Shown piece after piece: positions 1 to 64,000 of a stretch of 64,000 nt of DNA (within the stretch, counting starts at the first letter, position 1; each line of letters begins with the position of its first letter). The stretch spans positions 54,910,091 through 54,974,090 of the forward strand of contig NC_053044.1 in the NCBI RefSeq assembly GCF_003473485.1, in the 5' to 3' direction. A program made the position numbers and the translations under genes. This DNA comes from Medicago truncatula. Taxonomy: Eukaryota; Streptophyta; Magnoliopsida; Fabales; Fabaceae. The notes under the pieces are model-generated. The model searched no databases. It was not told where the DNA came from and saw only the letters and a list, made by a program, of their open reading frames with translations.

Positions 1-182
1 GAAAGTTTTAGACTGATGTGGAATATTTTACTTTTATACGAGCAAGTAGTGTTTAATTGCTTTCATCAAGTTCAATTTTAAAAATATTAGTTTATTTTTG
101 GTATTGTTTCCATGAGAATAAGTTTTGTCTGGATAGTTTTATACGACCTAGTAGTGTTTAATTGTTTTTTTTTTTCTCTTTC
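1..182. other. AT-rich sequence left of the inverted repeat
   Basis: No coding exon or repeat end is recognised. If the Trp-tRNA synthetase exon at 3437 belongs to a live gene, this is probably part of its last intron, but no upstream exon is visible in the window. Confidence 0.4.
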
Positions 183-424
183 AATTGTGCGATTTTGGCC
201 CCTCTAGCTTCAGTTGAGCAATTTTGGCCACCTACATTTACCCCCTTTCTGATTTTTTAATCCCTCATTCAACTTTTGACGTTAATTAGCTGATGTGTCA
301 TTTTAATGCAACATGTTCCGTCCTGTTGGTTGGAGTGGATTTTTTAAAAAATATTATAAAAAGGAAGTATCTACAAAACAACAAAAAATGAAAAACGTTC
401 AACATTTTTTCCAAGAAGGTGAAG

Positions 425-840
425 GCACATACATAAGAAGAATTTAGGAATTTGTAATCCTTAACTGCCTTAACCTCAATGTGTGTGCCATACCTTCAAC
501 TTGAACATCACTTTGCATTCATCTTGTCAGTCACAACATGAAACATGTGCTTCCACAATTCCTTTGCATTCTTCGTTGCCGAGTTAACACAACAAATGAA
601 ACTACTTGTTTGACAACAACACATAGTGGTAAAGATTAGGATCTTCAACTTCATAAGGAGTGGGCTTCCCCTCATCTATATACTTCTCCGAATGAGCAAT
701 CCGCTCTTTCCATCAGCCTCATTGATAGACGATGCAAGCTCTTAGGAATGGACTTGGTGGCAATCAAATTTGAGAAAGCACCCTGCTTCATTGCCTTTGT
801 ATCGTTCAACTTCTGAATCTTGAGCTAGTTATTGAAGGAC
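425..840 (-). pseudogene. Captured galacturonosyltransferase (GAUT) fragment, left arm
   Basis: Read on the minus strand this gives GAUT-like peptides in broken frames, including KQGAFSNLIATKSIPKSLHR, a MRLMER/IAH stretch, DEGKPTP, VEDPNLYHY and NAKELWKHMFH, then a DYKFLNS-like end near 445. In intact GAUT proteins (QUA1-like clade, Golgi enzymes of homogalacturonan synthesis) this segment lies before the GT8 catalytic core. Only this segment is present; the DxD metal-binding region is missing. It is not expected to make a protein. The matching copy in the other arm is at 2490-2945. Confidence 0.7.
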
Positions 841-1029
841 TCCTTTCTAATGTTGAACGTGTTTCATTTTTTGTAAAAAATAAGTCATGTGAGGGTATTT
901 AATATTAATACTTTTTTTTTTCATAATATTTTTTTAAAATATGCAGCAAATAGGAAAAGAAATAAACCCCACCAACTCTCACTAACATTGTCCTGTCCGT
1001 CTTACAAAATTCAAACTGATTCACACAAC

Positions 1030-1640
1030 ACAAGCAATTGCGAATTCCGCATCCAAAGGCGTGCAGAGCAACAACGATGGCAATCCATTCAACGCCAGCT
1101 GAACTCATGTCGCCTAGACATCAATGATAGGAAGAGAGAATTTGATTATCTAACAATGTCGGTGTATGAAAAAGAGAAAGGCTCGGAGAAAAGGCCAAGG
1201 ATATTGAAGATCAAGTGAAGGATCTCGAGTCCATCAAGAATAATTATCAATTACATGTGAACGTGCTTGAGATTAAAGAACAACGGAACAAACTGCTCAA
1301 GACAAAACAGAAAGCGTTTGAAGAAAGAGAGAAGCAGTTTGTAGAATAAGGTGCGTGAATGACAAGTGAAGTACCTTGATTTGAAAGAGGAACAGTTTGT
1401 TGAGCGAGAGCAAGAGCTTGAATCAAGATTTGAAATCCAACAGAAGGAACTCGGAGAAAGAAAGAAGATGTTTCATTCGAACGAGGACCGTGTTGAAAAG
1501 TTGAATGTGCTTGATTCATTGGAGGAGCAACTTGAAGAAAGAGAAAAGGTGCTTGTTTCAAAGGAGAAGTTCAAACTGCAAGTAATGCATCTTAGCGAAA
1601 CAAAATCAGTTTGAAGACCAGGAGCTCTTCAATCCTGTGA
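1030..1640 (+). pseudogene. Captured FRIGIDA-like coiled-coil fragment, left arm
   Basis: The plus strand encodes short frames rich in Glu, Lys, Gln and Leu, such as INDRKREFDYL, VKDLESIKNNY, KQKAFEEREKQF and LEEQLEEREKVL. Stops and frame changes separate them. The style resembles the long coiled-coil part of legume FRIGIDA-like proteins, one of which lies at 55.9-59.6 kb here. Coiled coils are low in complexity, so the family call is tentative. The inverted partner is at 1690-2300. Confidence 0.5.
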
Positions 1641-1689
1641 AACAATATTTAAAGAGCAGCAGATACTTGACTACGTATGAACTCATGTT

Positions 1690-2300
1690 GTTTCACAATA
1701 GTGAAGAGCTCCTGATCTTCAAACTGATTTTGTTTCGTCTCAAGATACATTACCTGTAGTTTAAACTCCTCTTCCTTTGAAACAAGCACCTTCTCTCTTT
1801 TCTTCAAGTTGCTCCTCCATTGAAACAAACACCTTCAACTTTTAATCAAAGTTTTCGTTAGAATGACACACCTTCTTTCTTTCTTCAAGTTCCTTATGTT
1901 GGATTTTAAATATTGATTCAAGCTCTTGCTCTCGCTCTACAAACTGCTCCTCTTTCGACTCAAGGTACTTCACCTGTCCTTCATGCACCTTGTTCTACAA
2001 ATTGCTTCTCTCTTTCTTCAAACGTTTTCTCTTTCATCTTGAGCAGTTTGTACCTTAGTTCTTTTATCTCAAGCACGTTCACACGTATTTGATAATTATT
2101 CTTGATGGACTTGATATCCGTCGTTTGATTTTCAATATCCTTGGCCTTTTCTCTTTAATATCCTTGGCCTTGAACGGATTGTAGTCGTTGTTGCTTTGCT
2201 TTTCTCTAGATAATCTATGAATCGAATTTTGAAGCGATGCAAGTTCTTGGCGAAGCATGTTGTAATCTTTTATCTTTTCTTGAATGAAATGCGGCGGTTC
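1690..2300 (-). pseudogene. Captured FRIGIDA-like coiled-coil fragment, right arm
   Basis: This is the inverted copy of 1030-1640. It begins at 1690 with the complement of the sequence that ends the left copy and contains the same elements, for example the complement of the KDLESIKNNY coding stretch near 2095-2125. It is broken by stops and small indels that differ from those in the left copy, so the arms have diverged since they formed. Confidence 0.5.
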
Positions 2301-2489
2301 CATGTCTCTCAAAGGTTTCTTTCTTCTAGAGTCAATCGCTTCTGTTGTGTGAATGAATTGGGTTTTGTAAGAGGAAAAGGACAACGATAGTGGGAGTCGG
2401 TGAGGTTTCCGTCCTCTCCTATTGGCTGGATATTTAAAAAAATATTATGAAAAAGTATTAATAATGAAACATGTTCAACATTAGAAAGG

Positions 2490-2945
2490 AGTCCTTTAAT
2501 ATAACCAGCTCAAGACTCAACAGTTGAAGGATACAATTTTTGCTGTGAATGAACCGTTAACAAAGGCAAAGAAGCAGGGTGCTTTCTCGAGTTTGTAGCT
2601 GAGGCAAAGAAGCAGGGTGCTTTCTCAAGTCCATTCCAAAGCACTTGCATTGTCTATCAATAGGCTTATGGAAGAGCGGATTGCTCATCCGGATGAAGGG
2701 GAAACCTACTCCTGCTGAAGTTGAAGATCCTAATCTTTACCACTTTGTGTCGTTGTCAGAGAAGTTGCTGCATCTGTTGTGTTAACTCAGCTACAAAGAA
2801 TGCAAAGGAACTGTGGAAGCACATGTTTTATGCTATGACCTACAAGATGAATCTAGGAGCAATGCAAATTGATGTTCAACTTGAAGGATTATAGTGGCGC
2901 GCACATTGCAGCTAACGATTACAAATTCCTGAATTCTTTTTAAAT
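2490..2945 (+). pseudogene. Captured galacturonosyltransferase (GAUT) fragment, right arm
   Basis: The plus strand shows KQGAFS, MEERIAHPDEG, TPAEVEDPNLYHF, NAKELWKHMFYA, TYKMNLGAMQ and then MFNLKDYSGAHIAANDYKFL, all matching the pre-catalytic region of GAUT enzymes in order but in more than one frame. A short internal duplication of the AKKQGAFS stretch is visible near 2560-2625. Together with the left-arm copy at 425-840 it makes the outer part of the inverted repeat. Confidence 0.72.
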
Positions 2946-3436
2946 ATGCGCCTTCACCAGCTTGGTAAAATGTTGAACATTTGTTGTTGTTTTGTTAATA
3001 CTTCTTTTTTATAATAATCAATAAGGGGGTATGTGTGTTTGTGTGTGGGTGGGTGGGGTGCCAAAATCGCTCAACTAAAACTAGGGGAGAAATCGCAAAA
3101 TTACAATAAGGCTTTTATATTACTTAAAAAAAAAAGTGTTATTATTATGCAGTTATTTTATTATAAAAATACTGGTATTAATATAAATTAGCATTTGTAA
3201 TAATATTTTGTACCTAGAGTTGGTCATGCATTATATTCATGTTTCCGAGAAGTAGTCTTTGTTAGCGGATATAGTTTTTTTTGTTTCCTTCTACCCCTAT
3301 GTAGTCTCTTCAACTGGTTAGTAGACATAGTTTTTTTTTTGTTTCACTTGTATAACTATTTGCCCCTCACATATTTTCTTTGTGAGCTTAGGGTCTTGCA
3401 TTATCACTCAAAGTTTTTTTTTCTTCTTTTTAACAG

Positions 3437-3574
3437 GTTCGCTATGAGGAACTCATGTCAGATTCAGGTTATTTAGATAAAGTATTAGGAGAAGGTGCTA
3501 AAAATGCAGCAGATATAGCGGATGCTACTCTTCATAATGTTTACCAAGCAATGGGATTTTCGAGGAGACAATGA
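3437..3574 (+). CDS. Tryptophanyl-tRNA synthetase, organellar, last exon (partial gene)
   Basis: A pyrimidine-rich tract ending in AACAG at 3436 is followed by an open stretch of 45 codons and a TGA at 3572-3574. The peptide starts VRYEELMSDSGYLDKVLGEG and ends NVYQAMGFSRRQ, the usual C-terminus of plant chloroplast/mitochondrial Trp-tRNA synthetase, which charges tRNA-Trp for organelle translation. The catalytic HIGH/KMSKS part would lie in exons upstream of the window. The exon is intact with a good acceptor, so it may be the true last exon of a live gene whose last intron contains the foldback element at 183-3110. A retained fragment of a dead gene cannot be excluded. Confidence 0.75.
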   Translation, partial: VRYEELMSDSGYLDKVLGEGAKNAADIADATLHNVYQAMGFSRRQ

Positions 3575-4557
3575 TGGATGATGCTAAACATATAAGCTAT
3601 AAGATTGGTGAGATGACCACTTAATTAAAGCTAATTTTTATATGATTCATCATCAGCCTCATTTTGGAGTAATCATGGGCATGTATAGTTCACCGCTGGA
3701 AGTGGAAATATTATTTGACGCAAAGCCTAAAGGTTGTGTATTCCTGATGCAATAAGCTCGTTTTTTTTTTTTTTTTTGGTTCACTCAATGACTACCGCTG
3801 TTGCATTCTTTTAGTTTTACTTTACTTGTTTTCGGTCTTCTTCATTATTTATTTGCACTGTAATATTGAAACCAAATTGATAAAGATTTCACCATTGTAT
3901 TTGATGGAGACACAACCTAGTCATCTTAAGTTGGGATTTTCTGCAATGCATAACTCTGTTTATGAGAGAAAGACAGAGGACTGCATTGATGCTAATGGTA
4001 GGCCTTTTTTGATCGGACATTTTATCTTACTCAAATAAATTTCTTTATATTGTTAAGTGGATTCGAGAGATATGATAGGGAATAAGCTTAGCATCTTTAT
4101 TCTTTTAATATCAATTTGCACGGTAAAGAAGGGGGAACTCGAATAAATTTCTTCATATTGTTAAGTGGATTCTAGAGATATGCTAGGGAATAAGCTAGCA
4201 TCTTTATCCTTTTTTCAGTACTAGTTTATTTTTATTTTGTATTTATGATCTATCTACAGATATGCAAGGTCCCTTTAGCATGCATCCATGGAAGTATTGG
4301 TCCACAGCGGACCAAAATTTCCAACATTGATATCTTTATTGAAATTCTAATTAATGAATTGTCAACATCAAATTATTTCCATCTTTCCCCCCATTTTCTC
4401 TTCCGCTCATGTAGATCACAATTTAAAGATAAGATATGATAATTAATGAGGAACAAACTATAATTACAACAGGCTCACTACCTACATAGGACAGTTAAAC
4501 ATCAGGCTCACTTATTTTCTTTTCCATTCATAATTACAACTGGATGGTTAAACTATA
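3575..4557. other. Probable 3' UTR and intergenic DNA with a direct repeat
   Basis: The first few hundred bases after the stop at 3574 are probably the 3' UTR of the synthetase. A 70-odd base sequence at about 4036-4108 is repeated at 4141-4212. A small open frame at 3826-4038 resembles nothing I know and has no coding signature. Confidence 0.5.
4036..4212. repeat. Direct repeat, two copies about 105 bases apart
   Basis: Both copies contain an ATAAATTTCTT-ATATTGTTAAGTGGATT stretch followed by GAGATATG and GGGAATAAGCT. The tail of the unit (GGAATAAGCTAGCATC) occurs a third time at about 4618-4640, inside the Stowaway-like MITE at 4558-4710. Confidence 0.7.
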
Positions 4558-4710
4558 CTCCCTCCGTTTAATATAAGTATATTTGACTTTTTAGGTTCAT
4601 TCAATTAATTATGCTAAGGAATAAGCTAGCATCTTTATCCTTTTTAGGTTCATTTAAATTTGACTTTTTAGATTCATTCAATTTATATTTATATTTAGAA
4701 ACGAAGGGAG
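4558..4710. mobile_element. Stowaway-like MITE (153 bp)
   Basis: It starts CTCCCTCCGTTTAATATAAG and ends with the imperfect complement (ACGAAGGGAG), flanked on both sides by TA (4556-4557 and 4711-4712). Terminal CTCCCTCCGT with TA duplication is the hallmark of Stowaway/Tc1-mariner MITEs. It has no coding capacity. Confidence 0.85.
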
Positions 4711-4712
4711 TA

Positions 4713-5180
4713 CTAGTTAGACAGTTAACTGTTATAGTTATGGCTATTATTGACTCTAATATACATCAGAGTCATAATTGAGTAAAAGTAACTTTTCATT
4801 TTCAATAGAAACTCTCACTTTTCCGATTCTTTGAATTTTCCTTGTTTATTTATTTATTTTGAAAGTCCATGATTTATGTAATTGATTCTCGCTGCATGGT
4901 TTGCGATGTCATCTGCAATTTTTGTTGTCATGCACACATCCTTTCTCCTTGCTTCTCATGGAATCAATTTTTGAAAACCCAAACCTTCTCTAGAATCAAA
5001 TGCAACGATTTCGACGTCGCTCCACTATCTGTTGAGAATCATTGCCTTGTGGTTTAAGATAGTGAAGTTTGATAACAGAGAGGAAGAAGAGAGAAATATT
5101 TTGGTAGAGATTTTTTTTTGACAAAATTTTGGTAGATAATTTATCATTAGATCCAATAGAGTTTCATTGTGTGACTTTTT
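4713..5180. other. Intergenic, AT-rich
   Basis: There is no supported gene. An open frame of 62 codons at 4869-5057 has no recognisable similarity. The last part may include the 5' end of the LINE copy, whose exact start I could not fix. Confidence 0.4.
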
Positions 5181-7475
5181 GGTGACTGTCTTCGACGGTG
5201 CTCTGTCTTTTTTTGCTTTTTTTTTTTCTCTTCGACTTCATCAGCGTGAGCAGATCTGGTTCTCGTTTGATGTCGTCCTTTGGTCCTTGGCCTTGCTTAA
5301 CTGCCATGGAGCCGACAGCGGCTACGGTGGCGAAGCCACCGGCATCGGGGAAATCTTTTGCACAAGCTCTATCTTCATCCAGTGAGCCCCAATTGATTCA
5401 ATTGCCTCCTAACTGAGTATGAATCTGGATTAGCTGATTGTCAGTATAACCTCCATGGCAGAATTTCTCTGCACAAAGGTGATCCGCCATTAACAACATT
5501 AGCTCTGAAACAAAAGCTATCTATTTTATGGCCTAATTTGTGCAATTGGAACATTACACCTCTTGGAAAAAGTTTCTCTGAATTTCAATTAAGTACCATT
5601 GAAGATATGCATAAAATCTGGGCTTTGGGTGTGGTGAACCTGAAGCTGTGGTTTCTTCGTTTCTCCTGTTGGACTAGGGGTTTCAAGCCTCAAGCTCAAG
5701 TGCAAACTCATGCCCAAATTTGGGTTAGGCTCATGCATTTACCTCAAGAATATTGGAGAAAAACAACTTTGTTTGAGATTTCCTCTGGATTGTGTACCCC
5801 TCTTTCCATTGATGAAGCTACTATAAGTAGACGTTATGGGGGTTTTTGCCAGGATTCTTGTGGATGTTGACCTTTCTGAGCAGTTATTTGAGTATGTGGT
5901 TGTGGAAACAGAAGGCCATGCTTTATTTATTGATGTCCAATATGAGAAGCAACCACTTTTTTGTGCTAATTGTAAAGTTTTGGGGCATATTCTGCAAAAT
6001 TGTATGAAACTAAGTAGCTCAAACAAACCTGAAGCCCCTGCTAAATTTAAAACTAAACCTAATTGGCATGGCAAGAAACAAGCTTCTGGTACTAATAATG
6101 CTCCCATTTCGTTGTTAGATAAGCAACAAGCTGGAACTGATTTGTATAACAAGAAAAATGCTGAGAATGTTATTCTTACTGTTGACAGACATGTACATGA
6201 AACTTTGTGTTGGGAATACTCAGTCTGAGGCTGTTGAAGTTGAAATTCACAATATCAATAACTAACCTGAACCTCAATTGGATTTGGACAGTTTGACTAT
6301 TTCACATAATACTGAGATTTTAGAGAAGGAAGGAGCTAAAGATGATGTGACTGTGACAGTAATCATGAATGATATGAATTTCAATCCTTCATTTCTTAGG
6401 AAGGATGTGAATTCAAATCCCACTTTACCTCTTCACAACTCATTTGACAAGTTACATGAGGACAATGAAGTTCCTTTTGGGGAGACTCCACTAGTGGATC
6501 AGGAACAAAGTCACAACTCATTTGATTTTTTTGCAAGCTATCTTGGAGTCTGTTGAACCAATTCCACAGGAGAATGTTTGCCTTGTTCCTAATAACAATA
6601 TTGTGAAGCCTTGTGAATTGAAAAATAGGCATTCTCAGGCTGTCAATTTGGATCCAACCAAAGGAGTTTTGGATCAATCTCTTATAGCCAAGTGGGCTGC
6701 TACTCCTATTTTGACTCCTACAGGCTTGCCTATTTCATCCACATCTGTGCCTCCCTCTAAGGCTTTGGATTCGGTCAAGGTGTTGGCTCCAGTTTGTGTC
6801 CCTGCACCATTTACTCTTGACAAAAACACATCTTATCAATCTACGTCTGCAACTGTTTCTATGCCGCAGCCTGTAACTACCCGCTATGATAGTTTGACAA
6901 GTGACAAGCTCCCTTCAAGCCAAATCTTGGTTCATGTTTCCAAACCCTCTCTCCATTCTGCCGCAGCCCTTAAGAGTGTGCAAATTCTTTCCAAATTTTG
7001 GGGGGATGAAGTAGAAGAGGTGCTGGAAGACACTCTTAGTCATGACGGAAGACTAGTGGTGGAAGACCATGATGAAGATTTTGAGCAGCACTATCCAAGT
7101 CTATCTGAGAGCAATAAGGCTGAGAGAAAGAAGAAGAAGCAGGTGCATAAAGTGAGGCCTTATAGCTTTAACTCAGCCGGAATGAGGACCCGTGCCCAAA
7201 AGGGCTCCTCCAAAGCTACCTTGACAGATGCAAAATAGTTGGTTTGAAGGCAACAATATAACTTCGCAGATCAACACTTTTTCATAGAGAGTGTAGTTTT
7301 GCAGCAGTTGTTAGTTTCTCTGTACTATGGTGGTCTTTGACTCATTTTCCTCAGGTCTTCTCCTTTCTTGGGATAGATCCGGATTTACTTTTCATAGGTT
7401 TTACACATTGTAACTCTGTTGTATTGGCTCAGGCCTCTCCTGTCTTTTATATTTTAGTGCTTTAATAAAAAAAAA
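5181..7475 (+). mobile_element. LINE remnant: ORF1 and 3' tail only, no ORF2
   Basis: A broken ORF1 (5306-7238) is followed by about 230 bases of non-coding sequence ending TTTAATAAAAAAAAATA near 7465-7475, which looks like a LINE 3' UTR and poly(A) tail. No endonuclease or reverse transcriptase coding is present between ORF1 and the tail. The copy is therefore an internally deleted, non-autonomous LINE derivative or a reverse-transcribed partial RNA. A target-site duplication was not found. Confidence 0.65.
5306..7238 (+). pseudogene. LINE ORF1-type protein with DUF4283 and zinc knuckle, broken
   Basis: The N-terminus (MEPTAATVAKPPASGKSFAQ, from 5306) is typical of plant DUF4283 proteins. 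The DUF4283 part follows in pieces (LHGRISLHKGDPPLTTLALK, then WNITPLGKSFSEFQLSTIED and THAQIWVRLMHLPQEYW in the frame at 5538). At 5836-6228 comes a CCHC-like knuckle (QPLFCANCKVLGHILQNC). The last part, 6522-7238, is open for 238 codons, Ser/Pro-rich with a basic end (RKKKKQVHK), stopping at 7238. Frame changes occur near 5416-5460, 5840, 6225-6280 and 6540, so at least four breaks. Known role of the family: RNA-binding partner of LINE ORF2; here it is a relic. Confidence 0.75.
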
Positions 7476-8711
7476 TACTTTCATGGCCAATGTTTGCCCC
7501 GCTAAAAGGACTAGACGTTCAAATTACGTAGACTTCACGTAAATTTGGTAAAACTCAATTTTTTACCTGATATAAGAGTGTGTCAAAGTCTTATTTAAAT
7601 TTCAATTGATAGTGAAACCAAGAGCACGGTAATACAGGAGCACAATATAAAGCATACACACGAATAGTTGAAGGAGACGCATGAATATTGAGATTTCATT
7701 ATTGACAGTATTTTTTTAGTTTGTGGGTGGTTGCTTTCATTCCAATCAATCAAAGACGAAAATAATTCCCTCGTATTGCACGAGTCAATGACAAATACCA
7801 CATCCTTTATTTTCCGCTACTACTTGTACCACCACTTGCCTGTAAACATGATCATTTTTATATCCCCTCCCCACTAACTAGTTTTAATCACCTCATCCAA
7901 ATTTCAAATCCAATAACACTGACATTGACATGAGTATTATTTACCCCACCAATACCATGAGTATATTACTTGGACACTAGGAGAACCATATATTTTGCGC
8001 TAAATGAACAATGATACTCCCATTGTCATCATTGCATCAAGAATTAAAATGTTGTTTGATTGATTGCAAGGTTCTTTCAACTTATGCTTTCTGTCTCCCA
8101 AAAACTATGAAAATGTTGGCATTAGTAAACTCAAAGCCTGCTGATACGGCAAATAAGGATCCATATACTGTGAAAATGTTTTTTTACTTTTATTATTTAA
8201 AATTTGTGTCAGTTTTACTTTTATCAATTAAAAGAAAGAAAAAAAAAAGACTCTCGAAGTGAATATTTATCTTTTTCTTTTGGATTAAAAAAAATCCACT
8301 TATTAAAAAAAATATATTATTTTCATTGTTTCTTAAAAAAAAAAAAAAAAAAACAATCCACCGGCTTTTAAATGAGTAACGTAACCTATAACCTCACCAA
8401 AGCGTCACTTGCAATGCACCTCCCCTATAACTACAAACATATTATGTCATGTTTTTTGGATTAAGCTAGCAGCGCGCATTTTGTGACTCAACGAGAGCTA
8501 GAAGTGAAGTGAAGTGAAGAGTGATACTCTAATTCATTCATTTCGGAGCAGATCCAAGTAAAACAAGAGTAGCAATAATTGCTAAGTTCACCAGAGAGCA
8601 GGTATAATCAATCGACCTTCTTTTTCCCATTTTTCAAATTCTGAGGTTCGAATACCAATCCTTTCATATTGTAATGTCCCTACGGACTCGACCGACCTTC
8701 TTTGATCCCAT

Positions 8712-8769
<58 letters not shown>

Positions 8770-10040
8770 ATGAATTTTTTTTCATACTAATGTTCTTCTC
8801 ACACGCACTGAATAGATGAAATCTGAATGACACGTAACACTGTTTCGGTTAATACAATAAAAAACTGGTCATCTCTTCCTGTCCAAATTCCAATCGTGCC
8901 AATAGTGTTTTCTTTACAGTCATGTGGTGGTGAACTTCTTAGCAATCACCCTCACCTCACTGGTCCCATGTCAATAATATTGTAATTACTTTTATTATTT
9001 TTTTAATATATTTTAAAATTATTAACATTTTATTTCTTATCATACGTTCTATTTTTTTTTTTGACTCAAAATTATTATATTGTTCTGTATATTTAAGAAT
9101 TTGTGATAACTTCTCATTTAATTTAATTTTAAAAATGCAGCCTATAAATCAAAAAGTGAAAACTCGTTTTAGTTCCGAAAAAAACGCGAAACTCAATTTG
9201 ATACAATGTTGTTATGAGTCTCTTTAGGAGTTACTATGTCTTGTTGAAATTTTTTTGGTCCGACTATCATTCGAATTTATTTTAGAGAATATTTTTTTTT
9301 TCTGAAGGATAATATCGAATTTCATGGTTTTCTCGAAAGGAAATTATTTCTTTTAGGAATGCTATGATATATTTTTTTGTCAAGTAATCTAAACACTAGA
9401 AATTCACATTTGCAAGATAAATAAGTGAGATGTTGAGGTCGAATCCTATATATATCATGCAATATCCTGCCAACTGAGATAAGCTAGCATGACAAAAATT
9501 ATCTAAATATTATTATAAATAAACTATGTACTTACCTCGTGATAATACGGAGTGTATGCACCACATGTAGTCTAACAAATTCTGCACCTAACAAACCACA
9601 ATAGAGGATTTTTCAACAAAAAAAAGAAACACAATGAAGGAGTCGATAAGAAAATAAGAAAAAAACACTCCAAGGGAATCACATTCACAAAGAAGGAGGG
9701 GGTGACGTACGATATTGCTGCTACGGTACATTTTGTTTTCATAGAGTTGTTTGGACTAGAAATACTTAGACAAAATATTTGTCTGTTTGGCTTTCTGGTT
9801 TGAAACATGTTCATTACGCAATCTGATAAGGTTGCGCACCTTAGAGGGCACCTTAATCCAATGGTGAATAAATATTGTAATGATGCAACATCAATATTAT
9901 TCCTTGTGCTTATTAGAGAGTTAATAAATTTATATGTGATGTTTTTTTTTCTCAATTTTGTTTTTGATGCTTAAGCTCTAATTCTTGACAGGGTTTGTGA
10001 GTTAATTAATTTGAGAGTGGGAATCTGAATCTGTATATAA
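7476..10040. other. Intergenic region upstream of the first permease gene
   Basis: No gene or recognisable transposon was found in these 2.5 kb apart from the AT microsatellite at 8709-8767 and homopolymer runs (for example poly-A near 8333-8353). The proximal promoter of the permease should lie in the last few hundred bases. No convincing TATA box at a normal distance was seen. Confidence 0.5.
8709..8767. repeat. (TA)n microsatellite
   Basis: A near-perfect TA dinucleotide run of about 29 units. It produces a spurious IYIYIY open frame on the minus strand. Confidence 0.97.
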
Positions 10041-12921
10041 ATGGAGGCTGAAAAGGATGTGTCTATCAAACAGTACACAAATGAGGAAGTGGATGATGAT
10101 GGAAGAATCAAGAGAACCGGTAAGCATGTTTTCTCTATCTAATTTCCAGTTATAATAACTGCATTTCATTTCATTTCAGCATCTCTTTTTCTTTTCTTGC
10201 CATTTCAGAATCATATGTCCTTTTCATATAATTCATGTGTTTTATGTCGTTGATACTCAAACAGTTATAAAAAAGATAAAAATATAAAAAAAATTAAATG
10301 TTCCTTTGAAAGATGTTTTCTTTTAAAATAATTTATTTTGGAAGATGCGACATTATTATACACACTACCATCTATTGAAATTGTCAATTTCTTTTTAAGA
10401 CTATTATTAGAAGTTCAAAACAAAATAAATAAAGAAGTTGAAACTTGAAAATAATCCTCTTATTTTCTTTCATGAGGTCCTTTTCTTTTTTTGCAATAAA
10501 AGGTGTCTATTTATATTAATTTCTGTGGGGATTGTGAGTTGAAGGAGTGATAGAATTTGGAAAATCTGATCTTCCTGTCCATATTAACTTGTGCTATCAT
10601 TGAAAAATTAGTATATGACTAAAATTGATGTATTTAATTAATGGAAATAATTGGATTTGAATGGATGCTTGTGGTTGCAGGGAACGTGTTGACGGCAACA
10701 ACACACATAATAACAGTGGTGGTGGGTGCAGGAGTGTTGGCTCTAGCATGGGCAATTTCTCAACTAGGATGGATAGCTGGCATACTTGTTATGATCACAT
10801 TTTCATCCATTTCCATTTACACTTACAATCTTATAGCTGATTGTTATAGATATCCAGACTCAGTTAATGGCAAGAGAAACTACACTTATATGCAGGCCGT
10901 TCATGCTTACCTAGGTATATATCATAAATACATCAATTTAAATTTAATCTAATTCCCACTTTTATCCGACTTGAGGGATTAATTGTGCGTAGAAGATACC
11001 TGATTCACGCTAAAATTGTACTACGCATATGATAATGTTAAAATTTTGTCCACTATTTTTGTCAACGCTAAATTCATGTTCTATTTCAAATGTTTTAATT
11101 AGTTGCACATTTCCATTTTGTCATTAGGTGGAATAATGCACGTATTTTGTGGATTGATCCAGTATGGGAAACTCGCTGGGATTACAGTGGGCTACACTAT
11201 AACTTGCTCTACAAGCATGGTGTAAGTTGTCACATTGATTAACCATAGTATTTTTGGTCTTAAAATATGTGAGTGAGGTGGTATTATTGTGGTCCTTGAA
11301 TGCATTGAAATTACAAAACACCTCAACAAATTGATTAATAGAAGACACATTTGAGGATCAAACTAACTAGCATTCAGTAATACCAATGAGACCAATGAGA
11401 AAGTGTATTTATTTATATATGTTTTTGTAATTTTGATGCATTCAATAACTATTGTTATAACATCTTAATATTTAAGAAACAAAATCATACTCACTAATTT
11501 ATGGTATTGTTAATGTATAAATGTGGCAGGGCTATAAAGAAATTGATTTGCTTCCACAAAAATGGCCATGAAGCTTATTGCAAGTTTTCAAATAATCCCT
11601 ACATGCTCGGTTTTGGGATCTTTCAGATTTTATTGTCTCAAATCCCAAATTTCCATAAGTTAACATTGATATCAACTGTTGCTGCTATTACCTCTTTTGG
11701 TTATGCATTAATTGGAAGTGGACTCTCTCTAGCAGTTGTGGTGTCAGGTATAACCTTCATCATCTATATCTTTCCAACAAAATATTAACAACATACTGTA
11801 TATTCCACCAAAAGCTTGTCAGTGACTACAAAAAACTGAAAAATGATGTGACCAACATTACTAAGGCATTTTTGGCTGTGAACAGGGAAAGGAGAAACAA
11901 CCAGTTTGTTTGGAACCAAAGTAGGACCAGGATTGTCAGAAGATGACAAAATTTGGAAAGTTTTGACTGCTTTGGGAAACATTGCACTTGCTTGCTCTTA
12001 TGCTACTGTTGTCTATGATATAATGGTAAAAGCACACAACTTACTAAGTAAAGTTACATTATATTATTAATTAGAAGTATAAAAAAGTAGACTTGGTTGC
12101 AGTAGCATATTTGATTCATCCACTAGTCCATTGATATTATTTATCTCTATGTTTTTTTATTTAGGACACATTAAAGTCAAATCCACCGGAAAGCACACAG
12201 ATGAGGAAGGCAAATATGTTGGGGATCACTACAATGACAATACTTTTCCTCCTATGTGGTTCACTTGGCTATGCTGCATTTGGTGATCACACCCCAGGGA
12301 ACATCCTCACTGGTTTTGGATTTTATGAGCCCTTCTTGTTGGTTGCTTTGGGGAATGTATGCATTATAGTCCATATGGTGGGAGCATATCAGGTAATCGA
12401 ATTTCTCTCGTCTGTTAATTGTAATTAATTATACCCTTATTTTTATCTAATCAGTTGATAAAATAGATCGTATTAGAGATGTTGTTATAATGATGCAGGT
12501 TTTAGCTCAACCAATATTTCGTATAGTTGAAATGGGTGCTAACATGATGTGGCCACAATCATCTTTCATACATAAGGAATACCCAAACAAAATTGGTTCT
12601 TTAACATTCAACATCAACTTATTTAGACTAATTTGGAGGACAATATTTGTGATAATGGCCACAGTTATTGCCATGGCAATGCCATTCTTCAACGAGTTTC
12701 TTGCATTACTTGGAGCATTTGGATTTTGGCCACTCATCGTCTTCTTCCCGATACAAATGCACATCTCTCAGAAACATATAAACAGATTTTCATTGAAGTG
12801 GTGTGTGCTCCAACTATTGAGTCTTGTTTGTTTTTTTGTTTCAGTAGCTGCTGCAGTTGGTTCCATTCATGGAATTAGTAAGAATATCACAAAATACAAA
12901 CTCTTCATGTATAAACAATAG
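10041..12921 (+). CDS. AAP: Amino acid permease (AAP family), gene 1
   Basis: Seven exons: 10041-10119, 10681-10914, 11128-11221, 11530-11747, 11886-12025, 12165-12392, 12499-12921. They join in phase to 471 residues, the normal AAP length. AAPs (AAAP superfamily) are plasma-membrane proton/amino acid symporters with about 11 membrane helices that load amino acids into phloem, seeds or roots. Family features seen: acidic N-terminal tail (DDDGRIKRTG), first helix with VVVGAGVLALAWAISQLGW, LIADCYRYPDSVNGKRNYTY, VFCGLIQYGKLAG, LSQIPNFHKL, LGYAAFGDHTPGNILTGFGF and the C-terminal end GISKNITKYKLFMYKQ. Donors and acceptors are all GT-AG. The ATG directly follows TATATAA, which is odd. Substrate preference cannot be read from sequence. 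A paralogue follows at 16466. Confidence 0.93.
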
Positions 12922-13239
12922 CCTATTTCAAAATGGAGCCTAGAGTTAATGCAGTAATCTTGTTTCTAAGAATTTCCTTCTGAGTTAATAGCCTATTCCA
13001 TTCTTATTATTTTTGAAGTATTTGAGTTACCTAATATTTTAATTATTCTAGAATTTCCTATTATCATGTCTGAACACGCTTTAATTGTTGCTTCTATCAG
13101 TCATCCTCAACTATATAGTTCATTCATACGCAATCCGTAGATCCATCCCATTTGTGTTTTCTTCCACAGAAGTGTGACAAAAGTTGTTTCTTGACCATTC
13201 CCCATAGAGTAGCAACACTTGTTTCCCTAGTCGGTCCTT
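12922..13239. other. 3' UTR and spacer downstream of AAP gene 1
   Basis: No further coding exon. The first part is presumably the 3' UTR; the tandem array begins at about 13240. Confidence 0.5.
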
Positions 13240-14640
13240 CATTATGACAATTGCAACGTTAACTCTATTTAGTAGGAAGGATATTTGTCGGGAAAAGGCT
13301 CATTTTTGACGCAAAATTAAACACAAACGAATAAATGAAAAAGTCACCAATTACACACATTCTCATGTCTTTTTTCGCACACGTAAGCACTTCGCTTGCA
13401 ATAATAGGGAAATGATTAATATCATGAACAATTTTCGCACAAAATAGTCTAGATGTTATATCATCGGCAGATACCCATGATTTCTAGGAAAAAGAAAGCA
13501 ATTACTAAGCAATATCCATTTCTTCTTATAATCTAACAACTGTTATTCATGCAATTAATGATGTTCTTCGAGATAAATAGTAATGTGCTCAACAAGAATG
13601 CAAATTCATTCGACTCTAACATTAACTATATTTAGTAGGAACGATATTTTCGGACAAACATTATTCATTGTCTCTTTGATGGAAAAAAACACGTGGATGA
13701 ATGAAAGTGTCGCCAATCTCGCACATTGTCATGTCATTTTTTCTGCGCATGAACGCAAGCATTTCCCATACTATAATAGGACGATGGTTTTTATCATGAT
13801 CGGTTTCTCATGAAATATACGTCACACTAAATAGTCATGATATCGTATCATTGACAGAGACCAATGATTTCTAGGGAAAAAAGTAATTACTTAGCAATAT
13901 CCATTTTCTTCTTAAAATTGAACAAGTGTTATTCACGATGTTCTTCATAATAAAGAGTAATATACTCGGTAAGGATTAAAATCTTTAACATAAAACACAC
14001 ATGAATAAATGAAAATGTCATCAATCACACACATTCTCATGTCTTTTTTTTTCCGTGCATGCACGCAACCATTTTCCTTACTATAGTAGAAAAATGATTC
14101 ATATCATGACCAGTTTCCTCACTAAATAGACGACACACAAAAGCCAGGATATTATGTTATTGACAAAGACCCATGATTTCCAAGAAAATAATTACTTAGC
14201 AATATCAATTTCTTATTAAAATAAACAAGTATCATTCATGTGATTTGTGATGTTCTTCGTGATAAACGATAATATATTAACAAGGATGAAAACTCAACTA
14301 ATTGTAACATTAACTCTTTTTTTATCAAGATTGTAACATTTAACTCTATTTGATAAGAAAGATATTCGTCGGTCAAAAATTTAGTTTCTGTGACAGAAAA
14401 ACAGACACAGATAAATGGAAGTATCATCAATATAATCACACACATTCTCATTGACTATTTGCGCATACACACGTTTCGCATACTATAATAGAAAAAACTT
14501 TCTGGGTGGTGGGGGTGGGGGTTACCTAGCAATGTCACTTTCTTCTTTTTTTTTTTTTTTTAAGGAATGTCACTTTCTTCTTAAATTCAAACAAGTATTA
14601 TTTGTGTGGTTTATGATGTTCTTTATGGGTAATGATATGT
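13240..14640. repeat. Degenerate tandem array, about four copies of a ~350 bp unit
   Basis: Recurring landmarks appear in the same order: TTAACTCTATTTAGTAGG (about 13258, 13618, 14338), ACACACATTCTCATGTC (13357, 14029, 14440 region), ATACTATAATAG or a variant, CCATGATTTC (13479, 13866, 14171), TTAGCAATATC (13516, 13897, 14196) and ATGATGTTCTTC (13559, 13938, 14249, 14610). The third copy lacks the opening landmark and the fourth carries G-rich and T-rich insertions near 14505-14560. No coding capacity and no satellite family I can name. Confidence 0.75.
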
Positions 14641-15028
14641 ATCCCGAATTTTTTTATCCTGAGATATTCACGACCTTGTTAAATTGGCCTTGCTATCACT
14701 TATTTCCTTTTTTTCAGCTTGCCTACTTCAACTAAAGAGGATATCCAACGGCTGAAAATATTTCGGTACGGTTTGCTTCGCTGTAAATAGCAACACTCGT
14801 TCTTTATATAATAGTTGGTAGACCCCAAAAATCAGAGTTTGAAATTCCCCAATTGATAGGTTATTCATAAATTACATTGTAAATTATCAATAAGGTTGGT
14901 GGTTCTCTTTAACTTGACATGAGGGTAGTTCTTCCCTAATCTTTCTTTTTTGTTTAAATCAACATTCCAAACAAAACAAATAGTGCAAAAGATACTCAAT
15001 TCATATACAAGATCATAAAACAAAGATT
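14641..15028. other. Intergenic DNA, nothing recognised
   Basis: AT-rich sequence between the tandem array and the SINE; no gene or repeat seen. Confidence 0.4.
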
Positions 15029-15044
15029 AAGAGTAACCTCCAAC

Positions 15045-15256
15045 CCATTTGGGGTTGACCTATTAGTTGGTTTGAGATTTTGGAGTTTGCTTCTCCAAAG
15101 GTCTCATGTTCGATTCTCTCTAATGCCAATTTCGGTGGGCTAAGTCCATACAGAGCTTGCTCTAACTTTAAATGGGACCCCCGCAAGTGGACGGTGGGAT
15201 TGGTCCCCTCAGATTAGTCGGTTCTTGATCCGAATACCGAGTTTTCAAAAAAAAAA
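15045..15256 (+). mobile_element. tRNA-derived SINE with 16 bp target-site duplication
   Basis: About 212 bp ending in an A-tail and flanked by the exact direct repeat AAGAGTAACCTCCAAC at 15029-15044 and 15257-15272. The 5' part has tRNA-promoter-like boxes: TTAGTTGGTTTGAG (A-box region) and GGTCTCATGTTCGATTC (B-box region). The body includes GGTGGGCTAAGTCC and GGACCCCCGCAAGTGG. Length, internal promoter, A-tail and long variable duplication together define a SINE moved by LINE machinery. The perfect duplication suggests a fairly recent insertion. Confidence 0.9.
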
Positions 15257-15272
15257 AAGAGTAACCTCCAAC

Positions 15273-16385
15273 AATCAAAAGGAAGACAATTCATAAGATC
15301 AATACACCACTTATAAAATAGACGGTGGTCACCCTTTATCTTAATCATAAACTATTTTTAATATTGACTCTTATCGAGTCTGAAAATATTCTACCATTTT
15401 TCTATCTCTTAAATAACTGAATGTCAAATCAAAGCTAGACGTTTCCCCTTTGACCTTTCACCCTAAAAGAAATATATACCATAAGGTGTGAAAAACATGT
15501 GGCATAACCAACATCACTATGACCCATTTGTCCAACTCATAACAAATAAAAGAGAGATTTCACATATTGAGAACAAGTGTATTTCTCACTCTTGTAGTCT
15601 AAATTTTGTATATATAAAAGAAAAAAAAAAAAAAAAAAGTTGCATGGAACGGTTAACACACTTTGAATTTAATTCACATATAAATTATATTGAGGTTTTC
15701 TTTAATTATGTTATTGATGCGAAGTATTCTTCAACTTTTTCGATAATTATTCTTTGTAGGTTCTAAAATATCATCTCTAGTGAGGTCACCCTTCCGTACC
15801 AAGTTTTTTTCCCTACCCACAAGGTTTGAATCCAAGACTTTGTTTAAAGAATTTGAATTAAGTTTTACTTGGAGCATTGTATTGTTAGTCAATTTTATGG
15901 TGTTTGACCAAATATTATTAGCTTTTTGCTCATATATTTTAAATGGTATAACATAAATATTTTCAACTTTACTTATATTTTTTATTTATTTATTTTGACT
16001 TTCCTAAAACAATCAAAATAAATATCTTATTTAAAAGAAATTGTTAATATAAAATAGTTATAAGGGAACTTTTTTTGAATATAAATAAATAAAATGTATA
16101 TAAAATTGAAAAGTATTAAACTATTAAAAAAACTCCTACTAGAAACAAAAAATACAATTTAATTTCATTGAACCCCACCTGAATGAAACAAAGGAAGACT
16201 AGAATAATAAATAAGAGAAGTGTGCAACGTCAACATGATTCTTGTACTCATTCTCCCGAGAGAGTGAACGACCTACGCGTCATCGCTTCCCATAAGGTAA
16301 CATTTATTTTGACTTCTATGTCACACTATCAGTGCATTGTGTTCATCTTCATCACAAATAATTAATTGATTCACATTGCTATACC
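15273..16385. other. Spacer and promoter region upstream of AAP gene 2
   Basis: AT-rich, with a poly-A run near 15621-15638. No gene seen. A degenerate tRNA-like patch (AAGGTTTGAATCCAAGAC near 15820) may be an old SINE remnant but is too worn to call. Confidence 0.4.
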
Positions 16386-16386
16386 T

Positions 16387-16393
16387 TTATAAA
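16387..16393 (+). promoter_or_regulatory. Candidate TATA box of AAP gene 2
   Basis: TTATAAA lies about 73 bases before the ATG at 16466, leaving room for a 5' UTR of about 40 bases. Position and sequence only. Confidence 0.5.
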
Positions 16394-16465
16394 CCTTGTT
16401 TGTTATTCATCTTCTTCTTCATAAAATTTCAGAGAGGCTTCAAAACTTTATTTTGTTTCTGAGAA

Positions 16466-19400
16466 ATGAAGGAGATTATGGAAGTGGAATCTGGTGTTAC
16501 AACTCCAAGTGCTCTTCTTGATGATGATGGCAGAACCAAACGAACTGGTATAATTTCTCTTCCTATTCTAACTCTAAATCTCTAATTATTAATTTCTCTA
16601 TATTTTCTCCATGCATTTCTCATGCTTGGTTTTTACAATCTCCTTGTTATTTGGTTTTTACCAACTCGTAAATCATGCACTTTTTTTTTTTTTTTTTGTC
16701 TCTATACTCTATCCATAACAAAGTATGTATTTGGTCCACTTTTGACCAGATACAGATAAAGTTTTGCTTATATTTTTTTTTCTTATATACAAATTTTTGC
16801 TGGTTATGGAGAAGAAAATATCCATATACAAATCGAATATTCATCATGTGTAATTCTGAAAACTAATTCATCGGATATTGTGGGACCTAAGCAAGCAATA
16901 AATTCTTTTTGAGTTTTAGGCTTTGTTTGGATGGCAAACTAAAGCTTAAGGAAAGAATGTAAGAGGAAAGATTGTAAAAGGAAAGATTGAGAATGAAAAG
17001 TGAAAAGATTGTTCTAGCGGTTTGATTTGAGAGATAGTAGAAGGAAAGAAAGATTATTCTAATGGTTCATAAAAAATGAGTAATAATATAAATGTGTTTT
17101 TAAAAGGACAAAAATATCCTTATACACAAATTTTATATGATAAAAAGAATAAAAAAAAATAGACACTATAATTTCATCCATAAAATAAATCATGTAAAGA
17201 AATAGAAAAAATAAAAATAAAAAGTTGGGTCACATTTCATTTCTTGTGCATTGGTGATAGCAATAATAGTATAAAATGAATGGTATACGAAAAGTTGCAT
17301 AACTTTTCAGGATTGGTTAAATTGAAATTTTCGAACTAAGGCGAGGAAAGTTTTTTCCTGTGGGACCTAGCAAAAAGTAATCAGTTCTTTCACTTAGAGA
17401 ACCAAACTAAAGAAAGGATCTTAATTTGTGAGCTTTCTCTCCTTTCACAATCAATCCTTAGTCCTTCTTTTAAACCAAACACATCCTTAGTGTTGCTTTA
17501 TGTTTGGACTTAAAGTTCTAACTTAAGACCTGGTTAAGCTTTCTGTATATAAAACTACATGAAATGTAATTACAATGACAATTTGAGTTAAAAAATGAAA
17601 ATTAATAAAACAAAAACCACCGATTCCTGAATTTGCCCTTATTATTCATCGAACGTTTCTTGCATTATCTTAATTTTTGTGCTTCATGAATTTACCCTTT
17701 TGATCACTAACTATACTATCATTTACTCCACACACTAGTACGTTAACTTTCAAAAGGGCAATCACTAAACTAATAGATAGTAATATCTAAAGACAATCGA
17801 AAGGGGTCATCCTAAACTTTTTTTTATTGTTTTTTTACATAATTTAATCATCAACTACTTTTTCCAGCCCAGAACTGTCGTGATTTAAATAAAATTTTGA
17901 TACATAATCACTAAACTATTTTATAGATTAGTTCTCATCCATAAAGGATTAGCGCCATCTTATTGTTCGTTTGTATTTTGTTTTTGTATAAATAATTATA
18001 ATTGGTCGTTTGAAACTAACATAAAAACAATGACAATTTAGATTAAAAAAATATTTTATAAATAACTATAAACTATTTATTATTTTATTAATAATTTCAA
18101 TTATTAATCTTTTGATAGAAAGTGTATATATGTATGAATTATATGGGATTGCAAATGAGTCGATTTGTGTCGAGCTTGTTTCAGCTCGACTTGATTGGTG
18201 GCTTGATATCAACATTTTTTTTAAGTTTAAACTCGACTTGATTCAAAGTATAAAGTATGTAAATAAAACAATTCAATTTGTTATAGTTCGAATCACATAA
18301 TTTAAAAGTCAAACAATTATCAAAGATCTTTGACCTGCGAAAAATATAAATGTATATTAGATCTATGAAAAATAATTCTTTTTTTTTTGGATAAAATCGT
18401 TGTGCTTCATATAATTAATTATATGCCTACTTTATATAATTCTCGGTCAACTAGAATCCGTGAATCACCACAAGGTTTATTTTCGTGGTATTAAAGTTTT
18501 TTTTTTTTTAAAGAAGTGCGTAAAGTTAAAAGTATATTTTGTCAAAAAAAATTAAAGTTAAAGTATATATATTTTTTTTAGTCAAAAGAAAAATTAAAAT
18601 AAATAAAAGAAAGAGATATAGAGATTTGGGCATAGTTTTAAAAACCGGATCGGACCGGCCGGTCGAACCGGTCCGACCGTGAACCGGTGTGTAGTCCGGT
18701 TCGAGACTAATATCGGATCGGCCATGTTATTAAACCGATCAAAACCGGTCAAACTCGCTAAAAACTGATGACTCGGCCGGTTTTTTGAGTTAATCGGGTT
18801 TAATAAATATTTTATGTTTAATGCTTGGATTAATGCTTCATTATGCATACTTTAATATTAATTAATGCTAATTAATGACTTATTTAATTCCGATTATGAT
18901 TCAACGGCCTTGACATTTTAATGTTAAGAAAAAATTTTGAATTTGAAAAAACTGCCGAACAGGAATCAAACCGCAGACATTGTGAAGGTCATAAGAAACT
19001 TAACCACTGCGACAACTAATTGATCATGTTAACAACTGTAATTTATTATATATATTTAAGTATAACACATCTTTTATTAAAATTGAAGGAACAAATAGTT
19101 TTTTTTTTCTTTCAAGAAGAACACATCATTATTAAATATAATAACAATAATACTAATACTAGTAATATACATATCATCTCTCCCCTAAAAACAATATACA
19201 TGTCATATGTTTTTGTAGAAAATCTATTTATTATATTAATATTAGTTGATATGCATCTATTTGTTGTCAACAAAATATAGTTATACTTTTAAAAAAAATA
19301 TAGATATACAAATATACATATTATATGTTAGATTTTTAGTTTTGAGGTGACCGAGTCACCGGTTCAATTCGATTTAATCTGGTTAAATAGTTATAAAAAT

Positions 19401-22400
19401 TTAATCTTAAGACCGAGTCATCTAACCGAGTTATCCGGTTTAATCCGATTCAGACATGCGGTTCAACCAGTGACCCAGTGGTTCGACCATTAACCCAGTG
19501 ACCCAATACCCCTGCCGAGTCGATGACCGAGCCGAGTTTTAAAACTATGGATTTGGGTGACATTACACTAGATACAACCCAAACAAGAATACAACAATAT
19601 AAATCAGACCTAGTGATCAACCATAATCTATCTTAACAAGAATTCACTAATCACGGACGTAACCCAGTGAACCGGCGTACGAGCACGAAACCAGGTTACA
19701 AAAATATGAAAAGTGAACATTGCGAAGAACAGTTAGGGTTTAATTTCGGCGAATGGATCAAACACCAGTACGATATCAAGATCCAAGTGGCAAAAACTCC
19801 CTGAACAAAGCAGCAAGCAAAAAGCTCTTTCGAGCACGGAGAAGCAACGTGTAGGCAGACAAGAGGACTTGAAACCTACAAATCTCAACAGATTTAGAAA
19901 CATCAGAGAGTCGAAGAAGTATGCCACCAAACACAGCCGATTTTAACGTATAAGAACTCAGATCGAATGATGAGTATTAGAAACCAGACCCATTCGGATT
20001 AACAAAACCAGACCCTTTCGAATTTTTGAGTCACAAACGCGCAACCATTACAAAATGAGTAAGTCTAAATCTCCCGATCTCATTTCGAACAACAGAACAG
20101 TCGTCCGAAACCCACAAAACAAACACAAACAAACATCTGGTGACCATCAAACAAAACAAAACACACAAAGTGCACTGGAACGACAACGGAGAACACCCAC
20201 TCAAACCTGAAAGAACGGATATGAGTATGCCAAACGGTGAGAAACTACCGACGAACAAGACATAAAGGCCCTCCAACAAACAACTAGCAACTGAAGAAAC
20301 AAACACAACCGACGAGCAACAAAAACCACATGAGGGAGCTTAACACCAACCAAGCACAACAACTCAATCCCGAAACAAACCATCTCCCGACCACGGACCA
20401 CCACCACTGTCAATCGACGTGCGTGAACACCCACCATTCTTGCAAGAACAAAACTAGAGGAAACCAAAAACGAGTCAACCACCCTTTTGCGGACCCAAAG
20501 CCGGATCTGAAAAAGAGGAGCTTGTACCACAGTAGATCGATGATTGGTAGGGGAGATCTGAAATGAAACAGCAACTCCACCTCCTATAAAGTTTGGGATA
20601 TCGCTCACCCAAAAAGTAATTTTTAATTAAAATAAAATCAAATGCTATTAACAAATAACAATGGATTGATCTCTTTCAAAAAAAAAAAATGGATTGATTT
20701 AAATAGTAGAAGATTTAGACTTGTTAAACAAGTGGTGAAAGGTTTGATCTTGAACTCTTGGGTATGAGAAAATTTGGTTGGAAGGATAGAACTTACCTTC
20801 TTTGTCTACAAATTTCATTAATTGAAATTAATCATCGTTAAACGGCAAAAACTTCGTAGATATAATGGTAATAAAAAATAAAAAAATCAAACGAACACTA
20901 GCAAGTTTTTTTTTAGTCTCTTATACTACTAGTAAGCTTTTAATTACATATACTAAAAATTGTTACACTATTTTAGAGAACTGTACAAAACATAAAAGTT
21001 GTTAATAGTTACATAAACTCTAACTAGATAAGTTCCTTTTATCATTTTTCAAATATAAATTGATCTGCCAAATATAATGGGGTTGGTTTTGAATGAGAAT
21101 TGCAGGAACAGTATGGACTGCGAGTGCACATATCATAAACGCAGTTATTGGGACTGGAGTGCTGTCCTTACCATGGGCTATGTCCCAAATGGGTTGGGGT
21201 CTTGGAATATCCTGCATTTTCATCTTTGCTGGTGTTACACTCTACACTTCAAATCTTCTTGCTGATTGTTATAGATCACCTGATCCTGTTACTGGCAAGA
21301 GAAACACAACTTACATGGAAGCTGTCAAAACTCACTTAGGTGGAAAACAACACGTGTTTTGTGGATTGGTCCAATATGGCAACCTTGCTGGCTTTACTAT
21401 TGGCTTCATCATAACAACATCTACAAGTATAGTGTAAGTTTTTCTGTTTTTGCAAATAGAAGAAAGCATAAATTATTAAATTTTATATCATGTAATTATA
21501 GTATTAATGATGTTAATTGCATGTATATTTCAGGACGATACTTAAAAACAATTGCTTCCGGAAGAATGGGTTTGAAGCTCCATGCCGTTTTTCTAATAAT
21601 CCATACATGATTGGTATTGGAATAATTGAAATAATATTATCTCAAATCCCCAATTTTCACAAGTTATCTGTGCTATCAATCATAGCAGCTTCCATGGCTT
21701 TCGGCTACGCATCCATCGGTGTTGGACTTTCACTTACTACCGTTATCCAAGGTCAGTTAGTTCTTTTATTGATAAATCTATCTTTGAGTTATGTATTAAG
21801 TAAACTTGATCAGATACCACTAAACTAACATCCACTTTAATATTTTCTTTTTATATATTTAGTAAATCTATCTGTTTTATATTAGACAACTTTATATTAG
21901 TAGAGCCTATCGTTAATTTGAGTTGATAATTTCTTTGGTCACTCTCCTTACTTCTCACGCGTCCTCCACTTATTTTTCATCTTATTTCGTTCGGATTATA
22001 TAATGCAATGTATATTTACAATGTTTTAGGTTATATAATATGAATCCCCAACAATTTAGAAAACAACTTCAAATTATCTTGGTTCCTCCAATTATTGTCT
22101 CAAAACGGTTCAGAAAGCATAACCCAACAAAATATTAATAGTTTAGATTATATAATATGAATTGTGTCAAATCCCTCACCAGATCAATTTCTAAGAGCAT
22201 TTGTTTTTCATACGTCCCCACATTTTACATTAAATAATCTGAAGTATTAGTATTTTTTCGATTTATGTTTTTCAAACTATTTTGAAACAAGAATTTTAAG
22301 AACCATGGTAATTTGAAGGTATTTTCTGAATGTTTAGGAGATTCATATTAAATAATCCGAACATTCTACAATATTTAAGATAATATAAGAAAAATGGAGC

Positions 22401-25400
22401 GCACTAGAAACTAGTAAAATAGGAAAAAAAAATTGACTATTACCATCAGATAATATTTATGTATAATCAGCCATCAGACTCTCTCACATTTCAGCAGTTT
22501 TGAGTTTTGCTTTTAAAAACAACAAAAAAAAAACTAAGTAAAAAAATGCTAAAAACCTGTCAAATAAAATCATAAAAATATAAAAATAGCACAAAAAAAT
22601 TCTAAAAATCAAATAAAACTAATGAAATTTTTTTTGGATTTTCTATGAATATGAAAAATTAAAAATGGGTCTAAACGATGGAGTTTTGGATTTTGAGGGG
22701 CAGAATCCCATGAGAAGTCCCTTCTAAGGGAGTCATGGTCCTTGAATTTTTTCGGATTTTTTGGGGAAGTTTCGGAGCAATCCGAAAACCCGATTTTTGA
22801 CTAAGAACGTGTAACAATGACCCAAAGGAGAAGGATGAGAGTTAGGAAGATTAATATTGTCCCTAAAATGACTATCCAAGTTACAAACATGTTTAGAATT
22901 TGTGCTGATACTATTCAGATTATATAATCCGAACTGTTTTACCTTGAAAAACGGTGTTTAAGGGGTTTCCGGATTATGTAATTCGGAAACATCATGTAAC
23001 GCGCCCTATTTTTTGAAGTTTCCGGATTCCAAAATCCAGAAAAATCCGTTACTCATTTTTTTTCACCCTTTAACAAAAGAAAACACCATTTCGGATTATA
23101 AAATCTGGAATGCTCCGAGGGTAATTTTGGAAAAAAAATAGGGCGCGAGGAAAGACATAGGGTGGGAAAAGTAATGCTAAAAAAAAATTCTCATTTGATT
23201 TATATAGTATGGGTTGGGCCTATGCAAGTAATTTGCTTCTTGCCCACACAATGATCACCAGGGGTAGTTAGAGGATGCTTTACACACACCCGTATATTGC
23301 TACAAACTCCTATTCTTTTTAAAAAAAAATACCTTAAAGTATACTTTCTACTTTCTAGAGGTTTAGGATATAGAATATTCATTTTAGCATGGTATTAAAG
23401 AATGAGAAATGATATTTTAACACAAAATTTAATATTAAAATTCGACAATAATTTAGTTGACCAACGGAGTTCAAATGAGAAATGCTAGCAACAAACCTTC
23501 TAATATACATTTTTCAATACACTATTTTTGATTGGTTAAAACTCACATGTGACCCACCAAAAGTATATAGGACCCACATGATTTGGTGGGACTCATCTGA
23601 ATTTTAACCAATCAAAAAAAGTGTATTGAAAAATATGTGTTAGAAGGTGTGTTGCTTGCATTCCTCAAGTTCAAATATGTAATTAATTACATTTAGTAAA
23701 CAATTAATTATTAATGAATATAAGGTGTCACAACTCATTAACCCTTCATTCAATGCAATTAGCTACAATTTTGAACGATATTAACAACGATTTTCAAGTG
23801 TATATTTAAACTCAAATTGTAGTAAATGAATATCATGTATATTTGAACATCTGAAAGTAGTGGTTAATAGAGTTTAAAATCATGATTAATTGTGTTCTGT
23901 GATTGATTAATGAATTGTGACACATCGTTATATTCATTAATTATTTATTTGAAAGTAATTGACCGTATAAATAGTAAGTACTAACAATACTCACTTTAAG
24001 ACTATATTTGTAATATTCATTCTCTTATTTTACAAAATTAATGTATGTTTCACTACGTATGCGTCCTGTTTTCAAAAATGGTTGGTCCACATGAATTTTA
24101 TTACTCAATAACAAATTGAGTGTTGGAAAGAGAATTTTAGAGTGAGTGTTTTTAGCCCTTCTCATATATTTGAAATTCGTTAATCATCTAAATTATGGTC
24201 TAATTTTGATAATGAAAATAACGCAACTATTAAAGTTGAATGTTCTAAATCTGAACTCAAATCCCACTAAGGATAACATTTAGTGGCCAAAGCCTTTTGT
24301 TGTGATGAAGCTAACTAACAATTATGAGGATTTATAATTTGGTTTGGAACAGGGAATGTAAAGAGCACATCATTTTCGGGAAGCAACAAGGGGCGTAGTT
24401 CAGCAGATATAGCATGGAATATCCTTGTTGCAATTGGAGACATTGCACTTGCCAGTGCCTACACTCAAATTGCAGTAGATATACAAGATAGTCTGAAATC
24501 ATCACCTCCAGAAAATAAAGTGATGAAGAGGGCAAACATGATTGGTATATTCACTATGACAATTTTCTTCTTGTTGAATGCATGTGCTGGATATGCTGCA
24601 TTTGGCTCAAACACTCCTGGTAACATACTCATGAGCTCTGGCTTTCACAAGCCCTTCTGGCTATTGGAATTGGCCAATGTCTTCATAATTGTGCACCTTC
24701 TAGGAGCATTTCAGGTTAGTTGGTTAACATCAACACATTATAAAATTGTCTTTAAATTCATCATATATGTCTGCCCAAATTCTATTTAAATTTTTTCAAA
24801 TATATCACTTTTTCATGTTTTTAAGATTAGCATGAGAAACGGTCTAATAACATTTTTAGTTATGAGAAACGGTCTAAACTAGTTGGTTCTACGATTGAAA
24901 TGAAAATTGATCGGTTTATCAGTTGGTCCCCAATCACGCTCACTTTTTAATCAATCAGAACTCATCAATCGAACCACGGTTGGTTCAACCGATTCTTTTT
25001 TATTTTGTTTCTTTTTTGTAAGAAAATGTATTTTTAATACATATTTTTCTATTAGTCAAAGTTCAACCATGGTTCAATCAAACCAATTGAACCATGATTT
25101 GGTAGTCTCGCTAGTTCGACATCTACATTTTTAAAATATTCCATTGATTAATTATTGTATTTGTTTCTTATCTAAATGATTTATGGACAGGTAATAGTTC
25201 AACCTTTATTTCGTATAGTGGAAATGTTGGCTGCCCAAAAGTGGCCAGACTCAAGTTTCATAACAAGGGAAATTCCAATGAAGATTGGCCAAATAAAATA
25301 CACCATCAACCTCTTTAGGTTAGTTTGGAGGACTACATTTGTTGTGGTGGTAACTGTTCTAGCCATGGCAATGCCCTTTTTCAATGACATGATTGCCCTT

Positions 25401-25613
25401 CTTGGTGCCCTTGGGTTTTGGCCTTCAGTGGTGTATTTTCCGGTGGAGATGTACATTGTGAGACAAAAGATCAGAAAAGGAACATTTCGTTGGTTTGGGC
25501 TTCAAACATTGAGCCTTTTCTGTTTACTTGTGTCATTGGCTGCAGCAATTGGAGCTATTCATGGGTTGAGTCAAGCTATTGGCAAATATAAACCTTTTAT
25601 GTATAAGGCATAG
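16466..25613 (+). CDS. AAP: Amino acid permease (AAP family), gene 2
   Basis: Five exons: 16466-16547, 21106-21433, 21534-21751, 24353-24714, 25191-25613, joining in phase to 470 residues. It is the same family as the gene at 10041, a proton-coupled amino acid importer of the plasma membrane. Seen: N-terminal tail with DDDGRTKRTG, then GTVWTASAHIINAVIGTGVL, LLADCYRSPDPVTGKRNTTY, VFCGLVQYGNLAG, LSQIPNFHKL, YAAFGSNTPGNILMSSGFHK and the end GLSQAIGKYKPFMYKA. Compared with gene 1, two introns are absent (between HLG and GKQHVFCG, and after VDIQ), while exon lengths otherwise match almost exactly. Introns 1 (4.6 kb) and 3 (2.6 kb) are swollen by transposons. A TATA candidate lies 73 bases upstream of the ATG. 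Confidence 0.93.
16919..17486. mobile_element. Tourist-like MITE (PIF/Harbinger), 568 bp, in AAP gene 2 intron 1
   Basis: Ends GGCTTTGTTTGGATGG and the complement of GGATGTGTTTGG, flanked by TTA on both sides (16916-16918, 17487-17489). The interior is purine-rich (GAAAGGAAAGAATG) and resembles the element at 48970-49616. Three-base TTA duplication with a GG-TTTGTTTGG terminus is typical of PIF/Harbinger MITEs. Confidence 0.75.
18631..19549. mobile_element. Non-autonomous hAT element, 919 bp, in AAP gene 2 intron 1
   Basis: Terminal inverted repeats CATAGTTTTAAAA match exactly at both ends, flanked by the perfect 8 bp duplication GATTTGGG (18623-18630 and 19550-19557). Subterminal regions are packed with ACCGGT/CCGGTC and CCGAGT motifs. 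The middle is AT-rich without coding capacity. An 8 bp duplication with short inverted repeats fits the hAT superfamily. Confidence 0.88.
19640..20600 (-). other. GC-richer block of unknown origin in AAP gene 2 intron 1
   Basis: About 950 bases with clearly higher GC than the flanks. On the minus strand it is rich in GTTG/TCGT and carries unusually long overlapping open frames (20201-20608 of 135 codons, 20031-20306, 19733-19930). The peptides are Val/Leu/Arg/Ser-rich and match no family I know. The composition resembles the 5' regions of legume retroelements, but no RT, gag or integrase signature is present. It is most likely transposon-derived. Confidence 0.4.
20671..20687 (+). mobile_element. 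17 bp retroposon tail flanked by an 11 bp duplication
   Basis: CTCTTTC followed by a run of A sits between two exact copies of AATGGATTGAT (20660-20670 and 20688-20698). This is what an extremely 5'-truncated SINE or LINE insertion would leave. It is too short to assign to a family. Confidence 0.55.
22200..23170. repeat. Unclassified repetitive sequence in AAP gene 2 intron 3
   Basis: Variants of GGATTATATAATCCGAA/TTCGGATTATAAAATC recur (near 21990, 22032, 22145, 22915, 22970, 23020, 23094), some inverted with respect to each other. There is also a GGGCGCG/CGCGCCC pair (about 23000 and 23140). It is probably an old DNA-transposon remnant; no ends could be fixed. Confidence 0.4.
23476..23667. 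mobile_element. MITE with long inverted repeats, 192 bp, in AAP gene 2 intron 3
   Basis: The first and last ~65 bases are near-perfect complements (starting TGAGAAATGC and ending GCATTCCTCA), so the element folds on itself. It is flanked by AGTTCAAA (8 bp) or AGTTCAAAT (9 bp, if the first base is assigned to the duplication). That leaves hAT (8 bp) or Mutator (9 bp) both possible. Confidence 0.85.
24850..25130. repeat. Degenerate hAT-like remnant in the last intron of AAP gene 2
   Basis: Contains repeated GGTTCAACC/GGTTGAACC-like and AACCATGGTT motifs resembling the subterminal sequences of the hAT elements at 18631 and 36901. No ends or target duplication found. Confidence 0.35.
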
Positions 25614-26411
25614 TGAGTGTGCTGCTTTGTATGTATTATTATGGATCATATAATAGTATAATCATACAACTTTGTAAACCATAGTATGGTTATTGTCTGT
25701 GTCTGAGTTTGATGATATAGATTTTAGACTATGCTTAGGAATGAAATAAACGAAGGGAAAAATAATTCTGCTGCAGCTAAAAGATTAAGTTACAAAATTT
25801 AACTGTTTTTTTTCCTTCTCTTTGGCCATGATAAAAATAACCGTGTCACTCAGTTTTCAATCTCGGTTGTCAGATCTCAAAATAACCGTCGAGGTCGTTT
25901 AGAAGTGATTTTGTTATTGTAAAATTTAAGTCATCCAATTTCAAAATAATGGTCGAGATTGTTCCCAGCCTGTAAATGTTTGCTTCCCTAACAGTACAGA
26001 AATGTGTATCACTGTCTGCACAAGCTGCAAGGACAACAAACACGAGTATTTGACTGCTTTAAAACTGAGTGTGTTTGTTTGTGGAAAATTGAATACTAAA
26101 GAGAGACACATATAGTTAAAATGATGAATTGAGACTTTTGAAATTTTGACTAATCGAACAACACATGAAAACAGCCAAACTTGGAATAAATAGATAAAGA
26201 TTTTGACATTTACATTGCCACTAATGTCAGTTGGTTCATGAGTGCTACGTGATAATTGACTACCGGGGCAACTCGTGAAAAGGTTTTGGGTGGACAGAAT
26301 TTCAAGTGATAAGCTAGTGAACAGGCTCTAAAAAATAGTGACATAATTTCAAATGTTTCAAAAAGTTACAATGAAAATAATTTACAAAATTGAGTTTCCA
26401 GAAAAGGGTAT
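25614..26411. other. 3' UTR and spacer downstream of AAP gene 2
   Basis: The first ~130 bases probably form the 3' UTR. The rest is AT-rich spacer with a short direct repeat around 25850-25970 (TCTCAAAATAACCGTCGAG / TTTCAAAATAATGGTCGAG). No gene. Confidence 0.45.
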
Positions 26412-26450
26412 TTAAAAAAGGGTTAATAGGCGTTTACCTCCTGTGATATA

Positions 26451-27488
26451 GTCCACTTTTGGTTTTCCTTGTAAAAATATTTTGTCAGATTTCGTGGTTG
26501 TAAAAAAAAATTGTTTTAGAATACCACCCTAGACTAGCTAACTGTGCATTTTCGTTGACGTGGCATGATGTGTCACATTTTTCTGATGATGTGGCACGTT
26601 GACTGTATAATTAATTTTATTTTTTATTGTATACACGTGGCATTTGTGATTTTTTTAAATAAAAATAAAAAAAAATTAAAAAAACGAAAAAACATCTTTA
26701 AAAATGAAAAGAATTCTGGACAAAAAATGCGGAAAAAATTAATACAAATAAAAAAATCTGGTTATATGAAAAATAATGAAAAAATTCTGGAAAAATTAAT
26801 AAAAATTAAATTAAAAAATCTAGTAATATTTAAAAAAAATTGGAAAAGATTAATATATATTGAAGTTTTCTAAAAATTAATATATTTAGAAAAAAAAAAA
26901 TCATATTTCCAGAATTTTTTCAATAACGAAAAAATTCATATATTTTTTTTCAAATGTAAGAAGTTTTATTTTAATCCTTTCCAGATTTTTTTTCGTAAAT
27001 TTAGTTTTTGTAAATATGATTAATCTTTTTTCAAAAATTTCATTTTTTAAAAAATGATTAATTTTTTAAATATGATATTCAGGAAAAAAAAAATTCGAAA
27101 ATTTCAATATATATGAATCTTTTCCACAATTTTTTTAAATATTTCCAGATTTTTTTTATTTTTATTAATTTTTAAAAAAAATTCATTTTCTTAATCATTT
27201 TTTTATTTTATTAATTTTTCCAAAAATTTTAATTTTTTTTGGTATTTTTTCGTTTTAAAAACTTTTTTATTATTTTTATTAAAAAAACACAAATGCCACG
27301 TATACCTAATAAAAAAATAAAATTAATTAAACAGACAGCGTACCACGTCATCAGAAAAAGGTAACGCAACATGCCACATCAGCGAAAATGCATAGTCAGC
27401 TGGCCTATGGGGTATTCCAAAACATACAAACTTTACAAGGACGAAATTTGACAAAAAAAAATTACAAAAGAGAAACCAAAAGTAACAT
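26451..27488. mobile_element. AT-rich foldback element at the left end of the MULE
   Basis: An arm of about 200 bases (26451-26660: CTTTTGGTTTTCC, TTTCGTGGTTGTAA, TGCATTTTCG, ACGTGG landmarks) returns inverted at about 27280-27488. The ~600 bases between are extremely AT-rich with many AAAAATT/AATTTTT runs. It either inserted just inside the MULE terminus or is a related element whose left tip replaced that of the MULE; the two cannot be separated by eye. Confidence 0.6.
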
Positions 27489-27919
27489 ATATTTTAGAAA
27501 ATTGCTTTTCTGACATAGAAAACTTCACAATGACACAAGTAATTTACATAATTGCCCCCAGCAGCAGTTAACCGTCGTTCAATAATACGCCGACAGTTAA
27601 CAACCGTTGGAACCAACGGCATTTAATTGTCGCTCACACCAGCGGCAATTAATTGTCGCTCACACCAGTTAACAGAATCAGTGCAATCTTCACTGGTTTT
27701 TTCCAGGAAATTTGTCTTGTTTTACCTATAATTTCAGACGGCAATTCCGGAGGAAATCAAACCGAAACAACAACATCAAGCAATCACAAACATCAATATT
27801 TTATAGTTTATCAATTATTCGGTAACATTACACAACCGATAATGCGTTAACGTTTCACAATTGTTTGAAATCCGTCAAATTTTCCACATTATGCAACACA
27901 TTACACGTAATGTACATTA

Positions 27920-28216
27920 CTCCCTCCGTTCCTGAATAAGTGACCTATTTGTAAAAAATATTTGTCCCACAATACTTGACCTTCTCAGATTTCTAAGCAA
28001 AATTTGACAGATTTACCCCTTATAAATACTTTTTGTGGTCCCCATGTTAAAGTTTGTAGTGGAACAAAAAAAGTAATCATTACTTAAAAGTGAAAAAGTT
28101 TCAAAATAATGACAAGGGCAACTCAGTAAAAGTATCACTCTCTTTCTTTCATCTTTACACTTTTCTTAATCTGTGTGAAATGATCAAATAGGTCACTTAT
28201 TCAGGGACGGAGAGAG
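27920..28216. mobile_element. Stowaway-like MITE (297 bp) nested in the MULE
   Basis: Starts CTCCCTCCGTTCCTGAATAA and ends with the complement (TTATTCAGGGACGGAGAGAG), flanked by TA at 27918-27919 and 28217-28218. It lies inside the 3' part of the MULE, so it inserted later than the MULE. Confidence 0.88.
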
Positions 28217-28379
28217 TAATTACTAATAAATGCAAAACTCAAATATATATATATAGTTAAAGGTTAGTTACATATCACCCAAAAAATTGGGCACTGCATT
28301 ATATATCCCAAAAAATGCGTCGGCGCGTATCGACCAAAAAACGGATTAACACCGACCAAAAAGTGTCATATTTCATCTA

Positions 28380-31271
28380 ACAAAAACAAATCATCTAAAT
28401 GTTCCAGAACATCTTCAAATTCTTCGTTTCCTTTAACCGGAGTGTCATCAAACATAATTGGATTGTCTTCATTTGTTGGTTTTTTTTTTGTGGAACCGGT
28501 CTCTCTTTTAGCTCAATGTCCATGAGTGTTCGGAAACGATCGTGTTGATCCAAGAATTTATCCTACCATGTTGCCGCCTCTTCGCTCCTGTGTAGCTTCC
28601 ACTCCGTGGATGATGGAGGTAATGGACAACCATCTTTCAATGAAAGAATGACAAAATGATTTGGGATTAAACCAAGGCAAATCATGTTGCTTTTCGGATT
28701 AACCGGAGGCGCACCTCTAAGTGGGAAAAAAGTCTCGGAGACTCCAACATCAAGGGTAGTCATCTCCACCACTGGCCTATTGTAACAAGATGCAACGATG
28801 TGTCCCATATCCGGCAATGTCAACCATTTGTCAGGAGGTGCAAAGCTACTAGGATTTTTGGGAGGATGCAATCCATCCAAAATGTACTTGTAACGGTCCG
28901 CACTCGCATATACCTCGATGTATTTGTTCCTATGCTCTTTCAACTCTTTAATAAGTGCTCTCCGCACCATAACATGACTTTCTTCCGTCAAACCCACGTG
29001 TTCGGCAATAGCCCTAAACCCACAATGTCTGTCACCAATAATATCCACAATTCCCTCAATGTATAGTCTCATGAATTTTGGCATGTAATATATAGGATTC
29101 GATGGATCATAATTTCGTGAAACCAAGCTAGGCTTAGGAACCGGAACCGGAGAAATGCCAATGCGAGCACCTTTTCTTTTAGGTTGTGAAAAAAAAATTC
29201 ATGGTGAAGATTGACTTTTCGAATGTTGAGAATCAATAGTCTCCCACTTAGATGGGATCCTACGGGTAGTTTTGATTTTTTTTTTTGGAGCTCCTTTGGT
29301 TGGCACCTTTTTTGGAGGTGGTGACAACACTGTGGTCTCCGGAAATGCTAACAACCGCATACCCTCTTTGATTTCTAGTTTAATTTGGAACGGAACTCTT
29401 TCGAGACGTTCTTGGATACCACGCTACTCCTCCGCGACCGAAAAGAAATCTTCATTACTTTCTTCTTCACCCATATACAACTTATGCCAATGCAGGTGTA
29501 TCTCATCCAATCGAATGGACTTGTTGTGACAGATTTTCATAGCAATGAAGCATGCACAAGGTAGGCCATACGACGTCCTTTGAACACAGCCGCAAGTTTT
29601 CTTCTCGATGCACAAGGTTTTCCTAGCACGCGCTTCTTCCACAAAAATAAAGTTCATTGCTTGTCTAGACATGTGACCCCCCAACCCGGAGTACAAAGTG
29701 ACATCTTTGTACCTATGTTCCAAGACCGTAACGCTCCTACCAAACGATGATTGTATCTCCCCGAATTGGTTTGCCAACATCTCATCTATTTTATGCCAAC
29801 AAGTACCCAAATCACCTTTGGAGGTGGACAAATATTCCTTCACCACACCATGAGCTCCTTCAACTCCATTTGTGAACCTACACCCAAGATGTAGCACAAG
29901 GTACGTCCATGCCCTCACTAGTTTGTCCTTAAAAGGCTTCAAAATGGTAGTTTCAACATATTCAAGAAACTTTGGATGATCCTTACAAGCATCTTGGAAT
30001 TCCACTAGATTACCCGCATATAACTCTTGAGTAGGAGATTCAACCAATTTTTCCCATGCATCAAATATGGTATCAACTAACGTACTATGACTCTCCTCGT
30101 CGACAATCTTCTTTCGCCCATCTACCACAACAACATTTTGTTTAACTTTGTAATCGGTGATGATTCTTGATCTAACATTTTTGCCAACATGGAAATAACA
30201 AAGTATTGCACTACTATCGGGGAGAACATTTGTTACGGCCTTCATCATACTCGGGTCCCTGTCGGTCACTAGCACCTTAGGCATATCACTATTTGGTTCA
30301 AGAAGTTTAAGCAACATTTGCAAAGCCTAAGTAAAGTTATCCTCCTTCTCCGATGTCATAAATGCAAAACCAACCGAATATGTCAAATAGGTCGAGGTGA
30401 CTCCAACTATTTCAAACAATGGCATTCTATACAAGTTGGTTTTGTACGTGGAATCCATTATCAAAACAGTCGAAAAAGTGTTAAACAACTTTACCGATGT
30501 TGGATAAGTCCAAAATATGTCTTGAACGGTTTGACTTTCCGGTTTTTCTCTTACGTAATGAACATATACATTCTCTTCCAACTTTGAGATTCGATATTGC
30601 ATCTCCGTCAAGTCACCCCTTTTTGCCTTTTTGAATTTGTGACGTTCATTGTAGAGTTGCTTGATATTTGTGATGGTCTCTTTCCTTTTCTTCTTCAAAT
30701 TAGTCAAAATATTTTTTGGTTTCACCGAAGAATCGGTCAAGTCATGTACAATCTTCTTGTCGTCCTCCATTAATCTTTCGGCAAGAAGGTGTCCTGCTAC
30801 ATACCGCACCATCTCATGGTTGTGAACGCCGTTAAGAATAGCCAATTTCCAAGCATTGTTTTCCCTCACGACATATCCACGCACCTTGAACAAACACCCA
30901 CATTTTCTTGATCTCGTTGCTTCATGCTTCACTTTTGTCTTTGGTAATTTGTGCTCGCCGCTCCGTTCACAAACCAACTCCAACATAGCATTTCTACCTT
31001 CACAAGATCTTCTAATGATAACCGTAAATCCAGCCCTATTTGCTTGTCGACGGACCCAACCGAGCAATTCGTCTTTATCTTTCCATGTGTCTCGGGTCGA
31101 AAATAAATGAGCCGTGTCCACTTCGTTGTCACGAAGTTTCCACACATCGAAATTGACGCTTGAAGCCTCAACTTTAACGAAAGCTTCGACCTTAGCGGGA
31201 GCTTCAACCTTAATAGAATCGACAACTCTAGGTTTTCGATCACCCGGATCATCACCCGCATTCTCAACCTT
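28380..31271 (-). pseudogene. MULE transposase: FAR1-like N-terminus, DDE core, SWIM finger, OTU-like C-terminus
   Basis: Read on the minus strand. An acceptor-like TTTATAG precedes 31271. The FAR1-type zinc-binding region follows (VIIRRSCEGRNAMLELVCER, CGCLFKVRGY, HNHE). The MULE core has catalytic acidic motifs LIMDSTYKTN and VLVTDRDPSM, with GVEGAHGVVKEYL further on. A SWIM-like CGCVQ...LPCAC motif follows near 29560-29590. After a basic linker comes an OTU-like cysteine protease region at 28563-29126 (GDRHCGFRAIAEHVG with the presumptive Cys, and NHFVILSL with the presumptive His). In-frame stops lie near 30325, 29421, 29190 and 28560, so at least four. The family cuts and pastes DNA; the OTU part is known from a subset of plant MULEs and its role there is unclear. 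Confidence 0.85.
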
Positions 31272-31876
31272 ATCTATAAATAAACAACATACAATTACTA
31301 AACTAATTAATAAACATGTATCTAATACCATATAGTAAGATAAACAAAAAAAAAAGGAAAAAAAAATGAAAAAAACAATTTGGGCAGTAGCTATTGCCAT
31401 TTGAAAATTTTCTAAGTTACCAGCGGCAGTTAATAGCCGCTCACACCCAGCGGTAGTTAACTGCCGCTACAACTCGTGACAGTACAACAAAAAAAAAAAA
31501 CTAGAAAAATCAATCAAATGTAATGGATTTTAACGTTGTAATATATGTTCTTTGATGTATATTGTGTGTAGAAACGTCCTAGCAATGATTTGGAAGCTAA
31601 GATTTTGACAAAAAAATATTTGAAATGAGAATTTTTTTGGGTATGGTATTGGTGAGGTAAGGTGATGAGTGAATAGGAGAGGTAGGGATTTTCTGGTTTT
31701 GGGGGGAAAAAGCAACGGCAGTTAACAACCGCTGAGTCCAGCGGCAGTTAACTGCCGGCGGTTCTTCCAACGGTGGGGGCATAAACGTATTTTACTTATG
31801 TTTTTATGAAGTTTTCTATGTCAAAAAAGTAATTCTCTATATTACAGGGGATAAAGACCTATTAACCCTTAAAAAA

Positions 31877-32328
31877 TAAGAAGCCCATAAGATTGGGCAG
31901 CAATTTGTTTTGATCACAGCTCCTGAACTACACTACTGTTAAGAGACCACACATCAACTCGTGTTTCTAAACAGCCCCATTATGTTTGGTTAAATATTTT
32001 CTTATACGTAAAAATAGCATGCTTCATCATTATGTTACTAATGTTGACTATACATTCTAAGCTTAGGGAGGTTTTAGACTGTGCTTAAGACTGGAGCGGT
32101 GTTTTTCCAAGTTAGTCTGTCTAAAAAAAGTCCAAGTTGATCAACCTTTCTAGAAAAAGGTAGGTTAAAACCTTTTTGACATAATAGGCTAAACCAATAG
32201 TAAGATGTATCTTTTTCAAGACTTAAAAATCAAATTTTTTTAATCACACGGTGAGTGAAGATTTGATGGTAATATAGGTTTTAAGCATAGGTGAGTTATG
32301 AGATATAACTTACAAACTTTTCTTTTTA
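31877..32328. other. Intergenic, AT-rich
   Basis: Nothing recognisable between the MULE and the foldback MITE. Confidence 0.4.
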
Positions 32329-32337
32329 TAAAAAGTA

Positions 32338-32702
32338 GGCTAAAATATGGTTTTGGTCCCTGCAAATATGCCTCGTTTTGGTTTTAGTCCCTGCAAAAAA
32401 AATTTGTTGTTTTTGGTCCCTGCAAATATGTCTCATTTTGGTTTTGATCCCTGGCTCCACTTTTGTGATAATTTGCACACGTGTCACATGATGACTTAAC
32501 CATTTATTAGAGAAATAGTCCCTGCAAAATCTTTTGATTTTGAAAAAGGTCCCTGCAAAATATTTTGTTTTTGGAAATAGTCCCTGCAGGGACTATTTCC
32601 AAAAGCAAAATATTTTGCAGGGACCAAAAACAACAAAAAAATTTTACAGGGACTAAAACCAAAACGAGACATATTTGCAGGGACCAAAACCATATTTTAG
32701 CC
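32338..32702. mobile_element. Mutator-type foldback MITE, 365 bp
   Basis: Perfect 9 bp duplication TAAAAAGTA (32329-32337 and 32703-32711). Ends GGCTAAAATATGG and its complement. The interior is built of GGTCCCTGCAAAT units facing inward from both sides, so most of the element is a hairpin. The minus-strand open frame at 32496-32693 is a by-product of these units. Confidence 0.93.
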
Positions 32703-33110
32703 TAAAAAGTACAAGAATGAATCAACATGACTGACGTTGGAAGAGTTGAAAACATGACTCTCTCTTAAAAAGAACTTAAGTTTGATTATTAAAGTTGTTC
32801 ATTTAAAAAATAGTCTAACTTTGACAACAAAAAAAAAATTTAAAAGAATGAAGGAGAAGTAATGATGGGATGACACATATAAATATAGTGTGTAATTTTA
32901 ACCAACCCAACCCAAGTAATCAAGTGGAAACTTCCATTCCACCAATGACGAATTGGCCATCACAGAATAATCATGCCATAAAACTCGTGTTTGAACAAAA
33001 CTCTTTAGTTTAATGAATTTAATGTTATCTTGCTTCCACAGTGTCACTCTCGTGCAGTTAAAGTCTATGGTTAGTTTCTTTTTCTAATGCTATAGTATTT
33101 TCTTCCATAT

Positions 33111-33124
33111 CAATATATATAAAA
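33111..33124 (+). promoter_or_regulatory. Candidate TATA box of the receptor kinase gene
   Basis: AATATATATAAAAC lies about 180 bases before the ATG at 33298, giving room for a 5' UTR of roughly 150 bases. Sequence and position only. Confidence 0.5.
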
Positions 33125-33297
33125 CTAACTGAATTCACAAAACGTGTTAGATAGAACTAAAACAAACAACAAACACACTCACATATAGTCTTACCCCACA
33201 TTAGAGAAGTGAAACCAAACCAGCAGCCATGTTTGAATTTACGCAACAACAACTTTAACCATCATTTCCCGGCAAATACCGAAACCGTTTCTTCATA

Positions 33298-36200
33298 ATG
33301 TCCAAACTACCCCTTTCCATATCAAAATTCCCATTTTCTATCTTCTTCCTTCTAACCTTCATAATACCCTTCAAAGTAATTTCACAAACCACAACCACCG
33401 AACAAACAATCCTTCTCAATCTTAAACGTCAACTTAATAATCCACCGTCGCTTGAATCATGGAAACCGTCGCTATCTTCGCCGTGCAATTGGCCGGAGAT
33501 CAATTGCACCGGCGGCACTGTGACGGAGCTTCTCCTCTTAAACAAAAACATCACCACACAGAAACTCCCTTCCATAATCTGCAACCTCAAAAACCTCATC
33601 AAGCTTGATCTCTCCAATAACTCCATCGCCGGCGATTTTCCGACGTGGCTGCAAAACTGCTCCAATCTCCGGTATCTTGATCTCTCCCAAAACTACTTCG
33701 CCGGTCAAATCCCTAATGACATCAGCAAACTCAAATCACTCACTTACTTCAACCTCGGCGGTAACAGCTTCACCGGCGATATCCCGGCGGCGATCGGAAA
33801 ACTTCAAATTCTTCAAACACTTCACCTCTTTCAAAACAATTTCAACGGAACATTCCCGAAGGAAATCGGAGACTTATCCAATCTCGAAATTCTCGGCTTA
33901 GCTTATAACTATAGGCTCAAACCAATGGAGATTCCGATTGAATTTGGAAATTTGAAGAGCTTGAAATTCATGTGGATTTCACAGTGTAACTTGATCGGAA
34001 ACATTCCAGAAAGTTTCGAGAATCTCACGAATCTCGAACAGTTGGATTTATCAATGAACAATTTAACAGGAAATATACCTACAAACTTGTTATCGCTGAA
34101 GAACTTAAATTCCTTGTTCCTTTTCCGTAATAGGTTATTTGGTGTGATACCTAATTCGGTTCAGGCTTTGAATTTGACACATATAGACTTGGCAATGAAC
34201 AATTTAACTGGTGCTATACCAGAAGAATTTGGTAAGTTGCAGAATTTGATGTTTCTGCACTTATATTCAAATCAGTTATCTGGTGAGATTCCTAGAAGTT
34301 TAGGGTTAATTCCAAATTTGAGGAATTTTAGGGTTTTTGATAATAAGCTGAATGGAACCTTGCCTTCAGAATTAGGAAGGTATTCAAAGCTTGTGGCTTT
34401 TGAAGTTTCTGAAAATCAACTAGTTGGTGGGTTGCCAGAACATTTATGTAATGGTGGTGCTTTGTTGGGTGTGATTGCTTTTTCAAATAATCTCAGTGGA
34501 AACTTGCCAAAATCGTTTGATAAATGTGGTTCTGTTACCACTATTCAACTTTACAAGAACAGTTTTTTAGGGGAAGTTCCTTTGAGTTTGTGGAATTTGA
34601 CAAAATTATCAACATTGATGTTAAGTGATAACTTGTTTTCTGGTAAACTTCCAAGTAAATTATCATGGAACATGTCAAGACTTGAGATTAGAAACAACAA
34701 CTTTTCAGGTCAGATATCTGTTGGAGTTTCTTCTGCTTTAAATTTGGTAGTTTTTGATGCAAGAAACAACACCTTCTCTGGTGAGTTTCCAAGGGAATTA
34801 ACGGGTTTATTGCAGCTCACTACGCTCATGCTTGATGGTAATCAACTCTCCGGAACACTTCCATCGGAGATAATATCGTGGCAATCGTTGAATACTCTAA
34901 CAATCTCCAGAAACAAAATTTCAGGTCAAATACCCATTGCCATGTCTTCTCTTCCTAACCTAGTTTACTTGGATTTGTCTGAGAATAACATAACTGGTGA
35001 AATCCCAGCTCAGCTTGTGAAATTGAAGTTTATTTTTCTCAACTTGTCCTCCAACAAGCTAACAGGGAACATCCCTGATGATTTTGACAACCTTGCATAT
35101 GAAAATAGTTTTTTGAACAATCCTCAACTATGTGCTCATAAGAACAACCTTTCAAGCTGCTTGACAAAAACCACACCACGCACTAGGAGCAATTCATCTT
35201 CGAAAACGAAAGTCCTTGTTGTGATTCTTGCTGTTGCAGTCATTGCGTTGTTGGGCGCAGCTTCTTTGGCCTTCTGCACTTTGAAAAAGCACTGCGGCAA
35301 AAAGCCTGTCAGGCGTAAGCTTTCAACATGGAGGCTTACCTCATTCCAGAGGCTTGATCTCACAGAAATAAATATATTCTCAAGTTTGACAGAGAATAAC
35401 CTCATAGGAAGTGGAGGGTTTGGGAAAGTTTATCGGATAGCTTCAACTCGTCCTGGTGAGTACATTGCAGTAAAGAAGATTTGGAATGTCAAAGATGTGG
35501 ATGACAAACTGGATAAAGAATTTATGGCTGAGGTTGAAATCTTGGGCAATATTAGGCATTCCAATATAGTGAAGCTTTTGTGTTGTTATTCAAGTGAAAG
35601 CTCCAAACTTCTTGTTTATGAATACATGGAAAATCTTAGCCTGGATAAGTGGCTGCATAAAAAGAAGATGAAAACGTCAGTTTCTGGGTTGAGTTCACAC
35701 ACCGAGAATCAACTAGTGTTGAGTTGGCCAACGAGATTGAACATAGCCATTGGTGCTGCACAAGGCTTGTGTTACATGCACCATGAATGTTCAATGCCAA
35801 TCATTCACAGAGATGTCAAGTCTAGCAATATACTGCTTGACTCTGAGTTCAAGGCGTGTATAGCAGATTTTGGGCTCGCCAAGTTGTTGGTGAAGAATGG
35901 GGAACCATACACCGCATCTGTTCTAGCAGGGTCTTTCGGCTATATTCCACCAGGTAAGTGATGCTAACTACAAAACTTTTTCACATCCATATTGAACTTA
36001 ACTGATTATAGGCTTCACTTGTATGGCAGAATATGCATATTCAACCAGGATTGATGAGAAAGTTGATGTGTACAGCTTTGGAGTTGTGCTCCTGGAGCTA
36101 GTGACAGGAAGAGAGCCTAATTATGGAGGTGAGAATGCATGCAGTCTGGTTGATTGGGCATGGCAGCATTGTAATGAAGGGAAATGCGTCACTGATGCAT

Positions 36201-36475
36201 TTGATGAGGTTATGAGAGAAACACGTTATGCAGAAGAGATGACTAAGGTCTTCAAATTAGGCCTCATGTGCACAAGCACATTACCCTCCACTAGACCTTC
36301 CACAAAGGAGATTTTGCAAGTTCTTCGTCAGTGTTGTTCTTCAAGTTCTACACGTAAAAGAATGTCAATTGAGGTTGATATCACTCCTCTTCTTGGCAAT
36401 ACAACTTACATTTCCAGTTATAAGGATAGTAGGACTGGAAGTGAAAACGAAGAAAGTTGCTTATATAGTGTGTAA
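33298..36475 (+). CDS. HSL3: LRR receptor-like kinase, subfamily XI, HSL3 type
   Basis: Two exons (33298-35953, 36030-36475) give 1033 residues. Order: signal peptide (about 1-29), N-terminal LRR cap with NWPEINC, about 20 leucine-rich repeats of the plant LxGxIP type, paired Cys (LCAHKNNLSSC), membrane helix about 638-660 (VLVVILAVAVIALLGAASLA), kinase domain from about 700. Kinase motifs: GSGGFGKVY loop, Lys in AVKK (726), HRD at 837-839, DFG with Asp857; it is an RD kinase. The APE motif reads PPE, formed across the intron. Closest remembered relative is Arabidopsis HSL3 (At5g25930), receptor for CTNIP/SCREW peptides in stress signalling; specificity here is inference. The single late intron is usual for this subfamily. 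Confidence 0.93.
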
Positions 36476-36892
36476 CATAGTATTCTATGCATACGATAGA
36501 ACTACTTAGACTTCAAAATATGGTAAGATATCCAATAGGAAAGTCGTGCTTCAAGTTTTGGATATAATTAACAACTAAATTTATAATCTAGGTTCTCCGC
36601 ATTACAGCTTTATTAAGGCAACACAATTAGCATTTAGCAAGTCAGCGTAATCTCTTGAAACGAAATAAAGCATCAGATTGATAAAGTACAAATAAGTAAG
36701 TAGAAATAAGAAAAACATGCAAGAACACCGATGAAAAATTAAAAGATCAGTCCAGGTGTTGAGTTTGGATTTTTAGCCTGCATAATTTTGCAGGGTAGCT
36801 TACGACAAATTGCAAATTTAATGTTCGCTGCTTAAAATGGTAATAGGTAATTTTGCTTTTTGGTTGTTATGGTATTGAACTATTGATTTATA
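36476..36892. other. 3' UTR and spacer after the receptor kinase
   Basis: Probably 3' UTR in the first part; nothing else recognised. Confidence 0.4.
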
Positions 36893-36900
36893 CTATTGGT

Positions 36901-37603
36901 TAGGGGTGTGCAAAAACATAGTTAACTGAACCATCTATCTAAATTGAACCACACTGAACCATAAAAGAACCAAATATATTAAATGGTTCATGAACTGAAC
37001 CACAAAAATAGAACAGTTCAAATAACCAAACTTAATTAAAAAGCCGGTTTTAACTGTTTCACTAGAAACACATTAGAAACACGTTTATTTTTACAATAAA
37101 AATAAATAAAAAAACATGAATGAATAAAAAAAATAAAAAAAGCACTTAGAGAGATCTCAAAATCAATTCAAATAAAATAAAAATAAAAAAATCCCAAAAT
37201 CAATTCACCATGAACCCTGGCCCCAAATCTATCCCCAATTCACGTACATGAAGATGAAGCCTTTTTCAATTTTTTTTCTCCTCTACATCGTCTTCTTCAT
37301 TATATTGGCATTAGGTATTCATCATTTATCAATTCTTCACCATTCATCATTCCATTGTTTATGCATTCTGATCTTAACTATGCATACTCCTCAAAATAAT
37401 CTGGTTTAACTAGAAAATTGGTTCTGAACCGGTTAAAACGAAGCAAAGCGATTTGAAATTGTAAACCGGTTATGAACCGGTTCTATACTGAATTGGAATT
37501 TGGAACTAGTTTTAAGAATTAACCGGCTTTTATCAAAGTGGATTTTATGAACTGAACCAAACCATTTCAGTTCAGTGCAGTTCATAAACCATGCACACCC
37601 CTA
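36901..37603. mobile_element. Non-autonomous hAT element, 703 bp
   Basis: Ends TAGGGGTGTGC and GCACACCCCTA are exact complements, flanked by the perfect 8 bp duplication CTATTGGT (36893-36900 and 37604-37611). Subterminal sequences carry repeated TGAACC/GGTTCA and AACCGG motifs. No transposase. It is a typical hAT MITE of the TAGGGGTGT group. Confidence 0.93.
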
Positions 37604-37611
37604 CTATTGGT

Positions 37612-38122
37612 AGTTTTGCAATGTAATATATTTTTCTATTTTTTGCACATCTTGTATTTGGTTTAGATTCTATTAATATGTTTTGCATTTTCAAAAAAGA
37701 AAAATAAAGAACAACGAAATTGCTGCAGATTGATTTTTTCTACCATCTAAACTTTCAAATTGAATGCCGCCAAAAATATCTGTTATAACATTTTCTCTTC
37801 TTAACCACTTAGCTTAGAAGACTATATGATTACATTTACATAGCATGATGCATGTATCAATCACAGGTCCACATCCACATCGCAAGCAAACAACAAAGTT
37901 CCCACGCAAATATGTTACGTTTTATGAGACGATTCACAGCTCTGAAGATTTAATGAGCCCATGTTTTATATACAATAGGGTGTGACTGCATTTTAAAGCA
38001 TCTCCATCATGCTGTTCATCAATGTACACAAATGACCATTCCAAAACCTTGATCTTATTAGCCTCCATTGTTTGTATCAGCTCTTCATTGTTTAAATATA
38101 GCCTTTGCCCATTCCCAGTACC
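37612..38122. other. Spacer and 3' UTR of the poly(A) polymerase gene
   Basis: The segment nearest 38122 is probably the 3' UTR of the minus-strand gene. No other feature seen. Confidence 0.4.
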
Positions 38123-43829
<5,707 letters not shown>

Positions 43830-44226
43830 ACGCGTTTTTGGGGAATTGGGGTTTGGAGAAAGTCAAGGGAGCGTTTGGGAACAATAATGTGAATCTCAAA
43901 CTGGTTTTGTTTTGTATCCCACTCCAACCAATCACACCTGTCTCTTCCTTTTCCTTTTTTTATCTCTCTCACACTTACATTATTTTGGTATCTGTTTTTT
44001 ACTTTTTAATTGAAAACAAACAAAAATACAATAATATTTTGTCTTGTTTTAAACTAGAACTAGAACTTCTTTCAAATCACTTCCCGCGAATACTTTTCTA
44101 AAACTTTAAAAAAAATATTAAGTTAAGAGATTAGTTTAAAAAATATATATCAATGGAGAGAATTAGAAAAATGTACGTTAGATGTACAGATTTTGAGAGA
44201 TAAATAAATATATGTAATAAGTTAGT
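43830..44226. other. 5' region of the poly(A) polymerase gene and spacer
   Basis: Promoter and 5' UTR of the minus-strand gene are expected here. A CT-rich stretch lies at 43920-43975 (plus strand). No clear TATA box identified. Confidence 0.45.
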
Positions 44227-44235
44227 TTTTAGTTA

Positions 44236-44652
44236 GGTCAAATATATCTTAAGGTCCTTTAAAATTTTCGTTTTTTTCAAAGTGGTTCTTTAAGTTTCAA
44301 AAGTCTCAAACAAGTCTTTTAAGTTTCAAAAGTCTCAAACAAGTCTTTTTAGTTTTTGAATCGTTTCAAACAGGTCTTTTTAGAGGATGATGATGATAAT
44401 TCAGATGATAGCAAAAAAGAGCATTATCCACCATTTGTCATGCCTAAAAAGATGACTAATTTTAAGTGGGTGTTAGGAGGCAGATTTGGTACCAAAGATG
44501 AGTTCAAGGAAACAATTACCAACTATGTTATCTACATTAGAACTTGTTTGAAACGATTCAAAAATTAAAAGGACTTGCTTGAGACTTTTGAAACTCAAAG
44601 GACCACTTTAGGAAAAACGAAAAACTTAAAGAACTTTTAGATGCATTTGACC
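44236..44652. mobile_element. Deleted Mutator-like element, 417 bp, with a transposase N-terminal piece
   Basis: Inverted repeats of about 150 bases (from GGTCAAATATATCTTAAGG, with inner TTTCAAAAGTCTCAAACAAG, to the complement at 44540-44652) flank a short core. Flanking duplication is TTTTAGTTA / TTTAAGTTA, 8 of 9 bases. The left arm has an extra internal copy of the AAGTTTCAAAAGTCTC unit. The core codes for a transposase fragment, listed separately. Confidence 0.82.
44380..44535 (+). pseudogene. MuDR-type transposase N-terminal fragment
   Basis: An acidic stretch (EDDDDNSDDSKKEHY) is followed by MPKKMTNFKWVLGGRFGTKD and EFKETITNYVIY. This matches the start of the Mutator DNA-binding domain (F-W-G-F-K-AI-Y pattern) in plant MuDR transposases. 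Everything downstream is deleted; the frame runs into the right inverted repeat and stops at 44568. Confidence 0.75.
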
Positions 44653-44661
44653 TTTAAGTTA

Positions 44662-46017
44662 TTAGTTATAGTTTTTTTGACAAATTAGTTATTAGTTATA
44701 CTAGTTATTAATATTGATTATTATGTAATAGACGGTATCATATATGAAAACAACAATGATAATATCTCACTTCATTCTGTGATAGAAAACAATGTGTTGG
44801 GTCTCGTGAGCATTGTTCAGTTGGTATGAACAATGTATTGTCATATACATGAGGTTGAGGTTCGAACTTCGAATGCATCTGTTTTTATATCTTAAAAAGT
44901 GAATTATAATCATTAGACTATTTGATAAAAATAATAATAAATATTGATATTTATGGAAGTTTAATTTAGTCCAAATAGGCTGAATTTATGTGATTCCAGT
45001 TATTTCGAGTGATAAGTATTGACGGAACCTCCTCGGTTGTGAATTCTCTAGCTTGTTTAGTAGAGCATTTTTATTTTTTTTTACAAATTGTTTAGTAGAG
45101 CATATTGAATATGGTTATTTTTAAATGGTTTAGCTTTTTTATATCATGTTTTTTGGGTTTTTTAAGGAATGTTTTTTGGTGTTTTAAAATACGCTAATAA
45201 ACGCATTAAATAAAGACAAAGGTGGAAAGTAAAAGGTTATAAAAAAAAGTTTATTATAAGCATATTAGCCAACGACGCGGCCTACGATGTTGAGTCTTTG
45301 CTCGACTAATCTCGCGAGTGGCACATGCTAATTCTCATGCTAGTGGGATCGTGGTATTCCACGTTCGAGTTTAGTTTCCTCTTCTCGAGCGTTGACAAGG
45401 TCCTTGGTGCGTACCTCCCCTAGATATCGTGTCTTCTCCCTCGCTAGTCAGAGCGGTTAAAGATCTTAAGAATATGGGATGTGGGTTTATCGCGTCATCG
45501 TCGAGTCCCATTATATTTTGAAGCAGTTTTGAGGTTCCAAAGATCCACAATATGAGTTAGCAACATCGAGAAATAATCAACTTCATCGCATCAAGAATGA
45601 ATTATTCTCGTATGAACCACAAATAATCTAATTGAATCAAATTATTTTGATGAAGTAATCTAAATTGAACCAAACTATATGTTTGTTTAGTCTTTGGATC
45701 AAACGACTCTTTACTACTGCACCTAAGAATCATATGTCTGGTATCATGGTGAGTGTGTCTGAATCACGACAACCCACCGTGATTTTTCATAAATTATATT
45801 TTATTGCTTTTGCAAAATAGATTACCTAGATTCTGACATATTCGCCATGATATCAAATATATGATTACCATTACATTTGACTAAACCACCAATTTAATTT
45901 ATGACTTGTTAGAACGCTCTTAAAATATTTATTAAAATCAATTGTTGTTATGAAAATATTTGTCAAAGAGTATGGAGTTGAATGCCCAATGCTTGAAAAA
46001 CAAAGTTGAAGCTCAAG
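44662..46017. other. Intergenic DNA with a possible SINE remnant and a GC-richer patch
   Basis: A tRNA-like segment at 44808-44880 (TTCAGTTGGTATGAAC as A-box region, GAGGTTCGAACTTCG as B-box region) looks like a worn SINE. At 45280-45500 a patch of higher GC (TCTCGCGAGTGGC, CCTCCCCTAGATATCG) stands out and matches nothing I know. No gene. Confidence 0.45.
44808..44895 (+). mobile_element. Probable SINE remnant
   Basis: Internal promoter-like boxes are present (TTCAGTTGGTATGAAC and GAGGTTCGAAC), about 35 bases apart. It is followed by a T-rich and A-rich end. No flanking duplication was found. Confidence 0.45.
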
Positions 46018-46428
46018 GGTTTCTTTGACAAAACATATTTTTTAGCTTTAACTTATATCTTATAAGTTCATATGACTAAAAAAGACATGTTTGATAACCG
46101 TTAGTTTTTCATGAACTTATAACTTATTTTTATTATGTTTTTTTATAAGTTGACTCAAATCTCTTAGAGCTTAAAGTTTATAACTTATCAATTTTTATTT
46201 CAATTTTACCTTGCAATATTCATTAAAAATTAAACATTAATAAATTTAGCTCTTCAGGTCATTTCATGTTTATAAACCAGTTAAAATGTTGATTTTACAA
46301 AATACTATAAATTTAATCGGTTAACTTATAAATTCATTCATTATAAACTAACTTAGTAAAAAAAATAAAATAATAACTCATCAATTATTTGTTTTTTTTT
46401 TTTTTTTTTACCAAACATAGCCCAAACG
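46018..46428. mobile_element. Tourist-like MITE related to the one at 55355
   Basis: Shares internal sequence with 55355-55680 (ACTTATAAGTTCATATGACT, TAAAAAAGAC, AACTTATTTTTA) and ends in ACCAAACATAGCCC, the complement of a GGG-ATGTTTGGT terminus. The left end is worn and the 3 bp duplication unclear. Confidence 0.55.
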
Positions 46429-46642
46429 AGCTACTGCCCCTCTCTCTCAGTCTCACTCACAGAAAAACCCCTACCTAGCCTAGCCTCCCCTCCCCTCCCC
46501 TCCATTTTTTTTCTTCTTCTGAAAAAGTCTATTATCTCCCTGTCTGAAACTTTCACGTTACCCCCTCTCTCTGAGTTTTTTCATCCTCTATTGTGGGAGT
46601 CAGCGTTTTGATTGAGCTGATTGCAATCCATCCATAACCACC
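46429..46642 (+). promoter_or_regulatory. Promoter/5' UTR of the arginyl-tRNA synthetase gene
   Basis: CT-rich sequence (TCTCTCTCAGTCTCACTCAC and runs of CCCCTC) directly precedes the coding start, as is common in 5' UTRs of plant housekeeping genes. No TATA box seen. Confidence 0.5.
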
Positions 46643-49600
46643 ATGTTCATTGTAAGCTCATTCATCATTGATTCCTAAATTAATTCAACTTATTATTTTT
46701 ATTATTTCCGGTTAATGAAATGGCGATGTCTGTTATAGGAATTAGATGCTCCTGCGAGCGTGAGGAAGCAATTGGCCAAATTGTTTGTGGAAGCTCTCAA
46801 TGCAACCCTGCCTACTCAATCTGATGCTATTGTCCCATTAATTGACGCATGTGTTGCAAAAAATGGTATCAAACCTGCTGATTATCAATGGTATATCTCA
46901 AAAGCAGCTATTCACAAATAAGCTCTTTAATTAAGCTCTTTATCCAAACACCCACTTATTTGTTTTTTAAATTCATTCATTCATTCTTGGTGCAGTAATA
47001 ATGCAATGAGTCTTTTTGCTAAGATTAAAGGGAAGCAACAGGAGTTCATAAATCCACGTTCACTTGGAGAAGGCATTATGAGAAATCTCCCTCCATCACA
47101 AATGGTCCAATCTTGCTCTGTTGCGGGTCCTGGATTTGTCAATATTGTCTTATCAAAGAACTGGATAGCACAGGTCATTCATTCATTCAATTTCTATTTC
47201 TAGGCTAGTGTCTCCCTAGTGTGTTGTTTGGATCATGCAATTAACAGAATAAAATTCCTCCTGCAGAGCTTACAGAGGATGCTTACCGATGGTATTGATT
47301 CATGGGCACCTCGACTTCCAATCAAGAGGGTTATGGTTGACTTTTCCTCACCCAATATAGCAAAAGAAATGCATGTTGGTCACCTCAGGTCAACCATTAT
47401 CGGGGACACACTTGCACGAATGCTTGAATTTTGCCAGCCTGAATGTTTGATCCGCAGAAATCATATCGGTGACTGGGGCACTCAGGTTGATTTAATCTCT
47501 AAAGTATACTATGTTTATACCGAGTTAGATTTTTTGTGCTATTTCTTGTGTTGTGACTGGTGAAATTGCTATACAGTGTCAAAGCTAGGAATTTTTATTT
47601 TTATTTTTTTCATTTGTAACCATTTTTCTTTGGGATATGATTTTCTTTGTTCAGAACCTTATGTCTTTGGGCGATTCCTTTGCAACAATCATTTAATTTC
47701 TAGTTGTATTTGGGACCAATGGCTGATGTAAGTTGGTTTTTTAACTGCTTATGCGATTAAGAACATGAACCTCATTCATCCAAATTAAACGAAGTCGTGC
47801 TGCTGTGTACCTGCCCACAAAGAAAATAGTTTACACACTGAACTATTTCAATTGCCACCAAAATAACAATGTTTACTGATGACATATTTTCTTGAGTTAT
47901 AGAGCATTCATTCTATTATGAAGAATCTCATTTTGGCACTGTAGCATATGTCTTAAAGTCCATGCATTGATTTTGCAGTTCGGGATGCTGATTGCATACC
48001 TCTTTGAGAAATTTCCAAACCCAGAAGATGTTAATGAATCTGATATTGGAGATCTACAGGTGAGATAACATATGGAAATGAACTTCATACCAGTTTTCAT
48101 ATGTAGGTGTTTATTCATATGTTTGGTCGGTAGTTTTGGTTCAGGTCTGACGTTGTGTTTAGCTAACCAGCTGCATGGTTGTTATCGTTGAATTGTATGC
48201 AAGTAGTAACTATGCATTTTTAGATATCTAGTCTAGGAATTAGTTTGTTACAAAGGCCACAATACCTCAATAGATAATATAAGCTACTACTTTCCCATGA
48301 AACAGCCAACAGCCTTGAAAAGATAAGTAATTGATTTTGTTGACAGGTATTGCTTTTATACTGTGTTTCTATTTTTTTAATTACAAAGATGTCAAGGTGT
48401 GAACTCTGAAATAAAGGTTATGGCCTATGTTTGACTATAGATACTAGTTATTATTAGTATAAATGAACAATCAACCTTGAAGTGGCAATGTTTATTGGTC
48501 TTATAGATAGCATTTTATGTTTTCATTGTTTTTAGCTTTGATGGTAAATTATTTTACTTATTCTGAAATTATTGGAGTTGGGTGCATTTTTAGGCATTCT
48601 ATAAGGCCTCAAAATTGAGGTTTGATAGTGATCCTGCTTTTAAGTTAAATGCACAGCAGTCAGTGGTCAAGCTCCAGGTAAATTTTACTTCAAGTTTTTC
48701 TGTTTCTTTTTTATTTCTTTCTGCCCCCTGTTTGCAAGGTCATTGCCCATGCGGAATTGGTTTTACATTTTTTGTCTGCCTGAATTTTGATTTCAGGGAG
48801 GGGATCCCAAGTATCGCACGGCATGGAAACAAATTTGTGATGTTAGTAGGACTGAATTTAACAAGGTCTATCAACGCCTTGGAATTCGTTTGGAGGAAAT
48901 GGTAAGGATTCTAGTTTTATTTGTATCTCCCATGAGGAATTTCTCATCTCTTCCTTTTCTTTTAATTTATGCTTTGTTTCGTTTGAAAAAGAAAGTGAAA
49001 GGAAAGAATGTAAAAGGAGCGAAAGTGAATGCAAAGTGAGATGATTTTTTAATTGTTTGGTATAAGTGGTAGCCGAGAAAAGTGGGAGGAAAAAAAGACA
49101 TGCATTTAATAAATGACATAAATACCCCTGCATAAAAATAGAAGATGTTATTTTATTTTTACAATATATTATCATATGATAAATAGAAGTCACCATATTG
49201 ACGATCCCACTTGGTGAGATAAGACTTGGTTGTTGTTGTAGAAGTGACAATATTCATTTTTAGAAAAAAGAAAGAAAAAATGACAGTATGAAACGAAAAA
49301 AAAAATTTAAAATATAAAATTGATAAGAGAGGCATGCATGATGCCATGTGAGAGTAGCAGCTAATTTAGAAAAGAGACGTAACCGTGAAGCATAAGAAAT
49401 GCTAAAAGGAAAGGACCAGTCTGTCCTTCTATTAAATTGTATTACTATTCCATGATTTCCTTACTGATTTGTGCGAAAAGGTTTTTGCAAGTTGGAGCAC
49501 CAAAACCATGGTTTCTTTCCTCTCTGACATAGAAACCAAACGAGGGAAGCCCACTTTTCTATAAACTTTCCATCCTATTATTTATCCACTCACTTTCCCT

Positions 49601-52600
49601 AGAAACAAACAATGTCTTAGTGTTGGGTCTCTTAGAATTCTATGTGTGCCTTATATATGTTTTGTTTTGTTGAAATGCAGTCTGTTGTTAGTGTGGCTTT
49701 TATTGAATGCGTTGTGGCTTTGATTACGTGTTTTAGCCAATTATAACATATTCTATCTAGTATATTGTGTCTTTTTCCTTGTTCTGTGACTACAATAAGT
49801 TTGGCTGGTTGCTTGAATTTGCATTAGGGAACTATGCAATATCTATCTCACATATAAGCTTGTTGGTTTTTTCTGTTTGAATTCTATTCTAAGTTTAAGT
49901 AGACTGATGTAATTATTATGTCTTCTCTATTTGCTCGATTGCCTGTATATAGCAAGTGTAGCAACAAAAAAATTTGGTCAGTGTAGCATTAAATTGGATA
50001 ATGCATATAGTGTAGCAATAAATTGATCAAATATCTTTGATTTATGTTGTAGTCGTGACATATTTTTATTTTGGGTTTTTTCTATCATGTGCAAATTTGC
50101 ACATGTTAAGTTTAAAATAGAAATTTTGTATTGAAACTTGTACATTTACTATTAAATATAAAACTTTTGAATAAATAATTGTTGTTTTCCAAGAAAAAAG
50201 TTACTACTATTAGTTGTTTTAACATGTGCAATGTTGCGCATGTTAGACAAACCCTTTTATCTTATTGAATAATAGTGACATGTTTTACTTTGTATTGATT
50301 GGTTATATATTTGGCCACAGCCAGAGAGCTTCTTCAATCGATTAATCCCTCCAACTTTGGAGAAACTGGAGAAATTGGGGCTGATCGAAGACAATGAGGG
50401 AGCTCGTGTGATATTTGTTGAGGGTGTAGACATACCACTAATTGCTGTGAAAAGAGATGGTGGCTACAACTACTTTTCAACTGATCTAGCATCACTTTGG
50501 TTAGTTTTTAGTTTTAGTTTTTTTGGATATCTTCTTGAAATTTGTGACGTGAGTCGCATGAATATTCAAATTCTGTTATCAATTAGTCAAAATTAGTTTA
50601 TCTTGGTGTGACCTTTGGTGGTTTGGGCATTGCAGTAGAAAACATATAGAAGTACTAATAAGAAGAGTATGTGATAGGTTAGGTGAAGGTCGAAGGGTGT
50701 TCCAATAGTTAGACTTAAGAGGGAAAATACAAAGGAAATATGTATCATTAATTATCAGCAAGCATTTAGATTTAATTGGTTTGCTACCAGATTGGTTTTG
50801 TGATAGGATGTCGTGTTTGCTTCGTGTAACTGGCCTCAGGTAGGAAAGAGGCTTTTATGATTGTTTCTATATATACACTGTTTTTTGTTGAAAAATTGGT
50901 GTACGTGTTTCTCTATTTGTCTGTATTTTTATCTGAGTATGTAACAGGAAATAGATCTACTGTGGAAGATAAACTGTTTTGGTTACCTTAACCATTTGAA
51001 CTTTGCAGGTATCGTCTGAATGTCGAAAAGCTTGATTGGAATATATATGTTACAGATGTTGGTCAGTGGCAACATTTTGACATGCTTTTTAAGGTATGTC
51101 CCAATTAGTGCTACTGATACTGCAATGAGTTTAAATGTCTGACATCCCTTTTGGTTTTTCTACCAGGCCTTTAGGCGTGCAGGGTGGCTTCCAAAGGATC
51201 CAAATGAATATCCAATATGCACTCACATAGGTTTTGGTCTTGTTCTTGGCGATGATGGAAAACGATTTCGGAGTCGCAGTAGCGAGACTGTTCGATTAGT
51301 TGATTTACTTGATGAAGCTAAAAGGCGCTGTAAAGTTGCTCTTCTTGAACGTGGTAAAGTACCAGTTGCTTATTGCAATTTTTATTTCTTCCTTCATGCA
51401 AACCAGAATCAAAGAAATGAAGTTTCTGTTTGTTGAAGATCTATGGAACTGATATTATGCATTAGACAGTTAACCTTCTAAATCCTATGTTCATCTAGAT
51501 AATGCTAAAGATTGGACGGAGGAAGAGATTGAAAAAACTTCAGAGGCAATTGGATATGGAGCTGTTAAGTAAGTTCTTTATCTCAATAATGCTTTCCCAT
51601 AGTGACCAACATGCTTTCCAGCAATATGTGATTAGCTTTATTGTAGACATACTTTATTGAGTTAAATTGGAACCAGATGTATTGTCTTACTAGCTCCCGT
51701 TTACTGAATTTTAAAAGTTTATGTGTTGCTTTTCATTCTGCTCTAATGTTCCGAATCTGGCTGGTATATACTTCCTTTACTTTGAGGTTTAGAAATTGTG
51801 TTCTAACTATCATACAGTTAAACAAGATTTTCTAACCGGCAATTAGTTTAATTAGATACTACCTCTTTCCCTTATTATAAGCTCCTTTTGCCAAATTCAC
51901 ATGTATTGAAAAAAATAGGCAGTCTATCTATCCAATGTGTCTATTTTGTGTAGAGGTTCCTAAAATACCCTTTGTATATGAGTGTGTTCAACTCTGACTT
52001 CTTGTCTGCTAAGACAATTTGCAGTATTAATTACGGTACGGATATATTTGAAAACAATAATAGATGTATTTAGTTCAATTGGTTTGAGCTAAGGGAAAAG
52101 GAGTTGGAGGTTCTGGGTTCAAACTCGGACGAAGGAGAAGATATTAATCTAACAAACTAACTACTAACATATTCCATTCAAAAAAATAATAATAAATGTA
52201 TTTAGTAATTTGAAATGGAGATTATATTTAAGGATACTTTTTTCTTTCAAAGAAAGCTTATATTTGGGATTGAAAGCACGGGTTGCTTGTTTTTTTTCCC
52301 TCTCATGCTAAATGTTCCCCATTTATCGGGATTGCTTTTTGTCTCAAATGACTCAACATATGGTTTTGGTTTGACTTTACAACATTTCTGTTGTCTGCTT
52401 ATGCCTCTGTTCTTGGAATGCTGAATGAGCTGCAAACTTGTTGCCCATCATGTTCATGCTTTTGATTTGTTTGCAGATATGCTGACTTGAAGATCAACAG
52501 AACAACAAATTACACTTTCAACTTTGATCAGATGCTTAATGATAAGGTGCATATGTTGTTGTCAACTTACAATAAAAAGGCCTGTAGATTTTATAGCCAT

Positions 52601-53806
52601 TATTAATGCCCCCCAGACCTGTCCTGCTCCCCTCTCACAGAAAATATTTATGAAGTCTAAAGCTATAAATTTTGATCCTTTTGAATTTACAATTGCTGTC
52701 AGAACTGCTAAAAAACATCTTTTAACAAATGTTGAGCCCGTTGTTCGTCCCCCATGAAACCAACTAATGTAATATCATAGATGTCTCACCTTTCTATGCT
52801 TTTTTCCAACAGGGAAATACTGCTGTTTATTTGTTGTATGCACATGCTAGGATCTGTTCCATTATCAGGAAATCTGGTAAAGACATAGAAGAACTAAAAA
52901 AGGTAAGCTTTTCTAATTTCTGTGATGACATTAGAATTATTGGAAAAGTTAATTTAATTGCTTTTTGTTTCATATAATGTTAAACATATATGTATACCGT
53001 GCCTAGGTTTTATGAGTAGATCATGGTTGACTTGATATGAGTCGATTAAGCTCTCATCTATTATGTGCCTAGGTTTTATGAGTAGATCATGGTTGACTTG
53101 ATATGAGTCGATTAAGCTCTCATCTATTATGATTGTAATATGATTCAGTAATGCATTTTTGTTTATACATATATAATAGTATGCTGGCTAACAATTTTAT
53201 ATGCTTCATATCTTGTTTACCAACTCGTGACAGAATGGTAATTTGGTGTTGGAGCATGAAGACGAGCGTACATTGGGTCTTCATTTACTACAATTTACTG
53301 AGGTAAAGTGAAACATTTTTTCATGAGATTTGTTCATTGCATGTTATACTTGTAGTGTTTTACTTTGTCAATCTGGGTCCATCTTCTTTAAGAAAAGACT
53401 GATGCATTATATGATTAAGCAGCTATAGTTTCGCGCGTCCGTGACTATATAGATATATTACAATCCAAAAAATATATGCACTCACGTGAGATATTTTATC
53501 TTTCAGGTTTTTGTGGAGTCATGCTCGAATTTATTACCAAACGTGTTGTGTGAATACCTGTATAATTTGGCCGAAATCTTCACAAAGAAATTTTATTCTA
53601 GTTGTCAGGTATCGAAAGTTATAATTTTTTCTGCATCAATTTGAATGCCCTCACTATTCCTATTTGCTGTGTATTAATTTGAATGCCTTTGTCAGGTTGT
53701 TGGGTCGCCTGAGGAAACTAGTAGACTCTTGTTATGTGAAGCAACACTTGTTGTGATGAGACATTGCTTCTATCTCCTTGGAATTGATCCAGTTTACAAG
53801 TTATGA
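46643..53806 (+). CDS. Arginyl-tRNA synthetase
   Basis: Sixteen exons: 46643-46651, 46739-46890, 46996-47173, 47267-47485, 47979-48059, 48594-48677, 48797-48901, 50321-50499, 51009-51093, 51167-51353, 51499-51568, 52477-52546, 52813-52902, 53234-53302, 53507-53608, 53696-53806, giving 596 residues, the usual length for class I ArgRS. It charges tRNA-Arg; the plant enzyme serves cytosol and probably organelles. Seen: N-terminal tRNA-binding domain ([15 protein letters not shown]), HIGH motif as HVGH (149-152) in [38 protein letters not shown], a degenerate KMSKS region ([10 protein letters not shown]), and C-terminal anticodon-binding domain ending [10 protein letters not shown]. The first exon (MFI) is only 9 bases and is the least certain part. 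Introns carry a Tourist MITE, a SINE and a 66 bp tandem duplication. Confidence 0.94.
48970..49616. mobile_element. Tourist-like MITE, 647 bp, in ArgRS intron 7
   Basis: Related to the element at 16919-17486 by its purine-rich interior (GAAAGGAAAGAATGTAAAAG) and by termini of the TTTGTTT-G type. Flanked by TTA (48967-48969 and 49617-49619). Confidence 0.7.
51860..51960. repeat. Solo end of a Stowaway-like MITE in ArgRS intron 11
   Basis: ACCTCTTTCCCTTATTATAAG and following bases resemble one terminus of the CTCCCTCCGT family. The opposite end is not found. Confidence 0.4.
52075..52195 (+). mobile_element. Short SINE in ArgRS intron 11 with 11 bp duplication
   Basis: ATGTATTTAGT occurs at 52064-52074 and 52196-52206, flanking 121 bases with a B-box-like GGTTCTGGGTTCAAACTC and an A-rich end (CAAAAAAATAATAATA). 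It inserted in the plus orientation, the same as the gene. Confidence 0.8.
52999..53130. repeat. Perfect 66 bp tandem duplication in ArgRS intron 13
   Basis: The unit starting GTGCCTAGGTTTTATGAG at 52999 is repeated without change from 53065. It could be a recent duplication. Confidence 0.95.
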
Positions 53807-54074
53807 TCCACCATCTCAATGAGGAGTTCAAGATCAAGTTTTTTGGAACAGACTTTTACATTTAGTGCATAGAAGTGTAGGAACTTCTGATATGAAATTT
53901 TTTGTTCAAGAATCACTACCTCTTCTGTTTTGTTTTCTGTATTTCAAGGTGAAAATTAGAAAATAGTTAGAGCATCGGTACTAATTTTACTGACAAGGCC
54001 CCCTTGAAATTTTCAGTTTGTGTGGAGACAATTTGTTTTCAACTGATTTCAGATCTTTCAAAAATAATGTACTA
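53807..54074. other. 3' UTR of the arginyl-tRNA synthetase gene
   Basis: Non-coding sequence directly after the stop; presumed 3' UTR. Confidence 0.5.
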
Positions 54075-54357
54075 CTCCCTCCGTCCTAAATTGTATGTCG
54101 CTTTAGGGAAAAAAATTTGTCCCAAATTATATGTCGCTTTACAATACCAATGCAACATTAATGGTACTTTTCCTATTATAACCTTAACTATTTATTACTA
54201 TCTCTTCTTTCAATTATTTCATTTATCTTTCCCATGTTATTTATTAAGGACAATTTTGTAAAACAACTCATAATATCTTTTTTTCCACACAATATTAATT
54301 GCATTTCTTAATATGTGTGAAATGCCCAAAACGTCGTACAATTTGGGACGGAGGAAG
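54075..54357. mobile_element. Stowaway-like MITE (283 bp)
   Basis: Starts CTCCCTCCGTCCTAAATTGT and ends with the complement (ACAATTTGGGACGGAGGAAG), flanked by TA at 54073-54074 and 54358-54359. An extra ATATGTCGCTTTA repeat lies inside the left end. Confidence 0.88.
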
Positions 54358-54359
54358 TA

Positions 54360-55351
54360 ACATTTTAAGGTCCAATTTTATTTTATTTTAATTGTGAAAC
54401 GTCAACTAAAGTAAGTTTCATGTAAAAGATGTTCATGATTTTATTCTATGTTTGTGCATAGTTTTGTTTGTGGATTTCATACCCAAATAGAGTACAAAAT
54501 CTACTTACTGCATCGTGGGTAATCTAAAACAATACCCAGTGAGTTAGAACGGAATGCTTTAGAGCACCTCCATTGATGAACTCCACTCGAAAGTATTTTA
54601 TGGGTCCTAATGAGCCATGTCATGTTGAAGCAACTCACTCGTATAATTCTGAAGAACTTTATACGAGTTTCTACAATTTTACCTCACCACCTATTAATAT
54701 TTTATTCAAAGTGTCGTTGAACTTAAACATAATTATTTTTTAAAGTCATACATATATATAAACGGTGGTGTAATCCCCTTAAAAAAAAATATAAACGGTG
54801 GTACTTGTTGAGAATAAAGTCTAGGTTCAGCGGTAAAAGAACTGATTTTTTTTCCTTCATAAACGCTAGGAATTCACTTTCTTTTTAACTTTTTCTTTTT
54901 GTAGTTTTTTTTTAAGGAATTAATTATTCGAGTGCAAGATATTCGGTGGAGCCCAGACACACATGCCAGTTTTATTTTGATTTATAGGAACCTCAAGTTT
55001 GGGTTCTTCATCATTCTTACTTGCTTTTGCTTGCTAGAAAATTCTAAGAAGTTTTTACCTTTTCACCTTCCAAGCTTCCTATTTTTTCTTCTGGGTTAGC
55101 TCTCTCTTTAAGTACGCTGAAGGTAGACAAACACAGAACCCAACATAATCTGCATGCATGCACGCACTGTAAGTAACTAAACATACCTCAGTAATCACAC
55201 AACATTAATATGCATGCCATATATGTCGTCTTCATTTGTCTTTTTGCATGTCTTTTTTTCATCATTCACAATTCCACTCCCCCAACATAATTGCATGTCT
55301 TGTGAAAACCACGAAAGCAAGATCTCTATAGTCACTAGCAACCACAATAAT
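54360..55351. other. Intergenic DNA, nothing recognised
   Basis: AT-rich spacer with no gene, repeat end or RNA signature. Confidence 0.4.
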
Positions 55352-55354
55352 CTA

Positions 55355-55680
55355 GGTTTGGTAGTTCATAGTTTATAAGCTTATAAGACTAAAAAAGACT
55401 TTGTAACGTTCATTTTCTCCCGAGCTTAAAACTTATTTTTACTAGCTTATAAGCTTTTTCTAAAAGCTTCTTCAAATAGCTTAAAGGTTTTTTTCTCTCT
55501 CTCAATTTTACCTCATTTATCTTAATTGATTTTTTTACATATTAATTAATTATGTTACTTTATATTTACAAACTGGTTCAACGTTAATTTTATCAAACAA
55601 TAAGAATTCAATTAGCTACCTTGTTCGTTGTTAGCTAGGTTATCAACGACCTGCTATTCTTTTACCAAACCAAACGGAGC
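55355..55680. mobile_element. Tourist-like MITE (326 bp)
   Basis: Ends GGTTTGGTAG and CCAAACGGAGC, flanked by CTA at 55352-55354 and 55681-55683. The interior is shared with 46018-46428. Confidence 0.7.
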
Positions 55681-55683
55681 CTA

Positions 55684-55932
55684 GTAAATATATTATTTTT
55701 GGCAATGCATATAACATATTTTTAATTTTCTTTATTACTACTGCATGCATGACGTTGTTTTCGTTTTCCCTTTTCTTAGATTGAAGTTGAAACGCCTGTT
55801 TTTTGGAGTGATGATATGATTATCTAGGATTTTCTTATTGTAACCTTCTTTTTTCTTCTCAGGATTTGAAGTAGTTTACACTGCCGCCAAGGCTTTGTTG
55901 TAGTTCAATAACGGTTATTTAAGGCTTCTAAC
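55684..55932. other. Upstream region of the FRIGIDA-like gene
   Basis: Presumed promoter/5' UTR or an upstream intron of the FRIGIDA-like gene; GCATGCATGACG near 55743 contains an RY-like CATGCATG element. Nothing else seen. Confidence 0.4.
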
Positions 55933-58900
55933 ATGTCAAACTGTTTATCTGACTCTGAATCTGATTATGATGATGAACCTGTGAGAGGAAAGAAGTTATT
56001 GTCAACTTTCAATTTGGGAACATGTAGTAATAATAACTCTGATTGTTCTGCTCAGTAGAGGCTTACTACACTTCCAATTAAGAGTGCCTTTTGCTGATAA
56101 CAACAATTCCTTCCGCACTTCGGTTAAGAAGCCAAAGGTGTATGTGAGGAGGTTGGTCGATAGGCCATTTTCTGTGAGGATGAATCACATAAAGAGAGAA
56201 TTTGATATGGTTGAAATTTTGATCAGGAACTGCGAAAGAATGAAGAATGTGGAGGAGCTAAAATTGCAATCCCTTGAGAGAGATGTTAAGGAGCGTTCCA
56301 ACGAGCTTCTAAACAAGAAAAAGCAGGTTGGTTGTGTCAGAAGAATTAGTCAATATTACACTAAAATGCAGAGTAAAATTGAAAAATGTGTTAAAGATCT
56401 TGAAGAAAAGGAAGCACCGGTGTGTTTAATTGAGGAGTTGATTAAAAATTACAAGCATGAGCTCAAGAAAAATGAGATAGAACTTCGTAAAATCGAGGCT
56501 AACAACAATAAAGATGGTGGAAGGAAGAGGAGCTCGAGACTCTTACGCAAAAAAGTTGATAAATCTACTAAGGAAATTAAGACCAAAGAGGAAGAGTTTG
56601 ATGCTTTGAAAATATTTGTTAGTGGTAAAATAGAAGAATTACAGTAGAAATGCGTAAGTTATCAAAAGTAATGGACAAGAGGGACAAGAGGAGTACTGAT
56701 CAGCATGATCAAATGAAAGACTTTGAGTCAATGAAGAAGCAATTTGAAGATCGGGTTACGGAGCTTGATTCCAAAGAGAAGCAATGTGACCGGCGGCTAA
56801 AGGAGCTTGATTCAAACGAGAAACACTTTAAAGTACGAGCGAAGGAGTTGGAGTCGAAGCAAGAGAAATTTGAAGGTCGAGTGAAGGAGATTACATCAAA
56901 AGAGGAGGCATTTGAAGGTCGGGTGAAGGAGTTTGAATCAAAAGAGGAGGACTTTAAAGTCCAAGTGAAGGTACTTGAAATAAAAAGGAAGCATTTTGAA
57001 AGCCAGTTAAAGGAGCTCGGATTAAAAGAGAAGCTATTTGCGAGTAAATGAGTTCGAATCAGAAAAAAAGGATCTTGAAAGGCAAGAGAAGGAGCTAATT
57101 TCAAAGGAGGAGCAATTTGAAGGTCGAGTGGTGGAGTTGAAATCTAAAGAGAAGAAATTTCAAGGCCAAGTAAAGGAGCTGGAATCGAAAAAGAAGCGTC
57201 TTGAAAGGCAAGTGAATGAGCTAAATTCAAAGGAGAAGCAACTTAAAAGTTGGGTAAAGGAGGTTGAATCAGAAAAGAAGCATTTTGAAAGCCAAGTGAA
57301 GGAACTCAAATCAAAAGAGAAACAATTTGAAGGACGGGTGAAGGAGATGGCGTCAAAAGAGCGACAACTTGAAGTCCATGTAAATGCAATTGAATTGAAA
57401 GAGCACGAATTTAAAGGCAAATTGAAGGAGCTTGAATTAGTAAAGAAGCATCTTGAAAGCCAAGTGAAGGATCTCAAGTCAAAAGAGAATCAACTTGAAG
57501 GTCGAGTGAAGGAGTTTGAATCAAAAGAGGTGAACTTTGAAGACCGGGTGAAGGAGCTCGGTACAAAAATGAATGATTTTGAAAGCCGAGTGAAAGAGCT
57601 AGGTACAAAACAGAAGTTTTTCGAAAGTCGAGTGAAGGAGCTTCGATCAGAAGAGGAGGAATTTAAAGGCAAAGTGAGAGAGTTTAAATCAAAAGAGAAG
57701 GACTTTGAAGGCCGCGTAAGGGAGTTTGAATCAAAAGAAGAGGAATTTGAACTAAATCGTTTTGAACTGCAACTAAAGGAGCTGAAATCAAAAGAGAATC
57801 AATTTGAAGGGCAACTGAAGGAACTTGAGTTAAGAGACAATCAATATGAAACATTTATAAAATCTTTTGAAGAGGAAATTGAATCAGGTAAATGTTTTCC
57901 CTCATCTAGTTTAATGAGACAATTTCATTTCAACCTGATATAATGATATTGGTTGTTACTTATAGTATAAAATAAAATGATTTATCTATCATCCATGCAT
58001 TCCAATCTAGGAGAGAGGTTACATTCTTTCATATTATATTATATTTTTTAAAATTCCTATTGGCATGTTGATTTTCTGTACATCTTTCACAGAAGATCAT
58101 CCAAATCCTGCCATTGATGGAAGAAGCTTGCAGTTTCTCCGAGTTGAACAGACTGACGAACTTGAGTCACATGGAAATGACATTCTAGTCAATCTTCTAG
58201 CATCCTCAGATCCATCAAAAGATGTTCTGGATATAATACAGAACCACATCATTCCACATTGTAAGGGAGACAATGTTGTAACTATTAATGGTAGCCACGT
58301 TGTTCTGCTTGAACAACTAATGAGAATCTCACCACATATCAAACCTCATGTACAAGAAGAAGCATTGAAACTAGTCCTCAATTTGAAAGCGTACATTAGT
58401 GAAAATACTGAAAATTCCGTGGTGGTTCTTGGTTATCTGCTCCTTCTGTCAATTTATGGATTGGTTCCTTATTTTGATAAAGATGAAATTTTGAAGTATT
58501 TTGGATTTGTTGCTCAGCACAAAATAGCAGTAGAGCTGTTTGGAATGATGGGTTTGACACATAAAATTTCTGGTATGTTAGCTTAAAATGTTTTGATCAT
58601 ACACTAGTATCTCCTTTCTTGTTTTTCTGTACATTTGAGCCATTATACTTATTTTCATCTCACTTTGAAGTGTATGTTACTTCAAGTGGTAATGAAATGT
58701 GTGAATATTTGCTGGTAGGAAATTGAACTGATATTAGATTGGCTTCATACAGTAGATGTAAAAGTTTAATTTTGCTTCCCCCAATAGGTCATATCTCCTT
58801 TGTTATGAGAAAATTGGTATTTTTATCTAATGCTGTGAAAATGAAATAGACTTCAAATATATATCTCTTTTATTAGTCTTTAAATTTGGAAATGATTTGT

Positions 58901-59642
58901 TGTTTTGTTTAAAGACAAATTTGTAACGGAAAAAGTCCGATTAAAATTGGCAGTTACAAGTAGTCAGTGTTGTTAGATGGCAGCGCCATGGTCGCATTCT
59001 GCCATGGAGTGGCAGATTTTTTGAAAACAGCCATAGGAAATTTGTAAAGGAATGCCCACCATGGCAAACCTTCGGCCATCGATAACACGGTAGTAGTTAC
59101 TTCTGAATTCCCTTTATATTATGTTAATAGTTTTGGTTGATATTTTAAATGGTGAGATGTTCTCATTTCTTCCCCCCACTTATTTTGAGATGTATTCAGC
59201 TCATGAAGCGTAGTTTTCTCGCACCTTGCAGATTTTGTTCAGAATCTTATCGATAATCAGCAACATGTTGAAGCTGTTAGATTCATTTGTGCTTGTAACA
59301 TTACCAACAAGAATCAATCATCCGTTGATCTCTTGTGGGAACTTGTGCAGTGGGCAAAAGTGATTTCTGAGAGCAACTGCAAGAAAACCAACTCCATTGA
59401 AATCAAGGTTCGTATTTCTTATTCAAATTCCATTCTATTTTATGATACATTCCATTTTCATGTACCTGCACGATAGTTATAAATAAGTTGAATGTGAATT
59501 CAGGATAAAGCAAGAGACCAAGAAATTGCTAGTCTGGTGCGTTTCGGATAACAATATAGAATATGTGGATTTACTTGACCAGATTCAAGGTAGAATTCTT
59601 GAGCTAAACAAACAGAAAGGCAAACAGCGTTTGAATTTGGAG
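55933..59642 (+). pseudogene. FRIGIDA-like protein with long coiled coil, broken copy
   Basis: Start MSNCLSDSESDYDDEPVRGK at 55933. A coiled-coil region runs 56084-57887, built from about 26 copies of a 14-residue unit (QFEGRVKELESKEK type). The Frigida domain follows in exons 58093-58572, 59232-59407 and 59504-59642: DPSKDVLDIIQNHIIPHCKG, LLEQLMRISPHIKPHVQEEA, NSVVVLGYLLLLSIYGL, FVAQHKIAVELFG, FICACNITNKNQ, DKARDQEIASL. FRIGIDA-like proteins act in nuclear complexes; FRIGIDA itself promotes FLC expression. Breaks: TAG at 56057-56059, frame changes near 56080, 56645 and 57045, and one near 59537 after EIASL. The coding pattern is otherwise well kept, so decay is recent, or the coiled-coil repeats tolerate re-framing; a functional shorter product is possible. 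Confidence 0.8.
56740..57843 (+). repeat. 42 bp coding tandem repeat (14-residue coiled-coil unit)
   Basis: Units align as two heptads: QFEGRVKELxSKEK with Phe/Leu at position 2, Val/Leu at 6 and Leu/Phe at 9. About 26 units are visible, diverged by substitution; one is distorted at the frame break near 57045 and one near 57750 has an insertion. Confidence 0.85.
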
Positions 59643-60606
59643 GTAGGGTCATCTTCTAAAGGTTAAATGTGCAAAGAGAAATTATATTTTGACATCTAAA
59701 ACCTCTTCCAACGTCGTATTTTGATATGGTTTTGATTTGTATATAGTTGTTTCTCTCCTTAGATCAAACAAACATTAACTCTGGAAGTATTTTGTAAGGT
59801 GTCCGACGTAGATGTCCTTTTTTTGTGTCGAGATAACTATGCTTATGTGCTGATGTATTAACAGGATTCTGTCTTATTCATCTCCATGCAAATGACATGG
59901 AGATGATTAATCATTTCTATCTTGCATGCTTATTTACTATCCTTTGAATTTAAATTTAAATTTATATATGTTTGTATTCGAATTATCTTTCCATAATCCT
60001 GCTTGTCCTATTTGACAGTCCTACCCTATATTATGTGCTAATGTTTGTATACAAGGTTTAATATTTTGTTCAATTTAATTTGTACTATATTATTTTGACA
60101 TATAAATATATGATGATATGTAGGTAATAATTGGACAATTAAAATAATTACACTTAATCGAATCATACGGGTTTCTATAGCGGAAATTGCATTCTACGAT
60201 ACTATAAGGACACGAGCACGCTTACTTGTTACTATGAATAAGGAGGATGGGAATAAATGTTTTCATGTTTGTCATAAAGAAATTTATTCCCATCAACAAA
60301 GTTATAAAGATTTTTAAAATCTACTAAGCATCAAGGGGTAGATAGACAATTTCACACTTTATCATATGAACTAAATGAATACAAGACAAAATCTATTATT
60401 CAAGAACGAAAAACCTCCCACTGAGAGGATAGAGGTTGTCTCAGAAAGAAGAAAAGCTTTTGTAATAGCTCATTAGCTCACCATGACCAAGGTTGGGATT
60501 ATCACTCATTGCACATTATTCTGTTGAGAAAACCAAATAAAAAGAGAAAAAAAAAACTAAGATTGATTATCAGTGCTATAGGAATGGGGTGTGAAACCCA
60601 AGATAT
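59643..60606. other. Intergenic or remaining 3' part of the FRIGIDA-like gene
   Basis: A further short exon after the acceptor-like CTCCTTAG at 59761 is possible but unsupported. The rest is AT-rich spacer and the 3' UTR of the minus-strand ENOD93 gene. Confidence 0.4.
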
Positions 60607-61975
60607 TCAACTGCCTGCATAACATCTTTCTTGTTTCAGAGATTCTTCTAGCAGTAGGGATTGTTTTCTTGCACAAGCCAAGATAATTTTGTCAGCAGCA
60701 ACAAAGAATGACGCAACAGATACTGCATGTAAAACAACCAAAAACCACTATATTATCAAAATTAGAATTTCATATATAACATACAGTGACAATCAATTCT
60801 ATTTTAAATACAGTTAGTAATTAAGAATAAGTTGTAACTTGTAAACCAAGTAATAGGGTTCAAGTGATTAATGAATTTTATCTTTAAGTAGAATCTGTTA
60901 GATTTTACTTAACTTTCAATCAAACTCTTGATTAGTCGAGTCCCTTTCCACAGTGGAATGAGATTGTTAACTAAAAAAAAGATACATTAATACCAACAAC
61001 GCTACACTTTTACTCCTATTAATTAAAAATTTGGTGGCATTTTTTTTATTGAAGTTCTCTCTGACTTTGATAACATATAACTGATCAGTGATCGAAGTGC
61101 TCTTGTAACACAAATTTAAGTTGAGATCGCACCAGCAGATATGATAAGCGCCTGAGCAGTATAATTGAGGTTTGCCTTTGCCCATGGAATCATCCTAACT
61201 GCAACCAACTGTGAATTTTGTAAAGCTCAACATTAAAAAATAGCTCATATGTAACAGATAAGGTTCATAAGTGTAGTTAGAAAAAAAAACAGAACATAAA
61301 TCCTTTAAGGATCTAAGGACATTCATATGGTTCTTAACTAAACTATACATAATTTTCTCAAATCCATAATTTTTTTGAAGTTTGTTAAAGCAAAAAAAAA
61401 AAAATGTATTTTTAGTCAAGAAGCAAATGAAAAAACACCTAAGAAAATGCAGCTAAGTTTTGTCCATCTAAAAAATTACGTACAGTAGGCCCGGTACTGG
61501 TCACGCATCCGATGCCGGCTGCCTTGAATCCAGCACGCACACCTTCTGCATATTAAGAAAATGTCAAATGGTAAAATTCAAGCATATCAGAAGATTTAGT
61601 GAATTTATGTAATCTATGCTAAAAACAAATAACCAATTTTATCCACACTATATATATGACGTGATTGATGAAAATCTTGGAAAACAGATTAACATGCATG
61701 ATTGATAGTATATCGTGTATATGAAGCAAATCATAAGCTTGAAACATACTCATGAATAAGAAAATTAAAACTGGCTTGAAGTATGTTTGACTAAGATCCT
61801 TGTAAGATCCATTGGCAAACACAATTAATGAAAATATGATAAGAAAAAAATAGTAATTACCAGCTGTACATTGACTAGACCTCAACATCTTCTGCTCTTC
61901 TGCAGGAGAAGCAATCTGCAAACTTGTGTTTTTATTGGCAATCCACATGTCCCTCAGTTCTGATGGAATTCCCAT
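60607..61975 (-). CDS. ENOD93: Early nodulin 93 (ENOD93)-type membrane protein
   Basis: Four minus-strand exons (61861-61975, 61484-61545, 61133-61208, 60607-60722) join in phase to 122 residues, the normal family size. Product starts MGIPSELRDMW. Family core: GVRAGFKAAGIGCVTSTGPT, VRMIPWAKANLNYTAQALII, then SFFVAADKIILACARK. Two hydrophobic segments (about residues 40-63 and 73-100) suggest a small membrane protein. ENOD93 was first known from nodules but is widespread in plants and has been linked to mitochondria and cytochrome c oxidase. The C-terminal tail after RKQSLLLEESL is longer than I remember for others. The start is the first ATG in frame; a GTG three codons upstream is not needed. 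Confidence 0.9.
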
Positions 61976-61987
61976 TGCTTTCACTCA

Positions 61988-62071
61988 CTTGCTTGAGTTT
62001 GTATAAGATATATATTGAGAATGGTATTTGTATTATTGCTTGCCTCGGTTTGTATAAGATATTGATAATTG
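61988..62071. repeat. Short direct repeat upstream of ENOD93
   Basis: CTTGCTTGAGTTTGTATAAG (61988) recurs as CTTGCCTCGGTTTGTATAAG (62039), followed by similar GATAT-ATTGA sequence. It lies in the presumed promoter of the minus-strand gene. Confidence 0.6.
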
Positions 62072-63711
62072 TTAACTGTATTATATTACTTCACTTGCAT
62101 TATTAACATGTTAAAATAGTCTCTAAACTAAAAACCTTAATTAATTTGGCCATTTTATTAACAGAGCTTATATGAAGTGTCACAATAAGTTTAGATTTAA
62201 TTAGAAGTCATACAACGTCTCTTTCCTTCCTTAGACTCTCTCCTTCATTATTGTTCTCTTTTAAATTTATTCTCTTTCTAAAATAAAATCCTAAAATAAA
62301 TATTAAGCAAAGTTGCAAGCATTTGTATTTGAGTAATCTCCACCAACAACAGCAAAGCAATACTTCAAAATTTTCCACCTAATGCTCCACTCCACTGCTC
62401 TTTAAATAATATTTTCCACTAAAATATTGCACTGCACCATGTACTGTTTTGATACCTTCAAAAGTAGCAGCCAGCGCTGGCATATACCAATAAAAAAACG
62501 AAATCGCATTTAAAAAAAACACTGACGGCGGTTTGAGACTAATAGAACAAGTGAGACTTTCACGACGTATTCACGTGTAATGAAAATCGGAGATGTAAAT
62601 AGGATATTTGCGGTGCATTTTTATCAATTTTGAGGTAAAAAGTCATTCGATTTAAAATAAAAATTGCATGTGATTCGTTCGGCTTGGATGACTATTTTAA
62701 AAAAGTTTGATCCGATCTAAATATATGCAATTTAATTTGTATCAATTTTTGGATATCCAAAATGCAACATGTAATTTCTTTTATCAATATTAATATTATA
62801 CATATGGGTAAAATAATAGGTTTGATGCAAAATATAACATAAATATATTAAAAAAATAACATCATAGAATGGAAATGATAAAATTATATACAAAACATAT
62901 GAAATAATAATGATATATTATAAATTAAGGCAAATATATAAGATTAAAGTTCAAACCTTTAGAAACATAAACTTAATTCACACATATTTTTAGTAAATAT
63001 TTTTACACATTAATCAATCTATAATCGTCAGATCATTTAAAATATTTGATTTTATCGACAATGTAATTTTTTATAATGACATTGTGTTAAAATTAAACTA
63101 TTTTTTCAGTACAAAAATTAAAGTCATTTTACAAAACAAAGTAAAAAAATATAATGCACATTAATATATTTATGAGTGAGATCTATGTGAGACTCGATTT
63201 AGCGACTGAAAAAAATAAAAACAAATTTTTTTTTAAGGATAAAAAAAGACAATGTCTTTTACAATAAATCCGTAAACAATTTTTTCATCAATAAATCATC
63301 CATTCTTGTTTTGTCATCAATTTTTTTTATATATTTCTCACCCTAGAATTTGTCTTCCCCTTCCCTTCAAACTCTCAAATAAAGCATAATAGAGTAAAAT
63401 AGGAGTATGAGACATAGTAGAGAATTTATTCTATGCGTTTTATTTACTTTTGTTTGGTAGATATTTGTAATTAAATATTACAAAAATATATGTTGTTGAA
63501 AATCAGGGGGCAGCATCATAACACTTGAGAACAGTACCCGGTAAGAACGCGCCACTAGTTTTCTTTCTTCTGGTAAAACAACAAGTATGCATACAGATTC
63601 CACATTTCAACTTTTAATCTCCACCCTCCATCTCCACACACGAACGGTCCAACCCACCCTGACACGTCAGCAGATCGCCGAAAAAATAAGCATATGTTTC
63701 TTTCTTTTTTC
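62072..63711. other. Intergenic, very AT-rich
   Basis: Between two divergent genes (ENOD93 leftward, PFK rightward). No gene, repeat end or RNA gene recognised. The last few hundred bases belong to the PFK promoter; GACACGTCAG at 63661 contains an ACGT core. Confidence 0.45.
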
Positions 63712-63722
63712 TTCTATAAATA
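63712..63722 (+). promoter_or_regulatory. TATA box of the phosphofructokinase gene
   Basis: TCTATAAATAT lies about 145 bases before the ATG at 63866 and is followed by a CT-rich stretch typical of a plant 5' UTR. Confidence 0.65.
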
Positions 63723-63865
63723 TTATCATTCATTCCACTCTCTTTCCTTTCTTCTTCTTTCCTTCTCTTTCTCTCATTCTTTCTACTTCACCGCTAATTC
63801 GAAAATCCAAAAAACAAAGAAAAAATAGTAACAGAAAAATCGTGAAGATTCTTTAGAGTGAAGAA

Positions 63866-63970
63866 ATGGCGTCAAGCGAATCTAATTCACAGATGAAGGT
63901 CGTCCATGGCGATGCTGGTTACATACTCGAAGACGTTCCTCATCTCTCCGACTACGTTCCAAATCTTCCT
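63866..63970 (+). CDS. PFK: ATP-dependent 6-phosphofructokinase, first exon (partial gene)
   Basis: ATG at 63866 opens 35 codons, MASSESNSQMKVVHGDAGYI continuing LEDVPHLSDYVPNLP, before a GT donor at 63971. The GDAGYILEDVPHLSDY stretch is the conserved N-terminus of plant ATP-dependent PFKs, which phosphorylate fructose 6-phosphate in glycolysis. There is no visible transit peptide, suggesting a cytosolic isoform of the PFK3/PFK6 kind (inference). The catalytic domain lies beyond the window. The donor fits the common position just before the YPNPL stretch. Confidence 0.88.
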
Positions 63971-64000
63971 GTATTTTTCTCTCTCTTTCTCCCAATTTTT

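Follow-up and report, generated by a model that had tools for sequence, protein, structure and literature searches.

What made the long palindrome near the left end of a 64,000-nucleotide stretch of the Medicago truncatula genome (C3:54910091-54974090, hereafter the window), and could RNA copied from it act on the genes that it resembles? The first-pass annotation of this DNA had described a natural hairpin locus at 183-3110, with two diverged inverted arms that each hold a GAUT and a FRIGIDA-like fragment and that might match functional members of both families. We followed up this description at the locus itself and in the whole genome (430 Mb in 42 contigs).

Anatomy of the palindrome and its gene fragments

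The inverted repeat is genuine and far exceeds chance. Aligned globally, 156-1680 and the reverse complement of 1685-3112 score 1386.5, against a best score of -75 among 20 shuffles; 1,302 columns are aligned at 84.4% identity and 349 are gap columns. This confirms two inverted arms that have diverged. A repeat finder arranges the inverted pairs in a chain from near both element ends to the centre, and the arms are also recovered by a blast of the region against the 64-kb window. The annotated interval placed the locus correctly but fell slightly short, as the terminal repeats reach about 156 and 3112 (Table 1). The left end is blurred because of a direct repeat in the intron (29-63 and 134-168), which adjoins the left side of the element and includes a motif resembling the start of the terminal repeat.

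Table 1. Features of the palindromic element and its host intron, in window positions.
Feature	Position	Strand	Remarks
Host intron, window part	1-3436	+	first 82 bases left of the window, from C3:54910009; GT...AG ends
Whole palindromic Mutator-like element	156-3112	none	C3:54910246-54913202; about 2,957 bp; from repeat pairs and end motifs compared with relatives; exact ends uncertain
Left terminal inverted repeat	156-408	+	part 183-264 matches an 82-bp MITE terminal repeat
GAUT (glycosyltransferase family 8) exon fragment, left arm	409-850	-	parent exon C7:25560310-25560723
Inner terminal-repeat remnant, left arm	849-939	-	closes the GAUT unit, inverted
FRIGIDA-like coiled-coil fragment, left arm	1000-1648	+	sequence match
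Hairpin loop	1649-1684	none	36 nt, approximate; bounded by paired arms 1596-1648 and 1685-1737
FRIGIDA-like coiled-coil fragment, right arm	1685-2345	-	sequence match
Inner terminal-repeat remnant, right arm	2427-2482	+	sequence match
GAUT exon fragment, right arm	2485-2945	+	match to C7 exon
Right terminal inverted repeat	2969-3112	-	internal deletion
Last exon, tryptophanyl-tRNA synthetase gene	3437-3574	+	ends in TGA

From outside to inside, each arm consists of a terminal repeat, a GAUT fragment, an inner inverted remnant of the terminal repeat and a FRIGIDA-like coiled-coil stretch; the presence of two gene families in each arm thus holds, on the basis of a match to a GAUT exon on C7 and a match to FRIGIDA-like coiled coil. 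In the left arm the inner remnant pairs with the outer repeat at two places, 849-874 with 381-406 (96%) and 908-939 with 341-370 (84%). Each half has the look of a small element that carries a gene, made of terminal repeat, GAUT piece and inverted terminal repeat, to which a FRIGIDA-like fragment is joined, and the whole looks like a mirror-image double of it. Identity between the arms amounts to 88.3% in the main FRIGIDA-like segment, 87.3% in the GAUT segment and 78.3% in the terminal repeat. It drops to only 69.3% in the first FRIGIDA-like segment (left 1001-1180), probably because each arm has lost different pieces: left 1117-1175 and right 2218-2325 correspond to successive parts of a related FRIGIDA-like gene on C4, and different parts of it seem to be gone from the left and the right arm.

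The C7 exon is 82% identical to one arm over 390 bp and 76% identical to the other over 484 bp. Its gene is also the best protein match of the GAUT piece and has an open frame of 442 amino acids with a Glyco_transf_8 domain (PF01501, 9e-55). This gene is probably a GAUT; its match to GAUT_1 is weak (0.077). The FRIGIDA-like part of the arms comprises coiled coil only and is related to an open frame on C4 that encodes 459 amino acids with PF07899. Among the best candidates scored in the genome search there were relatives but no donor, the nearest being this C4 gene and a stretch on C8 (the best, 84% over 90 bp) that adjoins a FRIGIDA-like match. Ten short, broken frames of the arms were scanned with Pfam without any hit over the cut-off, and neither a FRIGIDA domain nor a transposase was matched in them; the longest open frame inside the element, among those listed, has 121 amino acids.

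A FRIGIDA-like gene 53 kb away in the window (55985-59476; PF07899, 2.6e-18) had been annotated as a decayed family member. The gene is present and its coiled-coil part is spread over three overlapping frames, but both stretches of its FRIGIDA domain are free of internal stops, so that the decay is confirmed in part only. Elsewhere, FRIGIDA-like matches are densely clustered at C2:45.20-45.71 Mb, which suggests a local family expansion. A further palindrome, more diverged at 65% identity, contains FRIGIDA-like coiled-coil sequence at C5:270879-272570 (L015 1480-3171) and shows no match to the terminal repeat of the window element.

Mutator kinship and spread of the GAUT unit

The hallmark of the Mutator superfamily is a target-site duplication of 8-11 bp, usually 9 bp. 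About 40 of the 85 matches in the genome search cover solely the terminal-repeat end of the query, over its initial 70-190 bases, a count in which one copy can appear twice, once for each end, and for which only the best candidates were scored. The 82-bp terminal repeat matched at the left end belongs to a dispersed MITE family, and the left terminal repeat as a whole is about 74-82% identical to copies of the dispersed family. Nine short copies of 479-491 bp were examined; L020, the copy for which a fold was predicted, forms a near-complete palindrome with a longest helix of 121. When three longer relatives are included, exact 9-bp target-site duplications flank 8 of 12. At the window element itself no clear duplication was found; the best candidate has two mismatches, and its left copy lies away from the end motif. 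The GAUT hairpin on C4 has none either (four mismatches). Mutator membership of the window element thus rests on terminal-repeat kinship, and its insertion as a unit is deduced from its relatives. It has Mutator-type terminal inverted repeats and contains GAUT and FRIGIDA-like host fragments with no match to a transposase in the ten frames scanned, and the GAUT fragment has an identifiable donor in the C7 gene. By these features the element is classed as a decayed, non-autonomous, palindromic Mutator-like element of the Pack-MULE type.

The GAUT unit is present on other chromosomes, and at C4 and C6 it is adjoined by the terminal repeat that also occurs in the window element. In a tree, seven GAUT sequences from the elements in the window and on C8, C4 and C6 group together to the exclusion of the C7 parent (support 100/98): GAUT was captured once and then spread. 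The only fork drawn within this clade joins the left arm of C4 with C6 (84/82), and the tree does not pair the two arms of one element. The C8 hairpin has no FRIGIDA-like part. A capture order with GAUT first and FRIGIDA-like later fits this hairpin and the segment identities, and we do not rely on it.

The C8 palindrome (C8:45583205-45584288; L009 2006-3089) is flanked by exons of one gene at C8:45580658-45580828 and C8:45584640-45584831, whose first exons, when joined, give a G-patch domain (3.4e-16). The C4 palindrome (C4:63481960-63483148; L011 1961-3149) is in an intron of a UTP6-like gene, between two matches to UTP6_C, at profile 4-109 (8.9e-11) and 193-245 (3e-4, below the Pfam cut-off). 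Its GAUT unit is reversed relative to the terminal repeat. Together with the window element in a tryptophanyl-tRNA synthetase (TrpRS) gene, three of three two-armed GAUT hairpins are intronic, a count that covers two-armed hairpins only, out of at least five GAUT-carrying element loci (window, C8, C4, C6 and C3), and that stands without a background rate of intron location for the family. A tendency of the elements to insert near genes and to survive in introns could account for it. The C6 copy (L012) is partial, with a TRF2/HOY1-like exon about 1.4 kb off. The C3 copy has been reduced to the end of its GAUT piece and lies in a cluster of nested palindromes (C3:49246153-49252896; L013 1954-8697), which contain FBD-domain fragments and parts of the terminal-repeat sequence of the window element.

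Host intron, predicted hairpin and candidate targets

Exon matches and splice-site motifs place the element in the last intron of a bacterial-type TrpRS gene, a location that the first-pass annotation had missed. The intron measures 3,518 nt, of which the element makes up 84%. The left exon ends at C3:54910008 and is followed by a GT donor, the AG acceptor lies within 3431-3436, and the flanking exon matches cover about C3:54909919-54910014 and window 3437-3574. Taken singly, two of the TrpRS exons gave nothing in Pfam. The flanking exons, assembled manually with the two exons before them (L029), match bacterial-type tryptophan--tRNA ligases (2.5e-17) and positions 211-328 of the TIGR00233 profile (9e-19). 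Further upstream, the same strand has stretches that match parts of profile positions 2-168; each of these scores below the family cut-off, which split exons would lead one to expect. A second TrpRS-like gene is located at C8:1.298-1.302 Mb. The translated C-terminal exon pair of the window's TrpRS gene has no other match in the genome at E up to 1. Since the element is inside the intron, transcription of the host gene would be expected to cross both arms, which gives the read-through assumed in the annotation an anatomical footing, and since it is a palindrome, a hairpin RNA would result in whichever orientation.

The predicted fold of 156-3112 as plus-strand RNA has a minimum free energy of -1583 kcal/mol, compared with -726 (sd 14) for ten dinucleotide shuffles. 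It is one long hairpin: 72% of the bases are paired with a partner beyond the centre, and 12 helices run for at least 21 bp without interruption, the longest for 51. Two control stretches gave z values of -2.4 and +2.3 and no helix above 13. The fear that the arms might be too diverged to pair over 21-nt stretches is not borne out in this prediction, and the stem has the paired stretches of at least 21 bp that are looked for in long-hairpin siRNA loci. Long, near-perfect hairpins are the usual substrates of DICER-LIKE enzymes. The C8 and C4 hairpins also fold far better than shuffled sequence (z -43 and -34, 15 shuffles each), with three and two helices of at least 21 bp.

Nothing in the arms points to selection for the hairpin, and their decay looks neutral. 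Among transitions between the arms of the window element, 47 leave a G-U pair in the plus-strand RNA and 53 an A-C mismatch (p 0.62); the two outcomes are about equal, so the persistence of the structure does not imply function. In a rough comparison with arms cut at the midpoint, the corresponding ratios were 15:20 for the C8 hairpin (p 0.50) and 17:36 for the C4 hairpin (p 0.013, favouring loss of pairing). None of the three is biased towards pairing-preserving transitions, so selection on the hairpin is not supported. Nor is the GAUT segment of the arms better kept than the main FRIGIDA-like segment.

The expectation that the arms match functional genes is plausible by sequence for one family and unsupported for the other. 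Among 1,306 21-mers taken from the C7 exon, 13 occur unchanged in the element and 209 do so within two mismatches; a control stretch has none within three. Seen from the arms, the left GAUT fragment contributes 141 of 450 21-mers within two mismatches and seven exact ones, the right 122 of 470 and six. Ten sites in this exon differ by no more than one mismatch from each of the window, C8 and C4 hairpins. The C7 GAUT gene is thus a plausible candidate target as far as sequence goes. Neither arm has an exact 21-mer in the three FRIGIDA-like gene regions compared (C4, C8 and window), and few lie within one mismatch, so that FRIGIDA-like targets are unsupported and these genes appear as poor ones. 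Within two mismatches, the counts are 33 of 620 (left) and 65 of 641 (right) for the C4 region, 22 and 10 for the C8 region, and three and four for the FRIGIDA-like gene of the window itself.

Competing explanations and known systems

We give a probability of roughly 70% to the following reading: a non-autonomous Mutator palindrome captured GAUT and FRIGIDA-like fragments, landed in the last TrpRS intron and now decays neutrally as a co-transcribed hairpin. The palindrome, the relatedness of the terminal repeats to a family with 9-bp target duplications, the single C7 origin of the GAUT piece and the intron position can be read directly from the sequence. The GAUT exon fragment would have been captured once and the FRIGIDA-like coiled-coil fragment later or separately, both being carried in both arms when the element inserted into the TrpRS gene. 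From the TrpRS promoter, both arms would then be transcribed into a single pre-mRNA, which would fold into a long hairpin with imperfect pairing. This RNA would largely be spliced out and degraded, and splicing could excise the hairpin ahead of dicing; a part would be cut by DICER-LIKE enzymes into 21-24 nt siRNAs. Dicing would probably be at a low level, with the element perhaps a modest siRNA source, and 24-nt siRNAs from the terminal repeats would be independent of read-through. The main consequence would probably be local or directed at the family, with the element and related copies becoming methylated. The C7 GAUT gene might be silenced weakly, the post-transcriptional effect on its mRNA being at most weak.

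The strongest competitor, which we regard as possible without favouring it, is an inert intron relic whose transcript, whether or not it folds, is spliced and degraded and yields no siRNAs of consequence. The neutral-looking decay of the arms, with their gap columns and 84% identity, agrees with it, and the host intron must be spliced in any case; but hairpins so long and perfect are typically diced (compare PMC13213937). An active natural RNAi locus, kept by selection, whose abundant 21-22 nt siRNAs cut the C7 GAUT mRNA, is unlikely. The exact and near-exact C7 21-mers against a blank control, the long uninterrupted helices and the intronic C8 and C4 hairpins with their shared sites would suit such a locus, yet pairing-preserving changes show no bias, the GAUT arms are not better kept, and the shared C7 sites follow from common descent and do not require selection. 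Still more doubtful is a dispersed RNAi device driven by host promoters, in which palindromic hairpins from one GAUT capture, placed in the introns of three genes (TrpRS, G-patch and UTP6-like) that would each supply double-stranded RNA, would jointly lower C7 GAUT mRNA.

Two other origins appear very improbable. Inverse duplication of host gene fragments by recombination, with no transposon involved, would account for the missing target-site duplication at the window element, but not for terminal repeats common to a dispersed family, nor for a GAUT unit on other chromosomes with the terminal repeat beside it on C4 and C6. The slimmest chance goes to the precursor of a microRNA gene: the anatomy fits the starting point of the target-gene inverted duplication model, as outlined in PMC10004981, but a search of window 1-4000 gave four weak matches and no Rfam family at gathering score. 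A microRNA identity was rejected, as no curated miRNA family reached this score there.

If the hairpin is transcribed and diced, a gene-capturing transposon would have turned an intron into a promoterless source of small RNAs against an unrelated cell-wall gene, and with three intronic hairpins that share one captured exon, the transition from transposon to silencing locus becomes testable. If it is inert, whole-element palindromes are documented as a route to doubling captured fragments. A literature search, to which subscription journals were mostly closed, gave among the matches listed nothing on the window locus or on a palindromic MULE carrying GAUT.

Mu killer of maize is reportedly an inverted MuDR derivative whose hairpin transcript silences its transposon family. 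Both are inverted-repeat transposon derivatives, the hairpin transcript of the window element being predicted, but Mu killer targets a transposon family whereas the window arms match host genes. In engineered hairpin RNA constructs a transcribed hairpin targets a gene by homology; unlike these, the window hairpin is natural, diverged, itself intronic and without a deliberate promoter. Closer to it, as a natural inverted repeat homologous to host genes, is the VIM4-VIM2 repeat of Arabidopsis Cvi-0, for which PMC13213937 describes read-through transcription and siRNAs active in trans, with small-RNA data. That repeat is made of two neighbouring genes, whereas the window case is an intronic transposon whose siRNAs are putative. 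MITE-derived hairpins are covered in PMC10004981.

PMC4858842 and PMC3310237 describe Pack-MULEs as non-autonomous, with Mutator-type terminal repeats and host gene fragments, some from two parental genes. The window element shares all of this, with fragments of two genes; in the usual case, as described there, the fragments are internal, between the terminal repeats, whereas here they occur in both arms and the whole is palindromic. In 48 of 61 MULEs with multiple long terminal inverted repeats, each end has an external and an internal repeat arranged in tandem, and some members contain a gene fragment (PMC3310237). The window element likewise has extra inner terminal repeats, but its inner repeat is inverted, and its GAUT unit has been doubled into mirror-image arms.
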